Source: Chitinophaga pinensis (GTDB taxonomy: Bacteria; Bacteroidota; Bacteroidia; Chitinophagales; CAMDFR01). From it: a stretch of 64,000 nt of DNA. The notes below the pieces were generated by a model. The model worked only from the letters and a program-made list of their open reading frames with translations, did not search any database and was not told the origin of the DNA. Below are positions 1-64,000 of the stretch, one piece after another. A program made the position numbers and the translations under genes. Numbering within the stretch: position 1 is the first letter of the stretch; each line of letters begins with the position of its first letter. The stretch is from the NCBI GenBank assembly GCA_945897725.1, contig CAMDFR010000001.1, forward strand, positions 124,001 to 188,000, given 5' to 3'.

Positions 1-332
1 TGTTTCTGAGTAGTCACAATAGAGTCTACCGCATTATTTAGTTGAATCGAATCTGATGCATTCTTGGCCAACATATCAAAAAAATGATCGTGAAATGCTT
101 TGTTCTTATCTCGCAACGCTCTTACTTTATCTTGATGATCATGCTTCAAAATATCAAATTGATTCTGTTGCGCCTCACTAAAATGCAACTCCTCGCTTAA
201 GAACGCACCAATATCCTGATGTCTCGGATTTCTACCATGTCGACCATTTGAATACCACATAAAGGCAAGCGTAGCAATGTTTATAGACAACAGCACCACA
301 ATAATAATTTTAAAAAATTTTATATTTCCCAT
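1..332 (-). CDS. Spy/CpxP-like periplasmic sensor protein, 3' end off window
   Basis: This gene is not in the ORF track because it runs off the left edge. Reading the minus strand from an ATG at 332 gives an open frame of at least 110 codons. It has an N-terminal membrane segment (about residues 5-25, FFKIIIVVLLSINIATLAF) and then a charged helical region rich in His, Gln and Asp, including the stretch LHFSEAQQNQFDILKHDH. That pattern fits the CpxP/Spy family, small periplasmic proteins with helical hairpins that sense or chaperone misfolded protein or metal. It starts 9 nt after the stop of the anti-sigma-like gene, so it is the third gene of a sigma / anti-sigma / sensor operon. The C-terminus is unseen, so LTxxQ repeats cannot be confirmed. 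Confidence 0.7.
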   Translation of the reverse strand, partial: MGNIKFFKIIIVVLLSINIATLAFMWYSNGRHGRNPRHQDIGAFLSEELHFSEAQQNQFDILKHDHQDKVRALRDKNKAFHDHFFDMLAKNASDSIQLNNAVDSIVTTQK

Positions 333-341
333 ACCTTTTGC

Positions 342-635
342 TTATTGATTGATGTAAGAAAAATATTCCGTATACAAAAGATTTGACTCCCCTGTTTTTA
401 TTTCTTTTTCAGAAGAATAATGAAGGACGCTATACGAATTGATGCCAATCAGCAATAAAATGCTTGCAGCAATAGACCATTTAGAAATAGCGCTCATTTC
501 TATCATGCGTTGTCTCTTCATGGAGAATCGTGCTAAAATTTTTGCATCCATCCCTTCTGGGACTTCCACTGGCGAGAGAGCATCCACGATATCTATCGTC
601 TCTTCTATCCACTTTTCTTTGCTTTCCATATTCAT
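342..635 (-). CDS. small single-span membrane protein, probable anti-sigma factor
   Basis: A protein of 97 residues with an acidic cytoplasmic N-terminal half (to about residue 48), one membrane segment at about 52-70 (WSIAASILLLIGINSYSVL) and a short outer tail. The size, topology and position 30 nt downstream of an ECF sigma gene suggest it anchors or inhibits that sigma factor at the membrane. No zinc-binding HxxxCxxC anti-sigma motif is visible, so the role rests on context. The start could be either Met1 (635) or Met3 (629). A functionally matching but unrelated-looking partner sits at 27753-28235. Confidence 0.6.
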   Translation of the reverse strand: MNMESKEKWIEETIDIVDALSPVEVPEGMDAKILARFSMKRQRMIEMSAISKWSIAASILLLIGINSYSVLHYSSEKEIKTGESNLLYTEYFSYINQ

Positions 636-665
636 TTTGATGTTATTTTGTTTAAAAACTTGCTC

Positions 666-1256
666 TTATTTCTCATTCTCTTTGTAATAATCGCCTAATA
701 TCTTCTTTAGGTTCTGTTTGGCTCTGAATAATAAAGACTCTACTGAAGACACTGTTACTTCCATAACCTCTGCTACCTCAACATAGCTCAGCTGCTCTAA
801 TTTATTCAAAACAAATGCCGTCTTTTGATTTTCAGGTAATTGATCAATCGCTCGAAAAAGTATTTCTGTTCTCTCTTTGTTTTCTAATAATACGCCCGGA
901 TGTATAAAATTCGGCCGATCATAAATGGGTTCATTGCTCTCTTCACTAAAAATACTACGCATAAACCCAAACCGCTTCTTTCGCTTTTTCATCCTTACAT
1001 AATCAAGGGATTTGGTAACGGCTATTCTATATACCCAAGTGGTGAGCTTAGACTCACCTTTAAATTGATGTATAGACTGAAAGACGGTCACAAAAACTTC
1101 TTGACAAATATCCTCCGCATCTTCAGAGTTTTGCAATAAATTCAAACAGGTATTATAAACCGTCTTTTTATATACTGTTATGAGCTGTTGATAGGCCGAC
1201 GTATCACCACTTTTTAGTAAAAAAATAAAATCAGGCTCATTTAAATTCGATATCAA
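666..1256 (-). CDS. ECF-family RNA polymerase sigma factor
   Basis: A 196-residue sigma-70 family protein of the RpoE/ECF type. Region 2 lies at about residues 20-95: NTCLNLLQNSEDAEDICQEV, then FKGESKLTTWVYRIAVTKSLDY. Region 4 lies at about 130-190: LPENQKTAFVLNKLEQLSYV, then a helix-turn-helix with VTVSSVESLLFRAKQNLKK. It would direct polymerase to stress or envelope genes. The only possible start near the N-terminus is a TTG at 1256, because no in-frame ATG precedes region 2. It heads the minus-strand operon with the anti-sigma-like and Spy-like genes. An imperfect -7 element (TACTTTCG) precedes it; no clear ECF autoregulatory promoter was found. Confidence 0.9.
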   Translation of the reverse strand: MISNLNEPDFIFLLKSGDTSAYQQLITVYKKTVYNTCLNLLQNSEDAEDICQEVFVTVFQSIHQFKGESKLTTWVYRIAVTKSLDYVRMKKRKKRFGFMRSIFSEESNEPIYDRPNFIHPGVLLENKERTEILFRAIDQLPENQKTAFVLNKLEQLSYVEVAEVMEVTVSSVESLLFRAKQNLKKILGDYYKENEK

Positions 1257-1367
1257 TGGGAAGGAGAATTATGATTCGAAAGTAATAAAAAAAATTGGGG
1301 AACGCTCTGACAATAATAAAAGGGAAGCCTTCTTAAAATGAAATAACAGGATGAAAAGGGCTATCCA

Positions 1368-2579
1368 TTAAAAATGAAAACTATCGTAATAACCGGCCTT
1401 GTAGGGGAAGCGCTCGAGGTATAGCTTCTTTACTTTTTGAAAAATTTGCTTTCTAAATTCATCCACATTCTGTTTTTTTAAGGCAGAAATAAAAACAGCA
1501 TTATCATTCGTTCGCTGCATCCAACTGCTTTTCAATTCTGTCAATATATCATGTCTTTCACCTTCTGGTAAATACTTATCAAAAGTTTTCTCTTCATACA
1601 AATCCATTTTATTGAATACAACCAAGGTAGGTTTGTCTTGCACTTTCAATTCAGCCAATGTCTTATTCACAACATTGAGTTGATCCTCAAATGCCGGATG
1701 CGAAATATCTACTACATGGATAAGAACATCTGCTTCCAAGGTTTCCGCCAATGTGGACTTGAAACTTTCAATCAGATGATGTGGAAGTTTTCTAATGAAA
1801 CCTACAGTATCACTCAACAAAAAGGGAACATTTTCCAAAACTACTTTTCTTACAGTAGTGTCAAGGGTGGCAAACAATTTATTCTCTGCAAACACTTCAC
1901 TTTTACTCAACATATTCATGATGGTGCTCTTCCCAACATTGGTATAACCAACTAAAGCAACGCGAATCAATTCACCTCTATTCTTTCTCCTTAAGGTATC
2001 TTGTTTGTCATAAGCTAGAAGCTTTGATTTTAATAAGGAAATATTATGTTGCGCGATCCTTCTATCTGTCTCAATTTCTTTCTCGCCACTTCCTCTCATT
2101 CCAATACCTCCCTTGATTCTATCAAGATGCGTCCACATACCTTTCAATCGTGGAAGCATGTATTGTGTAAGCGCAAGCTCCACCTGCATCTTGGCTTGAT
2201 CTGTTTGAGCTCTTTGCGCAAAAATATCTAAGATAAGCATGCTTCTATCTAAGACCTTACACTTCACTTCTTCTTCAATATTTCTTTGTTGGGCTGGCGT
2301 AATTTCATCATCAAAAATAACCATGTCAACTTCATTCAATTCAACATAATCTCTGATCTCCTCCAACTTGCCTTTGCCGACATAGGTTCTATTGTCAGGG
2401 TGAGAATACTTCTGATAAAAGGTTTTCAGTGTTTTCGCTCCTGCTGTTTCTGCTAAGAATGATAGTTCTACAAAATACTCCATCAGCTGAGCCTCTGATT
2501 GCTGCTGCGTTACAAGCCCAACAAGAACACAAGTCTCTTGTTTATTTTCCTTTGTATCATGCAAGATATTTTTTGCCAA
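1368..2579 (-). CDS. hflX: ribosome-associated GTPase HflX
   Basis: A 403-residue GTPase that, in the HflX family, splits or rescues stalled 70S ribosomes under stress. The N-terminal HflX domain (about 15-190) includes RTYVGKGKLEEI and the glycine-rich GGIGMRGSGEKEIETDRR. The G domain has G1 GYTNVGKST (about 210), G2 ATLDTT, G3 DTVGFI and G4 NKMD. The start is a TTG at 2579; an in-frame ATG does not occur until residue 33, which would cut into the conserved domain. An imperfect -7 element (TATCTTTA) lies about 15 nt upstream. It is transcribed on its own, with about 100 nt gaps on both sides. Confidence 0.95.
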   Translation of the reverse strand: MAKNILHDTKENKQETCVLVGLVTQQQSEAQLMEYFVELSFLAETAGAKTLKTFYQKYSHPDNRTYVGKGKLEEIRDYVELNEVDMVIFDDEITPAQQRNIEEEVKCKVLDRSMLILDIFAQRAQTDQAKMQVELALTQYMLPRLKGMWTHLDRIKGGIGMRGSGEKEIETDRRIAQHNISLLKSKLLAYDKQDTLRRKNRGELIRVALVGYTNVGKSTIMNMLSKSEVFAENKLFATLDTTVRKVVLENVPFLLSDTVGFIRKLPHHLIESFKSTLAETLEADVLIHVVDISHPAFEDQLNVVNKTLAELKVQDKPTLVVFNKMDLYEEKTFDKYLPEGERHDILTELKSSWMQRTNDNAVFISALKKQNVDEFRKQIFQKVKKLYLERFPYKAGYYDSFHF

Positions 2580-2674
2580 TTTGTCTATTTTAATTTTATT
2601 GTAAAGATAAAAAAACTAGGTGAAAGATGCGGAGACAAGCATTTTGGGGCATCACTACCATTTAAAATCTAGGA

Positions 2675-3469
2675 TTAGTAAATCTTAAATACATCCGCAT
2701 CATCTAAAAAGGGAAGTGCCACCCTCGTCTGATCTAAGCTGCTTTTTTGTAAACTGACAATACCAAGATCTTCATCTTGACTTTTCATATAAAGAACCTC
2801 TCCCAAAGCATCATATACTGCACTATCTCCACTATACACGATGTCGTTTGCATCTGAACCTACTCTGTTAACGCCAATAACATAAGATTGGTTCTCTATC
2901 GCTCTGGCTTGCAACAAAGTCTTCCAGGCCGTATTCCTTTTCTGAGGCCAATTGGCAACAACAATAAGTATATCATATTCGTATTCCTTATTTTCCAAAC
3001 ATTTGTTTCGCAACCAAACTGGAAATCTTAAATCGTAACAAATCACTGGTTTGATCTTCCAACCATTCAACTCAACAATAAGTGGACAATCACCCGCCGA
3101 ATAATGTAAGTGCTCATTGGCTAGACTGAAAAGATGTTTTTTATCATAATATTGAAACGCTCCCGACTTCTCCATCCAAATTAACCGATTATAATATTTT
3201 CCGTGTTCTTTGATGATAAGACTGCCCGAGATGGCACATTGTCGATGCATTGCTACTTTTTTCATCCACTCAATCGAAGCACCATCCATGCTTTCACTTA
3301 CTTTTTCAGGATGCATGCTAAATCCCGTGGTAAACATTTCAGGCAATAGGATGAGATCTACGTCCTGATCTATTTGATGCATTTTTGTATCGAAATACGC
3401 AAGATTCATTTGTACATCTTCCCAATGCAAAACACTTTGAACAATGGCTATCTTTAAATCTGCTGCCAT
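2675..3469 (-). CDS. nitrilase-family omega-amidase (YafV/NIT2-like)
   Basis: A 264-residue carbon-nitrogen hydrolase. The catalytic triad is visible: Glu in LLPEMFTTGF (about residue 41), Lys in YYDKKHLF and Cys in VICYDLRFP. LPEMFTTGFSM together with CYDLRFPVWLRN is typical of the YafV/NIT2 branch, which deamidates 2-oxoglutaramate or 2-oxosuccinamate in methionine-salvage and amide metabolism. The track extends the ORF to 3643, but the first 58 residues look non-protein-like and would overlap the divergent upp gene, so ATG 3469 (MAADLKIAIVQ) is the start. The 73 nt to upp is a divergent promoter region. Confidence 0.9.
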   Translation of the reverse strand: MAADLKIAIVQSVLHWEDVQMNLAYFDTKMHQIDQDVDLILLPEMFTTGFSMHPEKVSESMDGASIEWMKKVAMHRQCAISGSLIIKEHGKYYNRLIWMEKSGAFQYYDKKHLFSLANEHLHYSAGDCPLIVELNGWKIKPVICYDLRFPVWLRNKCLENKEYEYDILIVVANWPQKRNTAWKTLLQARAIENQSYVIGVNRVGSDANDIVYSGDSAVYDALGEVLYMKSQDEDLGIVSLQKSSLDQTRVALPFLDDADVFKIY

Positions 3470-3542
3470 AAATTTAATTTTCAAACAAGATACATAAAAA
3501 GAATTCTTTTTCTCCTTACATTTATCTTCTAAAACCAAAGTA

Positions 3543-4199
3543 ATGGCTCGCCTGCTGACTACCCAACATTCTATCCTTTCGGAATTGATTTCTGAGATAA
3601 GAGACAAACACATACATTGCGACAGATTAAAATTCAGAAACAATCTTGAGCGTATCGGCGAATTGTGCGCCTATGAAATTAGTAAGGAATTGAACTATGA
3701 AGAAAAAATCGTGACAACTCCTTTAGGGGAAGCGGTCTCTTATCAGCTGACGGCACAACCTGTTCTTGCAACCATCTTAAGGGCTGGTTTACCACTCAAT
3801 CAAGGCGTGCTCAGAATCTTTGACAAGGCAGATGTTGCTTATCTCTCCGCTTATCGAAAACATGATGCTGAAAATGACAATCATTTTATGATCGAGTTAG
3901 AATATATCTCCTGCCCTGATCTTACAGATAAAACTCTTATTCTGAGCGACCCCATGCTTGCAACAGGAGCCTCTATCGTTACTGCAATCAACGCCTTAAA
4001 AAAATATGGAACACCGAAACACATTCATGTTCTATCCGTCATAGCAAGCACAGAAGGTGTCGACTTTGTAGAGCGAAACACCGAAAACACAACCGTATGG
4101 GCAGTTGCAATAGATGATGAACTAACTGCTAAAGGCTATATCGTACCTGGCCTTGGTGATGCTGGTGATTTGTCATTTGGAGAAAAACAACAGTACTAG
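3543..4199 (+). CDS. upp: uracil phosphoribosyltransferase
   Basis: A 218-residue type I phosphoribosyltransferase that makes UMP from uracil and PRPP in pyrimidine salvage. The PRPP loop is DPMLATGASIVTAI (about residues 137-150). The uracil-binding tail is AKGYIVPGLGDAGDL near the C-terminus. A conserved LRAGLPLNQGV lies at about residue 80. The length is normal for Upp. A near-consensus -7 element (TACATTTA, 3515-3522) lies upstream of the ATG. The stop codon is followed by a small inverted repeat without a T-run, so the terminator is unclear. Confidence 0.95.
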   Translation: MARLLTTQHSILSELISEIRDKHIHCDRLKFRNNLERIGELCAYEISKELNYEEKIVTTPLGEAVSYQLTAQPVLATILRAGLPLNQGVLRIFDKADVAYLSAYRKHDAENDNHFMIELEYISCPDLTDKTLILSDPMLATGASIVTAINALKKYGTPKHIHVLSVIASTEGVDFVERNTENTTVWAVAIDDELTAKGYIVPGLGDAGDLSFGEKQQY

Positions 4200-4478
4200 G
4201 TTTAACTAAACCCAACAAAAATTACTTTCAAAAATGCGAATCGTCCAGAAAACAACAGCAGTTTTACTTTGAATACTGGCATTCTATACACATTCTAAAG
4301 TCGAACTTGTAACATGAATGCTTGATTTACTCTAAAACAACAGCCTACATCTATCTCTAAAACTATATAAATTATTATTTATTATGTATTTATATATTTG
4401 TTTTAATTATTACTTTATTTTAGGAATATTGTTCAAATAAATAGTAGATGGAGTAAGTGAATTACCATAACTAAGCGG
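4200..4478. other. gene-free AT-rich spacer between upp and T9SS protein gene
   Basis: About 280 nt with no credible ORF. It becomes very AT-rich from about 4360 to 4440 (runs of TTATTTATTATGTATTTATA), as expected for the upstream part of a promoter. No structured RNA, repeat or terminator with a T-run could be recognised. Confidence 0.6.
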
Positions 4479-4486
4479 TAATTTTG
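4479..4486 (+). promoter_or_regulatory. -7 element of Bacteroidota-type promoter
   Basis: TAATTTTG fits the Bacteroidota TAnnTTTG -7 consensus exactly; a matching -33 TTTG is not evident. It overlaps the TTG at 4484 used as start by the ORF track. If transcription begins about 7 nt after this element, that TTG would be upstream of the mRNA, which favours the TTG at 4511 as the real start. Confidence 0.5.
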
Positions 4487-4510
4487 CAGACAAAACAAAT
4501 CATTAAAAAA

Positions 4511-7159
4511 TTGAAAAAACTATTTCTATTTATAGCCTTGCTCACTTTCATCAAAGTATCAAATGCTCAATTAGTTATTAATGAATTATCGCAAGGTGCC
4601 TCTGGAGCCAAGGAATACGTAGAGTTTTTGGTTATAGGAACACCTAGCTGTGATTCTTCGACCGTTGATTTGCGAGGATGGGTATTCGATGATAATAATG
4701 GTTGGCATGCATCAGGCGCTGGAAGAGGGATAGCTGCTGGTCACAAAAGATTCTCCTCTAACATCCAATGGGCAAGCATTAGAATGGGCGCATTAATTGT
4801 GATTTACAATGAAACTGATCGAAATCCTCTGATTCCTGCAGATGACCCAACAGATGCAAACCATGACTGTGTCTATATTTTACCGAGTTCCTCTTCTTTG
4901 TTCGATCATAATTCAACCACACCGAGTTCATCATTATATGTACCATACGCTGGTTCTACCTATTCAGGCATAGGCAACTGGGCACCATTGGGCATGAGCA
5001 ATTCCGATGATGCCTTTCACTCAGTCAGCCCTAGTGCCTTGGGTAGACCTTATTTTGCAATCGCTTGGGGAAACAATGTTGATTCCAACACGGTGTACTT
5101 CCCAGGAACAATGGGCGTGAATGTGGTGAGCATGTTTAATCTTATTGATGACAATCCATTTAACGCTGCAAACTATTCTAAAGACGCTATCATATCTGGT
5201 TCCTCACTTGAAACACCCGGTAGTCCTAATAACTTAGCGAATCTCGCTTGGATAAATTTAATGAAAAATAGCTGCTTGCCATTCACAAGCACCAATATTA
5301 TTGTGGACACCACAGTGTGTAGCGGCACCGCTATTTTTGCCGGTGGAGCACTGCAAACAACTAGTGGTACTTATTATGATACCATCATTGCATCAGTGGG
5401 CTGCGATACTTTAAAAAGAACAAACCTAACGGTAAGATTTGGATCTTCGGGAATCCTAAATCAAGATATTTGCAGCGGCAGCACTTATTTCTTTAATGGA
5501 ATAAATCAAAGCATCACTGGTACATACTTAGATACAGTAATCAATTCAACAGGCTGTGATAGCACGATAACATTGAATTTAACAGTTGTACCAAACAGCA
5601 CCTACACAATCAATCAAAGCATTTGTACGGGGCAAAGCTATTTGTTCAATGGCATCAGCAGAAATACCACAGGCACTTATCTTGACACTTTAATAAACTA
5701 TACGGGATGCGATAGTATACTAACACTAAACCTAACAGTGAATGCTTTTAGTTCTGGTGCAATCAACAGAACTATTTGTGCCGGACAATCATACCTCTTC
5801 AATGGCATCAACAGAACAAGCACAGGTACCTATCTAGATACATTACCCATTTCTCTTGGGTGCGATAGTATCTTGACGCTTTATTTAACAGTGGTTCCGA
5901 CCTCAACTGCTAGTCTCAATATCTCTATTTGTAATGGTCAGACCTATTTGTTTAACGGCATCAATAGATCTGCAGCAGGTACCTATTTAGATACCTTGGC
6001 GAATTTTGGCGGATGTGATAGTATCTTAACGCTTACCCTAAGCATCAGACCAAGCGCTGCTTCTAGTATCAATGCCAATATCTGTAATGGCAGCAGTTAT
6101 CTATTCGATGGGATAAACAGAAGTATTGCAGGAAGCTATGTAGATACTGTTCCCAACAGTAGCGGTTGTGATAGTATTATAACGCTCAATTTAACCATCA
6201 ATCCTACAAACGCTATCACACAAAACATAAATATTTGTGAAGGGACGAGCTATGTAGTATTAGGCTCTGTCTACACAACCACAGGCACTTATTTTGACAC
6301 CCTAACAAATCTTTATGGATGCGATAGTATTCTGAGAACAGATTTGAATGTAACACCTATCAATTATTCGCGAAACATCAGTATTTGCAATGGGCAAAGT
6401 TTAACCATAGGTGGTATTGCAAGAACGACTCCTGGAAGTTACGATGACTCTGCCATCAGCATCAGTGGCTGTGATAGCGTCATGAGAACAATCCTTTCTG
6501 TAAATAGAACAGACTCTACTTTATCTTCTATTTCTTTATGCAGTGGTGATGCCTTCAATGGAGTAGTATACACAGATGACACTACACTTTCTCAAACCAG
6601 AAGCAATGCATTCGGATGCGATTCAGTAACGATCACCAATATCATTGTGAACCCATTGCCGCTTGTAAATGCAGGGAATGATACCACCATTAACATTGGA
6701 GAATCTGCCCTTCTTTCGGCAACTGGAGCAACAGCATATTATTGGAATAATGGAGTTTTACTTCCTTTTAATATGGTAACGCCTCTAGGTACAACGACTT
6801 ATTTTGTAACGGGTACGGATATGAATAACTGTAGCAATGTAGATACCATCACCGTATTCGTAGGCAGCATGATGGATAGTACCTTAATCGCAATTCCAAA
6901 TGCCTTCTCACCCAATGGAGACGGAGTCAATGATGTTTTTAAAGTGCTTGCCTCACAAAATTTAACCATTGATCTGTTTCAAATCTTCAATAGATGGGGT
7001 GCTATTATATTTGAAACCATAGATAGTAATGTGGGGTGGAATGGCTCTTACTCGAACAGAGATCAACCAATAGGTTCCTATGTTTATTACGTTCAATGCC
7101 ATAGCACCGTTGATTCAAAAATCAAATCTTACACGGGTACCGTGACCTTATTACGCTAA
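4511..7159 (+). CDS. secreted lamin-tail and tandem-repeat protein, T9SS type B cargo
   Basis: About 882 residues from TTG 4511, which gives a clean signal peptide (MKKLFLFIALLTFIKVSNAQ). The mature N-terminal about 240 residues resemble a lamin-tail domain (VINELSQGASGAKEYVEF, then DLRGWVFDDNNGW). Nine repeats of about 51 residues follow, each with a Cys near the start (ICNGQSYLFNGINR) and a GCDSI Cys near the end, probably disulfide-stabilised beta modules. Next comes a PKD/Ig-like segment. The last about 90 residues are the gliding-motility-associated C-terminal domain (AIPNAFSPNGDGVNDVF, FNRWGAIIFE), the type B signal for type IX secretion. The protein should be exported to the cell surface, probably as an adhesin. 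No ATG exists near the start. Confidence 0.85.
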   Translation: MKKLFLFIALLTFIKVSNAQLVINELSQGASGAKEYVEFLVIGTPSCDSSTVDLRGWVFDDNNGWHASGAGRGIAAGHKRFSSNIQWASIRMGALIVIYNETDRNPLIPADDPTDANHDCVYILPSSSSLFDHNSTTPSSSLYVPYAGSTYSGIGNWAPLGMSNSDDAFHSVSPSALGRPYFAIAWGNNVDSNTVYFPGTMGVNVVSMFNLIDDNPFNAANYSKDAIISGSSLETPGSPNNLANLAWINLMKNSCLPFTSTNIIVDTTVCSGTAIFAGGALQTTSGTYYDTIIASVGCDTLKRTNLTVRFGSSGILNQDICSGSTYFFNGINQSITGTYLDTVINSTGCDSTITLNLTVVPNSTYTINQSICTGQSYLFNGISRNTTGTYLDTLINYTGCDSILTLNLTVNAFSSGAINRTICAGQSYLFNGINRTSTGTYLDTLPISLGCDSILTLYLTVVPTSTASLNISICNGQTYLFNGINRSAAGTYLDTLANFGGCDSILTLTLSIRPSAASSINANICNGSSYLFDGINRSIAGSYVDTVPNSSGCDSIITLNLTINPTNAITQNINICEGTSYVVLGSVYTTTGTYFDTLTNLYGCDSILRTDLNVTPINYSRNISICNGQSLTIGGIARTTPGSYDDSAISISGCDSVMRTILSVNRTDSTLSSISLCSGDAFNGVVYTDDTTLSQTRSNAFGCDSVTITNIIVNPLPLVNAGNDTTINIGESALLSATGATAYYWNNGVLLPFNMVTPLGTTTYFVTGTDMNNCSNVDTITVFVGSMMDSTLIAIPNAFSPNGDGVNDVFKVLASQNLTIDLFQIFNRWGAIIFETIDSNVGWNGSYSNRDQPIGSYVYYVQCHSTVDSKIKSYTGTVTLLR
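5312..6657 (+). repeat. nine coding tandem repeats of about 153 bp
   Basis: These encode the repeated modules of the T9SS protein. Repeats 2 to 6 are the most alike (ICxGQSYLFNGINR, TGTYLDT, GCDSILTLNLTV). Repeats 1, 7, 8 and 9 have drifted; repeat 9 lacks the FNGINR portion. The DNA copies differ at many third positions, so the array is not freshly amplified, but copy number could still vary between strains. Confidence 0.85.
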
Positions 7160-7215
7160 AACTTCATTTCGCTGCCAACAATCAGATACTCGCATTTCGT
7201 TTTTTTGAGTTGATG

Positions 7216-7274
7216 TTTAGTCATTTGTATAAATATATGTTATAACACTTGTTTTTAGTCATTTGTATAAATAT
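7216..7274 (+). promoter_or_regulatory. 21-bp direct repeat, candidate TetR operator pair
   Basis: Two identical 21-bp copies at 7216-7236 and 7254-7274, centred 38 bp apart, share the core AGTCATTTGTATAAATAT. Each contains the near-palindrome ATTTGTATAAAT. The second copy lies between and over the -33/-7 promoter elements of the downstream tetR gene, so a repressor bound there would block transcription. That this is the operator of the adjacent TetR protein is inferred from position and repetition. Confidence 0.6.
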
Positions 7275-7279
7275 CTTTG
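7249..7279 (+). promoter_or_regulatory. promoter of tetR-tolC-emrAB operon
   Basis: TTG at 7249-7251, a 20-nt spacer and TATCTTTG at 7272-7279 fit the Bacteroidota housekeeping promoter well. The predicted transcription start is near 7286, about 13 nt before the ATG at 7299. This also rules out the TTG start at 7263 in the ORF track. Confidence 0.7.
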
Positions 7280-7298
7280 GACCGTCAAATCGGATGAT

Positions 7299-7919
7299 AT
7301 GGAGGATAAAAAAGATCACATTTTAAAAACGGCTGAAAATCTCTTTTCTGTCAATGGTTTCAAAGGAACCACCACTCGAATGATTGCCCAAGAATCTAAA
7401 GTCAACTTAGGCACACTCACTTATTACTTTGGCAACAAAGAAGATCTTTTCAAAGAGCTGATAAAAAAAAGAATTGGTTTCTATAAAACAAACATCAAAG
7501 AAAAGTTGTTGCAGCACAAAGTTGGCTATATGGATTTAATTTTAGAAATTGGCGATATCTATGTTGACCACATGATGAGCAATATTGCCTTTCATAGAAT
7601 CATGAACAAAGAAATCATGACCAATTCCGATAGTGAAGCGGCAAAATTTGCAACCACACATATCATTGAAAATCGAAAACAACTAGCCTCTATCGTGAAT
7701 AAAGCCATTCAAAAGAAAGAGATTCGAAAAATTGATACTGATATGTTCCTAAATTCTTTGATTGGAACCATTCTTCACATGGCAAACACAGAATCCATGA
7801 CCCTTAAAATAATGGGACAAGACCCCAAAAAAGACAAAATAAATAATCACAAGAATACCAAACGCATTAAAACATTTATTAGAGATTATATCAGCGTTTA
7901 TTTAAACCCATCGTTCTGA
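7299..7919 (+). CDS. TetR/AcrR-family transcriptional repressor
   Basis: A 206-residue regulator. The N-terminal helix-turn-helix domain (about residues 1-50) has the TetR signature: ILKTAENLFSVNGFKGTTTR, then VNLGTLTYYFGNKEDLF. The rest is an all-helical ligand-binding and dimerisation domain with no recognisable ligand family. It is the first gene of an efflux operon whose next ATG follows the stop by one base, so it almost certainly controls that pump and itself, through the duplicated 21-bp site on its promoter. The ORF track start at 7263 is a TTG inside the promoter; ATG 7299 (MEDKKDHILK) is chosen. Confidence 0.92.
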   Translation: MEDKKDHILKTAENLFSVNGFKGTTTRMIAQESKVNLGTLTYYFGNKEDLFKELIKKRIGFYKTNIKEKLLQHKVGYMDLILEIGDIYVDHMMSNIAFHRIMNKEIMTNSDSEAAKFATTHIIENRKQLASIVNKAIQKKEIRKIDTDMFLNSLIGTILHMANTESMTLKIMGQDPKKDKINNHKNTKRIKTFIRDYISVYLNPSF

Positions 7920-7920
7920 C

Positions 7921-9234
7921 ATGAAACACATATACATCATAGGTATTTCCATCTTTTCCTTGTTTGCCAATGCTCAAGTAAACACCAAAAACCTATCCTT
8001 GTCGCAGGCAATCGAATTAGGCATATCGGAAAGCAAACAGCTGAAAATTTCATTGGCCAAAACAGCCGCAATTCATGCTAGAGTGGAGCAATATTCCTTT
8101 AATGCTATCCCAGCTTTAACAGTGACAACAGCCTACAGCAGACTGAGCGATAACATCGACCCCTTCACCATCCAAATACCTGGCATTGGAGAAAAAGTAT
8201 TGAATCCCGTTATCCCAAATCAATTTGTGAATAAGGCCTCTCTTTCACAAACAATATTTGCCGGACTAAGAGGCGTCTATCTTCTACAGTCTACTCAATA
8301 CCTTGAAAACGCAGCAAAATACGATTACGAAAAAGATCGCGTAGAAATAAAAAACAATATCATCAACGCGTATTATGCGCTCTACAAATCGATGGAGGCG
8401 AAAAAATTAGTTGAAGAAAATAAGTTAGTTCTAGATAAGCGACTTTATGATACCAAAAATTTTCAATCTGTTGGGCTAGCCTTACAAAATGATGTACTTA
8501 AAGTGGAACTAAATATTTCTAACATCAAGCAAGCCTCTGCTGAAATTCAGTCTGCCATCGATATTGCCACCTACAATTTTAATCTCATGTTGGGACTACC
8601 AGAAAACACGGTTTTAGTATTAGAGTCTGAACCAATGTTGACCGCAAAAGAAACGAATACTCCACAAGATTACCTTGCTCAAGCAGTCACAAATCGAAAC
8701 GATTTAAAATCTTCTGTGATGCGCGCCAAATCATCGTTAAAAATGGTTTCGCTTGCAAAAGGTGCCTATCTACCTATCGTCAATGCTGGAGTAAATTATT
8801 ACTACAACAATCCCAATCAAAGAGTATTTCCACAAGAAGCCAAATTTAAAAACACATGGGATTTAGGTGTTTCACTCAATTGGAACTTAACCACTTTATT
8901 TACGAATCGTTATCAAGTCAATGAAGCAAAAGCGAACCTAAAACAGGTAGATGCCGCAAACGACATGCTCAATGATGCTGTTAAAATGGATGTAAATGCT
9001 AGCTATTCTCAATATATGCTCGCCTTACAAAAAATTGAAATCACGAAGAAGGCAGTAGAACAAGCAACCGAAAATCAACGCGTCATTAAAAATCAATTTG
9101 ATAGTGATGTAAAAATGCTTTCAGATTTACTTGACGCAGATTTCTTGCTTCTTCAATCCAAACTCAATCAGACCAATGCTAAAATAGATGCCGAAACAGC
9201 TTGGTTCAAACTCATCAAATCAACAGGACAATAA
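7921..9234 (+). CDS. TolC-family outer membrane efflux channel
   Basis: A 437-residue outer membrane efflux protein. The signal peptide is MKHIYIIGISIFSLFANAQ. Two repeated helical-hairpin halves with long Ala/Gln/Asn-rich coiled-coil stretches follow (for example KNIINAYYALYKSMEAKKLV, and VKMDVNASYSQYMLALQKIE in the second half). It would form the trimeric exit duct of the tripartite pump encoded by the next two genes. The start codon is one base after the tetR stop, so translation is probably coupled. The size is typical for Bacteroidota TolC homologues. Confidence 0.92.
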   Translation: MKHIYIIGISIFSLFANAQVNTKNLSLSQAIELGISESKQLKISLAKTAAIHARVEQYSFNAIPALTVTTAYSRLSDNIDPFTIQIPGIGEKVLNPVIPNQFVNKASLSQTIFAGLRGVYLLQSTQYLENAAKYDYEKDRVEIKNNIINAYYALYKSMEAKKLVEENKLVLDKRLYDTKNFQSVGLALQNDVLKVELNISNIKQASAEIQSAIDIATYNFNLMLGLPENTVLVLESEPMLTAKETNTPQDYLAQAVTNRNDLKSSVMRAKSSLKMVSLAKGAYLPIVNAGVNYYYNNPNQRVFPQEAKFKNTWDLGVSLNWNLTTLFTNRYQVNEAKANLKQVDAANDMLNDAVKMDVNASYSQYMLALQKIEITKKAVEQATENQRVIKNQFDSDVKMLSDLLDADFLLLQSKLNQTNAKIDAETAWFKLIKSTGQ

Positions 9235-9246
9235 AAAAAACAATAC

Positions 9247-10362
9247 ATGGAAAATCAAATCTCGGGACAAGAAAATAATAACACTACTGAAGTGGTTAAA
9301 AAGAAGCGAAATATCATGCCCTTCATTATGGCTTTTCTTCTTGTTGTTATCGCTTTCATTGGCATCAAAAAAATAATGTACGGTAGAGAAAATGAAGATA
9401 CCGAAAACTCACAATTAGAATGCAATATCACAAGTATGGTTTCCAAAGTACCTGGATACGTCACAGTCCTGAATATTAAAGACAATCAATATGTCCATAA
9501 AGGCGATACACTACTCAAAATAGATGATCGAGAATGGCTCATCAAAGTAACGCAAGCCGAAATTGCACTCGCAAATGCTACTGCAAATATTGACCTAACA
9601 GGCTCAAATGTAAATACTGCTGATGCAAATGTGATCGCAGCAAATGCAAATATTCTCACAGCACAAGCCAATGTAGAAGCTGCTAAAGTAAAAGTATGGA
9701 AAACTACCCAAGACTTTGATAGATATAAGAAATTATACGACCTCAACTCGGCAACTGCCCAGCAACTTGACAATGCAACCGCAGAAAAAGAATCAGCAGA
9801 AAAACAGTTAGAAATCACAATCAAACAATTGAATGCTAGCAAAAGCGTATCTGCCGTGTCAAGTGCACAAATGGGAAGCAGCCAAAAACAAATTTCATTA
9901 GCGGCACTATTGGTAAAACAACGTCAAACGGAGTTAGACAACGCTAAACTTCAGTTATCATATGCTACCATCATTGCACCATCTGATGGATTCATTGCTA
10001 AAAAGAATGTTCAGATGGGACAACTCATCACAAGCAACACACCTCTTTTTGCATTAGTAGATGATAGTTATTTTTGGGTAACCGCAAATTTCAAAGAAAC
10101 ACAAATCGAAAAATTAAGTGTTGGTCAAAGTGTAAAAATAGAATTGGACGCCTACCCTAATGGTACATTCACTGGCACCGTAGAGTCTCTTTCTCCTGCT
10201 GCTGGTTCTAAATTTGCATTGCTCCCACCTGACAATGCCACAGGAAATTTTGTAAAAGTAGTACAACGCATTCCTGTAAAAATAAAAGTAAACAAAGAAG
10301 ACAAGGACAAATATCCTTTGCGCGCTGGTATGAATGCCAAGGTAATTGTGAAGGTAAAATAA
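9247..10362 (+). CDS. emrA: EmrA/HlyD-type membrane fusion protein
   Basis: A 371-residue periplasmic adaptor with one N-terminal membrane anchor (about residues 25-43, IMPFIMAFLLVVIAFIGI). A lipoyl-like half follows (VPGYVTVLNIKDNQYVHKGD), then a long alanine-rich coiled coil with AANANILTAQANVEAAK, the second lipoyl half (ATIIAPSDGFIAKKNVQMGQ) and a beta-barrel domain. It links the DHA2 transporter in the inner membrane to the TolC channel. It lies 12 nt after tolC and before the emrB-like gene, the classical EmrAB-TolC order. Confidence 0.9.
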   Translation: MENQISGQENNNTTEVVKKKRNIMPFIMAFLLVVIAFIGIKKIMYGRENEDTENSQLECNITSMVSKVPGYVTVLNIKDNQYVHKGDTLLKIDDREWLIKVTQAEIALANATANIDLTGSNVNTADANVIAANANILTAQANVEAAKVKVWKTTQDFDRYKKLYDLNSATAQQLDNATAEKESAEKQLEITIKQLNASKSVSAVSSAQMGSSQKQISLAALLVKQRQTELDNAKLQLSYATIIAPSDGFIAKKNVQMGQLITSNTPLFALVDDSYFWVTANFKETQIEKLSVGQSVKIELDAYPNGTFTGTVESLSPAAGSKFALLPPDNATGNFVKVVQRIPVKIKVNKEDKDKYPLRAGMNAKVIVKVK

Positions 10363-10460
10363 TTCATACTTCTGTCACTCGCTTCGCATGGACGAATAAA
10401 TAAACTGGACCTTTCATCACAGATTGACACAAGTGAAAACAAAAATAATGTCGCAAAGAA

Positions 10461-12047
10461 GTGGAAAATAATCCGAATAATCTTATAGAATATGGTTTTA
10501 GAAGAGTCATCATCACCATTACAGTGATTATGTGCTCTGTGCTTGAACTTATCGATACATCAATAGTCAATGTTGCTACCACCAACCTAATGGGTAATCT
10601 AGGAGCTACGCTAAGTGAAGTCAGCTGGGTCATTGCTGCCTATGGTATCGCCAATGTTATTGTTGTGCCTATGTCGAGCTGGTTATCTATAAAGCTTGGC
10701 CGAAGAAATTATTTTGGAGCATCTGTTGTCCTCTTTACCGTGGCATCTGTGCTATGCGGCAATTCTACCAGTATCTGGGAGCTTGTCTTTTTCCGATTCG
10801 TTCAAGGTATCGGTGGCGGAGCACTCTTAGCCACATCACAAACGATTCTTACAGAAATTTATCCCGCAGAAAAAAGAGGATTTGCATCTGCCATGTTTGG
10901 AATGGGCGTCATCCTCGGTCCCACATTAGGACCCTTATTAGGTGGCTACATCATCACTACGCAAGAATGGCCAATGATTTTTTATGTGAATCTACCGATC
11001 GGCATCATCGCCGCTTTTCTTGCTTTCACATATATCAAAGATGTTGGCAATATTCCTGCTTACATGAAACAAGCAAAGGTAGATTGGCTAGGCATGATTT
11101 TACTGGTGGTTGGGGTCGGCTCCTTGCAGCTCATTCTTGAACAAGGAGATCGAGAAGACTGGTTCGAAAGCACCTATATCAGCATCTTCACCATTGTAGC
11201 GATACTCGGTATCATCTGTTTTATTTGGCGCGAATTAGTCATCGATTATCCGATTGTAGACTTAAGAATTTTAAAGAAAGGGAATGTGGCTATCGGTACT
11301 ATTCTCTCCTTCATCTTAGGCTTCGGACTTTTTTCAACCGTATTTATCTATCCTGTTTTTGTGCAACGATTCCTCGGATTCACTGCGCTGCAAACTGGCT
11401 TATCCCTGCTTCCTGGTGCACTCACCAGCGGTTTAATGATGCCCATCATTGGTATTTCTTTGAGCAAAGGCGTCAAGCCAAAATACCTGATACCATTTGG
11501 TTTGGCCATCTTCGGTATGTTTACTTATTGGGTCTCAAAAATTTTAACCGCACAAACAGGTGCAGAAGATTTCTTTTGGCCACTCATTTTTAGAGGTATT
11601 GGTTTGGGCTTACTTTTCGTACCGCTCACTACTGCATTATTAACCGGACTTCAAGGTCGTGAAATCGGTCAAGCCGCTGGCCTATCGGGCATGATACGTC
11701 AGCTAGGTGGCTCTTTTGGGGTGGCCATCTGCTCTACTTTAATTGCTAAATTTACCTACTTGCATCGATTTAATGAAATACAGCACAATACGGCATATGA
11801 TACGCCCACTCAGGAAAGATTAACGGCACTCACCAATGCATTTATGTCAAGAGGTTCTTCTTTGAGTAATGCTACAAGTCAAGCCGATGCAGTACTTGAG
11901 CGCTCTTCTACCATGCAGGCAACAGTGAATACTTATATTGATATTTTCTTGTACCTAGGCGTGTTCTTCCTCATTTGTATTCCTTTGGTGTTTTTGATCA
12001 AGGATATTAAAGCAGCTGGAAAGGTTGATATGGGGTCAGCACATTAA
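10461..12047 (+). CDS. emrB: EmrB/QacA (DHA2) family drug-proton antiporter
   Basis: A 528-residue major facilitator with about 14 membrane helices. Visible motifs are LIDTSIVNVATTNL in helix 1, a variant motif A (KLGRRNYFG), and antiporter motif C (GVILGPTLGPLLGGYI) in helix 5. It would export hydrophobic drugs or toxic metabolites in exchange for protons through the EmrA-TolC conduit. The start is GTG 10461; an in-frame stop lies just upstream (10446) and no in-frame ATG is available. It follows emrA by 98 nt and ends the operon. Confidence 0.92.
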   Translation: MENNPNNLIEYGFRRVIITITVIMCSVLELIDTSIVNVATTNLMGNLGATLSEVSWVIAAYGIANVIVVPMSSWLSIKLGRRNYFGASVVLFTVASVLCGNSTSIWELVFFRFVQGIGGGALLATSQTILTEIYPAEKRGFASAMFGMGVILGPTLGPLLGGYIITTQEWPMIFYVNLPIGIIAAFLAFTYIKDVGNIPAYMKQAKVDWLGMILLVVGVGSLQLILEQGDREDWFESTYISIFTIVAILGIICFIWRELVIDYPIVDLRILKKGNVAIGTILSFILGFGLFSTVFIYPVFVQRFLGFTALQTGLSLLPGALTSGLMMPIIGISLSKGVKPKYLIPFGLAIFGMFTYWVSKILTAQTGAEDFFWPLIFRGIGLGLLFVPLTTALLTGLQGREIGQAAGLSGMIRQLGGSFGVAICSTLIAKFTYLHRFNEIQHNTAYDTPTQERLTALTNAFMSRGSSLSNATSQADAVLERSSTMQATVNTYIDIFLYLGVFFLICIPLVFLIKDIKAAGKVDMGSAH

Positions 12048-12244
12048 TATTACATGTTTAAACATCTAGTTTATTTGGGCGTGCCGCCTGTTTTAAACAG
12101 TTTATAATAATGCCACCATAAATAATTTGAATACTGTTTAAACAGCCGTCCTGTGTTCTGCAGTACGCGGTACTGCTACCACCCAGTCACGCAATGTATC
12201 GTCAATCGTTTGACTTAATAAAATTAGCTAAGAAAGCTATACTA
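12048..12244. repeat. convergent intergenic region with three GTTTAAAC-type palindromes and a repeat fragment
   Basis: No gene. Three palindromes are present: ATGTTTAAACAT (12054-12065), CTGTTTTAAACAG (12088-12100) and CTGTTTAAACAG (12134-12145). Between the first two is TTTGGGCGTGCCGCC, which resembles one end of a dispersed repeat common in Bacteroidota genomes. Further on is the hairpin GCAGTACGCGGTACTGC (12160-12176), which recurs almost exactly at 34306-34323 in inverse orientation. No T-run terminator was seen for either converging gene. Confidence 0.5.
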
Positions 12245-14269
12245 CTATTTGTGCATCAATTTAAAGTTCTCCAGTCCGCATTTTAGAAATGCCCCATATT
12301 CATCTTCCGCAGGTGTAAAGCCTTTCGGCGTATTCAACACCCGATGATCTATCGGATCTATCAAAGCATAGTAGGGTTGTGTGGCCGATTTAAAATCGCG
12401 TAAAGACAAATCAAACCATTTATCACCAACAGTCGTAGCATTTTTCTTATTTAGAAATTTGCTCACAAATTTTTCATTTTCTGGTAACTCAATTTGTTCA
12501 TCTACATACAGCGATGCGATAATATACTTATCTCTCAAAACATTATTGATCGATGGAATCGTCCAAACATTTTCTTCCATTTTTCTGCAATTCACACAGG
12601 CCCATCCTGTGAAATCAATCATCACTGGCTTGTTTTGTCTCTTACCTTCGGCAATGGCGTCTTCTAAATAAAGATATACCTTAAGCCCTTTTAAATCATG
12701 AGTTCTAGCAGTACTTCCCTTCTCAAGTTTTTCTACCTTATGAAACCAACTATAAAATTTAGGAGGAGGAAATCCACTCACCAAACTAATTTCTTTATTA
12801 AAAAAATCTAAAGAAAGGTAGGTGGCAAATACCAAAGACAAAACCGCTAAACCCTTCATCACACGACTACTCTTGAAGGTTGGATCTTGTTTAAACTTGA
12901 ATATACCTAAAAGATACAAGGCCATCAAAATGGATATCACAATCCATAAACCAATGAACAATTCTCTTTTTAACAAACCCCACTGCTTCACTAAATCGGC
13001 ATTAGACAAGAACTTCAAGGCAAAGGCCAATTCAATAAATCCGAATACAACTTTTACCACCGTAAGCCAACCACCAGATTTAGGCAAAGCTTTGAGTAGA
13101 TTTGGGAAAATAGCAAATAAAGCGAATGGAATACCAAGACCAATTCCGAAGCCAGACATAGCAGGCATAATCAGCTTTGTATTCCCGATATTTCCCAAGA
13201 CCAACCCCAATACTGGTCCAGTACAAGAAAAGGACACTATGGCCAATGTTAACGCCATAAAGAAAATACCACTAATGCTTCCGATATTACTTTTTTCATC
13301 CACCTTGTTCGCTAGAGAATTCGGCAAACTAATATCATAAAAACCAAAGAGCGAAAACGCAAAAACAAGAAAGACTGCAAAAAAGGCAAGGTTCACCCAC
13401 ACATTTGTCGAAAACACATTCAGCGCATTACCACCCCATCCTAAAAACAAGAATGGTAAACTCAATAGAAAATAAACTAAGAAAATAAAGAAGCCATACA
13501 AAATCCCCTTTTGTACACCACTTTTTCGATCACCTGCACCCTTCAAAAAGAAACTAATAGTCATGGGTATCATAGGTAAAGTACATGGGAAAAACAAAGC
13601 AGCAAAGCCTCCCAGTATCCCGTAAAAAAGTGCAGTCCAAATAGACAATTCTTTTTTCAAACCTTCTCCACAATCACCAACGATGGTTCCAAAATCACCA
13701 TAGGTCACTTGACCATCACTCGTCACAGTGGTATCCTTGATAACAGGCTCTACCTCACTCGCCATCAAGGTGTCTATTGAAGAAGTATCTAACACAGCAT
13801 TTAAAGATTTATCACAATTGTCATTTAAGTCGATAGATAAATTTTTAGTCTCGGGTGGCAAGCAACCATGCTCGTCACAAGTTTGAAAATAAACTTCAGC
13901 CGCTATGATGCCCTTCTTTTTAATTTTTATTTTTTGGGTATAAACAATTTTATTTTTAAAAAAATGATATGGCCCAATGCCAGCATCGTCAAGGGTTTCA
14001 AGCACTCCTTTTTCCGTAACTTTCCCAACAAACTCAACATCTTTGTTTTTTGTGAAGGTAATTTCGGGCGAAATTAGAGATCCATCTCCTCCCGCCTCAA
14101 AAGAATATAGATGCCAACCCTCATCAAGTTTTGCAGTAATAGCAATCTCTCCTTCAGTCTCATTCAACATCTTGGTACAAGAGGAAAAATGAACTTTATT
14201 CATGTTCTGGCTATTTGTATGAACTGCAAAAAAAAGCAGTAGGCAAATAAAACTTATCTTTCTTTTCAT
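12245..14269 (-). CDS. dsbD: thiol:disulfide interchange protein DsbD
   Basis: A 674-residue transmembrane electron carrier that passes reducing power from cytoplasmic thioredoxin to periplasmic thiol proteins, for example in cytochrome c maturation. A signal peptide (MKRKISFICLLLFFAVHTNS) precedes the nDsbD domain with cysteines in TCDEHGCLPP. An eight-helix membrane core follows, with the paired cysteines in FFPCTLPMIP and FSCTGPVLG. The C-terminal thioredoxin domain has ACVNCRK. All six redox cysteines therefore appear present. ATG 14269 is preferred to the track start at 14290, which would overlap the upstream gene and precede the signal peptide. It is last in a minus-strand group with a second nDsbD-like gene. 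Confidence 0.92.
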   Translation of the reverse strand: MKRKISFICLLLFFAVHTNSQNMNKVHFSSCTKMLNETEGEIAITAKLDEGWHLYSFEAGGDGSLISPEITFTKNKDVEFVGKVTEKGVLETLDDAGIGPYHFFKNKIVYTQKIKIKKKGIIAAEVYFQTCDEHGCLPPETKNLSIDLNDNCDKSLNAVLDTSSIDTLMASEVEPVIKDTTVTSDGQVTYGDFGTIVGDCGEGLKKELSIWTALFYGILGGFAALFFPCTLPMIPMTISFFLKGAGDRKSGVQKGILYGFFIFLVYFLLSLPFLFLGWGGNALNVFSTNVWVNLAFFAVFLVFAFSLFGFYDISLPNSLANKVDEKSNIGSISGIFFMALTLAIVSFSCTGPVLGLVLGNIGNTKLIMPAMSGFGIGLGIPFALFAIFPNLLKALPKSGGWLTVVKVVFGFIELAFALKFLSNADLVKQWGLLKRELFIGLWIVISILMALYLLGIFKFKQDPTFKSSRVMKGLAVLSLVFATYLSLDFFNKEISLVSGFPPPKFYSWFHKVEKLEKGSTARTHDLKGLKVYLYLEDAIAEGKRQNKPVMIDFTGWACVNCRKMEENVWTIPSINNVLRDKYIIASLYVDEQIELPENEKFVSKFLNKKNATTVGDKWFDLSLRDFKSATQPYYALIDPIDHRVLNTPKGFTPAEDEYGAFLKCGLENFKLMHK

Positions 14270-14279
14270 CTTAACTAAT

Positions 14280-14732
14280 TTATAATCCAATTTTAAACTT
14301 TACTTCTTTAGGAGGAAGGCATTGCATATCATCACAACACATATACTCTACATAACCTTCTATACTTGTTTTTCCATGAAGGACTTTAAATTTTTGTTTA
14401 AAGATTGCCGTTTCTCCAAACTCCTTCAAAAACATGTCAAACATGGGCTCTATACCTTCTTTTACCTTGGTGCCATTCTCTGACAGCACACCTATCAATT
14501 CAATATTTGGATTTTCAGTAAAATGAAAAGAAGTGGGTATTGGGCCACCATCTTTAATAAATTGAGAATAAGTCCACCATCCCTTTTCAAGACTGGCAGT
14601 ACAAACCAAATAATACTCATTTTTTCCTGCATCTTCGATGGTAAAAGTCCACTTCGCTGGATTCAAATCCTGAGCACTTGCACTAAAGTGGAGAGTCAAA
14701 AAAATAATAACACAAAAAATAATTTTTTTCAT
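14280..14732 (-). CDS. stand-alone nDsbD-like periplasmic domain protein
   Basis: A protein of about 150 residues with a signal peptide (MKKIIFCVIIFLTLHFSASA) and a single domain like the N-terminal domain of DsbD: WTFTIEDAGKNEYYLV, then EGYVEYMCCDDMQCLPPKEV. The cysteine and proline arrangement near the C-terminus mirrors TCDEHGCLPP in the adjacent dsbD. It ends 10 nt before dsbD starts, so the two are probably co-expressed, and it may be an extra electron acceptor or delivery partner for DsbD. Met at 14741 is an alternative start; 14732 leaves a normal gap after purQ and a better signal peptide. Confidence 0.8.
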   Translation of the reverse strand: MKKIIFCVIIFLTLHFSASAQDLNPAKWTFTIEDAGKNEYYLVCTASLEKGWWTYSQFIKDGGPIPTSFHFTENPNIELIGVLSENGTKVKEGIEPMFDMFLKEFGETAIFKQKFKVLHGKTSIEGYVEYMCCDDMQCLPPKEVKFKIGL

Positions 14733-14741
14733 ACCATTCAT

Positions 14742-15449
14742 TTAAGAGTGAACTAGAGATTCATCTAAAAGAGAGGCAAACAATTTAAAGCCATCCGTAT
14801 TCCCCAAAATCTCTTCTGATGCTCGCTCTGGATGTGGCATCATGCCAAACACATTGCCTCCCTCATTGCAGATACCAGCAATATTTAACAAAGAGCCATT
14901 AGGGTTGCTTGATACGTTTTCGTTCCCTTCTTCATCACAATAAGTAAATAAAATCTGATGATGCGCCTTCATTGACTGTAAGGTTGCTTCATCGGCGTAA
15001 TATCTACCATCGCCATGGGCTATTGGAATTTTTAAAATTTCATTTTCGGTACATTGTCGCGTCAACAAAGAATGATTTTCTTTCACTTTTAAGAAAATAT
15101 TTCTACAATTATATTTTTGATTATCATTTCGCAAAAGCACACCTGGCAATAAACCCGCTTCGCACAAGATCTGAAAACCATTGCAGATACCCCATACTTT
15201 ACCACCAGCATTTGCGTGCTCTATCACTGCCTCCATCACAGGAGAAAAACGGGCTATAGCTCCCGTACGCAAATAATCTCCATATGAAAACCCTCCTGGT
15301 ATGATGATACAATCCTCAACACTGAAGTTTGGCAAAGTCGTTTCTTTATGCCATATTTCGAGGACTTCTTGCTTGGCAACCGATCTTAGCACATGAACCA
15401 TATCCTGATCGCAGTTTGAACCTGGAAAGATAACTACACCGAATTTCAT
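14742..15449 (-). CDS. purQ: phosphoribosylformylglycinamidine synthase glutaminase subunit PurQ
   Basis: A 235-residue class I glutamine amidotransferase that supplies ammonia to PurL for FGAM formation in purine synthesis. The nucleophile Cys is in [19 protein letters not shown] (about residue 95) and the His/Glu pair in [11 protein letters not shown] near the C-terminus. The N-terminus [16 protein letters not shown] is the usual PurQ start. A small-PurL plus PurQ system implies purL and purS elsewhere; neither is in this window. It lies 19 nt after the DUF6427-like gene. Confidence 0.95.
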
Positions 15450-15468
15450 ATTGATAAATTTAACTTAT

Positions 15469-16449
15469 TTATAGAGACGTAAAAACTATTAATCCTGCCA
15501 AAATTACATGAATTAATTCAGCTATCCACATTCTTTTAAAATCTTTAAGGATTGTATATAGATAAAAAGAAAATGGAATTGCCAAGAAGAGAAAAGAAGT
15601 TAATTGTAGGCTATGCGAAAAAAAGAAGGAAAGCAAAAGACCAATCATCAACAAAAGACAAATACTGTAAAACTTACGGACGGTGACTATTGTCTTAATT
15701 GACTCTGACTGACCTTTAAGGATTCCAAAACCTACTAAGATAGCGAGGATAATCACTTTGACATACTCTAAAAGCTCTTCTTCTTTTAAAATATCTATTG
15801 AAGTGGTTATACTTGGCAATAAATGAGTGTAGAAAAAAGAAAATCTATCTATCATAAAACAATAAGTACCCATCAGAAAAACGGGGACAAAACATCCAAT
15901 CAAGGTAATGAGCAGGTCTCTGAACTGAACACTTCTAAGTAAAATAACGGCAGCTAACAAAAAGAAAATGAGTAAAAAAATAGGCTTATAAATAAGTGCA
16001 CCTAGGCTTATAAAAAAACCGGCATCAAAAAGCCCGGAATGTTTATTGTCGTTGAGAAGAGTGCCATATAAGATCATCACAGCAATAAAAACAAAAAAGA
16101 AAGACAGAAGCACATTGGAGATAAAATTAAAATCTGTAAAAAAAGAGGCGATGAGTATAAATAATAAGGCTGGTAAAAAACCATTTTTCTCAACGATCTT
16201 ATTGTTGGTTAAAATAAAATTAAAATAAAAAGCCACGATCAAAATGAGCGTAGTGCTAGCAAGATAGTGAATCCATAGATTTGAAACTGAAACCTTACAC
16301 AGTTCATCCGTAAGAAAAGAAAGGGGTTGGGAATAATCAACAGCGACATGAATACTAGAATGAAACAGCATTGGACAGCGAATCAAAAAAGCATACAAAA
16401 CAATTAGTAACAAGGATAATGGATTGGAATTTCTGACTAATTGCAGCAA
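15469..16449 (-). CDS. polytopic membrane protein, DUF6427-like
   Basis: A 326-residue protein with roughly ten hydrophobic helices and no soluble domain. Composition, length and Bacteroidota context resemble the DUF6427 family of unknown function, though this is from memory of the family. The start is a TTG at 16449: an in-frame stop lies six nt upstream and the first internal Met (residue 26) is beyond helix 1. The gene begins 7 nt after the stop of the upstream secreted-protein gene, so the two are co-transcribed. Function unknown. Confidence 0.65.
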   Translation of the reverse strand: MLQLVRNSNPLSLLLIVLYAFLIRCPMLFHSSIHVAVDYSQPLSFLTDELCKVSVSNLWIHYLASTTLILIVAFYFNFILTNNKIVEKNGFLPALLFILIASFFTDFNFISNVLLSFFFVFIAVMILYGTLLNDNKHSGLFDAGFFISLGALIYKPIFLLIFFLLAAVILLRSVQFRDLLITLIGCFVPVFLMGTYCFMIDRFSFFYTHLLPSITTSIDILKEEELLEYVKVIILAILVGFGILKGQSESIKTIVTVRKFYSICLLLMIGLLLSFFFSHSLQLTSFLFLAIPFSFYLYTILKDFKRMWIAELIHVILAGLIVFTSL

Positions 16450-16455
16450 GTTTTT

Positions 16456-17925
16456 CTAAAAATTTATTTTGATTAAACGAAAATCATTGTTTCTATAACT
16501 AGGCAAAACTAACTCATTTGTCTGAGTCTGCACCGCCATTTTAGGTATCAGCATCAAATTCTTTTCATCCTGACTGAGTAATATTTTTTTTCGACTTTCA
16601 AGTACATTAGATAATTTTTCTTGTACCAACTCAGCATTTACAGCGACATCATCTACATAAAAAAGATTTAATGACACACCATTATTTGCTATAAAGAAGG
16701 AGGAGAAAGAACCATTGTCATTCTCTGTTACCTGCTTTTTTCTGATGATTTGATATTTATTAAAATGGCCATCCCTATCAAAATAAAATACTAGTATGTC
16801 ATTGTAGTGATAGATATTCACCGTACGTAAACTTGGCGAAAAGCCACTACCACCAAAACTAGGCATACTCAGATCGATGCCGTCATGTATCTCATTGTCT
16901 TCTTTATAGAATGATTCTGCAATACAGACACTGCCTCCATCAATGGTAGCAATAACTTTTTTTATCTTAAAGGTATACAAGGCCCCGTTTTCTTTTACTA
17001 TTCCTTTCGTTACATCAGAAATAAATGCATCATTAAACAAAAAATCATTGCTAGACATTTCACCTAAGCTATCGGTACTTATAGCATAGTTCGCCAATGA
17101 TCTAGCACCTGCTTTTAATTCCTGTTGTTCATCTAAAAAAACATGACAGATCAATTTCTTATTCTTTTCATCTAATTGAAAAAAAGGATCGTTAAAAATG
17201 GGTTTCGCCATTTGGAGTGTACAAGAGTCTACTACGTTTCCATTTCTATCAATCTTTTTAACCTCATAAACAGTTGCTGTATTTTTACTCTCGTATTTTA
17301 AAATTAAAAACGTGTTTCCATTATTATCAACCAAACCATCTTCTGCAAAGGCTTCTGCATTCTTTTTAGAAACAGAGACACTTGACTTAAAAACAATTTC
17401 TCCCGTATTAAGTGCGGAAACAATTCTCATGTGAGTCAATTGTCCATCTTGATAAATCGGCACAAAAAAACTAATCTGCTTTTTGTTTAGACTATAAGAA
17501 AAAGAGACGCGCATGTCCTCTGTATTGCTTTGAAACACTACAGTATCTATTACTCTTTCATTGGAAGTTTCAATTTTATTACTGATCAATGCACTGCACA
17601 AATAAAACTCCTTCTTGTGGTAATCTGAATAAAAAAAACTGGTGCCCCGCTCGTTTACAGCGAAGGTCACTGGTGTATAATTAGGTCTTTTGATCAATAG
17701 AGTTCTAGAGAATAAAAGATTTAGTTTGCTATCATACAAGTCAATTCTCTCCTCATTTTTGCCATAGTTTCTTATCCAAAACCCGGCATCGTTTTTACCA
17801 AGAATTTTAAACTTGGGCGTCCGATTACTTGTCTCAATGGGCTTGGAAATCAGAATCTCCTGCGACTGAAGTTCAACCGAGAAAACAAACACAAAAAATA
17901 AGACTAAAATCTTTTGATATAACAT
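16456..17925 (-). CDS. secreted protein of unknown function
   Basis: A 489-residue protein with a signal peptide (MLYQKILVLFFVFVFSVELQS) and a beta-rich body with repeated short patterns such as DYHKKEFYLCSALI, DNNGNTFLILKY and DRDGHFNKYQIIRK. The pattern suggests a beta-propeller-like fold, but no family could be named. No T9SS C-terminal domain or lipobox is present, so it is probably periplasmic. It precedes the DUF6427-like gene by 7 nt. The oppC terminator separates it from the importer operon, although read-through is possible. Confidence 0.6.
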   Translation of the reverse strand: MLYQKILVLFFVFVFSVELQSQEILISKPIETSNRTPKFKILGKNDAGFWIRNYGKNEERIDLYDSKLNLLFSRTLLIKRPNYTPVTFAVNERGTSFFYSDYHKKEFYLCSALISNKIETSNERVIDTVVFQSNTEDMRVSFSYSLNKKQISFFVPIYQDGQLTHMRIVSALNTGEIVFKSSVSVSKKNAEAFAEDGLVDNNGNTFLILKYESKNTATVYEVKKIDRNGNVVDSCTLQMAKPIFNDPFFQLDEKNKKLICHVFLDEQQELKAGARSLANYAISTDSLGEMSSNDFLFNDAFISDVTKGIVKENGALYTFKIKKVIATIDGGSVCIAESFYKEDNEIHDGIDLSMPSFGGSGFSPSLRTVNIYHYNDILVFYFDRDGHFNKYQIIRKKQVTENDNGSFSSFFIANNGVSLNLFYVDDVAVNAELVQEKLSNVLESRKKILLSQDEKNLMLIPKMAVQTQTNELVLPSYRNNDFRLIKINF

Positions 17926-17995
17926 GATACGAAGTTAAAACATATCCTTTACATTTTGTCAAAATAGAAGCGTAGAGCTTTCCTTTAAAACACAA

Positions 17996-18023
17996 AAAAA
18001 ACCATCACTATTGATGGTTTTTT
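17996..18023 (-). terminator. Rho-independent terminator of the oppABC operon
   Basis: A hairpin with arms AACCATCA / TGATGGTT, loop CTAT and A/T runs on both sides lies 22 nt beyond the oppC stop on the minus strand. Confidence 0.8.
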
Positions 18024-18044
18024 CTATAAATATATTGTAAATTA

Positions 18045-19373
18045 TTATTGCTTTAATCTAGGATCGATAGCATCAGTAAGTCCTTCTCCAACAAAGTTAA
18101 AAACAGTAACAGTGATAAAAATTGCGAAACCTGGGAAAACTGCTAACCACCATGCTGGAGCATATTCTCGTGCACTACTCAGTAATTTACCCCACGTAAT
18201 AACATCAGACTGTGTTCCTATTCCTAAGAAGGACAAGCTCGATTCTGCAAGAATAGCACCAGCTACCCCAAAAGCAATAGAAATAAGTACTGGGGTTAAA
18301 GCGTTTGGAATAGCATGCTTAAAAATAATTCTCCATTCAGGATATCCCAAGGATTGAGCAGCTTCAATAAATTCAAGATTTCTCACCCTTAGTAACTCTG
18401 CCCTGATGAATTTTGCGATACCAGTCCAACCCGTAAGTCCTATGATTACCATGATCAGCATGATAGAAGGTTTTTTGATGATGGCGCAAATGGTCAAAAT
18501 CAATAGAAGTGTTGGTATCGATATAATGACCTCAATCGTTCTGGAAACTAAAATATCTATAGGAATATTAACCTTTTTACTAAGCAATGATATTTTTTTG
18601 AACGGAAACAAATAGACTATTAGATTAGGAATAGCCATTAACAGTATAAAAAGAAATGTACTGAATAAAAAAGAGAGTATAAAGCTACTAAAAGATTCTG
18701 CCATGGCATCTGACATGCTATAAGATCTAACCACAAAGGAATAAAACAATGCAAATGGAACAAACAATAAGTTTAATAATAAACGGATGCGAGACATTTT
18801 AAATCTTTCGTCACCATAATAACCAGCCATTGAACCTAGAAAAATTCCAATCAAGGATGCTATTGACATAGAAACAACACCAACCAACATGGCTATTCGC
18901 GTTCCATGTATCAATCCCGATAACAAATCTCTCCCTATCTGATCTGTACCCAACCAGTGTGTCCATCTTTTCGATGCGACTTTTTGATCTTTAAAAGGAG
19001 GTTTGTAGTCATTATTGTCCTTGTCTGTTTTATATGGTGCATAAGGCACTGGTGGAAAAAGAACAGCGTCATATTTCATATTTTGCCAGTCGGCATTGAT
19101 AAGCTCTACAGGCCATTTACTAATGCCCATATCAACCGTATATTGTTTCACAATAGGAAAATAAGTGCTGCCATTATACTTACAATATAAAGGTTTGTCG
19201 TTTGCCAAAAAATCAGCGATCAATCCTAAGAAAATAAGAAAATAAATAATTCTTAATGACCAAAGTGCTAATTTGTTTTTCTTAAACTGACGTTTAACAA
19301 TGGCACCATAACTATGATCCACTTGTGTGACTGTTTCTCTTTCTTTTGCTTGTTGATTGCTTGTGCTGCTCAT
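18045..19373 (-). CDS. peptide ABC transporter permease OppC-like
   Basis: A 442-residue BPD-type inner-membrane permease. After an N-terminal helix (about residues 35-55) is a periplasmic segment of about 80 residues, then the conserved TM domain with the DQIGRDLLSGLIHG motif and the EAA loop (EAAQSLGYPEWRIIFKHAIPN). It would pair with the OppB-like protein as the channel of a di/oligopeptide importer. At 442 residues it is well above the roughly 300 of E. coli OppC. It starts 30 nt after oppB. No oppD/oppF ATPase genes follow. Confidence 0.9.
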   Translation of the reverse strand: MSSTSNQQAKERETVTQVDHSYGAIVKRQFKKNKLALWSLRIIYFLIFLGLIADFLANDKPLYCKYNGSTYFPIVKQYTVDMGISKWPVELINADWQNMKYDAVLFPPVPYAPYKTDKDNNDYKPPFKDQKVASKRWTHWLGTDQIGRDLLSGLIHGTRIAMLVGVVSMSIASLIGIFLGSMAGYYGDERFKMSRIRLLLNLLFVPFALFYSFVVRSYSMSDAMAESFSSFILSFLFSTFLFILLMAIPNLIVYLFPFKKISLLSKKVNIPIDILVSRTIEVIISIPTLLLILTICAIIKKPSIMLIMVIIGLTGWTGIAKFIRAELLRVRNLEFIEAAQSLGYPEWRIIFKHAIPNALTPVLISIAFGVAGAILAESSLSFLGIGTQSDVITWGKLLSSAREYAPAWWLAVFPGFAIFITVTVFNFVGEGLTDAIDPRLKQ

Positions 19374-19403
19374 ATTACGTTTAGCTCTTTTCTAATTTAA
19401 CAA

Positions 19404-20942
19404 TTATGATTTTTTAGTCAATGAGATACGAGGATCTACAAAACCATATAATATATCGGCAATCAAATTCCCAGCCATAGTAAGAATTGCTGAACACATT
19501 AAAATAGTGAATAGCACTGGATAATTTCTTGATACCACTGACTCGTAGCTGACCCGCCCCATGGCAGGTATAGTGAAAATATATTCGATAATCACGGCAC
19601 CACTGATCATGGCTGGTAGAAAACTAGCAAACATGGTTACAATTGGAATAAGTGAGTTTCTAAAAGCATGTTTCCAAATCACTTTATTAGGAGTTAAACC
19701 CTTAGCAAAAGCTGTTCTTATATAATCTTGGCGTAAGACAGATAACATACTCCCACGCATCATTCGAGAAACAAAAGCAAATGCTCCTAACAACATACAA
19801 AACATGGGTAAAGCTAAGTGATAAGCACGGTCTGTCAACCTTTCCATAAAAGTAAACTCCTCTCCCGTTTTACCAATGCCATGGTCTGGGAAGATATTCA
19901 TCCACTCGGCATAATGACCATTTGTGAAGAATATTATCATCAATGTAGCTATCCAAAATGTTGGTAAAGAATACAAAATAAAATTCACAGAGGTAACAAT
20001 TCTGTCATAAGTAGTACCCTTTTTTACCGCTAAGGATACGCCCATAGGGATGGCAATGAGGTATATCAAAAGAAATTCAAAAAAATTGATAATTAACGTC
20101 AAGCTCATTGATTCCTTAATAATAGAAGAAACCTTTCTACCGTCTTGGTAAGATTTTCCGAAATCACCTCTCAAAAATCCATAACAAGATCTTGATGCGT
20201 CTTCATTCTTACCCACCCATGGCAAGTCACCAAAGATCCATCTATGATATTGGTTTCTCAATCCATAGAATTGAATAGCGGGAATATAATTTTTATTAGG
20301 CGTTGCCTCGTTGATCATTTTATCATAAGCCGCTTGCAATTCCTTAGCCAAGGGTTGCACACTTGACATTGCATAATAACTAACAGGGGCAGAAGCGCTA
20401 TCTCTTTTTACCTCTGATTTAAAATTCACTGCTTCATTGATAGAACGCAAAGATTGATGTATTAGAGTATCATCATAAGAACTGAACAAATTATTGACGC
20501 TTTCTCTCGCTGTTTGTACTCTTGTGAAAGTGGTGTTGTCAATAGTGTCTATAGGTAGATTCAATAATGCAAGTTCAAACTTTTTACCAGTTGCAAAGTA
20601 ATTACTAATCTGAGGCCAGTTTCCATACCTATCAATCAAACGACTTAAGTTGTCTCTTTCTACTGCTCTTCTTATCTTATACAAGGTATCTGGATAGGCT
20701 GCAGAAGTTATTGAAAAATAAAAGGCAGGCAAATTACGCCCTAACTTTTCGCTTAGTTCTAAATATTGCTTTTCACCAGTTTGCTTTTCACTTAATCCAT
20801 TGGTATTACCACTCATCCCTCCTTTCAGCTTTAACTCTACAGGATCTCCTGGCGCCATTTGCCCCAATGAAAAAGTAATGAGCGATATTACAATAAAAGT
20901 AGGAATAAAATATAGAAGACGCTTAATGACGTATTTGAACAT
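19404..20942 (-). CDS. peptide ABC transporter permease OppB-like with large periplasmic insertion
   Basis: A 512-residue permease. The first helix (YFIPTFIVISLITFSLGQMA) and GDPVELKL are typical of OppB. Between them and the usual LRGDFGKSYQDGRKV motif is a mostly helical, charged segment of about 200 residues (about 40-255) absent from E. coli OppB (306 aa). The EAA loop is TAFAKGLTPNKVIWKHAFRN. The insertion should lie outside the inner membrane and may contact the binding lipoprotein. It is co-transcribed with oppA upstream (34 nt gap) and oppC downstream. Confidence 0.9.
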   Translation of the reverse strand: MFKYVIKRLLYFIPTFIVISLITFSLGQMAPGDPVELKLKGGMSGNTNGLSEKQTGEKQYLELSEKLGRNLPAFYFSITSAAYPDTLYKIRRAVERDNLSRLIDRYGNWPQISNYFATGKKFELALLNLPIDTIDNTTFTRVQTARESVNNLFSSYDDTLIHQSLRSINEAVNFKSEVKRDSASAPVSYYAMSSVQPLAKELQAAYDKMINEATPNKNYIPAIQFYGLRNQYHRWIFGDLPWVGKNEDASRSCYGFLRGDFGKSYQDGRKVSSIIKESMSLTLIINFFEFLLIYLIAIPMGVSLAVKKGTTYDRIVTSVNFILYSLPTFWIATLMIIFFTNGHYAEWMNIFPDHGIGKTGEEFTFMERLTDRAYHLALPMFCMLLGAFAFVSRMMRGSMLSVLRQDYIRTAFAKGLTPNKVIWKHAFRNSLIPIVTMFASFLPAMISGAVIIEYIFTIPAMGRVSYESVVSRNYPVLFTILMCSAILTMAGNLIADILYGFVDPRISLTKKS

Positions 20943-20976
20943 CGTGTGTGCTTTAAATTGAAAAAACTATGATTGA

Positions 20977-22782
20977 TTATTTACCGAAGTTTGCGTCCAT
21001 TTTTAATTCCATTTCAACAAAACCAGGTCGAATCAAAGTGGTCATTGCATCTGGGAAACGCTTATGTATGGCAAATCTATTTTTAGAACTTGAGATAAAA
21101 ATATAAGGTTGCGCATCATAAATCATTTGTTGCAAATCTTTATACATCTGATCTCTCTTTGCATCATCTTGCTCATTTCTCAAGGCCTCTATCAAAACAT
21201 CAGATTTTTGATCTCCGAAGCCTGGGAAATTATCACCATCTGTATAAGATCTTGTATGCCATATCTGATTTGGATCTTCCAATCCAGTAACACCTCCCCA
21301 ACTTCCCATGTATAATTCAAAGTTATGTTTTTTTACTTCTTGAATTAAAACGGTAAACTCTTTTGGCGAAGTAGATAACTCACAACCTGCCTTACGGAAA
21401 GATTCTTGAAGGATGGCTGCTACTTGGTCACCGATACCTCCACCAGAACCATATTTAATAGTAAAGTTCAACTCTTCTTTTTTACCATTAATTACTTTGT
21501 CTCTGATACCATTTCCATCACTATCCAACCAACCTGCTTCTGTTAAAAGTGTCTTAGCCTTCTCAACATCATAAAGAATAGGCTTCAGATTGGTGTTGAA
21601 ATATCTCTTTAACGGGCTTATCATCCCCACTTGTCTGACAGCCATATTATATTGTAAGTTCTTAATGATTTGATCAACATCTGTTAGATGAGCCAGCGCT
21701 CTTCTTACTTTAACATCACTCAATTTATTATTTCTCATATTCATGGCGATATACAAGTAGGATAATTGATCCTCTTTATACAATTTATACTTTGCTGTAT
21801 CTTTTTCGCTTTTTTGCAAATCCAAAAAGTCCTTTGCCTTGATAGATTTCAAAATATCAACTTTCTCACCACGAAGTGAAGACAATGCGCCCGCATCATC
21901 TTGGATAATTTCAAAAGTGATTTTGCTTGGAAAAGCATTGAAACCAATAAGTTTAGACGCCAAAGCATCACCCCACCAGTTTTGTTTTTTCTTCAATACA
22001 ATTCTTTGACCTGTTTCATATTTATCCAAAGCATATGGACCGCAACCACTTACCCCTTTTGGATCGCGTGAATGATAGTCACCATTAAAATCATCAGCAA
22101 ATTTTTTCAGTTCCATGTTTCCCTTCAGCTTGTCGGTATTTGCTGGATCATTCAATTCTTTTACCGTGAACTTTGCCATGATTTTAGAAGGATCATACAC
22201 ATATTCTGGAATGATGTTCATACCACTTACTTCTTCAGAAAGCATATATCTTCCTTTACACATCAACGTAAATTTGCGAGGATTGCTTGGATCCATGATA
22301 ATGTCGTCTATAAACTCATAAAAAGGTCTGAATGTCTCACTTTCGCACAATGGATTTTTCAAGGCTTTTAGTGTAAAGGCAACATCCGAAGCCATTACAG
22401 GTGAACCATTATCCCATTTTGCTTCTGGTCTTAATTCATATACAAAAGACATTCCTCCTTTATAAGGTCCATCCTCAATAAGTGTTTTTGTTGGTCTTGA
22501 AACGGCTAACAATGGAACCAATTCTAAAGTCTTTGGGTTTTGACCTAATAGAGACATAAAAATATCAGCTACTGGGAAAGTAGAATAACCACTAGTATAA
22601 GTATAAGGATTTATCTTATCGGCATCGGCTACTTCACGAATAACAATTTCATTGATACCTGCTCTGTCACATTTTACGCCACTACCTGAGTTGGATTTTT
22701 TTCCTCCACCACAAGAACTAATCATGAGCGAGAAAGTAAATAAGGATAAAAGACTACATTTGATAAGATAATTTTTTTTCAT
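20977..22782 (-). CDS. peptide ABC transporter substrate-binding lipoprotein OppA-like
   Basis: A 601-residue SBP family 5 protein. The signal peptide ends in a lipobox (SLMISSCGGG, Cys about residue 24). Conserved family stretches include RPEAKWDNGSPVMASDVAFT, then GCGPYALDKYETGQRIVLKK and VRRALAHLTDVDQIIK. It would capture peptides in the periplasm for the two permeases downstream. It is the first gene of the operon, behind a near-perfect Bacteroidota promoter at 22818-22848. Confidence 0.92.
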   Translation of the reverse strand: MKKNYLIKCSLLSLFTFSLMISSCGGGKKSNSGSGVKCDRAGINEIVIREVADADKINPYTYTSGYSTFPVADIFMSLLGQNPKTLELVPLLAVSRPTKTLIEDGPYKGGMSFVYELRPEAKWDNGSPVMASDVAFTLKALKNPLCESETFRPFYEFIDDIIMDPSNPRKFTLMCKGRYMLSEEVSGMNIIPEYVYDPSKIMAKFTVKELNDPANTDKLKGNMELKKFADDFNGDYHSRDPKGVSGCGPYALDKYETGQRIVLKKKQNWWGDALASKLIGFNAFPSKITFEIIQDDAGALSSLRGEKVDILKSIKAKDFLDLQKSEKDTAKYKLYKEDQLSYLYIAMNMRNNKLSDVKVRRALAHLTDVDQIIKNLQYNMAVRQVGMISPLKRYFNTNLKPILYDVEKAKTLLTEAGWLDSDGNGIRDKVINGKKEELNFTIKYGSGGGIGDQVAAILQESFRKAGCELSTSPKEFTVLIQEVKKHNFELYMGSWGGVTGLEDPNQIWHTRSYTDGDNFPGFGDQKSDVLIEALRNEQDDAKRDQMYKDLQQMIYDAQPYIFISSSKNRFAIHKRFPDAMTTLIRPGFVEMELKMDANFGK

Positions 22783-22817
22783 TTGGTATAATTGTTGTCT
22801 ATTAATAAATCGATTGC

Positions 22818-22848
22818 CAAAGATATATTTTATTCCACGATTAACAAA
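22818..22848 (-). promoter_or_regulatory. promoter of the oppABC operon
   Basis: On the minus strand, TTTG (22848-22845), a 19-nt spacer and TATCTTTG (22825-22818) match the Bacteroidota housekeeping consensus. The predicted transcription start is near 22811, about 29 nt before the oppA ATG. Confidence 0.8.
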
Positions 22849-22889
22849 AAGTTAAAATTGGTGTTATCATACTATAACAAACCCCCTTT

Positions 22890-23801
22890 ATGAATCAAAA
22901 AACAGTCCTTGTCACAGGCGCATCGGGTATGGTGGCCAGCAAATTAATTGATCTTCTCCTTCAAAAAGGATATCGAGTGAATACGCTTAGTCGAAAACCC
23001 AATCAACGCAAAGATGTTCAATCTTTTTTATGGAATTTAGATAGTAAATATATTGATGAACAAGCCATTTTAAGTGCAAATTTCATTATACATTTAGCTG
23101 GCGAAAGCGTCGCTGCAGAAAGATGGACACTGTCGAGAAAAAAGAAAATCTTGGATAGTAGAATCGACAGTACAAAACTGCTGATGTCTGTTTTAAAAAA
23201 ACATAAGCATTGCTTAGATGGCTATATTGGTGCCTCCGCCATTGGGTTCTATGGTGATAGAGGAACAGAAGCATTGACCGAAACTTCTGTAGCTAAAAAA
23301 TGCTTCCTTTCTGATGTTTGTATAGAATGGGAGCAAGCGCATCAACAAATAAGCGATTACACGAAAAGACTAGTCATATTTAGAATTGGTGTTGTTTTAG
23401 ATAAAAATGAAGGCGCCTTGAAGGAAATGATGAAAGCCTTTCCACTGTCACTCAATTATCTTGGAGATGGCAAACAATCCACCTCCTTTATTGCATTAGA
23501 CGACTTGGCAAAAATGTTGGTCTTCAGTGTGGAGGATAGCAAGATAAATGGAATATATAATGCTGTAGGACCAGAAGTACTTTCCAACAAACAACTCATC
23601 AGCACCCTTTCAAGATTTAAAAAACCCCTCTTGCCTATTACTTCAGTTCCAGCATTCATTTTGAAGGCAATCATGGGCGAGGCAGCGGTTATTGCCCTGT
23701 ATAGTCAAAATTGTTCCGCTGAAAAGATACTGAACACCGGCTTTGTATTTGACTTCCCTAATTTGGATCTTGTTTTTCAACATTTATTTAAGAAGAGCTA
23801 G
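22890..23801 (+). CDS. TIGR01777-family NAD(P)-dependent epimerase-like protein
   Basis: A 303-residue extended short-chain dehydrogenase-like protein. The Rossmann motif is VLVTGASGMVASKLIDLL. Further family landmarks are NFIIHLAGESVAAERWT, IGASAIGFYGDRG and FIALDDLAKML. The C-terminal part (PLLPITSVPAFILKAIMGE) matches the DUF1731-type tail of the TIGR01777 (YfcH/SDR39U1) group. Substrate unknown. It is divergent from the opp operon, with 107 nt between the starts, and lies upstream of lptC. Confidence 0.88.
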   Translation: MNQKTVLVTGASGMVASKLIDLLLQKGYRVNTLSRKPNQRKDVQSFLWNLDSKYIDEQAILSANFIIHLAGESVAAERWTLSRKKKILDSRIDSTKLLMSVLKKHKHCLDGYIGASAIGFYGDRGTEALTETSVAKKCFLSDVCIEWEQAHQQISDYTKRLVIFRIGVVLDKNEGALKEMMKAFPLSLNYLGDGKQSTSFIALDDLAKMLVFSVEDSKINGIYNAVGPEVLSNKQLISTLSRFKKPLLPITSVPAFILKAIMGEAAVIALYSQNCSAEKILNTGFVFDFPNLDLVFQHLFKKS

Positions 23802-23855
23802 TTTGCTATCATATAGAATTCCATTAATTTATAACCATTTTAAATCAGGGATGCG

Positions 23856-23863
23856 TATTTTTG
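23856..23863 (+). promoter_or_regulatory. -7 element directly in front of lptC
   Basis: TATTTTTG fits TAnnTTTG and ends 7 nt before the lptC ATG (23871), so the expected transcription start nearly coincides with the start codon. No convincing -33 TTTG. Confidence 0.45.
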
Positions 23864-23870
23864 TGACCTC

Positions 23871-24440
23871 ATGATCAAACATCGATTCTTTCTTCTTTTT
23901 ATGATGATTCCCTTTTTAAGTATTGGGTTGTCTAGTTGTGTAAATGACTTAAAAAAAATAGATGAGGTGGCTTCTCTTAAAGATATTGGGGTTGAACTAG
24001 GTAAGAACGTTGAGGTGGTGGTAAGCAATAATGGAATCATGCGCGTGAAAATCATTGCCACAGAAACCAAAAGACATATGGAAGGAACACCCTATACAGA
24101 GTTTCCAAGAGGGATTAAGGCATACACCTACAATGCAGCTTCAGAAATTGAAAGTTCAATGACAGCTAAATATGCCACTATTATAGAACATGGAGGAAAG
24201 ATTGAAACCATGAATGCCAAAAATGATGTGGTAGTAGTCAATCTAAAAGGCGAAAAATTAAACACGGAAGAGTTGATGTGGAAACAAGCAGAAAAAAAAA
24301 TCTATGCCACTGGCTTTGTAAGAATCACCACTCCAGATGAAATTATTTATGGAAACGGTTTGGAGGCTAAAGAAGATTTTAGTGAGTATACTATTAAAAA
24401 AGTGACTGGTACAGTGAAAATCAAAAACGATGATTTATAA
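23871..24440 (+). CDS. lptC: LPS export lipoprotein LptC
   Basis: A 189-residue protein with a signal sequence and lipobox (LSIGLSSC, Cys about residue 24), then an LptC/OstA-like beta-jellyroll (VEVVVSNNGIMRVKIIATET, then TEELMWKQAEKKIYATGFVR). LptC is part of the bridge that carries lipopolysaccharide from the inner membrane to LptA and LptD. Proteobacterial LptC has a membrane anchor; a lipidated form is usual in Bacteroidota. It is followed by a small membrane protein and a CBS-domain protein, a neighbourhood I recall from other Bacteroidota. Confidence 0.85.
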   Translation: MIKHRFFLLFMMIPFLSIGLSSCVNDLKKIDEVASLKDIGVELGKNVEVVVSNNGIMRVKIIATETKRHMEGTPYTEFPRGIKAYTYNAASEIESSMTAKYATIIEHGGKIETMNAKNDVVVVNLKGEKLNTEELMWKQAEKKIYATGFVRITTPDEIIYGNGLEAKEDFSEYTIKKVTGTVKIKNDDL

Positions 24441-24481
24441 GACCAAGCATACATTTTCAACCAATTTAATTTGAATAATTA

Positions 24482-24739
24482 ATGAAATTTCTAAAGTATT
24501 TCGAAACCTTATGGAAGGTGGCTATCGCCCTTTCGCTCTTCACCGCCGTGTTCAATATTTTTCGCTACAAAACATTCGATTATCATGTTTTTTTACCCAT
24601 CGTTTGTGCCATCATGAGTTTTGTACTTTGGAGAAATTTACAAGGACAGCGACAGTTTATGGAGAAAATGAGACAACGTAGAGAGGAGGATGAAGCCAAC
24701 AAAAACAAGGAAGAAGAGCCGAACGATAGTGAACAATAA
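24482..24739 (+). CDS. small two-helix membrane protein, unknown function
   Basis: An 85-residue protein with two hydrophobic segments (about 10-25 and 34-49: TLWKVAIALSLFTAVFNIF, then YHVFLPIVCAIMSFVLW) and a highly charged Glu/Lys/Arg tail (MRQRREEDEANKNKEEE). Its position 41 nt after lptC suggests an envelope role, but no family is recognised. The codon pattern and clean start argue that it is a real gene. Confidence 0.65.
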   Translation: MKFLKYFETLWKVAIALSLFTAVFNIFRYKTFDYHVFLPIVCAIMSFVLWRNLQGQRQFMEKMRQRREEDEANKNKEEEPNDSEQ

Positions 24740-24818
24740 GCTTATGAAAACTAGTTCTTTGATTCCTTTCCTTTTATCAACAAGAACAAGATTTACGCTT
24801 AAATTATCTTATTCTTTG

Positions 24819-24826
24819 TAAATTTG
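24819..24826 (+). promoter_or_regulatory. -7 element upstream of the CBS-domain protein gene
   Basis: TAAATTTG matches TAnnTTTG and ends 13 nt before the ATG at 24840. The -33 region is poor. Confidence 0.4.
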
Positions 24827-24839
24827 ATTTCAATTCAAC

Positions 24840-26117
24840 ATGGATATTCTTGCCCTCATTATCATTCTTGCTTTTATCGCCTTCTTTTCGGGCATAGAAA
24901 TAGCATTCCTTTCTGCCAATAAATTAAGAATTGAGTTGGATAAAAACAAAGGAACCACCTCAGGTAAAATTCTTTCTAAGTTTAACGAAAATAGGCATCA
25001 ATTTATCAGCACTATGTTGGTAGGATTGAATATTTGCGTGATTCTTTTCGGAAATATTATGGCGAATTTATTGATTCCCGCAAACTATAGTTTTCTGCCA
25101 AAAGGGAATTTTGTATTGCTGCTGAGTCAAACGATTATTACTACATTGATTGTTTTATTTCTAGGAGAGTTCTTTCCAAAAGCACTGTTTCGTATCAATC
25201 CCGACAAAATTTTGTCCTTTTTTGCCATACCACTGAAAGTCATAGAGGCAATCTTATATCCGTTAACAGCCATTTTAGTTGGGACATCACGTTTCTTTAT
25301 GAAGACTTTTTTAAAGAGCGATATCACCGAGCATAAAGAAGAATTCGGCGCCATAGACTTGGAATATCTCATTAAAGAAGTGTCCAATAGTGCAGATAAA
25401 AAGGGAGAAATTGAAGAAGTGAAAGAAATTGATGCGCACATTTTTGAGAAAGCACTTTACTTAAAAGATGTGAAGGTGAGAGAATGTATGGTTCATAGAA
25501 TGAAGGTGGAATATGTAAAAAGCGATGCTTCTATTGAAGAGCTGCGAAGAAAATTCATTGACACACAACATTCGAGAATATTGATTTGTGGAGAATCTAT
25601 TGACCACATTATTGGATACATCCACCATCAAGAATTATTCAAAAGTCCGAAAGAAATTCAACAAATCATTCGACCGATTTTGAATATCACTGAAACCATG
25701 ACCGCTCGTGATTTGCTCTATACCTTCATTCGAGAAAATAAAAACATCGCATGTGTGATTGACGAATATGGTGGAACTGCTGGTATTATTACCTTAGAAG
25801 ACTTGATGGAAGAAATTTTTGGAGAAATAAATGATGAGCATGATGATGATGATAGCACAGAAAAAAAACTAAATGACGGCAGTTTTATCTTAGCGGGAGA
25901 CCTTGAAATTGACTTACTAAACGAGAAGTATGATTTAGGTTTGCCAGAAAGCGAAGACTATGAAACGCTCAATGGATATATTATTCACGCTCATGAATCC
26001 ATTCCTGATACCAATCAAGAAATCACCATAGGAAATCATATTTTCAAAATTTTGAATGCCGAAGACAATAAAATTAACCTGGTCATGTTGATGCCAATAA
26101 AAGAAGATAATTCATAA
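24840..26117 (+). CDS. CNNM/CorC (hemolysin-like, GldE-like) membrane protein with CBS pair
   Basis: A 425-residue protein. An N-terminal DUF21/CNNM transmembrane domain (about 1-185) begins ALIIILAFIAFFSGIEIAFL. A tandem CBS module (about 205-325) contains VRECMVHRMKVEYVK and VIDEYGGTAGIITLEDLMEE. A C-terminal CorC/HlyC domain (about 340-420) contains DGSFILAGDLEIDLLNE. Homologues are linked to Mg2+/Co2+ efflux, and in gliding Bacteroidota GldE belongs to this family. The exact role here is not determined. It lies 11 nt upstream of the transketolase half. Confidence 0.88.
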   Translation: MDILALIIILAFIAFFSGIEIAFLSANKLRIELDKNKGTTSGKILSKFNENRHQFISTMLVGLNICVILFGNIMANLLIPANYSFLPKGNFVLLLSQTIITTLIVLFLGEFFPKALFRINPDKILSFFAIPLKVIEAILYPLTAILVGTSRFFMKTFLKSDITEHKEEFGAIDLEYLIKEVSNSADKKGEIEEVKEIDAHIFEKALYLKDVKVRECMVHRMKVEYVKSDASIEELRRKFIDTQHSRILICGESIDHIIGYIHHQELFKSPKEIQQIIRPILNITETMTARDLLYTFIRENKNIACVIDEYGGTAGIITLEDLMEEIFGEINDEHDDDDSTEKKLNDGSFILAGDLEIDLLNEKYDLGLPESEDYETLNGYIIHAHESIPDTNQEITIGNHIFKILNAEDNKINLVMLMPIKEDNS

Positions 26118-26127
26118 ACCTCAAGAT

Positions 26128-27084
26128 ATGCTAGCAAATTATAAAGAACAAAATCAAAAAGACACTCGATCTGGATTTGGAGAAGGAATGACCGAACTAG
26201 GTCGTAGCAATGAAGCTGTAGTGGCACTTTGTGCAGACCTTACAGGCTCTTTAAAACTAGAAGAGTTTGAAAAAGAATTTCCTGATAGATTTATCCAATG
26301 CGGCATTGCAGAAGCAAATATGATTGGTATGGCTGCAGGTTTAACCATAGGAGGAAAAATTCCATTTGCCACTACTTTTGCAAATTTTGGAACAGGCAGA
26401 GTCTATGATCAAATTCGCCAATCTGTGGCATACTCAGACAAAAACGTAAAAATCTGTTGCAGTCATGCAGGCCTTACATTAGGAGAAGATGGTGCCACCC
26501 ACCAAATTCTTGAGGACATTGGATTAATGCAAATGCTTCCAGGCTTAACCGTTATCAATCCTTGTGATTTCAATCAAACAAAGGCGGCAACCAAAGCCAT
26601 TGCAGATTATAAAGGTCCTGTTTATCTTCGTTTCGGGAGACCCAAATGGCCAAATTTCACACCTATCGATCAAACATTTGAAGTAGGGAAAGCGATTCAT
26701 ATGCAAGAGGGAACAGACGTAACCATTTTTGCAACAGGGCACATGGTTTGGAAAAGTATAGAAGCATGCCATATTCTGATTGAAAAAGGATATGCTCCTG
26801 AACTCATCAATATTCATACGATTAAACCTTTGGATGCAGCAGCAGTCTTAAAATCTGTAGCTAAAACAAAGTGTGTGGTGACGGCGGAAGAGCATCAGCA
26901 ATTAGGTGGATTAGGTTCTACAATTTCACAATTACTTGCGCAGCATCAGCCTTGTCCGATGGAATTTGTGGCAGTGCAAGATAGCTTTGGAGAGAGTGGT
27001 ACACCAGACCAATTACTTGCTAAATATGGTTTGGATACAGTGAATATTGTTGAAGCAGCACTCAAAGTCATTGGCAGAAAATAA
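26128..27084 (+). CDS. transketolase C-terminal subunit
   Basis: A 318-residue protein covering the pyrimidine-binding and C-terminal domains of transketolase: SGFGEGMTELGRSNEAVVAL, FIQCGIAEANMIGMAAGL with the catalytic-type Glu, and a C-terminal domain with TVFATGHMVW-like sequence. It needs a partner N-terminal (TPP diphosphate-binding) subunit to transfer two-carbon units in the pentose phosphate pathway. In split transketolases the N-half is usually the gene just upstream; here that position holds the CorC-like gene and no N-half occurs in the window. Confidence 0.9.
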   Translation: MLANYKEQNQKDTRSGFGEGMTELGRSNEAVVALCADLTGSLKLEEFEKEFPDRFIQCGIAEANMIGMAAGLTIGGKIPFATTFANFGTGRVYDQIRQSVAYSDKNVKICCSHAGLTLGEDGATHQILEDIGLMQMLPGLTVINPCDFNQTKAATKAIADYKGPVYLRFGRPKWPNFTPIDQTFEVGKAIHMQEGTDVTIFATGHMVWKSIEACHILIEKGYAPELINIHTIKPLDAAAVLKSVAKTKCVVTAEEHQQLGGLGSTISQLLAQHQPCPMEFVAVQDSFGESGTPDQLLAKYGLDTVNIVEAALKVIGRK

Positions 27085-27166
27085 GTAGAGAGGCCCTTTT
27101 GTTGTAGCGATATTTATTTACGATTGAATAGAATAAAAGCAGCTCTATTGACGTTCAAAGAAGCTT

Positions 27167-27721
27167 ATGACAGATAAGGAAATCTTAGATTTATTTCAGA
27201 TACCAACAAAATCAGAACAGGCCTTTAATTTGTTGCTTAAAAGATATCAGCAAAAACTGTATTTTTTGGTACGTAGAATGGTCCTAAGCCATGATGATGC
27301 AGACGACATTATGCAGAACGTATGGATTAAAATCTGGAAAAATCTCGCAAATTTCAAACAAGAATCTCAACTCTATACTTGGCTCTATCGTATTGCCTCG
27401 AATGAAACATTTACTTTTTTAGAAGAGAAGAAAAAAAAGGCAACCACTAGATTTGAAAGCCACAATGAGGAGAATGAAATTTTTGACTCCTCCATACTTT
27501 TAAAGGCAGATGCCTATTTTGATGGTGACGAAATTCAATTAAAGTTAGAACAAGCCATTCAACAGCTTCCTGATAAACAGAAAATGGTTTTTCAGTTAAA
27601 ATATTACGAAGAAATGAAGTATGAAGAGATGTCAGAAATACTGGGCACTTCTGTGGGTGCGCTCAAAGCATCCTATCATCATGCCATTAAAAAAATAGAA
27701 GTATTTTTAAAAACAGATTAA
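27167..27721 (+). CDS. ECF-family RNA polymerase sigma factor (second copy of module)
   Basis: A 184-residue sigma-70 family protein. Region 2 is MVLSHDDADDIMQNVWIKIW followed by FKQESQLYTWLYRIASNETF. Region 4 is LPDKQKMVFQLKYYEEMKYE followed by SVGALKASYHHAIKKIE. It differs clearly from the sigma factor at 666-1256, so this is not a recent duplication. It begins a three-gene plus-strand operon with a membrane protein and a secreted helical protein. No standard -7 element is obvious, which may mean it is expressed from its own ECF-type promoter. Confidence 0.9.
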   Translation: MTDKEILDLFQIPTKSEQAFNLLLKRYQQKLYFLVRRMVLSHDDADDIMQNVWIKIWKNLANFKQESQLYTWLYRIASNETFTFLEEKKKKATTRFESHNEENEIFDSSILLKADAYFDGDEIQLKLEQAIQQLPDKQKMVFQLKYYEEMKYEEMSEILGTSVGALKASYHHAIKKIEVFLKTD

Positions 27722-27752
27722 ACCATTTGCTCGAAAAAGCATCTAACATAAT

Positions 27753-28235
27753 ATGGACAGCAACGAAGAAAATAAAATACAGGAAGTAGAACTAAGTCCC
27801 ATGCTAAAAGGACTAAGGAAAAAAAATCCTTATAAGGTTCCTGATGCTTATTTTAGCAAATTTGAAGATGAGGTGATGATGAAAATCTCAACTTCATCTC
27901 ATGGCAAACGCATCTCCATTCAGACCTATTTTAAAGTGGCTATGAGCATTGCTGCAACTATAGTTATTTGCTTCTCTGTTTATCATTTTGTGATGCCTAA
28001 AACGGCAAACAGTATGACTGCCGTGGAATTAAAATCAGCACTAAAAACGCTGCCAGAAGCGGAGCTAAATCAATACCTCATGCAGAATGCGAATGGTTTA
28101 AATGAAGACATACTTGCCCAAACATTAGACTTTGATAAAAATATTTATAAAATGGAATTAAACAGTGCAGATTCTACAATCGTTGAAGCATATATCAATG
28201 AAGTAGACGACGCCTACATTCTAGAACAAAATTAA
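27753..28235 (+). CDS. single-span membrane protein, probable anti-sigma factor
   Basis: A 160-residue protein with a cytoplasmic N-terminal part containing NPYKVPDAYFSKFEDEVMMK, one membrane helix at about 66-86 (VAMSIAATIVICFSVYHFVM) and an acidic periplasmic domain of about 75 residues. Proteins with a KVPxxYFxxxE start placed after an ECF sigma gene are common in Bacteroidota and are presumed to bind the sigma factor. It ends 4 nt before the next gene. Confidence 0.65.
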   Translation: MDSNEENKIQEVELSPMLKGLRKKNPYKVPDAYFSKFEDEVMMKISTSSHGKRISIQTYFKVAMSIAATIVICFSVYHFVMPKTANSMTAVELKSALKTLPEAELNQYLMQNANGLNEDILAQTLDFDKNIYKMELNSADSTIVEAYINEVDDAYILEQN

Positions 28236-28239
28236 AAAC

Positions 28240-28686
28240 ATGAAAAAATTAGTATTGCCATCATTGCTTATCCTATTCCTAGCTTTTAACAGCTCAAATC
28301 TATTAGCACAAGACAATTCAACCCCTGCCGAAAAAAAGGCTAAAATAGAAGCATGGCACACGGCATATCTCACCACCGAAATGAAGCTAACCAGTGAGGA
28401 ATCGCAAAAGTTTTGGCCCATTTACACAGCCTATAAAGCGGAACTAGATCTTTTAGAAAGACCTAGGAAAAGTATTGGCAAAACCATCGATCAAATGACG
28501 GACAGCGAATTGAAACAGTTAATATATAAAGAACTAGACAATGAACTAGCACGCGCCAATATTGATAGAAAATATGTAGAAAAATTCTTGGCCATATTAG
28601 CTCCCATCAAAATTGTTCGCATGAAAAAAGCAGAAAAAGACTTTAAAAGAATGGTTCTTGAGCAATGGAGAGATAATCACAAATAA
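28240..28686 (+). CDS. secreted helical protein, putative sensor of ECF sigma module
   Basis: A 148-residue protein with a signal peptide (MKKLVLPSLLILFLAFNSSNLLAQ) and an all-helical charged body: WHTAYLTTEMKLTSEESQKF, a short helix starting WPIYTAYKAEL, and a C-terminal coiled region. The LTSEESQKFWPIY pattern is the hallmark of the Bacteroidota proteins often annotated as sensor of ECF-type sigma factor, distantly Spy-like. The four-nt spacing to the anti-sigma-like gene supports one operon. It is the functional counterpart of the partial gene at 1-332. Confidence 0.7.
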   Translation: MKKLVLPSLLILFLAFNSSNLLAQDNSTPAEKKAKIEAWHTAYLTTEMKLTSEESQKFWPIYTAYKAELDLLERPRKSIGKTIDQMTDSELKQLIYKELDNELARANIDRKYVEKFLAILAPIKIVRMKKAEKDFKRMVLEQWRDNHK

Positions 28687-28793
28687 CTCAGAAGAGGAAC
28701 ATTATGCTCATTTGGACGCAGGATAGTATTGGCGTCATACCCAAACGAAGGTTTTCTGAATTAGAAAATCGATTAGATGTTTAAACACCTATA
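28687..28793. other. convergent gap with a TGTTTAAACA palindrome
   Basis: The 107-nt gap between converging genes contains TGTTTAAACA (28778-28787), the same 10-bp palindrome found twice in the 12.05-12.15 kb convergent gap. No T-run terminator is visible. Confidence 0.45.
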
Positions 28794-30779
28794 TTAGTAA
28801 TTCATTAATTTTTGTAGTGCTTCCTTAAATCTTTCTTTTGGTAAAAAATTCTGTTCTAGAGGAATAGAAAATGGAACAGGGGTATCTAAACTGGCTACTC
28901 TAATCACCGGTGCATCTAGTTTCTCAAATAAATACTCTGCAATATGGGCAGCAATATCACCACCAATTCCTCCTGTTAAGGTATCTTCATGTAAGATAAT
29001 CACTTTCCCTGTTTTAGTTACAGATTCCTCAATTGCTTTCCAATCCAATGGCAAAAGGGTTCGTAAGTCTATGATATCTGCTTTTATATTCAACTCTTGA
29101 CAAGTCTCTACAGCCCAGTGAACACCACTACCATAGGTAATTACAGAAACATCTTCTCCGTCTAGCACTCTATTGGCTTTGCCGATTTCTATGGTATAAT
29201 AATCATCTGGTACTTGACCAAGCACACTTCTATACAAGGCCTTGTGTTCAAAAAACAGTACAGGATTGGGGTCGTTTATGGCTGCCGCAATCAAACCTTT
29301 TGCATCCAAAGGATTCGATGGATACACAATTTTTAAGCCCGGCACTTTATAAAACCATGCCTCATTACTTTGCGAATGGAAAGGTCCTGCGCCAACACCC
29401 GCTCCTGTTGGCATACGCACCACCACATCAGCATTTTGTTCCCATCTATAATAACTCTTCGCTAAATTATTCACGATGGCATTAAAACCCGTGCTTACGA
29501 AATCTGCAAATTGCATTTCTACTACTGTCTTAAAACCTTTAATACTCATACCTAAGGCAGCACTCAGAATACCGCTTTCACATAATGGCGTATTTCTTAC
29601 CCGATCTTTGCCAAATTGCTCTACAAAACCTTCTGTAATTTTAAAGACACCGCCGTATTCTGCAATATCTTGCCCCATCAACACCAAATTAGGATGTTTT
29701 TCCATACTCATTCTTAGCCCATCACTGATGGCATCCACAAGTCTCTTTTCAGTTGTTTTGTCAGATTGTGGAGCTTCTGCATTATTAAGATATGGTGCGT
29801 AGATATCCTTGCATTCTTCTGCAGTATCTGGAGTTACTTCTGGCGCAGCAAAGGCTACCTCTAAAGCAGCATCAATCTCTTGTAATATTTTATTTTTTTC
29901 GATAATAATGGTTGCCGTATCAATCACCTTTTGCTCTAATAAATAGTTCTCATAATTCGACACCGGATCTTTTGTTGCCCATACATCGAACAATTCCTGA
30001 GGCACATATTTTACACCGCTTGCTTCTTCATGGCCACGCATCCTAAAAGTCATCATTTCTACCAATACAGGATGTGGATTTTCGCGCATCTCAGCAGCGA
30101 GTGCAGAGATAGTAGTAAATACCTCAAGCAAATTATTTCCATCTAATATCACCGACTTCATGCCATAGCCAATACCTCTATCCGCCAATTGTTTGCAGCG
30201 ATACTGTTCATTGGTAGGCGTAGAAAGCCCATAGCCATTGTTTTCTATGATAAACATACTAGGCAAATTCCATACAGAGGCAATATTTAATGCTTCGTGA
30301 AAATCGCCTTGGCTGGTACCGCCATCGCCTGTAAAAGTGACTGCAATTTTCTTTTCTCCTTTCAATTTGTAGGCTAAAGAAATGCCGTCTGCCAAACACA
30401 ATTGTGGTCCTAGGTGAGAAATCATTCCAACGATATGGTGCTCATTAGACCCAAAATGAAAGGAGCGTTCGCGTCCTTTAGAATAGCCACCCTTCTTACC
30501 TTGCCATTGTAAAAACAATTTATCTAAAGGCATATCTCTTCCAGTAAAGACGCCCAAATTTCGATGCAATGGCATGATATATTCATCTGCTTCTAATGCC
30601 ATTGTAATGCCTACTGAAATAGCTTCCTGCCCAATGCCACTAAACCATTTACTCACCTTACCCTGGCGGAGAAGTTTGAGCATTTTCTCTTCAATCAGTC
30701 GAGGTTTAATAATGCCTACGTATAATGATTTAAGCTGTTCGTCTGTAAGACTTTTTCTATCGAATACCATTGGTTCCAT
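28794..30779 (-). CDS. 2-oxoacid dehydrogenase E1, fused alpha and beta subunits
   Basis: A 661-residue TPP-dependent decarboxylase in which the E1 alpha domain (about 1-330) and E1 beta domain (about 345-661) are one chain. The alpha part carries the TPP motif GDGGTSQGDFHEALNI ending in ENN. The beta part has MGQDIAEYGGVFKITEGF and PVIRVASLDTPVPFS. Fused E1 chains of this length usually belong to the branched-chain (2-oxoisovalerate) complex in Bacteroidota, but pyruvate or acetoin substrates cannot be excluded. E2 and E3 are not in the window. A -7 element TATCTTTG lies at 30808-30801 on the minus strand, ending 22 nt before the ATG. Confidence 0.92.
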   Translation of the reverse strand: MEPMVFDRKSLTDEQLKSLYVGIIKPRLIEEKMLKLLRQGKVSKWFSGIGQEAISVGITMALEADEYIMPLHRNLGVFTGRDMPLDKLFLQWQGKKGGYSKGRERSFHFGSNEHHIVGMISHLGPQLCLADGISLAYKLKGEKKIAVTFTGDGGTSQGDFHEALNIASVWNLPSMFIIENNGYGLSTPTNEQYRCKQLADRGIGYGMKSVILDGNNLLEVFTTISALAAEMRENPHPVLVEMMTFRMRGHEEASGVKYVPQELFDVWATKDPVSNYENYLLEQKVIDTATIIIEKNKILQEIDAALEVAFAAPEVTPDTAEECKDIYAPYLNNAEAPQSDKTTEKRLVDAISDGLRMSMEKHPNLVLMGQDIAEYGGVFKITEGFVEQFGKDRVRNTPLCESGILSAALGMSIKGFKTVVEMQFADFVSTGFNAIVNNLAKSYYRWEQNADVVVRMPTGAGVGAGPFHSQSNEAWFYKVPGLKIVYPSNPLDAKGLIAAAINDPNPVLFFEHKALYRSVLGQVPDDYYTIEIGKANRVLDGEDVSVITYGSGVHWAVETCQELNIKADIIDLRTLLPLDWKAIEESVTKTGKVIILHEDTLTGGIGGDIAAHIAEYLFEKLDAPVIRVASLDTPVPFSIPLEQNFLPKERFKEALQKLMNY

Positions 30780-30800
30780 GCACTAAAATATAATGAAGCA

Positions 30801-30808
30801 CAAAGATA
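30801..30808 (-). promoter_or_regulatory. -7 element of the E1 gene promoter
   Basis: TATCTTTG on the minus strand, an exact match to TAnnTTTG. The predicted start near 30794 leaves a leader of about 15 nt before the E1 ATG. No good -33 element. Confidence 0.5.
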
Positions 30809-30890
30809 GAAAGTTTAGATGGAATAACATGAATTAAGCGAATGCAAGGCACTCAAAGAATGGCTGCTTTGCTACAAAAGAAAGTACAAC

Positions 30891-31217
30891 TTATACAGAG
30901 AAACTTTCTCCACAGGCACAAGTACGACTGGCATTTGGATTTACAAAATGAAAGCCTTTTCCATTAAGCCCTTCTGAGAAATCTAGCGAGGTATTCACTA
31001 AATATAAAAAGCTACGCAAGTCGGTGACTAGTTTAATACCCTTATCTTCAAAAAGCTGATCATCAGCTTCCATTTTATCGTCAAAATCCATGTTATAGCT
31101 TAATCCAGAGCAACCACCACCTTTCACCGAAACACGAACAAAATGTGCTGGGCTATAATTTTTCTCTACGATCAAATCCTCTATTCGCTCTTTTGCCTTT
31201 TCTGTTACAAATAACAT
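30891..31217 (-). CDS. IscA/HesB-type iron-sulfur carrier
   Basis: A 108-residue A-type carrier that receives and delivers Fe-S clusters. The three conserved cysteines are in VKGGGCSGLSY (about residue 36) and TCACGESF near the C-terminus. A -7 element TAGTTTTG lies at 31243-31236 on the minus strand. A paralogue with the same three cysteines is encoded at 39574-39915. Confidence 0.92.
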   Translation of the reverse strand: MLFVTEKAKERIEDLIVEKNYSPAHFVRVSVKGGGCSGLSYNMDFDDKMEADDQLFEDKGIKLVTDLRSFLYLVNTSLDFSEGLNGKGFHFVNPNASRTCACGESFSV

Positions 31218-31309
31218 AGTCTTGTATTTTACTTACAAAACTACAAATGAATCTAAAAAGTTTCATCTTAGTTATTCACTATAGCTACTTATGAATATCT
31301 ATGGCATCA

Positions 31310-31340
31310 TTGCTGAAAGCTGAGTTTGTCTTTACATTTG
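31310..31340 (+). promoter_or_regulatory. promoter of methylmalonyl-CoA epimerase gene
   Basis: TTG (31310-31312), a 20-nt spacer and TACATTTG (31333-31340) match the Bacteroidota promoter. The predicted start near 31347 lies 12 nt before the ATG at 31359 and excludes the TTG start at 31326 in the ORF track. Confidence 0.65.
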
Positions 31341-31358
31341 TTATTCAATACAAAGTTT

Positions 31359-31760
31359 ATGTACAAAATCGAACATATTGGCATTGCAGTCAAAAATATT
31401 GATGAGGCCACCCTTCTATACGCGAAGCTGTTTAACAGAAACGCTTACAAAACCGAAATTGTGGAATCAGAAGCGGTTAGTACCGTCTTTTTCCAAAATG
31501 GAGAATCAAAAATCGAATTGCTCGCAGCCAATAATGAAACGTCAGCCATTGCCAAATTTATCGATAAAAAAGGGGAAGGCATCCATCATATTGCTTTTGC
31601 CGTAGACGACATTTATAAGGAAGTAGAAAGATTGAAAGGAGAAGGTTTTCAAGCAATTTCAGAAGCTCCTAAAAAAGGGGCAGATAATAAATTGGTGTTT
31701 TTTTTCCATCCCAAAAGTACCAATGGTGTGTTGGTAGAGCTTTGTCAAGAAATACAATAA
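31359..31760 (+). CDS. mce: methylmalonyl-CoA epimerase
   Basis: A 133-residue vicinal-oxygen-chelate fold enzyme that interconverts (R)- and (S)-methylmalonyl-CoA. It begins YKIEHIGIAVKNIDEA, with the metal-binding His in IEHIG, and has GEGIHHIAFAVDDI and a C-terminal GVLVELCQE with the metal-ligand Glu. The length matches the family. With the mutase large subunit at 40643 it forms the propionate/succinate branch. The HAD phosphatase gene follows after 24 nt. Confidence 0.92.
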   Translation: MYKIEHIGIAVKNIDEATLLYAKLFNRNAYKTEIVESEAVSTVFFQNGESKIELLAANNETSAIAKFIDKKGEGIHHIAFAVDDIYKEVERLKGEGFQAISEAPKKGADNKLVFFFHPKSTNGVLVELCQEIQ

Positions 31761-31784
31761 ATTCATTGCTCTTATTTTTATACC

Positions 31785-32477
31785 ATGTACCAAAACATCA
31801 AACACATCTTTTTTGACCTCGATCATACCCTTTGGGATTTTGACACCAACTCTACCCTCACACTGATAGAAATTATTGATCACTTCGATTTAGAAAACTT
31901 AGGAATCAATGATAGCAATCAGTTCATCGCCACCTATAAAAAAATAAACGATAGCTATTGGACCAAATATCGCATGAATCAAGTGAGTAAAGACGAATTG
32001 CGATTGGGTCGTTTTCGTGATACTTTATTGGAATGGAACATAAAAAATGATGAAATGGCGCTCGCCATCAACGATTATTATGTGGCCCATAGTCCATATA
32101 AAACAAAGCTTCTACCAAATGCTCATGAAGTGCTGGCTTATTTACACAAAAAATATATACTTCATATCATCACTAATGGCTTTCGCGAAGCAGTGACCGT
32201 GAAGATGAGAGAAAGTGAGCTCAATCAATATTTTGATGAAATTGTTATCTCAGAGGAAGTCGGTTTTCAAAAACCTCATCCGCGAATATTCCAACATTTA
32301 TTGAGCAAAAAAAACATTCTATCAGATGAATGCATGATGATTGGAGACCATTACGAGGCTGATATCGTAGGTGCAGTGCAGCAAAAAATTGTAGCCATAC
32401 TTTTTAATCCAACAAAAGAATCTCATCCCTATCCTCATCAAATCTTTGACCTCATAGAATTAAAAGATTTTCTATAA
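31785..32477 (+). CDS. YjjG-family HAD phosphatase (noncanonical nucleotidase)
   Basis: A 230-residue HAD hydrolase with all four motifs: HIFFDLDHTLWDF (nucleophile Asp), IITNGF, FQKPHPRIF (Lys) and MIGDHYEADIVGA. YjjG-type enzymes remove phosphate from noncanonical or pyrimidine nucleoside monophosphates. It is likely co-transcribed with the epimerase gene, though the two functions are not obviously linked. Confidence 0.85.
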   Translation: MYQNIKHIFFDLDHTLWDFDTNSTLTLIEIIDHFDLENLGINDSNQFIATYKKINDSYWTKYRMNQVSKDELRLGRFRDTLLEWNIKNDEMALAINDYYVAHSPYKTKLLPNAHEVLAYLHKKYILHIITNGFREAVTVKMRESELNQYFDEIVISEEVGFQKPHPRIFQHLLSKKNILSDECMMIGDHYEADIVGAVQQKIVAILFNPTKESHPYPHQIFDLIELKDFL

Positions 32478-32528
32478 TGGAAAAACAGCATATTCAATGA
32501 TAAATGGGCTCTTTTTATAAAAGCATTT

Positions 32529-32536
32529 ATCTTTGT
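32529..32536 (+). promoter_or_regulatory. -7 element overlapping the leader of the GT-C-like gene
   Basis: TATCTTTG ends only 5 nt before the ATG at 32542. If used, transcription would start at or just inside the start codon, giving a leaderless mRNA. No -33 TTTG was seen. Confidence 0.4.
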
Positions 32537-32541
32537 TAGGT

Positions 32542-33840
32542 ATGCAAGCATTCTTCCATAAAATAAAAACTTATAAAACTCAAATTGTTTGGGCATTTAT
32601 GCTGATTGCCTTTTTGGTAGAGTTTATCATTTTGATATCATGCAATAATCACAACGACCAAAGCACCACTTCTGTTTGGCTATTTATCTGCTCTATGTCA
32701 TTGGGCATCTTACCTATCATATTTAATAAGTCTTTAAAAAAAAATACCTCAAGCACTAAGCCATCTTCATGGTGGTTTTTTGCCCTTTTTACAAGCATTG
32801 TAGTCTTATGCATCTACTTTTTTAAGATGCAAGACTTGATCAAACATTGCAGAATCGATGAACATGTTTCCGATATCATACCCACTATTATGCAAGAGGT
32901 GCACCGATTTTTACATCATGAATTTGTATATACACCAATACTGTTAGATGGCTACTCTTATCCTTCTGGATACCTTCCTGCCGTTTGGTTTCCGTTCATC
33001 GCTGCAGAAACTTTTCACTTCGACTATCGCTATATTCCTTTCGCAATATTTGCTTTATTAATGATTGGAATATTGTTGGTCTATAAAAAACAAATTTCGA
33101 GTCTTTCCACTTTTCTGTCTCTAGTGATGATACCACTTAGCCTAGAACTATTCATCGCTAACAATAACTCTGTTCCTCGCTTTTCGGTAGAAGTACTCAT
33201 CGCTTGTTATTATGTATTTTTATGTTTAGCCATCACCACAAAAAATTATTTTTTAATCGGTATTGCTATTAGTTTATGCCTTCTTTCTCGTTATTCTTTG
33301 GCACTTTGGCTGCCTTTGTATTTTATTGTCTTACTCATCAATCAAGATAAAAAACGCTTGTTCAAAATAATCATGGTCATCATCATTGCCATCGCATTAT
33401 TTTATGTCATTCCATTTTTATCTAAAGAGCCAAGTCTTGTTATCCGTGGCCTCCTCAATTATAGCAGCGCAGGCGATGGCGAATGGCGCAGAATCAACCA
33501 AAGCACGCATTTACCGGAACATCTGACCCATGGTCTTGGTTTCGCCTACTTCTTTTATGTGCTCAAAGGCATCGACATTCCCACCAAAATAAAATACTTG
33601 CAAATCGTTTTATTGGCGCTGATTGCAATCTTTTTAGTCAGCATGAGTTTTATCTTTTATAAATACAAAAACAAACTGAGCACACCGATTTTTCTCATCT
33701 GTAGTTTAAAAATATACCTAAGCATTTTTTATACCTTTATTCACATCCCCTACGTCTATCTATACACCGTCCCACTAATGGTTTCAAGCTCTTTAATTTT
33801 TTACTTAGCAAGTGCCAAAAAGGAAGATTTAATCGATTAA
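32542..33840 (+). CDS. polytopic membrane protein, possible GT-C glycosyltransferase
   Basis: A 432-residue protein with about eleven hydrophobic helices. An exposed loop after helix 3 contains acidic residues (HCRIDEHVSDI) and another contains FVYTPILLDGYSYPSGYLPA, similar in layout to the first periplasmic loops of GT-C glycosyltransferases that use polyprenyl-linked sugars. No family-specific motif was certain, so the assignment is tentative. The track start 32533 is a TTG inside the -7 element; ATG 32542 (MQAFFHKIK) is chosen. Confidence 0.55.
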   Translation: MQAFFHKIKTYKTQIVWAFMLIAFLVEFIILISCNNHNDQSTTSVWLFICSMSLGILPIIFNKSLKKNTSSTKPSSWWFFALFTSIVVLCIYFFKMQDLIKHCRIDEHVSDIIPTIMQEVHRFLHHEFVYTPILLDGYSYPSGYLPAVWFPFIAAETFHFDYRYIPFAIFALLMIGILLVYKKQISSLSTFLSLVMIPLSLELFIANNNSVPRFSVEVLIACYYVFLCLAITTKNYFLIGIAISLCLLSRYSLALWLPLYFIVLLINQDKKRLFKIIMVIIIAIALFYVIPFLSKEPSLVIRGLLNYSSAGDGEWRRINQSTHLPEHLTHGLGFAYFFYVLKGIDIPTKIKYLQIVLLALIAIFLVSMSFIFYKYKNKLSTPIFLICSLKIYLSIFYTFIHIPYVYLYTVPLMVSSSLIFYLASAKKEDLID

Positions 33841-34420
33841 ATTATTAATTTGATTGGAAGCTATTTCCCGCTTTCCGCTCTATCTTTTTTTAGATACAGA
33901 AAAAAAGGATGCCGCTTCAATCGGGGCTAGGGTGTAGTATTCCAATAAAAGTTTTGCATCCATACAGATTCAACTAAACCCTCGTCAAGCATATCATTCA
34001 GCCTGATTGTTTTTGTGCCGCTCCTCTGGAGCTGATCCCGATTCAGATGATTTGTCTAGTAATATTTCGCTCCGCTGGAGCTGCCAAATAGAATATATAT
34101 TTATTGACCAAAACCTTCTCCAAGCATGTCATTCAGAAGGAACCTTCACGAAATGACTACAAGACTTACGATGCTAAGAAAATTATTATTTGACCAGGTT
34201 TTTAAAGCCACTTGTCCGCATTGGACTGAAACGGTAGGTGACAAGACAAACACCAACCACAGGAGTAGATTTTGTAAAGGACTAGGAATTGGCTTAGGGG
34301 CTGCAGCAAGTACCGCGTACTGCGAAAGACCAGGTGCCATTGCTTTTGTACTCAGCAATGGCAAAGCCCCAAAAAAAATTATTATCAAATAACCTTTCTT
34401 CTCAAAGATGAAATCTCAAA
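33841..34420. repeat. 580-nt gene-free island of dispersed-repeat remnants
   Basis: No credible gene: the 88-aa (+) and 80-aa (-) ORFs of the track overlap each other and lack protein-like composition. The region holds, in order, an inverted-repeat element (33853-33932); two GCTCCnCTGGAGC hairpins (34020-34032, 34069-34081) between two imperfect 26-bp repeats with CAAGCAT and TCATTCAG (33976-34001, 34110-34136); an 11-bp direct repeat (34179-34189, 34375-34385) flanking about 185 bp; and two further hairpins (34306-34323, 34336-34362). It lies between convergent genes. Confidence 0.7.
33853..33932 (-). repeat. dispersed Bacteroidota intergenic repeat, partial copy
   Basis: Read on the minus strand it begins CCCTAGCCCCGATTGAAGCG, then GCATCC, an A/T-rich hairpin (GGATGCC side, TTTTTTTCTGTATC), then AGCGGAAAGCGGGAAATAGC. 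I recognise this layout from repeated intergenic elements in many Bacteroidota genomes, possibly the group described as Flavo-1-like repetitive RNA; that link is from memory and untested. Confidence 0.55.
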
Positions 34421-36607
<2,187 letters not shown>

Positions 36608-36707
36608 TTATAGCATTTGAAAAAAAAGAGTAAAAAAACATAAAATTGAGTCGGAATAGTTGTAATGTGCGAATAATATACAAACTTTGTGTAAAAATAG
36701 AGCTTAC

Positions 36708-38126
36708 ATGATAAAGCAACTTTCTATTCTGGCATTTATCTTTTTGTTTTTACAAGTGAAGAGTCAAGAAAAATGGTCATTAGAGCGATGCATTGAATAC
36801 GCTTTCAAAAACAATGTCAGCATACGGCAGAGTGAGATTGCCAAAAAAGTGAATGAAAATAATTTTTTGCAGTCGAAGATGAATTTCACACCCACTTTGT
36901 CTGCGGATGGTTCCTATAATCTGAACTTTGGGAATTCGGTGAATCCAACTACCTATGATTTTGTGCAGAAGACCACCAATTCGAATAGTTTTTCTGTGAA
37001 TGGCAATTTGCCTTTGTTTACAGGACTGCAGCAGATCAATAACATGAAAAAGAGTGGCTTAGATTTGGAGGCGAGCAAACAGGATTTGGAAAATGCCAAA
37101 AACAATATGGTCCTTTCCATTGCTCAACTTTATCTTCAAATATTACAGAATATGGATTTGGTGCAAGTGGCGATAGATCAAAAAAAAATGTCGGAGCAAC
37201 AACTACAAAAGACCATAGCATTAATCTCTGCGGGTGCTCAACCAGAAGGCAATCGTTTGCAATCTGATGCACAATTAGCTACGGATGATTTAAAAATTGT
37301 AAATGCACAAAATGCTTTAGACTTAAGCAAGCTATCCTTAAAACTATTATTGCAATTAGATCCTGAAGTGAGTTTTGATGTAGTGATTCCAGTGATTAAC
37401 CAAGAATTGATGTGGGACGAAAGCGTTTCGGCAGCTCGCATATATGGATATGCCGTAACGAACCAACCATCCATCAAAAGTGCTGAATACCGACTAAAAA
37501 GTGCAGGAAGAAGTTTAGCCATTAGCAAGGGGGCATTTTCACCGACTCTAAGCTTATACGGAAGTTTGCGTTCAAATTATTTTAGTGAGAGTCAAACCGT
37601 AAAAACCTTAGAAACCTATACCCTACAACCGATTGGCTTTGTACCAAGCAGCTTGGAACCAGTGTATACGATCCTTTCAGACAGGGAGATTACAAAAACG
37701 CCCTACGGCGCACAGTTGAAAAACAATTTTTCGCAAGTGGTAGGTGTGTCATTAAATCTTCCGATTTTTAGCAAGTGGAATCGAATCACCAATTTAAGTA
37801 ATGCTAAACTTGATTTGATAAATAATAACCTGACCTTAGAAGCTGCTAAAAACAAGCTAAAAGAAGATGTGTATAGAGCTTATTTTAATGCTATTTCGGC
37901 AAAAAAAACCTACGAAGCCAACCTTAAAAACACGGAGTCATTACAGAAGAGTTATGATTTTGCAAAAGAGCGATTTGGTGTAGGATCCTTGGCGCAAATA
38001 GAATTGAACATTATTCAAAACAATTTATCCTTTGCACAATCAGAACTAACAAGAAACAAATTCGATTATTTATTCAAAATCAAAATTTTAGACTTTTATC
38101 AAGGTAAAACCTTGAGTTTAAATTAA
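36708..38126 (+). CDS. TolC-family outer membrane protein (second copy)
   Basis: A 472-residue protein with a signal peptide (MIKQLSILAFIFLFLQVKSQ) and an N-terminal WSLERCIEYAFKNNVSIRQ typical of Bacteroidota OEP proteins, then two helical-hairpin repeats. It shares little sequence with the TolC at 7921. The track start (36687) is a TTG; ATG 36708 gives the signal peptide. It starts 133 nt from the divergent ligA and is followed after 29 nt by an MFP gene. Confidence 0.9.
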   Translation: MIKQLSILAFIFLFLQVKSQEKWSLERCIEYAFKNNVSIRQSEIAKKVNENNFLQSKMNFTPTLSADGSYNLNFGNSVNPTTYDFVQKTTNSNSFSVNGNLPLFTGLQQINNMKKSGLDLEASKQDLENAKNNMVLSIAQLYLQILQNMDLVQVAIDQKKMSEQQLQKTIALISAGAQPEGNRLQSDAQLATDDLKIVNAQNALDLSKLSLKLLLQLDPEVSFDVVIPVINQELMWDESVSAARIYGYAVTNQPSIKSAEYRLKSAGRSLAISKGAFSPTLSLYGSLRSNYFSESQTVKTLETYTLQPIGFVPSSLEPVYTILSDREITKTPYGAQLKNNFSQVVGVSLNLPIFSKWNRITNLSNAKLDLINNNLTLEAAKNKLKEDVYRAYFNAISAKKTYEANLKNTESLQKSYDFAKERFGVGSLAQIELNIIQNNLSFAQSELTRNKFDYLFKIKILDFYQGKTLSLN

Positions 38127-38155
38127 TCATCTCTTATTCATCTTTCCATCAAATC

Positions 38156-39487
38156 ATGAAAACAAACAAAATAATATTTATACTACTTGGTGTTTTTGCA
38201 GCCGTTTTGCTTCTTGTTTTTATCGGTAAAAAAGCAGGCTTTATCAAGTCGAATACAGGGACAGAAGTTGCGATGCAACAAGTAATGAAAAAAGATATCA
38301 CAGAGTCTGTTCCAGCAAATGGAAAACTATATTCACAAACAGAGGTAAAGATTAGTCCCGAAGTTTCTGGCGAAATCATTGAGATATATGTGAAAGAAGG
38401 ACAAGCCGTAAAGAAAGGACAATTGTTATTGAAGATTAACCCTAACATTTACAATTCTGAATTGATAAAATCAGAGGCCTATGTGAATCAAATGAAAGCA
38501 AATGAAAGTAGTTCAAAAGCAAACCTAGCGCAGGTGGAAGCAGCATTCGATCTTGCCAAACAAAGCTATGAAAGAAATAAAAACTTACATACGCAAAAGG
38601 TGATTTCTGATTCAGAATTTGAACAGGCCTTCTCACAATTCAAAACAGCAAGTGCCAATTATGATGCAGCGATGAAGAATTTAGAAGCAGGTGGCTATAG
38701 TGTTAAAAGTGCGATGGCCTCTTTGATACAGACAAAATTAAATCTTGATAAAACAACGATTTATGCACCAATCGACGGTATCGTTTCTAAGTTGAATGTA
38801 GAAAAAGGAGAGAGAGTGTTGGGTACCACACAGATGGCTGGAACTGAATTATTGAGAATCTCGGATTTATACAATATGGAAGCAAGGGTGGATATTAATG
38901 AGAATGATATTTTAAGAATGAAAATTGGAGACACCGCAGAGATAGAGATTGATGCCTACTTGAATAGGAAATTTAAAGGAGTAGTGACTGAAATTGCTTA
39001 TGCCTCTAAAAGCGACTTTTCTATTACTACTGATCAAGTGACAAATTTTACCGTAAAAATTAAAATGATTGCTGACTCTTATGCTGATTTAGTGGCACCT
39101 GAAAATGGACATCCATTTCCTTTTAGACCTGGAATGTCTGCTACTGCTAGCATCCTGACAAATAGAAAGCAGAATGTATTTTCTGTGCCTATTCAGAGTG
39201 TAACGACACGTGATCTCAAAGCAGAATCGAGCGACAAAGGTGATGACAAAGAATCGACTAAGAAAAAATCGATAGAAGAGATTGTGTTTGTTGTTGAGAA
39301 TGGTAAAGCAAAAGCAGTAAAAGTGAAAACAGGCATTCAAGATGATACCAATATTGAAATTGTTTCTGGTTTAACAGGAAACGAAAAAATTATTACTGCA
39401 CCCTATAAAGCGATTTCAAAAATATTGAAGGATGGAGATATGGTTGTGGTAAAGACTGAGGAAGAACTTTACAAAACGACCAAATAG
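38156..39487 (+). CDS. periplasmic adaptor (MacA/HlyD-like membrane fusion protein)
   Basis: A 443-residue membrane fusion protein. It has an N-terminal anchor (IIFILLGVFAAVLLLVFIG), lipoyl halves (VSGEIIEIYVKEGQAVKKGQ and TIYAPIDGIVSKLNVEKGE), a coiled-coil hairpin, a beta-barrel and a membrane-proximal domain ending VSGLTGNEKIITAPYKAI. It resembles MacA-type adaptors that work with ABC exporters. No MacB ATPase/permease follows: the next gene converges and a terminator intervenes, so the inner-membrane partner must be encoded elsewhere. Confidence 0.9.
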   Translation: MKTNKIIFILLGVFAAVLLLVFIGKKAGFIKSNTGTEVAMQQVMKKDITESVPANGKLYSQTEVKISPEVSGEIIEIYVKEGQAVKKGQLLLKINPNIYNSELIKSEAYVNQMKANESSSKANLAQVEAAFDLAKQSYERNKNLHTQKVISDSEFEQAFSQFKTASANYDAAMKNLEAGGYSVKSAMASLIQTKLNLDKTTIYAPIDGIVSKLNVEKGERVLGTTQMAGTELLRISDLYNMEARVDINENDILRMKIGDTAEIEIDAYLNRKFKGVVTEIAYASKSDFSITTDQVTNFTVKIKMIADSYADLVAPENGHPFPFRPGMSATASILTNRKQNVFSVPIQSVTTRDLKAESSDKGDDKESTKKKSIEEIVFVVENGKAKAVKVKTGIQDDTNIEIVSGLTGNEKIITAPYKAISKILKDGDMVVVKTEEELYKTTK

Positions 39488-39524
39488 CGATTTCTCGACC
39501 TCGAATTCAAAGCATTAAAATAAA

Positions 39525-39551
39525 AAAAGAGCAGATAATATCTGCTCTTTT
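39525..39551. terminator. bidirectional Rho-independent terminator
   Basis: AAAAGAGCAGA / TCTGCTCTTTT with a TAATA loop lies between the convergent MFP gene and the iscA-like gene, with A and T runs suited to both strands. Confidence 0.85.
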
Positions 39552-39573
39552 CGTTTTATAAGAAGTTGTTGTT

Positions 39574-39915
39574 TTATCCGAAGGAAGTACCGCAACCACA
39601 GGTCTTGGAAGCATTTGGATTATTATATACAAACCCCCGATTATTTAAGCCTGTTTGATAATCTATCTCGATTCCGTTTAGGTATAAATGATGTGCAATA
39701 TTCATGATTACTTTGATGCCTTCGATTTCATACTCATCGTCCCCTTCTTGTTTACTATCAAAATCGAGGATATAGCTAAAACCTGCACAACCACCACCTT
39801 TCACACCGATTCGAAGAAATTGATCGGAAGTCATATTGCTAGCATGAATCAGTCTTTTTATCTCCTGAATGGCGCCTTCTGTAAGTGTAATTGGATTGCT
39901 TGTAAGTGTTTGCAT
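39574..39915 (-). CDS. IscA/HesB-type iron-sulfur carrier (second copy)
   Basis: A 113-residue A-type Fe-S carrier with cysteines in VKGGGCAGFSYILDF and KTCGCGTSF. It is a diverged paralogue of 30891-31217: one ends CACGESFSV, the other CGCGTSFG. A -7 element TAGTTTTG lies at 39957-39950 on the minus strand, identical to that of the other copy. It is a single-gene unit. Confidence 0.92.
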   Translation of the reverse strand: MQTLTSNPITLTEGAIQEIKRLIHASNMTSDQFLRIGVKGGGCAGFSYILDFDSKQEGDDEYEIEGIKVIMNIAHHLYLNGIEIDYQTGLNNRGFVYNNPNASKTCGCGTSFG

Positions 39916-40103
39916 CTTTATTTTATAATGTAATCGTGCTTTGTAAACACAAAACTAGCTCATTGGGTTCATTTATTTTGAAAATTTACATAAAAAAACA
40001 AGATAGAGATGCACATTTTAGTACCTTTATCGTTGATTAGAAGGTAGCATATCTTATGCATATTGAAAGAGATTTCTAGCTTCAATTTTAAATTTAGCAC
40101 ATT

Positions 40104-40631
40104 ATGGAAACCACCCTTTTAGAAATTGCCAAATACACCGTTCCATCTGTGATTTCTTTGGCAGCGGCATTGCTTATGGTTCGATTGTTTTTGAAGAAAG
40201 AAGAAGATTATAAAAAGTTTGAAATCACCATCAAGAATAAAAACACCACCTTACCGCTCCGTTTGCAATCGTATGAACGACTGACATTACTCATCGAACG
40301 CATGGAGCCGAACAATTTACTGACTAGAATTTTACCGTCAGATATCTCTGCCAAAGACTATCAGCTGATGCTGATTTCAACCATCAAATCTGAATTTGAC
40401 CACAACCTATCTCAGCAAATTTATGTTTCTGCTAATTTATGGAGTGCTATTGTAGCCGTAAGAAATGACATGTTGAAAAACATCCACATCGTGGCTGCAA
40501 GTATTCCAACAGACGCAAGCGCTTCTCAATTGTGCAAAGCCATTTTGAATCAATATTATGAAATGGAAAATCCTGCCCCACATCTTGCGGCACAAGAACT
40601 TTTGAGAGAAGAAGTAAAATCACTATTTTAA
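40104..40631 (+). CDS. DUF7935-like membrane-anchored protein
   Basis: A 175-residue protein with one N-terminal helix (about 12-29, VPSVISLAAALLMVRLFL) and a soluble part containing LPLRLQSYERLTLLIERMEP, a stretch I recall from a conserved Bacteroidota family named DUF7935. Function unknown. It precedes the mutase gene by 11 nt, an arrangement seen in other Bacteroidota, so it may be co-transcribed with it. Confidence 0.75.
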   Translation: METTLLEIAKYTVPSVISLAAALLMVRLFLKKEEDYKKFEITIKNKNTTLPLRLQSYERLTLLIERMEPNNLLTRILPSDISAKDYQLMLISTIKSEFDHNLSQQIYVSANLWSAIVAVRNDMLKNIHIVAASIPTDASASQLCKAILNQYYEMENPAPHLAAQELLREEVKSLF

Positions 40632-40642
40632 ATCTATTGTAG

Positions 40643-42190
40643 ATGAGCAAACACATCACCGATTCTGGAATTATATTAAATGCAAATTATAGCCAGCCTG
40701 ATCATGCTATAGAACAACCAGGTGCATTCCCCTTCACGAGAGGTATTCATGCCAGTATGTATCGCGATAAGTTGTGGACCATGCGACAATACGCAGGTTT
40801 TTCGACGGCAGAAGAATCAAACAAAAGATACAAGTATCTTTTACAAAATGGGGTAATGGGCTTAAGTGTTGCCTTTGATTTACCTACTCAAATCGGTTAT
40901 GATTCTGATCATGAATTAGCAGAAGGCGAAGTAGGAAAAGTAGGTGTAGCCATTGATTCGATAGAAGACATGTCCATACTTTTTGATGGCATTAAGCTTG
41001 AAGAAATTTCAACCTCCATGACCATTAATGCAACCGGGTATATATTATTATCGCTCTATATCGCTCTTGCAAAAAAACAAGGTGCCGACATTAAAAAAAT
41101 TTCAGGTACCATTCAGAATGATATTTTAAAAGAATACGCTGCGCGAGGAACCTATATCTATCCACCCAAGCCTTCAATGAAAATCATTACTGATATTTTT
41201 GAATATTGTAGCAATGAGGTACCCAAGTGGAATACCATTTCAATTTCCGGTTACCATATTAGAGAGGCTGGATCTACAGCTGTTCAGGAGTTGGCTTTCA
41301 CTTTAGCAAATGGTAAAGCTTATGTAGAAGCCGCTCAGAAAAAAGGCATGGACATCAATGTATTTGGCAAAAGGCTTTCTTTCTTTTTTAATGCACACAA
41401 TAATTTTTTAGAAGAAATTGCAAAATTTAGAGCTGCAAGAAGGATGTGGGCAAAAATCATGAAAGAATTAGGAGCGACCGATGAAAGGGCCATGCAACTT
41501 CGTTTTCACACACAAACAGGTGGTGCCACATTAACTGCTCAACAACCTAAAAACAATATTTCTCGTGTTACCTTGCAAGCCATGGCAGCGGTATTGGGCG
41601 GCACACAATCCTTACACACCAATGGCTACGACGAAGCTCTGTCGCTTCCTACGGAAGAAGCAGCTCGAATCGCCTTACGAACACAACAAATTATTGGCTA
41701 CGAAAGTGGCGTCTCTTCTGTGGTTGATCCATTTGGGGGATCCTATTTTATGGAAGCACTCACAGATGAAATTGAACACAAAGCGAATGATTTAATATTG
41801 AAAATAGATAAAATGGGCGGTGCGGTAAATGCTGTTGAAAAAGGGTTTATTCAAGAAGAGATCGCCAGAAGCAGCTATCAATATCAAAAAGATATAGAGA
41901 GCAAAGAAAAAATTATTGTAGGAGTGAATGACTACTTGATAGAAGGAGAAAAAACAGAACCCGTATTTAAAATAGATGAAAGCATTCGACTTGTTCAAGC
42001 AGAGAAACTAAAAAAACTGAGAGCAGAAAGAGACAATGATGCAACTCGACAAAACATCATCGACATTCAGACCAGCGCTAAGGAAGATAGAAATATCATG
42101 CCTTATGTAATCAAAGCTGTTGAATCAAAAGCAACTTTGGGCGAAATTGCCGACTCACTGCGCGAAATATATGGTGAACATAATGGTTAA
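40643..42190 (+). CDS. methylmalonyl-CoA mutase large (catalytic) subunit without B12 domain
   Basis: A 515-residue acyl-CoA mutase TIM-barrel subunit: [33 protein letters not shown] with the Tyr typical of methylmalonyl- rather than isobutyryl-CoA mutases, and [20 protein letters not shown]. The cobalamin-binding DxHxxG domain found at the C-terminus of one-chain mutases is absent; the protein ends shortly after a helical linker. A separate small subunit is therefore needed, and none lies in the window. With the epimerase at 31359 it suggests propionate or succinate interconversion. The stop overlaps the next gene's ATG by 8 nt. Confidence 0.88.
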
Positions 42191-42932
42191 AATTAAAAAC
42201 TACGTATTTGTTGCAATCCTTTTTCTGCTGGGTTCCTGTGCACCTAAATATTTTTACCATACCACGCACCTTAGTGGTGAAATAAAGATTAACAAGGACT
42301 ATGCTTCCGATGCTCAAATTGACTCATTGATATATCCCTATAAAGCACAACTCGATTCTACCATGAATGCTGTATTGGCTATTTGCGACACAGAACTAAC
42401 AAAGAATAGACCTTCTTCTAGTTTAGGTAATTTTTTTAGTGATGCCATCAAATACGAAACTGAAAAAAGAACGGGAGCAGCGGTGGATCTGGTCATTATT
42501 AATTACGGTGGCATTCGACTAAACATGATTCCAGCAGGCAATATTACTTTAGGTAAGGTATACGAACTAATGCCATTCGATAATCAATTGGTGGTTTTAA
42601 AAATCCATGGAGATACCTTAGCGACGATTCTGGATTATATTGCTTCGCAAGGAGGATGGCCAGTGAGTGGAGTCAATTTTACTATCAAAAAAAATAATGC
42701 GGTCAATATTTTTATTGGTGATAAGGCATTTGATATCACTCAAACATATACCCTTGCTGTGTCAGATTATATCGCAAATGGTGGTGACAACTTAAGTATG
42801 CTGAAAAATATCCCACAACAAAAAATCAATTATCTGGTAAGAGATGCTTTAATAGATTATTTAAAAGACTTGACTAAAGCAGGGAAAAAAATTGTTTCAA
42901 ATAATACACAAAGAATTAAAAATGTGGAATAG
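42183..42932 (+). CDS. lipoprotein with 5'-nucleotidase C-terminal domain
   Basis: A 249-residue lipoprotein: signal with lipobox LLGSC (Cys about residue 17), then a 5_nucleotid_C domain: [45 protein letters not shown] and [11 protein letters not shown]. In UshA-type enzymes this domain binds the nucleoside base and closes over the metal site. Here it is separate from the metallophosphatase domain, which the next gene encodes. ATG 42183 overlaps the mutase stop; 42171 is an alternative. Confidence 0.85.
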
Positions 42933-43848
42933 AAAATCATTTATCAGAACAAGTGCTGCTGCTGCAGCTCTGATTGCCGCTGGACAATTCCCCGTATCTG
43001 CCATGGCCGCAAATGAGAATGAAACAACCTTAACCATCCTGCACACCAATGATGTGCACAGCAGAATAGAGCCGTTTCCAATGGATGGTGGCAAGAATCA
43101 AGGCATGGGCGGCGCAGCACCAAGAGCATCTTTGATAAAGAGTATTAGAGCAGAAAATAACAATGTTTTATTATTAGATGCTGGCGATATTTGGCAAGGC
43201 ACTCCTTATTTCAATTTTTTTAATGGTGCCGTGGAATACAAAGTGATGAATGAAATGGGCTATGATGCGTCCACCTTAGGGAATCATGATTTTGATATTG
43301 GATTAGAAGGATTAAAAAGACATTTGCCTTCGGCAAAATTTTCAATGCTCAACGCTAATTACGACTTTGAAAATACCATACTCCATGGTATGATAGAACC
43401 TTACAAAGTGTTTGATAAAAATGGTGTGAAGGTGGGTGTTTTTGGGATAGGCATAGAGCTCGAAGGTCTTGTTCCTTCTCAAATGTATGGGGATGTCAAA
43501 TATAATGACCCCATAAAAACGGCCAATACTATTGCAGAAAAATTAAAAAATGAAATGGCTTGTAATTTCGTGATTTGCTTATCTCATTTGGGCTATAAAT
43601 ATGAGAATAAAAAAGTAAGTGATGAAATTTTGTGTGCCTCTACAAAAAACATTGATTTAATTCTTGGTGGACATACTCATACTTTCTTCGAAAAACCATT
43701 AGCATATAAAAACCTAGATGGACGCGAAGTATTGCTCAATCAAGTAGGTTGGGCAGGATTAATGCTTGGAAGACTGGATTTTCATTTCAAAAAGATGAGT
43801 GAAAAAAAATATATGAAATATTCTAACACTTTTATTACAAAGTCCTAA
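42922..43848 (+). CDS. periplasmic metallophosphatase, 5'-nucleotidase N-terminal half
   Basis: A 308-residue protein with a signal sequence ([20 protein letters not shown], weakly Tat-like with a single RK) and a complete calcineurin-like metal site: ILHTNDVHSRIEPF, LLDAGDIWQGTPYF, TLGNHDFD and LILGGHTHTFF. This is the catalytic half of a UshA-like 5'-nucleotidase. Its start overlaps the upstream C-domain gene by 11 nt, so the two are translationally coupled and probably act as a heteromer. ATG 42922 is chosen over the track start 42892. Confidence 0.88.
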   Translation: MWNRKSFIRTSAAAAALIAAGQFPVSAMAANENETTLTILHTNDVHSRIEPFPMDGGKNQGMGGAAPRASLIKSIRAENNNVLLLDAGDIWQGTPYFNFFNGAVEYKVMNEMGYDASTLGNHDFDIGLEGLKRHLPSAKFSMLNANYDFENTILHGMIEPYKVFDKNGVKVGVFGIGIELEGLVPSQMYGDVKYNDPIKTANTIAEKLKNEMACNFVICLSHLGYKYENKKVSDEILCASTKNIDLILGGHTHTFFEKPLAYKNLDGREVLLNQVGWAGLMLGRLDFHFKKMSEKKYMKYSNTFITKS

Positions 43849-43919
43849 TTAATATTCTTATATTCGTGCATAGGTACGGTAAAAACCTTTTTAGACGTTA
43901 GTTTTCAACGGTTAAAATT

Positions 43920-43953
43920 TTTTTCCACAAAGTCAAGTGGAAAAAGTTTTTTT
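43920..43953 (+). terminator. hairpin with T-run upstream of dnaA; possible DnaA-box pair
   Basis: TTTTTCCAC / GTGGAAAAA, 9-bp arms with an 8-nt loop (AAAGTCAA), is followed by eight Ts, as in a terminator for the upstream metallophosphatase gene. TTTTCCACA also differs by one base from the DnaA box TTATCCACA, so a dnaA autoregulatory role is possible. Both readings are inference. Confidence 0.6.
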
Positions 43954-44022
43954 TATTAGAATTTTTTTTACATTTTCGCACCCCCAAGAAATTAAGAACA
44001 ACAAGATAACCCAATTATTAAT

Positions 44023-45456
44023 ATGAAACATACATTCGAATCTGTTTGGAACAATTCACTTAAAATTATAAAGGATAATATCAGTCTTCAAAGTTTCAAA
44101 ACTTGGTTCGAACCCATCAAACCCGTAGAATTAAAAGATAATGTTCTAACAATTCAAGTACCAAGTCAGTTTTTTTATGAATGGTTAGAAGAACATTATG
44201 TTTCTCTGCTCAGAAAAACGATTAAAAGAGAGTTGGGTAGTGATGCGCGTTTAGAATATAGAATTGTGGTAGAGAACAGCTCTAATGGCAATGCTCCTTC
44301 TACCGTGAACATTCCAAACTACAATACAGGCAACAATAAGAATCCTGAAGCAAGTATGCCTTTAAACTTGAATAAGAATATAAAAAATCCTTTTATCATT
44401 CCAGGTTTAAAGAAAGTGAATATCGACTCTCAACTTAATCCAATCTACAACTTCGATTCTTTTGTGGAAGGCGATTGCAATCGATTAGGAAGAAGTGCTG
44501 GTTTTGCGGTATCTCAAAAACCAGGTGGCACTGCTTTTAATCCGTTGGTAGTATATGGCGGTGTTGGCTTAGGTAAAACACACTTAGCACAAGCGATTGG
44601 CAATGAAGTGAAAAATAAATTTCCCAACAAAACAGTACTTTATGTTTCTTCTGAGAAATTTACCAATCAATTTATAGATTCATTGAAAAACAATGCAGTC
44701 AATGATTTCATACATTTCTATCAATTGGTTGATGTATTGATTGTTGATGATATTCAATTCTTCGCTAATAAAGATAGAACACAAGATATATTCTTCCATA
44801 TTTTCAATCACCTACATCAGAACGGTAAACAGTTAATTTTAACGTCAGATAGACCTCCTCGTGATTTAGAAGGAATGGAAGAAAGACTATTGTCTCGTTT
44901 TAAATGGGGCTTGAGTGCTGACTTACAGGTTCCTGATTTCGAAACAAGAATCGCAATTCTTGAGAAGAAAATGTATGCTGATGGTATTGAGTTGCCGAGA
45001 GATGTCGTGGAGTTTGTAGCCTACAACATCAATACAAATATTCGTGAACTAGAAGGTGCTTTGATTTCCCTATTGGCGCAAGCGTCATTGAATAAAAAAG
45101 AAATCGATATCGATCTTGCAAAAAAGATTATCAAGAATTTTGTAAAATCTATATCTAGAGAAGTGTCTATCGATTATATCCAGAAAGTAGTATGCGAATA
45201 TTTCAGTATTCAAAATGACAAATTAAAAGAAAAAACTAGAAAACGTTCTGTGGTTCAAGCGAGACAGTTATCTATGTTTCTTGCCAAAATGTACACCAAG
45301 AATTCACTCAAAGTAATTGGAAAATATTTTGGTGGTCGTGATCACTCTACGGTTATTCATTCCTGCCAGGCCGTTCAAAACCTTATGGATACTGATGATA
45401 TATTCAAAGACAATGTATCTGATATCCAGAAGAAAATTCAAATGAGCATCGGATAA
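44023..45456 (+). CDS. dnaA: chromosomal replication initiator DnaA
   Basis: A 477-residue initiator. Domain I (VWNNSLKIIKDNISLQSFKT) is followed by a Ser/Asn-rich linker. The AAA+ domain III has Walker A GGVGLGKTHLAQ (about residue 185) and Walker B VLIVDDIQFF. The DNA-binding domain IV ends with the signature GRDHSTVIHSC. The upstream region carries a near -7 element (TACATTTTCG). Gene neighbours (mutase/nucleotidase and tRNAs) are not the dnaN-recF type, so a nearby oriC cannot be assumed. Confidence 0.97.
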   Translation: MKHTFESVWNNSLKIIKDNISLQSFKTWFEPIKPVELKDNVLTIQVPSQFFYEWLEEHYVSLLRKTIKRELGSDARLEYRIVVENSSNGNAPSTVNIPNYNTGNNKNPEASMPLNLNKNIKNPFIIPGLKKVNIDSQLNPIYNFDSFVEGDCNRLGRSAGFAVSQKPGGTAFNPLVVYGGVGLGKTHLAQAIGNEVKNKFPNKTVLYVSSEKFTNQFIDSLKNNAVNDFIHFYQLVDVLIVDDIQFFANKDRTQDIFFHIFNHLHQNGKQLILTSDRPPRDLEGMEERLLSRFKWGLSADLQVPDFETRIAILEKKMYADGIELPRDVVEFVAYNINTNIRELEGALISLLAQASLNKKEIDIDLAKKIIKNFVKSISREVSIDYIQKVVCEYFSIQNDKLKEKTRKRSVVQARQLSMFLAKMYTKNSLKVIGKYFGGRDHSTVIHSCQAVQNLMDTDDIFKDNVSDIQKKIQMSIG

Positions 45457-45475
45457 TTTTAATTTAAAATAAAAG

Positions 45476-45506
45476 TTTGAATGCAGGTATAATTTGATTA
45501 CTTTTG
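45476..45506 (+). promoter_or_regulatory. promoter of the tRNA-Ser/tRNA-Pro unit
   Basis: TTTG (45476-45479), exactly 19 nt, TACTTTTG (45499-45506): one of the best Bacteroidota promoter matches in the window. The expected transcription start is about 5 nt before the mature tRNA-Ser 5' end. Confidence 0.8.
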
Positions 45507-45517
45507 CATTCCTTTTT

Positions 45518-45604
<87 letters not shown>

Positions 45605-45646
45605 CAAGTTTGGTGATTGATTGAAAGAATGAACACGATATAAAAT

Positions 45647-45721
45647 CGGGGTGTAGCGCAGCTGGTTTAGCGTACCTGGTTTGGGACCAGGTGGTCGCAG
45701 GTTCGAATCCTGCTACCCCGA
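45647..45721 (+). tRNA. tRNA-Pro (UGG anticodon)
   Basis: A 75-nt tRNA. Acceptor CGGGGTG pairs with TACCCCG (one G-T), discriminator A. The anticodon stem CCTGG/CCAGG has loop TTTGGGA, anticodon TGG. T loop GGTTCGAATCC. CCA not encoded. It lies 42 nt after tRNA-Ser, with no second promoter visible. Confidence 0.95.
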
Positions 45722-45729
45722 CACATATA

Positions 45730-45759
45730 AAAAAGCCTTAGCAATTGCTAAGGCTTTTT
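45730..45759. terminator. perfect-palindrome terminator after the tRNA pair
   Basis: AAAAAGCCTTAGCAATTG and its complement form a perfect 30-bp palindrome ending in a T-run, placed between tRNA-Pro and the convergent hypothetical gene. It should work in both directions. Confidence 0.85.
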
Positions 45760-45784
45760 AGTTTTAAGATCTTTTCTATTTCTA

Positions 45785-46156
45785 TTACAATATTCCTAAA
45801 GCATCGAAATAAGCAATAATTTTTCGCTTGAGCAAACCTTCTTGTTCACGTAACTTTCCTTTGGGAATATTTTCAAGGGTATCATAGTGTGGCCAACCAT
45901 CTTTATCGAAGCCGGCAAACTTAAAATATCCCTCGTCCTCGAAGAGTGCGCAAATAGCAATGTGCATTAGGTCTTGTTTCTCTTCTTTTGTAAAAACCTC
46001 TCTCACCACTCCCAATTCATTAATTCCAATGATCATGAGCACCGCATTAATGTCGGGGCGTTTGCCAAAATTTGTATTTACATATTGACGAACTTTCAAC
46101 CATTTCATCATAGCATCCTTTTCTTCTTCGGTTTTATTTTCGTTTAATAAAGGCAT
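45785..46156 (-). CDS. conserved hypothetical protein
   Basis: A 123-residue soluble protein with KVRQYVNTNFGKRPDINAVL, then LMIIGINELG and a Trp/Tyr/His-containing segment (FAGFDKDGWPHYDT). The sequence looks like a well-folded small globular protein, and I believe homologues are widespread in Bacteroidota, but no function is known to me. It lies 46 nt downstream of the DUF3127 gene on the same strand, so the two are probably co-transcribed. Confidence 0.75.
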   Translation of the reverse strand: MPLLNENKTEEEKDAMMKWLKVRQYVNTNFGKRPDINAVLMIIGINELGVVREVFTKEEKQDLMHIAICALFEDEGYFKFAGFDKDGWPHYDTLENIPKGKLREQEGLLKRKIIAYFDALGIL

Positions 46157-46202
46157 GACTATAAATTATGTTCGTAACAACTATGAAAAAGAGTGTGGTT
46201 TA

Positions 46203-46604
46203 TTAAAATGGCAAATCGTCTTCTATCGATTCGCTTATAGTAGTATTTGTTGCTGTACTTGGTGGAGTGTCTGAATAATCTTTGGGATCATTTGTTACAA
46301 ATGGTTTCTTTACTGGCGCTACTGTTCCTTCCTCCATAGATGGATTCTTCTCTACTTTCCAACCCTGTAGGCTTACATAATACTTGCCTTGGTACTCATT
46401 GCCACGAATATTAAAACTCACCTTTACAAAATCTCCTATAGAGAGCGATTCAATGATTTCTGCTCGGTCCTTTGTCATCTCAAATTTTACCTGCTGCGGA
46501 TATTGCTCTTGAGTGGTAATTACAAATTCTCTTTTTGAAAACCCACTGGTAAAAGTTTGGGTATCAAAAATTTCTTTGACGGTTCCTGTTATTTCTAGTG
46601 CCAT
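46203..46604 (-). CDS. DUF3127 OB-fold-like protein with SSB-type acidic tail
   Basis: A 133-residue protein. Residues 1-90 match the Bacteroidota family DUF3127 (MALEITGTVKEIFDTQTFTS, then KREFVITTQEQYPQQVKFEM and NIRGNEYQGKYYVSLQGWKV), likely an OB fold. The remainder is a low-complexity Thr/Pro/Ser linker ending SIEDDLPF. That tip closely resembles the acidic C-terminal peptide of single-stranded DNA-binding proteins (DDDIPF) that recruits repair and replication partners. A DNA-related role is inferred. The -7 element TAACTTTG is at 46646-46639 on the minus strand. Confidence 0.85.
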   Translation of the reverse strand: MALEITGTVKEIFDTQTFTSGFSKREFVITTQEQYPQQVKFEMTKDRAEIIESLSIGDFVKVSFNIRGNEYQGKYYVSLQGWKVEKNPSMEEGTVAPVKKPFVTNDPKDYSDTPPSTATNTTISESIEDDLPF

Positions 46605-46638
46605 TTTTATTTAATATTTGTTTAAAGTTAATTATGTA

Positions 46639-46646
46639 CAAAGTTA
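46639..46646 (-). promoter_or_regulatory. -7 element of the DUF3127 gene
   Basis: TAACTTTG on the minus strand fits TAnnTTTG, with a predicted leader of about 28 nt. No clear -33. Confidence 0.45.
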
Positions 46647-46820
46647 ACTCAAATAATTAAATTTAGTTGAGTAAGCTTTTCACTATTTAACTGTTTTTAT
46701 AGGTAAGAGTAAGAAAATTCTTCATGATTGAAACACCTATTCTGCAATTGTTTCACGCTAACAGAACATGATATCAAAGTATATTCTCAACTCTACGTTT
46801 TTAATTCCTTTGCTATGAAT

Positions 46821-46828
46821 TATCTTTG
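46821..46828 (+). promoter_or_regulatory. -7 element of the kbl-like gene
   Basis: TATCTTTG fits TAnnTTTG exactly, 45 nt before the ATG at 46874. It shows that the longer ORF start in the track (46826) lies inside the promoter. Confidence 0.5.
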
Positions 46829-46873
46829 CCTTTCATTAGCATAAATAATCTATCACAACTAAAAATATTCACT

Positions 46874-48064
46874 ATGTACGGAGGCTTACAAAAACATATA
46901 GCAAAAGAATTGGAGGCCATTAAGGAGGCCGGTTTATATAAAAATGAAAGAATTATCACTTCGGCCCAAGACGCAGAAATCACCTTAAACGATGGAAAGA
47001 AGGTGCTTAATTTTTGCGCCAATAATTATTTGGGACTTTCGTCACATCCACGTGTAACAGCCGCTGCAAAAGAGGCCATTGATACGCATGGTTTTGGAAT
47101 GTCGTCTGTTAGATTTATCTGTGGTACACAAGACATACACAAAACGCTAGAAGAAAAAATCGCAACTTTCCTTGGAACGGAAGATACCATCCTTTATGCA
47201 GCAGCATTTGATGCCAATGGTGGTGTGTTCGAACCATTATTCAATGAAGAGGATGCCATTATTTCTGATTCCTTAAACCATGCCTCTATTATAGATGGCG
47301 TAAGACTTTGCAAGGCCCATAGATATCGATATGCCAATAACAATATGGAGGAATTAGAGAACTGTTTAAAAGAGGCATCTACTAAACGATTCAAAATAAT
47401 TGTGACTGATGGTGTTTTTTCAATGGATGGGTATGTAGCTCAACTGGATAAAATATGTGACCTAGCGGACAAATATGATGCGTTGGTGATGGTAGATGAA
47501 TGCCATGCTACAGGTTTTATTGGCAAAACTGGCAGAGGTACCATAGAACTAAAAAACGTTATGGGTAGAGTAGACATTATCACCGGTACCTTAGGAAAGG
47601 CTTTGGGTGGTGCTATGGGTGGCTTTACAACAGGTAGAAAAGAAATTATCGATATTTTAAGACAACGTTCTAGACCCTATTTATTTTCTAATTCTTTGGC
47701 TCCAAGTATTGTCGGCGCATCTATTGCTGTGTTGGATTTACTAAGCGAAAGCACTGCATTGAGAGATCAGTTAGATTGGAATATCAAATACTTTAAGGAG
47801 GGTGTAAAAAAAATGGGGATTGCCTACAAAGATGGAGAAAGCGCCATTGTTCCTATTATGTTGTATGACGCTAAACTATCACAAACCTTTGCCAATAAAT
47901 TATTAGAGGAAGGAATTTATGTGATTGGTTTTTTCTTTCCTGTGGTACCAAAAGAACAAGCTCGAATTAGGGTTCAATTATCGGCTGCACACACCAAAGA
48001 ACATTTGGATAAGGCATTGGCTGCTTTTGAAAAAATTGGAAGAGAATTGGGTGTTGTAAAATAA
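46874..48064 (+). CDS. kbl: glycine C-acetyltransferase (2-amino-3-ketobutyrate CoA ligase)
   Basis: A 396-residue alpha-oxoamine synthase. The PLP lysine lies in [17 protein letters not shown] (about residue 240), the cofactor-aspartate/His motif in [12 protein letters not shown], and the N-terminal [10 protein letters not shown] is typical. Sequence and length fit Kbl, which cleaves 2-amino-3-ketobutyrate from threonine into glycine and acetyl-CoA. The related serine palmitoyltransferase of sphingolipid-making Bacteroidota is a less likely alternative. No threonine dehydrogenase gene is adjacent. Confidence 0.85.
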
Positions 48065-48096
48065 GTGCTACTTTTCTTCTGCAACAAAAAATTTTG

Positions 48097-48588
48097 CTAT
48101 TGCCCAATCCAAGTATTGATTTGCTCAACAGCCTGTATAGGAACTACGGATGGATGGAGAATTTCAGTTTCTATAACATCCATTGTTATATTCTCTTTGT
48201 TCACAAAATAGAATGAGAAAGGTTTGTTGTTTGCTAAATACAATCTAGCAGAAGCCATTTTGCTTTTTTCTATCTCCTTCTTCTTAAAGCCTCTAAACAT
48301 TTTGTAGGCAGGATAAACAAATTTATCTGTTTCCATTGTCATTGTAAATTCGCCATAAACCAACAAGGAAAAATATTTTATAATCAGATTTATACCTGTA
48401 AGAATTGGACCTAGTGCAATAATATACATTAGACCAGCGGAGGTTGCTTTATCGAGTTTTGCACCTGAAATTCGTAGTGTCATGTCGCCTCTAGATGCCC
48501 AATACAAAATCGTTGCCCCCAAAGCCAATGCCCCAAGTCCTAGAATAATACTTTCTGTTTTATAATTTCTTAATTTTAAAGTTTTCAT
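48097..48588 (-). CDS. membrane protein of unknown function
   Basis: A protein of about 163 residues with two hydrophobic helices (ESIILGLGALALGATILYW and AGLMYIIALGPILTGINLII) followed by a soluble beta-rich domain (MTMETDKFVYPAYKMFRGFK). The layout resembles small PH-like-domain membrane proteins, but no family was recognised. ATG 48588 (MKTLKLRNYK) is preferred over the track start 48609. It is monocistronic and faces the kbl gene. Confidence 0.6.
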   Translation of the reverse strand: MKTLKLRNYKTESIILGLGALALGATILYWASRGDMTLRISGAKLDKATSAGLMYIIALGPILTGINLIIKYFSLLVYGEFTMTMETDKFVYPAYKMFRGFKKKEIEKSKMASARLYLANNKPFSFYFVNKENITMDVIETEILHPSVVPIQAVEQINTWIGQ

Positions 48589-48680
48589 GAGAATGTTATT
48601 TGACGACAAAATAGCACAAAAACATGCGTTTTATAAATTAAATGCCTACAACATTATCACATATCTTATGAACTCTACTT

Positions 48681-48774
48681 TGCGATAGCGATAGCAACGA
48701 AAAGCCCACAGCGGCGACGACAGGAGACGCGAGGACTTGTAGTGTATAGCGCGGTGGCTTGCCAATTGCCCAGT
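48681..48774. repeat. GC-rich repeat-like block between two minus-strand genes
   Basis: About 94 nt, far more GC-rich than the flanks, containing GCGATAGCGATAGCAACG, AAAAGCCCACAGCGGCGACG, then GCGAGGACTTGTAGTG. I recall similar blocks (AGCAACGAAAAGCCC ... GAGGACTTGTAGTG) in intergenic regions of other Bacteroidota, so it is probably a copy of a second dispersed repeat family. It has no ORF. Confidence 0.5.
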
Positions 48775-48797
48775 TCCTTTTTCTTTGATAAAATAAA

Positions 48798-48821
48798 AAA
48801 CCCTCGCAAATACGAGGGTTT
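48798..48821 (-). terminator. Rho-independent terminator of nrdJ
   Basis: AAACCCTCG / CGAGGGTTT with a 6-nt loop lies 25 nt past the nrdJ stop, with a T-run on the minus strand (GGGTTTTTTATTTT). Confidence 0.85.
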
Positions 48822-48845
48822 CAAATTGTCAATTTTTTTTAGTGA

Positions 48846-51800
48846 TTAACTACAGCCAGAAGTGGATCCGCAAGTTTCACAATAGTAACAAGTTCCTCTT
48901 CTAACAGTCATATTGCCACATTCGCGGCAACTTGGTGCGGAACCATCACCATAAATATTTCCGACCTTTACGGGTGCTAAAATCACTTTAGATGTCATCT
49001 TTGCTACATTGCTAGAGGTATCTGGTTTGGCTTGACTAACGCTTGATACAGGCATTTCAACGGCAGATGCTTTTGGAGTGTCCATTTGCAAATTATCACC
49101 AGCAATTTCTGTAGTAAGGTCTGATGGGTCTTGCTCTTTAGATGCTAGCTCAGCAGGGGTAATATGCACTAAATCCGTTCTTCCCAAATATTCAAACGCC
49201 AATAATCTGAAAATGTAATCGATGATCGATGTTGCATTTTTAATATTTGGATGATCAACGCGACCACTTGGTTCGAAGCGTGTAAATGTAAATTTACTTA
49301 CATATTCTTCCAATGGAACACCATATTGCAAACCAATAGAAACGGCGATAGCAAAGCAGTTCATTAAAGAACGGAAGGCTGCACCCTCTTTATGCATATC
49401 GACAAATATTTCACCCAACGTTGCGTCGTTGTATTCACCTGTTCTTACAAAAACAGTTTGTCCATCGATTTTAGCCTTTTGAGTAAAACCATTTCTTTTG
49501 TGCGGCAATTGTTTTTTCTGAACGATTCGAGATAATTGTCGCATGAATTTTGTATCGCTAGAATCATTGATAAGTCTCACTGCTGCGTCCAACACTTGCT
49601 CAGGAGTTAATTCGCTAAACTCGATACTTTGTTTTTTGTTTGCCTCAGCTATTTTAGTATCTGCTGCTGTTACTTTATCTTCTTCTTCATCCTTTTTATT
49701 TGCTAAAGGTTGAGACAATTTACATCCATCTCTATAAAGGGCATTGGCTTTAATACCGAGTTCCCAACTCTTCAGATAACATTCTTTGATATCATCCACT
49801 GTTGCTTCGTTAGGAAGGTTGATCGTCTTAGAAATTGCTCCTGAAATAAATGGTTGAGTGCTTGCCATCATTCGGATATGTCCCATGGGATGAATAAATC
49901 TTTGTCCTTTTGAACCACATTTACCAGCACAGTCAAAAACAGAATAATGCTCCTCTTTTAAATGAGGCGCTCCTTCGATGGTCATTGTTCCACAAACAAA
50001 TTCGTTTGCAACCTCAATCTCATTTTTAGTGAAGCCCAATTCGCGTAGTAAATTAAATTTAGAATCTCTGTATTGGTCTTGTGAGAAGCCTAGTCTTTTT
50101 AATGTTTCTTCCCCTAATGCGTGCACATTAAAAGCGAAACTGATATCAAAAACACCGGCCATTTGATTTTCGATTTTCTCTATTTCTACTGTGTTTAGAC
50201 CTTTGCTTCTTAGTGTGTCATAGTTGATATGAGGCGCTTTCTCAAGGGATGCATGACCTTTGGCATAATTTACAATATCTTCCACTTGATTAGGTGAATA
50301 ACCTAAGTTTTCTAATGCTTTAGGGATAGAGTGGTTAATGATTTTAAAGTAACCACCACCAGATAATTTTTTAAATTTCACCAAAGCAAAATCAGGTTCA
50401 ACACCAGTAGTATCACAATCCATCACTAGACCAATTGTTCCTGTTGGAGCGATTACGGTAGATTGAGCATTTCTATAACCATATTTTTCGCCTAATTTCA
50501 CTGCATCATCCCAAGAGTTGCAAGCCGCTTTCAATAAATAGTCTGGGCAGTATTGAGGATTGATTCCTTGTGGAATCGTTTCTAGACCCTCGTATGCATC
50601 AGCATCAGCGTTATAAGCAGCATATCTATGATTGCGCATTACACGCATCATGTGCTCTTTGTTTTTTTCATATCCTTTGAAAGTACCCAATACAGAGGCC
50701 ATTTCAGCGGATGTTTTATAAGCAGTACCTGTCATGATTGCAGAGATTGCTCCACCATATGCTTGCGCCTCTTCACTATCATAGGGAATACCAGATACCA
50801 TTAATACAGAGCCAAGGTTAGCAAATCCGAGACCTAAAGTTCTATATTCGTAAGACAACTGAGCAACTTCTTTTGAAGGAAACTGAGCCATCAACACAGA
50901 TATTTCAAGTACCATCGTCCATAGTCGTGACATGTGCTCAAATCCTTTCACATCAAATGTTAGCGTTGCGTCATTGTAAAACTTCCTAAGGTTGATTGAA
51001 GCAAGATTACATGCAGTATTATCAAGGAACATGTATTCGGAACAAGGGTTTGAAGCATTGATGCGACCACCCTCAGGGCAAGTATGCCATTCGTTAATGG
51101 TGGTATCGTACTGTACTCCTGGATCTGCACAACTCCATGCTGCTTGTGCGATGTCGCCCCATAATTTGTCAGATGGAATTTCCTTCATTGTTCTTCCATC
51201 CGTTCGCGCTTTCGTCTCCCAATTTTTTCCTTCTTTTAGCGCTCTGAAAAAACTATTAGGAATACGAACAGAATTGTTAGAGTTTTGACCTGCAACTGTT
51301 CTGTAGGCTTCACCTTCGTAATGAGAATCATAGCCAGCAGCGATTAGTGCTTTTACTTTTTCTTCTTCTTTCACTTTCCATGAAATGAATTCTTCAATTT
51401 CTGGATGGTCCAAATCTAGACAAACCATTTTTGCGGCTCTACGAGTAGTGCCACCAGATTTGATAGCACCAGCAGCACTATCACCGATTTTCAGGAAGGA
51501 CATCAAGCCGGAAGAAGTACCTCCACCTGATAATTTTTCGCTAGCACCGCGTATCGTAGAGAAATTTGTACCAACACCAGAACCGTATTTAAAAATTCTT
51601 GCTTCTCTGATCCACAAATCCATAATACCTCCATCGTTTACCAAATCATCACCTACAGAAAGAATAAAACAAGCATGAGGTTGGGGTCGTTCGTATGCAG
51701 AGCTTGACTTTGTTAGTTTCTCTGTGGACGGATCTACATAATAATGACCTTGTGGCTTGCCTTTGATTCCATAAGCGGTGAATAAGCCAGTATTAAACCA

Positions 51801-52211
51801 TTGCGGTGAATTTGGAGCTGCCAATTGACCTACAATAGAAAATGAAATTTCATCATAAAATCTTTGTGCGTCTTCTGAAGAAGCAAAATAACCATATTCT
51901 TCGCCCCATTGTTTCCAGCAATCTGCCATACGGTGCGCTACTTGTTTGATAGAGTTTTCGCCTCCTAATGAGCCATCAGCTTGGGGTACACCAGCTTTTC
52001 TAAAATATTTTTGTGCTAAAATATCTGTTGCTACTTGTGACCATTCTTTAGGAACTTCTACATTTGGCACACTGAAAACCAACTTACCATCTGGATTTTT
52101 TATCTCAGATGTTCTGTATTCATATTCGAATAAATCATATGAACTTTTTCCTTCTTTGGTAAAATATCTTTCTACCTTTAATCCTGTTCCTTTTGTCTTA
52201 GTGTTTGCCAT
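48846..52211 (-). CDS. nrdJ: adenosylcobalamin-dependent (class II) ribonucleotide reductase
   Basis: A 1121-residue class II reductase that makes deoxynucleotides with an AdoCbl radical and no small subunit. Visible: the N-terminal region [20 protein letters not shown], the active-site [20 protein letters not shown], and [20 protein letters not shown]. The long C-terminal extension ends in a cysteine cluster ([22 protein letters not shown]) that may bind zinc or shuttle electrons. ATG 52211 ([10 protein letters not shown]) is used; the track start lies upstream in the promoter. A -7 element TAAATTTG is at 52283-52276 (minus). No cobalamin riboswitch was recognised. Confidence 0.95.
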
Positions 52212-52250
52212 GAGTGCTGTATATTTGAAATCGAAAAAAATTTGTAACAA

Positions 52251-52494
52251 GTAAAAGTTCTGAACTTTTCACATACAAATTTATATTTGAATGAAATTAA
52301 ATAACAGAGGCAATATCCACATAGAACTATGTTAGTAGTCGAAAGCCTTTATTTTTGCACTAAAGAGAGACGTGGATAATTAAATATTTAAAAAAATAAC
52401 TAACACTATTGTATTAATAAAAGAAATGTTTTATGAACGGTTGCAAGGCAAAAACGCTCTAAAAACACCTCCAAAATAACAATTGTTTATAAAG
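52251..52494. promoter_or_regulatory. divergent promoter region, nrdJ / GGGPS
   Basis: No gene. Minus strand: TAAATTTG (52283-52276) for nrdJ. Plus strand: TATTTTTG (52350-52357), which would give a leader of about 130 nt for the GGGPS gene. A B12-box or other riboswitch core was looked for and not found. Confidence 0.4.
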
Positions 52495-53247
52495 ATGAGA
52501 AACGTATATAAAAAGATACATGAAAACACAAAAAAGGGGCTAAAAATGCTTGGTGTTTTGATTGATCCAGACAAGTACAACATAGCAAAATTAACGCATG
52601 TATTAGGACTTTGTCAGCAGCATAAAGTTGATTTCATATTAGTAGGTGGCAGCTTACTGATGCAGAACCGTTTTGAAGAAACCATCAGGACATTAAAGAC
52701 CCAGACAGACATTCCAATAATTATTTTTCCTGGCAATGGATTTCAAATCAGTTCAAATGCCGATGCTATTTTGTTTACTTCTCTATTGTCTGGTAGAAAT
52801 CCCGAATATTTAATTGGACAACAAGTGCTGGCAGCACCTTTCGTTAAGGAGTTTGATCTCGAAACGATAGGCACCGCGTATCTACTTATAGAAAGTGGTG
52901 GTTCAACTTCTGTCTCCTACATGAGCAATACGAAAGCCATTCCGGCAAACAAGTCAGATATAGCGGTGGCAACATCCTTAGCCGCAGCAATGATGGGCAT
53001 GCAAATGATTTATTTAGAGGCAGGCTCGGGTGCAAAATATCCTGTGCCAGACGAGATGATTCAGCAAGTCAAGAAGTATGTATCATTGCCATTGATTTGT
53101 GGTGGTGGGATAAATGATATGGAGACGGCACTCAACAAATATAAGGCTGGTGCGGATTTGATTGTAATTGGGAATGGTGCAGAAAAAGCCCCTAACTTAA
53201 TTGGACACATTACTGAAGCAAAAAATCGGTTTATAGAACTGACATGA
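52495..53247 (+). CDS. geranylgeranylglyceryl phosphate synthase family protein (GGGPS/PcrB)
   Basis: A 250-residue TIM-barrel prenyltransferase. Landmarks: MLGVLIDPDKYN at the start of the barrel, IYLEAGSGAKYPVP, and the phosphate-binding LPLICGGGINDMETA with GADLIVIGNG. The family joins sn-glycerol-1-phosphate to a polyprenyl diphosphate, an archaeal-lipid reaction; Bacteroidota members are known to have GGGP synthase activity though the final lipid is unclear. The track start 52483 is a TTG; ATG 52495 is chosen. rsgA follows 31 nt downstream. Confidence 0.9.
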   Translation: MRNVYKKIHENTKKGLKMLGVLIDPDKYNIAKLTHVLGLCQQHKVDFILVGGSLLMQNRFEETIRTLKTQTDIPIIIFPGNGFQISSNADAILFTSLLSGRNPEYLIGQQVLAAPFVKEFDLETIGTAYLLIESGGSTSVSYMSNTKAIPANKSDIAVATSLAAAMMGMQMIYLEAGSGAKYPVPDEMIQQVKKYVSLPLICGGGINDMETALNKYKAGADLIVIGNGAEKAPNLIGHITEAKNRFIELT

Positions 53248-53278
53248 AAATTAATTTAGAATCAAATAGAATCAAATA

Positions 53279-54214
53279 GTGCAGGGAATTGTTTTAAAGT
53301 CCACAGGTAGTTGGTATGAAGTGCGGTTAGCATCTGGCGATGTGGTTGATTGCAGACTAAAAGGTAAAATAAGATTATTGGAGTTAAACACCACTAATCC
53401 TATAGCTGTTGGAGATCTTGTTGACATAGAAAATGAAGATACTGAAATCGTCATTTCAAAGATACATGATAGAAAGAACTACATCGTTCGTGAGTCTCCG
53501 AAAAAAAAATATGCCAGACATATTATCGCAGCGAATGTTGATCAACTATTTTTAATTGTTACCATTGCATCTCCTCGAACATCAACAGGATTTATCGACC
53601 GCTTTTTAATGACTGCCGAAGCCTATCATATTCCTGCTTCAATTATTATTAACAAGCAGGACACCTATGATGAAAAAGCCCTAGAGAAACAAGCTGAAAT
53701 GCTTGAGATATATGAACCCATTGGCTATCCATGTCATCTAATTTCTGCATTGGATAGCAATCATGTTAAGTTTTTGGAAGACCTACTTCAAAATAAGATC
53801 ACCCTTTTTTCTGGACATTCAGGAGTTGGAAAGAGTACTTTAATAAACGCGTTGAATCCTTTGTTGGATCTAAGAGTTGGAGAAATTTCGAACAAACATG
53901 ACAAAGGGATCCACACGACCACCTTTGCTGAAATGATTATTCTAAACAACGACACCTATATTATCGACACCCCTGGTATTAAGGAATTTGGGATTATGAA
54001 TTTTGAGCTCGAAGAGATTGGCCAATACTTTAGAGAATTTAAAGCGGTCATGAATGACTGTCAATTCAATAATTGCTTACATTTGGAGGAGCCTAATTGT
54101 GCGGTTAAAAACGCCATGGAGCAAGGTAAAATACACCCTGAAAGATATTTTAACTATGTGAGCATTCTTGAAGGTTATAGAGAAAATTTTAACTATTGGG
54201 AAAGAAAAAGTTAG
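53279..54214 (+). CDS. rsgA: small-ribosomal-subunit biogenesis GTPase RsgA
   Basis: A 311-residue circularly permuted GTPase that checks 30S maturation. The N-terminal OB fold (GIVLKSTGSWYEVRLASGDV) is followed by the permuted order G4 IIINKQD, G1 GHSGVGKSTLIN, G3 DTPGIKEFG, and a C-terminal Cys/His zinc knuckle (DCQFNNCLHLEEPNCAVK). The start is a GTG at 53279 and no upstream in-frame ATG was found. It lies just after a 10-bp tandem duplication (AATCAAATAG twice). Confidence 0.95.
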   Translation: MQGIVLKSTGSWYEVRLASGDVVDCRLKGKIRLLELNTTNPIAVGDLVDIENEDTEIVISKIHDRKNYIVRESPKKKYARHIIAANVDQLFLIVTIASPRTSTGFIDRFLMTAEAYHIPASIIINKQDTYDEKALEKQAEMLEIYEPIGYPCHLISALDSNHVKFLEDLLQNKITLFSGHSGVGKSTLINALNPLLDLRVGEISNKHDKGIHTTTFAEMIILNNDTYIIDTPGIKEFGIMNFELEEIGQYFREFKAVMNDCQFNNCLHLEEPNCAVKNAMEQGKIHPERYFNYVSILEGYRENFNYWERKS

Positions 54215-54253
54215 TATCTAAAAATTAATAAAACATCCATAAAATTATATATC

Positions 54254-54595
54254 ATGAGCACTCAAGTAAAAGAATTTAATGAGTATAGAGAAAAGATGAA
54301 TGAAAGAATTCTGAAAGAAGACAATCTTGTTTTAAAAAGATTTTGGAGTCTTGACAATCAAGCCTATACTGAAGGAGCACTACCACTAAAAACCAAAGAG
54401 CTGATGGGATTAACGGCAAGCATGGTCTTGAGATGCGATGATTGTATTAAATATCATCTTGGTAAATGTCATGAACTTGGTGTGAGCAGTGCAGAAATTT
54501 ATGAAGTTTTTTCTATTTCGAATTTAATTGGTGGCTCTATAGTGATACCACATACACGTCGTGCAGCTGAGTTTTGGGATGAACTGAATAAGTAA
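54254..54595 (+). CDS. AhpD-like carboxymuconolactone decarboxylase-family protein
   Basis: A 113-residue all-helical protein. The redox/catalytic motif CDDCIKYHLGKC (about residue 59) matches the CxxC-xxxH pattern of AhpD-type peroxidase partners and distinguishes it from true decarboxylases, which lack the cysteines. It may assist hydroperoxide reduction; the partner is not in the window. It lies 40 nt after rsgA, possibly in the same transcript. Confidence 0.85.
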   Translation: MSTQVKEFNEYREKMNERILKEDNLVLKRFWSLDNQAYTEGALPLKTKELMGLTASMVLRCDDCIKYHLGKCHELGVSSAEIYEVFSISNLIGGSIVIPHTRRAAEFWDELNK

Positions 54596-54621
54596 AGAAC
54601 AAAGATAAAATTTGCTTGTCC

Positions 54622-55452
54622 TTAGCTTTTGATGATATCCTCATAAACTACTCGATCGAACATATTCAGCATTCCACCGCGTGTGGCGTTCAATATCTTT
54701 ACATTTCTTTTTCCGGCCTCCACCTTAAGGAGATTTAATTGATGCCAGATAGCGTACATATTGAACCAATCTATTCCGGTACTTGCTAAATCTTTTTCAA
54801 AATCTTTCTCCGCCTTATTTGAGGTAATAGGCGAATTTCCGTAAAAGCGAACATTATCTCTATCATTAGCGATAAGGCAAAGTTGATCCAGATCAAAACC
54901 CATCAAATAAATCTCTGAAAAGCCCATATAAATAGCAATGGTGAGACATTGTGTAATGACCGTGGGTACACGCATCATCAAACCTGTGATATCAACTTTT
55001 GCTTTTGACAAACAATTAGCGTTAAATCCTGGTTCAACAAAATAAGAATGATCTTTTAGTTTAGGTCTTTGCATCACCATTTCTTTCGTGTTTAAACCAA
55101 AAAAATAGGTACAATCTGCCGGCAATTTTTCTTCCATCGTTCTGAGCCATTCTACCCAATCACTATCATATTCTTTTGGATGAAACTTAGGAATAACAAC
55201 TTGATACTTGGGTTTAAAAATAGAAGTATCGGGATGCGCATGAAAATGATTTTGAGACATTACAATTTCATTCTGCAATAATTTCAAATCTTGTAGTTTA
55301 ATGGAATGCCCACTGCCTAGAATAAATAATCGCTCTCCTTTATGAATGTTTTTGAATTTGACATTTTTTCTCAAATCATCGACGGGAAGTAGATTCTTAA
55401 TATTTGCCAACGTATTTACAAGATGGCCCCTCAAATAATAGCTTAGGTTCAT
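54622..55452 (-). CDS. DUF115 / GT42-like protein, possible glycosyltransferase
   Basis: A 276-residue soluble protein. The N-terminal GERLFILGSGHSIKLQDLKL followed by IVMSQNHFHAHPDT resembles the nucleotide-sugar-binding start of DUF115 and sialyltransferase family GT42 proteins (GNGPSL ... N-F). A second conserved-looking element is EIYLMGFDLDQL, and the end NVKILNATRGGMLNMFDRV also fits DUF115. It may modify a surface glycan. ATG 55452 is used; the track start 55458 is a TTG. A -7 element TACCTTTG is at 55478-55471 (minus). Confidence 0.6.
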   Translation of the reverse strand: MNLSYYLRGHLVNTLANIKNLLPVDDLRKNVKFKNIHKGERLFILGSGHSIKLQDLKLLQNEIVMSQNHFHAHPDTSIFKPKYQVVIPKFHPKEYDSDWVEWLRTMEEKLPADCTYFFGLNTKEMVMQRPKLKDHSYFVEPGFNANCLSKAKVDITGLMMRVPTVITQCLTIAIYMGFSEIYLMGFDLDQLCLIANDRDNVRFYGNSPITSNKAEKDFEKDLASTGIDWFNMYAIWHQLNLLKVEAGKRNVKILNATRGGMLNMFDRVVYEDIIKS

Positions 55453-55538
55453 AATCAACAGATAATATCACAAAGGTATCAAAAATCGTCTAGTCCTAAA
55501 CTACAAATACCAACTTGCTTATTCCAAGAAATTTGCTG

Positions 55539-55546
55539 TACTTTTA
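55539..55546 (+). promoter_or_regulatory. near-consensus -7 element ahead of the surface-protein block
   Basis: TACTTTTA differs from TAnnTTTG in the last base; a TTG lies 21 nt upstream (55515-55517). It would start a transcript about 11 nt before the ATG at 55564, perhaps covering 55.5-59.9 kb. Confidence 0.4.
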
Positions 55547-55563
55547 ACATTTAATTAACATTG

Positions 55564-57204
55564 ATGAAGTTCATGAAAAAATTATTACTCTTTTTATTTG
55601 TTAGTTTTTTTTTGGTCAATAGAAGCTTTTCTCAAAACATTGTCATTACTGAGATTATGTACAATAACCCAGCCTCAGACTCCTTAGAATTTGTCGAAAT
55701 TTACAATAATGGTTCTTCCACCGTTGATTTGGAGGGTTGGAAATTCAGCAAAGCATTTAAGAAAACGATACACGCTACTTTGATTGCGCCAGGTCAGTAT
55801 AAAGTCTATTGCGTCGATTCTATGGCTTTTTATCGAGCATTTGGCATGAGTGCTAACCAATGGGGAAGCGGCTCCCTGAGCAATGGGGGAGACTCTGTCT
55901 ATTTGGTAAATGGCCTTGGCGTCATGCAAGATTTAGTAGTCTACAACAATAGTTTTCCATGGCCAGAAGTTGCGGATGGCGAAGGTCCATCATTAGCACT
56001 CTGTAATCCTAGTTCCGATAATTCAATAGCAAGTAATTGGAGCTCTGCTCAAAAATATACTGGTATTTTTATAGAGGAAAAGGAGATTTACGCCCACCCA
56101 GGATTAGGATGTCCAAGCACAGATGCTGTAGGTCCTGTTCCTTTCAAAGCATGGACAACCGCTGCGAACAAAGTTCAAATTGCCTTTAACGAATCGCTAA
56201 ACTCTAGCGCAGATGTGGTTTCGCATTATACAGGCCTTGGAACCATCTTTTCAGCTATCAGAAGTAGCAGTAATGATACGGTAACTTTAACCTTAGCAAC
56301 CCCATTAAGCATCGGAATGTATTCTACCATTACAATAGACAATATTGAAGACATAACTGCTAATGCTATGACTGCGCCACGTTCTTTTGATCTTGTATTT
56401 AACAATACTTTAGGATCTATTGCGATGGATGAAATATATTACAACGATCCTTATTCTCTGCTCAAAGACACCATTGAATTTATTGAAATCACCAATTATG
56501 GAAATATGCCTGTCTCTCTAGGTGGCTATAAATTTAATCAGGGATTATCTTTTAAATTTCCTGAAAGAACTTTAGCTCCAGGAGCGTTTTTAGTCATTTC
56601 TGAAGATTCGGTTTTAATGCAAACCGTCTTTGGTTTAGCCACCTTACAATGGAGTAGTGGTGGATTAGGAAATACAACTGACACACTCGTATTAACAAAC
56701 TCCTTGGAACAAACGATTGACAGCGTTTATTACGCCTCCGCAACTCCTTACGATGTGAATGCCAATGGCAATGGTCCGTCTTTGGTAATGTGTCCACCTT
56801 ATAACTATGCGCTTCCTACAAACAACGATATTGCTTCAAGTTGGCATGCAGAAGTCAATAGAACTGATTTTCTAAATGTAAAATCATTCAATGGATACAA
56901 TTTAATTGTATCACCTGGTAGAGCAAATTGCGATCCATTATCTATTGACGAAGGAAATGATTTAAACTCTTTTTCTCTCTACCCAAATCCAACCACACAA
57001 GACTTTATTGTTGAGAAGTCAAACAACAATCCATTTGAATACATAGAGATATATGACATGCTTGGAACCAAGCTCTTAAAAAAAGATTTTTACAATCAAA
57101 AATCATTCATAACTTTACGAGACTATTCAAATGGTGTCTATTCAGTTGTTCTGAAGGACATCGACAATAAAATACTAAGCATTAAAAAATTAATTAAAAA
57201 CTAA
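55564..57204 (+). CDS. secreted protein with two lamin-tail domains, T9SS type A cargo
   Basis: A 546-residue protein with a signal peptide (FMKKLLLFLFVSFFLVNRSFS). The first lamin-tail domain (about 25-150) has VITEIMYNNPASDSLEFVEI and LEGWKFSKAFK. Next is a SbsA/Big_5-like bacterial Ig domain (VQIAFNESLNSSADVVSHY), then a second lamin-tail domain (DEIYYNDPYSLLKDTIEFIE). The C-terminal Por-secretion tail has FSLYPNPTTQDFIVEK and ends in SIKKLIKN, directing type IX export to the surface. It heads a tightly spaced block: the next gene begins 4 nt after its stop. Confidence 0.88.
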   Translation: MKFMKKLLLFLFVSFFLVNRSFSQNIVITEIMYNNPASDSLEFVEIYNNGSSTVDLEGWKFSKAFKKTIHATLIAPGQYKVYCVDSMAFYRAFGMSANQWGSGSLSNGGDSVYLVNGLGVMQDLVVYNNSFPWPEVADGEGPSLALCNPSSDNSIASNWSSAQKYTGIFIEEKEIYAHPGLGCPSTDAVGPVPFKAWTTAANKVQIAFNESLNSSADVVSHYTGLGTIFSAIRSSSNDTVTLTLATPLSIGMYSTITIDNIEDITANAMTAPRSFDLVFNNTLGSIAMDEIYYNDPYSLLKDTIEFIEITNYGNMPVSLGGYKFNQGLSFKFPERTLAPGAFLVISEDSVLMQTVFGLATLQWSSGGLGNTTDTLVLTNSLEQTIDSVYYASATPYDVNANGNGPSLVMCPPYNYALPTNNDIASSWHAEVNRTDFLNVKSFNGYNLIVSPGRANCDPLSIDEGNDLNSFSLYPNPTTQDFIVEKSNNNPFEYIEIYDMLGTKLLKKDFYNQKSFITLRDYSNGVYSVVLKDIDNKILSIKKLIKN

Positions 57205-57207
57205 ATC

Positions 57208-58068
57208 ATGAAAAAAATCATTGCTCTTTTATTGGTGACCTCTGCTATTTTTTCAATGTTTATCCAAGGGGTAGACTCTAACAGTGGTAAGGTTGGTTAT
57301 ACTAACTCCCCGGGTGAAGCGAATTGCACAAATAGCGGATGCCATACTTCCTTCACCTATAATACAGGAACTGGTTCGATTACACCAAGTTCATCAGACA
57401 TGACAGGCTGGATTTATACTCCTGGCACCACATACAACATGAGTATTACGGTAGCTAAAACATCGGTTGCCTTATTTGGTGTAGATGTTGAGATATTGGA
57501 TTCTACAGGGGCAAATGCTGGTACAATCAATGTGACTGATGCCGCAAAAACACAGACAGCAAGTGTAATGGTCAGTGGTAAATCAAGAAACAACTTAACA
57601 CATAAATCAGGGGGTGGAACCTCTTCTTCTGGAGCAGCTACGTTCAATTTCAGTTGGACAGCCCCGGCTACAGATGTAGGAAACGTAACCATGTATTTTA
57701 CTGGAAACGCGAGCGACAACCTTAACAATAAAACTGGCGATTACATTTATGGTAGTTCTCAGGTATTCACTCCTGTTGTTGTTCCATCAGGTATTTCAGA
57801 GGTATCTCAATTACATGGCCTAACTATAAACCCACAACCTATTAGCAACACAATGACTATTTCATTTTATAGTCAATCTACAGAGAAAATGAATGCCATT
57901 ATTTTTGATTTGAGTGGCAAATTAGTTTATTCATTAGAGAGCAAAAATGCTGTGATTGGAGAAAACATCCTGAGTATAGCTAAGCCAGAAAACCTTACTA
58001 GTGGCATTTACTTTTTACAGATGTCGATAGGTAATAGCAACACCACATCAAAATTAATTATCCAATAA
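57208..58068 (+). CDS. choice-of-anchor-V-like secreted protein, T9SS type A cargo
   Basis: A 286-residue protein with a signal peptide (MKKIIALLLVTSAIFSMFIQG). The following SGKVGYTNSPGEANCTNSGC, then His, resembles the haem-type CxxCH leader of choice-of-anchor-V/reelin-like proteins, but here the spacing is Cys-x4-Cys-His. A beta-rich domain follows and the C-terminal tail (GLTINPQPISNTMTISFYSQ, then SGIYFLQMSIGN) is a type IX sorting domain. Function unknown; surface display is likely. The next gene starts 7 nt later. Confidence 0.8.
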   Translation: MKKIIALLLVTSAIFSMFIQGVDSNSGKVGYTNSPGEANCTNSGCHTSFTYNTGTGSITPSSSDMTGWIYTPGTTYNMSITVAKTSVALFGVDVEILDSTGANAGTINVTDAAKTQTASVMVSGKSRNNLTHKSGGGTSSSGAATFNFSWTAPATDVGNVTMYFTGNASDNLNNKTGDYIYGSSQVFTPVVVPSGISEVSQLHGLTINPQPISNTMTISFYSQSTEKMNAIIFDLSGKLVYSLESKNAVIGENILSIAKPENLTSGIYFLQMSIGNSNTTSKLIIQ

Positions 58069-58074
58069 AAACGA

Positions 58075-58473
58075 ATGATGAGATTCAAATTTTTATTTTT
58101 CCTCACTACTATTGTCTTATTTGTTTTATTTAGCTCATGTAAAAAAGTAGCTGGGGATGGTGGATTGGCATCTATTCAAGGCAAAGTGTATGCCATCGAT
58201 TATGATAAAACTGGTCTTATAAAAAGTGAAGGCTACTTAGGCGACGAGAGGGTTTGTTTATCTTATGGTACTAACACCACAGTGGATGTAGAGACTCGCA
58301 CATCATACACTGGTGAATACAAATTCGATTTTTTACAGAAGGGTGATTATACGGTTTTTGTGTATAGTCCTTGCGATACTTGTCCTCTTTTGCAAAGAAG
58401 TGTTCTTCAAAAGGCAACTATTGTTGAGCGAAAAGAAGTGATAACTTTGGATGACTTACTAATCACTCAATAA
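58075..58473 (+). CDS. small lipoprotein with carboxypeptidase-regulatory-like fold
   Basis: A 132-residue protein with signal and lipobox (FVLFSSCKK, Cys about residue 23). The mature part (LASIQGKVYAIDYDKTG, then YTGEYKFDFLQKGDYTVFVY and CDTCPLL) has the beta pattern of a carboxypeptidase-regulatory-like domain, with a CDTC motif near the end. It probably sits in the outer or inner membrane leaflet beside the two secreted proteins. The VTC gene follows 10 nt downstream. Function unknown. Confidence 0.7.
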   Translation: MMRFKFLFFLTTIVLFVLFSSCKKVAGDGGLASIQGKVYAIDYDKTGLIKSEGYLGDERVCLSYGTNTTVDVETRTSYTGEYKFDFLQKGDYTVFVYSPCDTCPLLQRSVLQKATIVERKEVITLDDLLITQ

Positions 58474-58482
58474 AGTTTATGT

Positions 58483-59241
58483 ATGAGTAATGATTTGACC
58501 AGGAGCACCGAAACCATCAACAGCTTTGATTCACTTACTCTTGAAGAACTTGACAAAGTAAAACTACTAAATCGTGTAGATTCGAAATACGTAATCCACA
58601 TAAAGGATTTTCCAATGATTCTAGGAGAAATTCAATCGGATTATAAGGTTTTAGAAATTGAATCTAAAAGAATACATCGATATGAATCACTCTATTTTGA
58701 TACTGTAGATTTCGACCTCTATAAATATCATCATAATGATAAACAAGATCGATTTAAGGTAAGATATCGAAAATACCTAGATACTGGCTTATGCTATTTT
58801 GAAATTAAGTACAAAGAAAAGGGCAATCGGACCAATAAAATAAGAGCGAAAAGAATAGATATCAGTACGACCTTATCTGAAGCGGACATTAAAATGATTG
58901 AACATGATTTAATAAAGGGAGAAATGCTTCAAGAAAAAGTTTGGGTCTATTTTGACAGAATTACTATAGCCAATAACAATTTTAAAGAGAGAGTGACTTT
59001 GGATTTGAATATTAGATTTGACAACAAAAAGATAGTGAAAAGTTTTCCCGAATTAGTGGTCTGTGAGATTAAGCAAGAAAAGTCAAGTTATACGAGTAGC
59101 GTTATCAAAGCCTGTACTAAAAGGCATTATGAACAAACTGGGTTTAGCAAATACTCCACAGCCATAGCGATGATGGAAGCAGTGAAAAACAACAATTTTA
59201 AACCCAACTTTATAAAAATAAATAAACTAATCAATGGATAA
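58483..59241 (+). CDS. VTC-domain polyphosphate polymerase-like protein
   Basis: A 252-residue cytoplasmic protein of the CYTH/triphosphate-tunnel fold, VTC branch. The charged tunnel strands are visible: LNRVDSKYVIHIKD (Lys), RIHRYESLYFDT (Arg), DRFKVRYRKY (RxR), CYFEIKYKEKGNR (ExK), ELVVCEIKQEK and ACTKRHYEQTGFSKYST. VTC proteins in yeast make polyphosphate from ATP; bacterial members are assumed to do similarly or to use another triphosphate. The gene overlaps the DUF4956 gene by 8 nt, so the two products almost certainly work together. Confidence 0.9.
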   Translation: MSNDLTRSTETINSFDSLTLEELDKVKLLNRVDSKYVIHIKDFPMILGEIQSDYKVLEIESKRIHRYESLYFDTVDFDLYKYHHNDKQDRFKVRYRKYLDTGLCYFEIKYKEKGNRTNKIRAKRIDISTTLSEADIKMIEHDLIKGEMLQEKVWVYFDRITIANNNFKERVTLDLNIRFDNKKIVKSFPELVVCEIKQEKSSYTSSVIKACTKRHYEQTGFSKYSTAIAMMEAVKNNNFKPNFIKINKLING

Positions 59242-59905
59242 AGAATTATTAGACACGGCATCAGATCTCGCAACAGACGCTGGAATTTTTGGACTTAGTA
59301 GCATCTGGGATTTTGCCATCAGATATGCATTTAACCTCATCATGGTGTTTATTGTTGTGAGGGTTATATACTATCCAAAACATAAAAACAAAGATTTCTT
59401 ATTTACTTTTTTTCTTTTCAATACAGTGAATTTCTTGATTTGTTTTTTGTTAAGCACCACCAAACTTAAGCTTGGTTTTGCCTTTGGGATGTTTGCAATC
59501 TTTTCCATTTTAAGATATAGAACGGTATCTGTACCTATCAGAGAAATGGGTTATTTCTTTGTTTGTGTAACGCTTGGTTTATTAAATTCATTGGCAGACG
59601 TCACCAATGCTTGGCCGATTTTGCTTTTGTCAAACTCTATTTTATTGATTCTTATTTTTCTTCTTGAAAGATCTCAAAGCTTGGCACATGAAAATTATAA
59701 AGAAATCAATTATGAACGAATAGATTTAATCAAACCAGATAGGCGAGAGGAGATGATAAAGGATTTGATAGATAGAACAGGACTACCTATTCATCGTGTG
59801 GAAATTAACAAAATAGACTTTCTAAAGGACGTCACTCGAATTAAAGCATTTTATCTATCAACAAGCAACGAGACAGATGCTTCTGTTGATAATGATGATG
59901 ATTAA
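59234..59905 (+). CDS. DUF4956 membrane protein
   Basis: A 223-residue protein with four to five helices: AIRYAFNLIMVFIVVRVIYY, then FTFFLFNTVNFLICFLL, LGFAFGMFAIFSILRYRT and LLLSNSILLILIFLLE. A soluble C-terminal domain contains DRTGLPIHRVEINKIDFLKD. GFAFGMFAIFSILRYRT is the DUF4956 signature. It is the usual partner of bacterial VTC proteins and may form the membrane channel or anchor through which the polymer is moved, which is inference from context. It ends the block. Confidence 0.88.
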   Translation: MDKELLDTASDLATDAGIFGLSSIWDFAIRYAFNLIMVFIVVRVIYYPKHKNKDFLFTFFLFNTVNFLICFLLSTTKLKLGFAFGMFAIFSILRYRTVSVPIREMGYFFVCVTLGLLNSLADVTNAWPILLLSNSILLILIFLLERSQSLAHENYKEINYERIDLIKPDRREEMIKDLIDRTGLPIHRVEINKIDFLKDVTRIKAFYLSTSNETDASVDNDDD

Positions 59906-59929
59906 GCGCCCTTTGCTATTGAAGTACGT

Positions 59930-60346
59930 TTAGCCTATCTCGGCGATGCATTTTAATTCTATACAAATTGGGCTCGGTAAACTATTAATTTCAACAGTAG
60001 TTCTGCATGGTTGATTGTCTTTAAAATACTCTGCATATAATTGGTTATAGGTTTGAAAGTCGCGTTTCATATTTGTTAAAAATACAGTAACGTCCACCAA
60101 TTGATTCCAGTTACTTCCACTTTCTTCCAAAACAACACGTACATTTTCAAAGACTGATCTGCACTGTGCTTCAAAGTTGAAGCTTTTATAATTTCCATAC
60201 TTATCAAATTCTAATCCGGGAATTTTATCAGTGCCCGCTTCACGAGGACCAATACCAGATAAGAATAATAAATTTCCAACTTTTCTTGCATGTGGATACA
60301 AGCCAACAGCGGCTGGTGCTTTGCTTGTAGAAATTTTTTCACTCAT
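59930..60346 (-). CDS. Rid-family (RidA/YjgF-like) deaminase
   Basis: A 138-residue protein. RidA proteins hydrolyse reactive enamine/imine intermediates released by PLP or flavin enzymes. Signatures: VGNLLFLSGIGPREAG, NVRVVLEESGSNWNQLVDVT, and CRTTVEINSLPSPICIELKC with the conserved catalytic-type Arg. It is the last gene of a minus-strand group 48 nt after the FAD oxidoreductase, whose imine product would be a natural substrate. Confidence 0.9.
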   Translation of the reverse strand: MSEKISTSKAPAAVGLYPHARKVGNLLFLSGIGPREAGTDKIPGLEFDKYGNYKSFNFEAQCRSVFENVRVVLEESGSNWNQLVDVTVFLTNMKRDFQTYNQLYAEYFKDNQPCRTTVEINSLPSPICIELKCIAEIG

Positions 60347-60393
60347 TTGAAACTTTTTTCTTTGTTTAAGTACAAATTTAAAACAAAAACGAT

Positions 60394-61524
60394 CTAATCT
60401 AGTAGTAATAGGGCTTTCTTGGCACTAATTCCAGTAAGAGCCACCCCCATTCCATTACAACTCATAGCTACAATGACCTTGTCGCTTTGCTTTTTAATGA
60501 TTGGATTCTTATCCATGGTAAAACCCATAATTCCTGTCCATTGAAGTTCAATTTCTACATGAACATGAGGTAAGATTACCTCGGTCAAGATTGCTTTGAG
60601 ATTTTCTAAAACCATCTCATTATATTCAAATTCTTGACTTTCTTCCTTAATGAAATCGAGGTTTCTTCCACCACCAAAAATCACTCTATCTTCATAATTT
60701 CTAAAATAATAGAAGCCTTCATCAAAATGAAAAACACCTTTAAAAGGCAAATTAGGTATTGGCTTTGTTACAAAAATCTGACCCCTCCCTGGCTTCACAA
60801 TTTCTTCCTTATAGAGCATATTTAACAATGCGTTTGTACAAACAAAAATTTTCTTTGCCGAAAAACAAAGCCTTTCTTTAAGAACGTTATGCGTTACTTC
60901 TGCTATGGCCCTTGAGTCAGTTTCATGAATAGCCAATACTTCGCAACCGGTTAATATTTGCACCCCTTTTGAAGAGACTAATTTTAGAAATGATTGCATC
61001 ATCTTTCCCGAATCAATTTGGCCCTCAAAACGATTATATATCAATGCTTTCACTATGTCAGGATCAAATCCGAATTGTTCAATCTTTTCATTAACAAGTT
61101 CAAAAACATCCTGCTGAAATATTGGGAACAAGGATTTGTTCACCTCTTCCAATTTGTCCAAGCTATGAAGATCCTTTTCAAAAATCAATTCATAGCCTCC
61201 ATTAGCTTCATATCCAACATTATTCTTACCAAGTCTTTGACATAATAATTCAATGCCTTCATATCTTTCTTTGATGGTCTCCAACGTTTTTTCAACACCA
61301 TTCAATGTAAAGTCAGAAAGTATTTCTGTAAGGCTACCAAAGCAAGCAAAACCAGCATTTTTGGTCGATGCACCAGATGGGAAAACACCTCTTTCTAAAA
61401 CGATAACTTTAGCATTAGGTTCCTTCTCTATCAGTTCATAGGCAATATGCAACCCCATAAGACCACTTCCAATGATAATATAATCATGATCTATGAAAGA
61501 ATTTTTTTCCCAGAAAGAAAGCAT
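60394..61524 (-). CDS. FAD-dependent (DAO-family) amine oxidoreductase
   Basis: A 376-residue flavoprotein. The dinucleotide motif is YIIIGSGLMGLHIAYELIEK, followed by VLERGVFPSGASTKNAGFAC, the covalent/FAD-contact layout of glycine/sarcosine oxidase-type DAO proteins. Near the end TGIMGFTMDKNPII and ALTGISAKKALLLL complete the FAD fold. It likely oxidises an amino acid or secondary amine; the substrate is unknown. It lies between speA (48 nt) and ridA, suggesting amine metabolism. Confidence 0.85.
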   Translation of the reverse strand: MLSFWEKNSFIDHDYIIIGSGLMGLHIAYELIEKEPNAKVIVLERGVFPSGASTKNAGFACFGSLTEILSDFTLNGVEKTLETIKERYEGIELLCQRLGKNNVGYEANGGYELIFEKDLHSLDKLEEVNKSLFPIFQQDVFELVNEKIEQFGFDPDIVKALIYNRFEGQIDSGKMMQSFLKLVSSKGVQILTGCEVLAIHETDSRAIAEVTHNVLKERLCFSAKKIFVCTNALLNMLYKEEIVKPGRGQIFVTKPIPNLPFKGVFHFDEGFYYFRNYEDRVIFGGGRNLDFIKEESQEFEYNEMVLENLKAILTEVILPHVHVEIELQWTGIMGFTMDKNPIIKKQSDKVIVAMSCNGMGVALTGISAKKALLLLD

Positions 61525-61571
61525 ATTGAATTCTTGTTTATTTGATCAATAAGATAAGTTGCTTGACGAAA

Positions 61572-62966
61572 TTACATGTATCCGAGAATCTTTAACATAC
61601 TCTTATAACTTTGCTCTTTTGCAAAAAGCTTGGTTGTAATTTCACCTTCTTCATCTCTAGATATAATAACATGTTTAGGAGCGGGTAAAAGACAATGTTG
61701 AATACCACCATAACCAGCAATAGATTCCTGATAAGCGCCTGTATGAAAAAAACCAATATATTGTTGGTTGTCCTTGTCATATTTGGGCATATAAATGGCG
61801 TTGGCATGACTTTCACTATTATAGTAATCATCGCTATCGCAAGTTAGACCACCTAAAAAGACTCTTTCATTTTCTTTGTCCCAATTATTAATGGCTAGTA
61901 GAATAAATTTTTTATTTATTGCCCAACAATCTGGTAAGGTCGTCATGAAACTTCCATCTATCATATTCCATGCTTCTCTATCGTTTTGTTTTTTTTGGTC
62001 GAGAATAGAAAAAAGTGTAGCGCCACTCTCACCAACTGTATAGGAGCCAAACTCAGTAAAAATATGTGGTTCTTGTACACCATGGCTTTCACAAATATTT
62101 TTTATTTGTAAAATGATTTCCTCCGCCATATACTCATAATCGAAATTAAAATCGAGTTTGTTCTTAATCGGGAAACCGCCTCCTATGTTTAAGGAATCTA
62201 GTGTTGGGCAAATCTTTTTCAAATCGCAATAAATATTCACACATTTATTTAGCTCACTCCAATAATAAGCAGAATCTTGAATACCAGTATTAATGAAAAA
62301 ATGAAGCATTTTCATTTCCACCATTTTATTCTTTTTTATATTGTCCTTATAAAACTGTAAAATATCCTTATATCCAATACCCAAACGCGAGGTATAGAAT
62401 TCAAATTTAGGTTCCTCCTCACTTGCTATTCTAATACCAATCTTTGTATAGTGCTCTATCTTGCCATACAATTCGTCAAATTCATGCATGTTATCAATAA
62501 TTGGAATCACATTTGTGAAACCTGTGTTAATGAGTCTTGCAATGTTGTCGATATATTGTCCTCGTTTAAATCCATTACACACGATTAACTTATGTCGATC
62601 AATTAATCCTTGCTCCAATAGCGCATCAATAATATTAATGTCAAATGCTGATGAAGTTTCTAGGTGCACTTCATTTCGAATCACCTCTTCTAACACAAAG
62701 GAGAAATGCGAACTTTTTGTGCAGTAACAAAAATTATAGGTGCCGTTATAGTCTGCTTTCGCAATAGCAACATTAAACATCCGTTTTGCCTTTTGAATTT
62801 GAGAAGCAATCTTTGGCAAGTATGAAATTTTTAGTGGTGTACCATACTGTTTAATGATATCCATCATAGCAATATCATGAAAATAAAGTTCATCATCTAC
62901 CACTTTAAATTCCTCTTGTGGCCATTCAAATGTTTGTTCAATTAGATCAACATACTTGTTTTTCAT
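61572..62966 (-). CDS. speA: arginine decarboxylase (SpeA-like, Bacteroidota type)
   Basis: A 464-residue PLP alanine-racemase-fold decarboxylase. The PLP lysine lies in YNFCYCTKSSHFSFVLEE (about residue 85), the glycine-rich phosphate loop in SLNIGGGFPIKN, and the second-barrel active-site Cys/Asp in FLGGLTCDSDDYY. The length matches the short Bacteroidota decarboxylases that start polyamine synthesis from arginine, not the larger E. coli SpeA (about 658 aa). ATG 62966 is used: the track TTG at 62996 lies within the -7 element. It heads a three-gene minus-strand group. Confidence 0.9.
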   Translation of the reverse strand: MKNKYVDLIEQTFEWPQEEFKVVDDELYFHDIAMMDIIKQYGTPLKISYLPKIASQIQKAKRMFNVAIAKADYNGTYNFCYCTKSSHFSFVLEEVIRNEVHLETSSAFDINIIDALLEQGLIDRHKLIVCNGFKRGQYIDNIARLINTGFTNVIPIIDNMHEFDELYGKIEHYTKIGIRIASEEEPKFEFYTSRLGIGYKDILQFYKDNIKKNKMVEMKMLHFFINTGIQDSAYYWSELNKCVNIYCDLKKICPTLDSLNIGGGFPIKNKLDFNFDYEYMAEEIILQIKNICESHGVQEPHIFTEFGSYTVGESGATLFSILDQKKQNDREAWNMIDGSFMTTLPDCWAINKKFILLAINNWDKENERVFLGGLTCDSDDYYNSESHANAIYMPKYDKDNQQYIGFFHTGAYQESIAGYGGIQHCLLPAPKHVIISRDEEGEITTKLFAKEQSYKSMLKILGYM

Positions 62967-62993
62967 CTCAATAATTTCTTTTGATTTGGTATT

Positions 62994-63026
62994 CAAATAT
63001 AATCTAAATGAGTTGGATGGACCAAA
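62994..63026 (-). promoter_or_regulatory. promoter of the speA operon
   Basis: Minus strand: TTTG (63026-63023), a 21-nt spacer and TATATTTG (63001-62994). The predicted start near 62987 gives a leader of about 20 nt to the speA ATG. Confidence 0.7.
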
Positions 63027-63073
63027 TTAATATAATCCAAGTGAGTTAACTTAAACTTAAATCACTAAAACAC

Positions 63074-63778
63074 CTAAATTGCTGATGCAATAGTGAGCAC
63101 ACTAAGCTTACATTGCCACTTATTTATAATGGTATATGCGCATGCTTCAAGGGTGGAACCAGTTGTTACCACATCATCTACCAATACTACATGCTTATCA
63201 ATAAATGCATTTGACTCCTTAACTTTAAAGACATTTTCGACATTTTCCCATCTCTGAATTCTATTTTTTCCTGTTTGAGAATCCGTGTTCACAACTTTCT
63301 CAAGCAGCAAGTTAGACCAAGGAATCTTCAATTTTTCCGATAATCCTTTTGCAAAGTAATCACTTTGGTTATATCCTCTTTGCCTTAATTTTTTATAGTG
63401 CAATGGAATAGGTATTATTAAGTCAGCTTGAGTAAACACCACCTCATCGTTCAATAATTGTTGAGCATATAATTGTCCAACTCGCTCTCCTACCATAGTA
63501 TTGTTTCTATATTTTAGCTGGTGCATTAATTGTTGAACCCTTCCTGTCTTCAAAAAGAGGTAAAAGGAGGCTGCGTGAAGTAGGGGAAGTCTACCCCAAA
63601 ACTTCTTCATGATTGGATTTTCCTGACTTAAATGATAATGGGTCAAGGGTAGCCTCAGCTCACACGAAATACAAATCACCTGTTCGTTTTCTGATAAATA
63701 AGCATTGCAGGCTGCACATAAATTAGGATATAACAGATTCAGTATATCCTTTTGAATCATCTTAGCAGATTGGTACAT
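63074..63778 (-). CDS. comF: ComF-family phosphoribosyltransferase-like protein
   Basis: A 234-residue protein. The N-terminal zinc motif (LCAACNAYLSENEQVICISC) is followed by a helical part and a PRTase domain with KLRQRGYNQSDYFAKGL and the PRPP-loop-like VVLVDDVVTTGSTLEAC. ComF homologues help DNA uptake during natural transformation, where present, although many bacteria keep them with unclear roles. A near-consensus -7 element (TAATTTCG) precedes it. Met at 63760 is an alternative start. Confidence 0.92.
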   Translation of the reverse strand: MYQSAKMIQKDILNLLYPNLCAACNAYLSENEQVICISCELRLPLTHYHLSQENPIMKKFWGRLPLLHAASFYLFLKTGRVQQLMHQLKYRNNTMVGERVGQLYAQQLLNDEVVFTQADLIIPIPLHYKKLRQRGYNQSDYFAKGLSEKLKIPWSNLLLEKVVNTDSQTGKNRIQRWENVENVFKVKESNAFIDKHVVLVDDVVTTGSTLEACAYTIINKWQCKLSVLTIASAI

Positions 63779-63891
63779 TGAAACGAAATTACACTTTTAA
63801 AAAGCTCAAATCTGATAGATCATTCAAGCATATAAAAGGACCAATTGACGATCAAATACTTTGTACTTTGATAAGTGGTAAGGAGACAAAA

Positions 63892-64000
63892 CTAAAATAG
63901 GTGTGCCAACAATTCATATACTTTAGCAATGTATACTATTTCGATATTCCCATTCAGTACCTGAATATGATTTTGTGAGTAGGCGCTTAGAAATATTTTT
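63892..64000 (-). CDS. possible 3' end of a minus-strand gene entering from the right edge
   Basis: Minus strand, from 63999: an open frame of 35 codons with protein-like alternating hydrophobic pattern (YSQNHIQVLNGNIEIVYIAK), then YELLAHLF and a TAG at 63894-63892. It has no start within the window, and the other two minus frames close sooner. The short length makes chance likely, so this is tentative. Confidence 0.3.
   Translation of the reverse strand, partial: KIFLSAYSQNHIQVLNGNIEIVYIAKVYELLAHLF

Follow-up and report, generated by a model that had tools for sequence, protein, structure and literature searches.

Synthase-dependent exopolysaccharide systems such as those for Pel, cellulose and alginate combine synthesis at the inner membrane with an outer-membrane barrel. 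In the yeast VTC complex, synthesis is coupled to membrane passage, and Vtc4 is inactivated by substitution of the triple R264/R266/E426 (PMC9911596). Among bacteria, streptococcal, clostridial and bifidobacterial pel loci carry CotH, a polyphosphate polymerase and DUF4956 (PMC7112168). In Bacteroides thetaiotaomicron, BT3498 (DUF4956) and BT3499 (DUF2490) have been listed together as iron-responsive (PMC10434189), DUF2490 being a putative porin family (TC 1.B.81; PMC4827864). VTC-DUF4956 pairs are found in several phyla, and the literature searched contained neither an established function for them nor a description of the product of any bacterial pair.

Five tightly spaced genes in Chitinophaga pinensis

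In the window analysed here, a 64,000-nucleotide stretch of a freshwater Bacteroidota genome (Chitinophaga pinensis), five ORFs are packed closely between positions 55564 and 59905 (Table 1). The intervals separating genes 1-2, 2-3 and 3-4 are 3, 6 and 9 nt, and the VTC and DUF4956 genes overlap by 8 nt. An earlier note on this DNA had described five tightly spaced genes on one strand, and this arrangement was confirmed; its values of 4, 7 and 10 were start minus stop. Because of the tight spacing, the five genes are likely to form one transcript. No terminator-like sites lie in the gaps between them, sigma-70 and terminator scans gave no excess of sites, and a scan for the Bacteroidota promoter (TTTG-N18-21-TANNTTTG) returned 5 sites where 4.4 were expected from shuffles. 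The gene 3' of DUF4956 belongs to the Rid family and lies on the opposite strand. Searches with PHROGs and PADLOC retrieved no matches, so there is no sign of a phage or known defence system.

Table 1. Genes of the block, with positions in the window
Gene	Product	Position	Strand	Features
1	Lamin-tail T9SS protein	55564..57204	+	Two LTD, weak Big_5 between them, type A sorting domain (Pfam)
2	Choice-of-anchor V T9SS protein	57208..58068	+	NCBIfam NF041895, 85 bits; CX4CH motif (CTNSGCH)
3	Small lipoprotein, unnamed family	58075..58473	+	Lipobox Cys22, GxGG motif, CDTC motif; core part
4	VTC-domain protein (CYTH/TTM fold), probable polyphosphate polymerase	58483..59241	+	Pfam VTC; core part
5	DUF4956 membrane protein	59234..59905	+	Pfam DUF4956; core part

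A lipoprotein-VTC-DUF4956-DUF2490 core is conserved in relatives

We compared the block with about 150 related loci, order-level counts being made on 80 loci and 249 genomes. The core kept in this set consists of a small lipoprotein, VTC, DUF4956 and a DUF2490 outer-membrane barrel, in that order, with junctions mostly about 0 nt or overlapping. The lipoprotein-VTC junction was at most 30 nt in 38 of 40 relatives (median 1 nt), as were the VTC-DUF4956 junction in 67 of 70 (median -14) and the DUF4956-DUF2490 junction in 43 of 46. This order is repeated across many families, which places the block beyond chance and bears out VTC-DUF4956 as a real unit. Conservation of the whole block was upheld for lipoprotein-VTC-DUF4956 and failed for the surface proteins at the front, which come and go. 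The constant parts had been overlooked earlier: the lipoprotein belongs to a conserved family, and the DUF2490 barrel is normally encoded 3' of DUF4956.

Across the 249 genomes of the order, 55 carry both the lipoprotein and a strong DUF4956 match, 18 DUF4956 only, 6 the lipoprotein only and 170 neither (Fisher 2e-32, kinship ignored; about 12 families), so that strong DUF4956 is present in 55 of the 61 genomes with the lipoprotein. At 22 of the 80 order loci neither lipoprotein nor barrel lies near DUF4956, which counts against a role in envelope export. Chloroflexota loci read VTC-DUF4956-CotH and have neither lipoprotein nor barrel, as expected if these two proteins serve an outer membrane. 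In f9 and further families, genes for tsaE and alanine dehydrogenase lie 5' of the operon; we rejected them as functional partners and regard them as housekeeping neighbours.

The DUF2490 gene is missing from the C. pinensis operon, and an operon-type barrel is encoded on another contig (G000:C27). In a tree, the relocated gene nests among operon-encoded barrels, beside family f9; in the lipoprotein tree, too, f9 is one of the nearest families. The barrel gene of this genus has moved out of the operon.

Surface proteins are recurrent but optional partners

Both cargo genes of the block encode C-terminal sorting domains. Gene 1 scored above curated cut-offs for LTD (109.6 bits) and Por_Secre_tail (38.8), as did gene 2 for choice_anch_V (85 bits) and Por_Secre_tail (39.6-41.8), and the T9SS sorting domain TIGR04183 scored 37.5 and 39.6 bits in the two proteins against a cut-off of 23. 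SprA, of the T9SS, is encoded in all four genomes of the genus, and two T9SS cargo proteins were thus correctly recognised from the outset. CotH was likewise correctly reported absent from the block, where it had no match, but four CotH genes lie elsewhere in the genome.

That such proteins accompany VTC-DUF4956 also held, and more often than by chance: LTD or CotH was encoded by 22 of 237 near same-strand genes vs 2 of 504 other genes at the same loci. LTD lies near the core at 16 of the 80 order loci, and LTD or CotH at 21. The two T9SS proteins are nonetheless the least constant components, contrary to the view of them as integral parts of a machine. Homologues of gene 2 outside the reference block were observed at three loci only (L032, L033 and L242), all in the genus. 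Orthologues of gene 1 are present in two other genomes of the genus (G001 and G003), and in a sister species (G002) a 1.4-kb deletion has destroyed the gene and left lipoprotein, VTC and DUF4956 intact (81-94% protein identity). The block can therefore persist without the T9SS proteins.

Genes 1 and 2 may instead encode T9SS cargo that has no relation to the core and only shares its transcript, leaving lipoprotein-VTC-DUF4956 as the sole unit. The genus-only distribution of gene 2 and the loss of gene 1 beside an intact core agree with this, as does the abundance of LTD genes in the order, where most genomes have about 2 to 15 matches. However, LTD alone accounts for 17 of the 237 near genes vs 1 of the 504 others, in several families; the LTD-lipoprotein junction is at most 30 nt in 12 of 12 cases; and several loci encode LTD-CotH fusions. 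We consider unrelated cargo somewhat unlikely for the pair, and the LTD recurrence and CotH fusions mean that it suits gene 2 more than gene 1. Lamin-tail and CotH proteins recur as partners of the core but are optional.

Predicted properties of the core proteins

Gene 4 matched VTC (PF09359) with 82.2 bits against a curated cut-off of 23. Its 252-aa product is a VTC domain alone, with no SPX domain and no TM segment. A single-sequence search of the PDB with this protein gave no match; a profile was required, and the VTC profile matched the yeast Vtc4 structure 3G3Q with an E value of 2.3e-9. R94, R96 and E195 correspond to Vtc4 R264, R266 and E426 and are invariant across 27 sequences, and equivalents of Vtc4 K200, R264, R266, K281, R361, R373, E426, K428, S457 and K458 are kept. 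With the active site intact in this respect, the earlier assignment of the protein as a polymerase appears sound, and its product would be polyphosphate. PPK1 is encoded in the same genome, so intracellular polyphosphate does not need VTC.

Gene 5 matched DUF4956 (PF16316) with 174.5 bits against a curated cut-off of 30.6, and its product is predicted to have five TM helices, with a beta-alpha-beta-beta domain at the C terminus (model pLDDT 80). A single-sequence PDB search gave no match, and the model matched no PDB structure with an E value below 0.1, so that a channel role is a guess. The comparison gave no support for a transmembrane fold of the MgtC or Vtc1 type.

The gene 3 product has an N-terminal hydrophobic stretch and a lipobox (FSSC) and matched the lipoprotein family profile with an E value of 6e-50; Pfam searches gave sub-threshold matches only, and neither Pfam nor NCBIfam has a model for the family. 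Its model (pLDDT 90) matches a transthyretin/CnaB-like beta-sandwich. A related lipoprotein-YD-repeat-DUF2490 cassette adjoins an MsbA-like ABC exporter and a beta-aspartyl-peptidase; since it stands beside another exporter, the cassette is not VTC-specific, which counts against export by the VTC operon. Cyanophycin synthetase, used to probe a link between this second context and cyanophycin, did not discriminate: it was above cut-off in 17 of 22 genomes tested whatever their cassette context.

A tentative model and its alternatives

The constant lipoprotein and outer-membrane barrel suggest transport of a polymer through the cell envelope. We tentatively propose, at a little short of even chances, that the operon is an envelope-spanning polymer machine in which the polymer travels from the inner membrane outward via DUF4956, lipoprotein and barrel. 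On the cytoplasmic side, VTC would build a phosphate polymer from ATP. Its translationally coupled partner DUF4956 would tether the polymerase to the inner membrane and pass the growing chain, and the lipoprotein, in the periplasm or anchored to the outer membrane, would carry it with the DUF2490 barrel on to the surface. The lamin-tail protein may be a T9SS-secreted surface partner that in relatives can be replaced by, or fused with, CotH. Decoration of surface proteins with the polymer, as supposed in the earlier note, is conjectural. Passage through DUF4956 and the outer membrane, like the role of the surface proteins, is what we infer from these arrangements.

A more specific version is unlikely as a whole: a dedicated polyphosphate secretion machine in which VTC synthesises, DUF4956 conducts, lipoprotein and DUF2490 complete the route, CotH and lamin-tail proteins use or bind the polymer at the surface, and a second export system, the ABC exporter with beta-aspartyl-peptidase, took over the lipoprotein-barrel cassette on one occasion.

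Equally doubtful is a regulatory role, in which VTC-DUF4956, with its C-terminal ACT-like domain, senses or spends ATP or polyphosphate and modulates the export of an exopolysaccharide or of a matrix protein, on which CotH and LTD act outside, with no polyphosphate exported. The pel loci described above fit such a role, as does the sharing of the lipoprotein-DUF2490 cassette with a different exporter. In Streptococcus intermedius, where the triad lies in a pel cluster, loss of the DUF4956-like protein raised Pel, loss of CotH lowered it and both cut aggregation, and no aggregation loss was reported for the VTC deletion (PMC12345266), which also speaks against the polymer-export model. However, PelG is absent from all four genus genomes, no recurrent polysaccharide gene was seen beside the Bacteroidota loci, and regulation by itself leaves the close tracking of VTC-DUF4956 by lipoprotein and barrel unexplained.

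That the VTC protein is another triphosphate-tunnel enzyme, a phosphatase or phosphotransferase in a system that phosphorylates or processes a surface molecule, is quite improbable: several reactions are carried out by CYTH/TTM folds (PMC8233210, PMC4641920), the Vtc4 match is distant and SPX is missing, but the ten Vtc4 residues from K200 to K458 have conserved equivalents and the Pfam score is far over its cut-off.

Comparison with known systems

Gram-positive CotH-VTC-DUF4956 pel loci (PMC7112168), including S. intermedius SIR_1594-1592 (PMC12345266), share with this block adjoining VTC and DUF4956 genes and a secreted partner of LTD/CotH type. In contrast, the block has no Pel genes and no CotH, and it has a lipoprotein, T9SS sorting domains and a barrel elsewhere in the genome. 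The eukaryotic VTC complex (Vtc1/3/4; PDB 3G3Q, 8I6V) likewise has a catalytic domain of the Vtc4 type, its active-site residues included, and a membrane partner, whereas the protein here lacks SPX and TM segments and its partner, DUF4956, matches no solved fold. BT3498-BT3499, of the B. thetaiotaomicron iron stimulon (PMC10434189), show the DUF4956-DUF2490 order of most relatives; the DUF2490 gene in this window is not adjacent to DUF4956. With synthase-dependent exopolysaccharide systems the operon shares a logic, but it has no glycosyltransferase and no TPR scaffold, and the proteins are unrelated.

The operon is a variation on the CotH-VTC-DUF4956 theme, and it is the lipoprotein-VTC-DUF4956-DUF2490 operon that is described here. 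With the lipoprotein and barrel as constant partners, a vague idea of polyphosphate and surface proteins becomes four genes and a prediction that surface polyphosphate needs all four. If true, this would be a bacterial VTC-type route to extracellular polyphosphate, distinct from PPK1.

A conserved core with optional surface proteins

The ORF coordinates confirmed five same-strand genes where the earlier note had placed them, and its domain calls (LTD plus T9SS sorting domain, choice-of-anchor V plus T9SS sorting domain, VTC and DUF4956) were upheld; the third gene encodes a lipoprotein on the basis of its signal and Cys22. Genes 1 to 4 are separated by 3, 6 and 9 nt and genes 4 and 5 overlap by 8 nt. 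No terminator-like sites were seen in the gaps between block genes, and promoter scans of the block were uninformative. Both neighbours, MptE-like upstream and Rid family downstream, lie on the opposite strand. The block is real and conserved, but its earlier reading as a machine that makes a polyphosphate-like polymer and secretes or decorates surface proteins with it is wrong in part. What is new is an unnamed lipoprotein and a barrel as core partners of VTC and DUF4956, with the surface proteins optional.

Features of the block, the window and related loci (G000, window's genome; G002, sister species; C, contig; L, fetched locus)
Feature	Location	Strand	Remark
Gene 1, lamin-tail T9SS	window 55564-57204	+	
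Gene 2, choice-of-anchor V T9SS	window 57208-58068	+	
CX4CH motif (CTNSGCH) in gene 2	window 57325-57345		resembles some c-type haem sites
Gene 3, lipoprotein	window 58075-58473	+	
Gene 4, VTC	window 58483-59241	+	
Gene 5, DUF4956	window 59234-59905	+	
MptE-like divergent neighbour	window 54622-55458	-	33.4 bits, just below cut-off of 34.6
Flavo-1 RNA (Rfam RF01705)	window 33860-33932	-	70.5 bits
Operon-type barrel	G000:C27 19375-20073		
Lamin-tail remnant	L033 (G002) near 7600-7805		start and sorting domain, out of frame
PPK1 and CotH gene	G000:C6 51346-59192; G002:C10 27569-35422		~6 kb apart
Cyanophycin synthetase (TIGR02068)	G000:C6 103773-106361		
Second-context loci (order relatives)	L192, L194-L196, L199-L201, L205, L209		

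The window's genome is a Chitinophagales draft (84.7% complete). A DUF4956 match was found in 115 of the 249 genomes of the order, in a strong class (E < 1e-35, ~73 genomes) and a divergent class (E ~1e-21 to 1e-9). We fetched 80 order loci, and a species-wide scan supplied 80 named ones; the two sets share a few genomes (for example, L112 is G002 and L118 is G019). VTC was present in 72, the lipoprotein in 45, a DUF2490-type barrel in 48, LTD in 16 and CotH in 9 of the 80 scored order loci (window included), counts that are partly in-sample because the scoring profiles were derived from these loci; the 75 scored named loci gave 67, 40, 54, 6 and 14, and the CotH and LTD counts in both sets are lower bounds. 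Core junctions were nearly always ≤30 nt (medians: lipoprotein-VTC 1, VTC-DUF4956 -14, DUF4956-barrel 4 nt), as expected from translational coupling, and a small YD/RHS-repeat protein often lies between lipoprotein and VTC in related loci. Drafts labelled 'Chitinophaga pinensis' (L112, L131, L159, L169) were very unlike one another, and the label is probably only rough. In two order relatives, L110 and L111, a divergent DUF4956 (~225-235 aa) precedes a ~1005-aa protein (with a CotH match in L111) and a short, 220-228-aa VTC, an arrangement that is a second, diverged triad lineage.

The lipoprotein family has no model in Pfam or NCBIfam. C22, G27, G30, G36, G80, F84, L87, G90 and Y92 are invariant, a CDTC motif is common in the VTC context, and the structure is modelled with confidence as a transthyretin/CnaB-like sandwich. 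The core barrel is DUF2490, a family listed among putative porins (PMC4827864). A profile of 27 bacterial VTC sequences matched yeast Vtc4 (3G3Q, E 2.3e-9), with conserved residues corresponding to K200, R264, R266, K281, R361, R373, E426, K428, S457 and K458; the published inactive Vtc4 is R264A/R266A/E426N (PMC9911596). DUF4956 matched no solved structure; it is predicted to span the membrane with five helices and to end in a C-terminal beta-alpha-beta-beta domain. If that domain is inside, TM3 would have the conserved RYRT stretch (94-97) at its cytoplasmic end.

Variation within the genus

Among the loci examined, the choice-of-anchor V gene was restricted to the genus, and gene 2 did not match a c-type cytochrome model significantly (E 0.74). 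The lamin-tail gene is present in the window's genome, G001 and G003; in G003 the block is divided, with this gene at one contig end and lipoprotein-VTC-DUF4956 at another. The sister species lacks ~1.38 kb of the gene between two copies of the 9-nt direct repeat ACTCTTTTT (window reading), and the remainder of its block is intact despite this deletion. LTD, and likewise CotH, adjoins the core in several families, and L035, L162 and L126 each encode, next to this core, one T9SS protein in which the two are fused. LTD/CotH is thus a recurrent yet dispensable surface partner.

The barrel was absent from the operon in all genus members seen, and an operon-type barrel is kept elsewhere in each of G000, G001 and G002. 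In the barrel tree these three are nested, together with family f9, among operon-encoded barrels (98/91); the genus likewise groups with f9 and f20 in the lipoprotein tree. This pattern reads as an operon that was split while the genome kept the displaced barrel. A second DUF2490 match of this kind occurs in G003; the tree covers the genus barrels of G000, G001 and G002.

Possible function and comparison with known systems

Polymer made at the inner membrane may pass outward via DUF4956, lipoprotein and barrel. The genus also has PPK1, so ordinary storage of polyP does not require VTC. We hold the export route tentatively, as somewhat less than an even prospect, since the only mutant data in the literature searched are from S. 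intermedius. There, loss of the DUF4956-like gene or CotH altered Pel levels and aggregation, with no such effect reported for a VTC mutant (PMC12345266). PPK1 lies near a CotH gene in two genus members. Cyanophycin synthetase scored above cut-off in 17/22 genomes tested, so the clade probably stores cyanophycin as well.

About ten loci carry lipoprotein and barrel, mostly with a YD-repeat protein, without VTC-DUF4956. Their neighbours are a T9SS SBBP protein, a 344-aa P-loop protein (weak DUF1611/MobB match), an MsbA-like ABC exporter and a beta-aspartyl-peptidase. These loci cluster together in the lipoprotein tree and again in the barrel tree, which indicates one switch of context. This second context speaks for the cassette as a general component of the envelope; an export role fits, and the claim of polyphosphate specificity is weakened.

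The outer-membrane parts (lipoprotein, barrel) follow the diderm lineage seen; ancestry could be an alternative reason for this pattern, as both families may be Bacteroidota-specific. Chloroflexota loci have VTC-DUF4956-CotH without lipoprotein or barrel, and Gram-positive pel loci carry CotH, a polyP polymerase and DUF4956 (PMC7112168).
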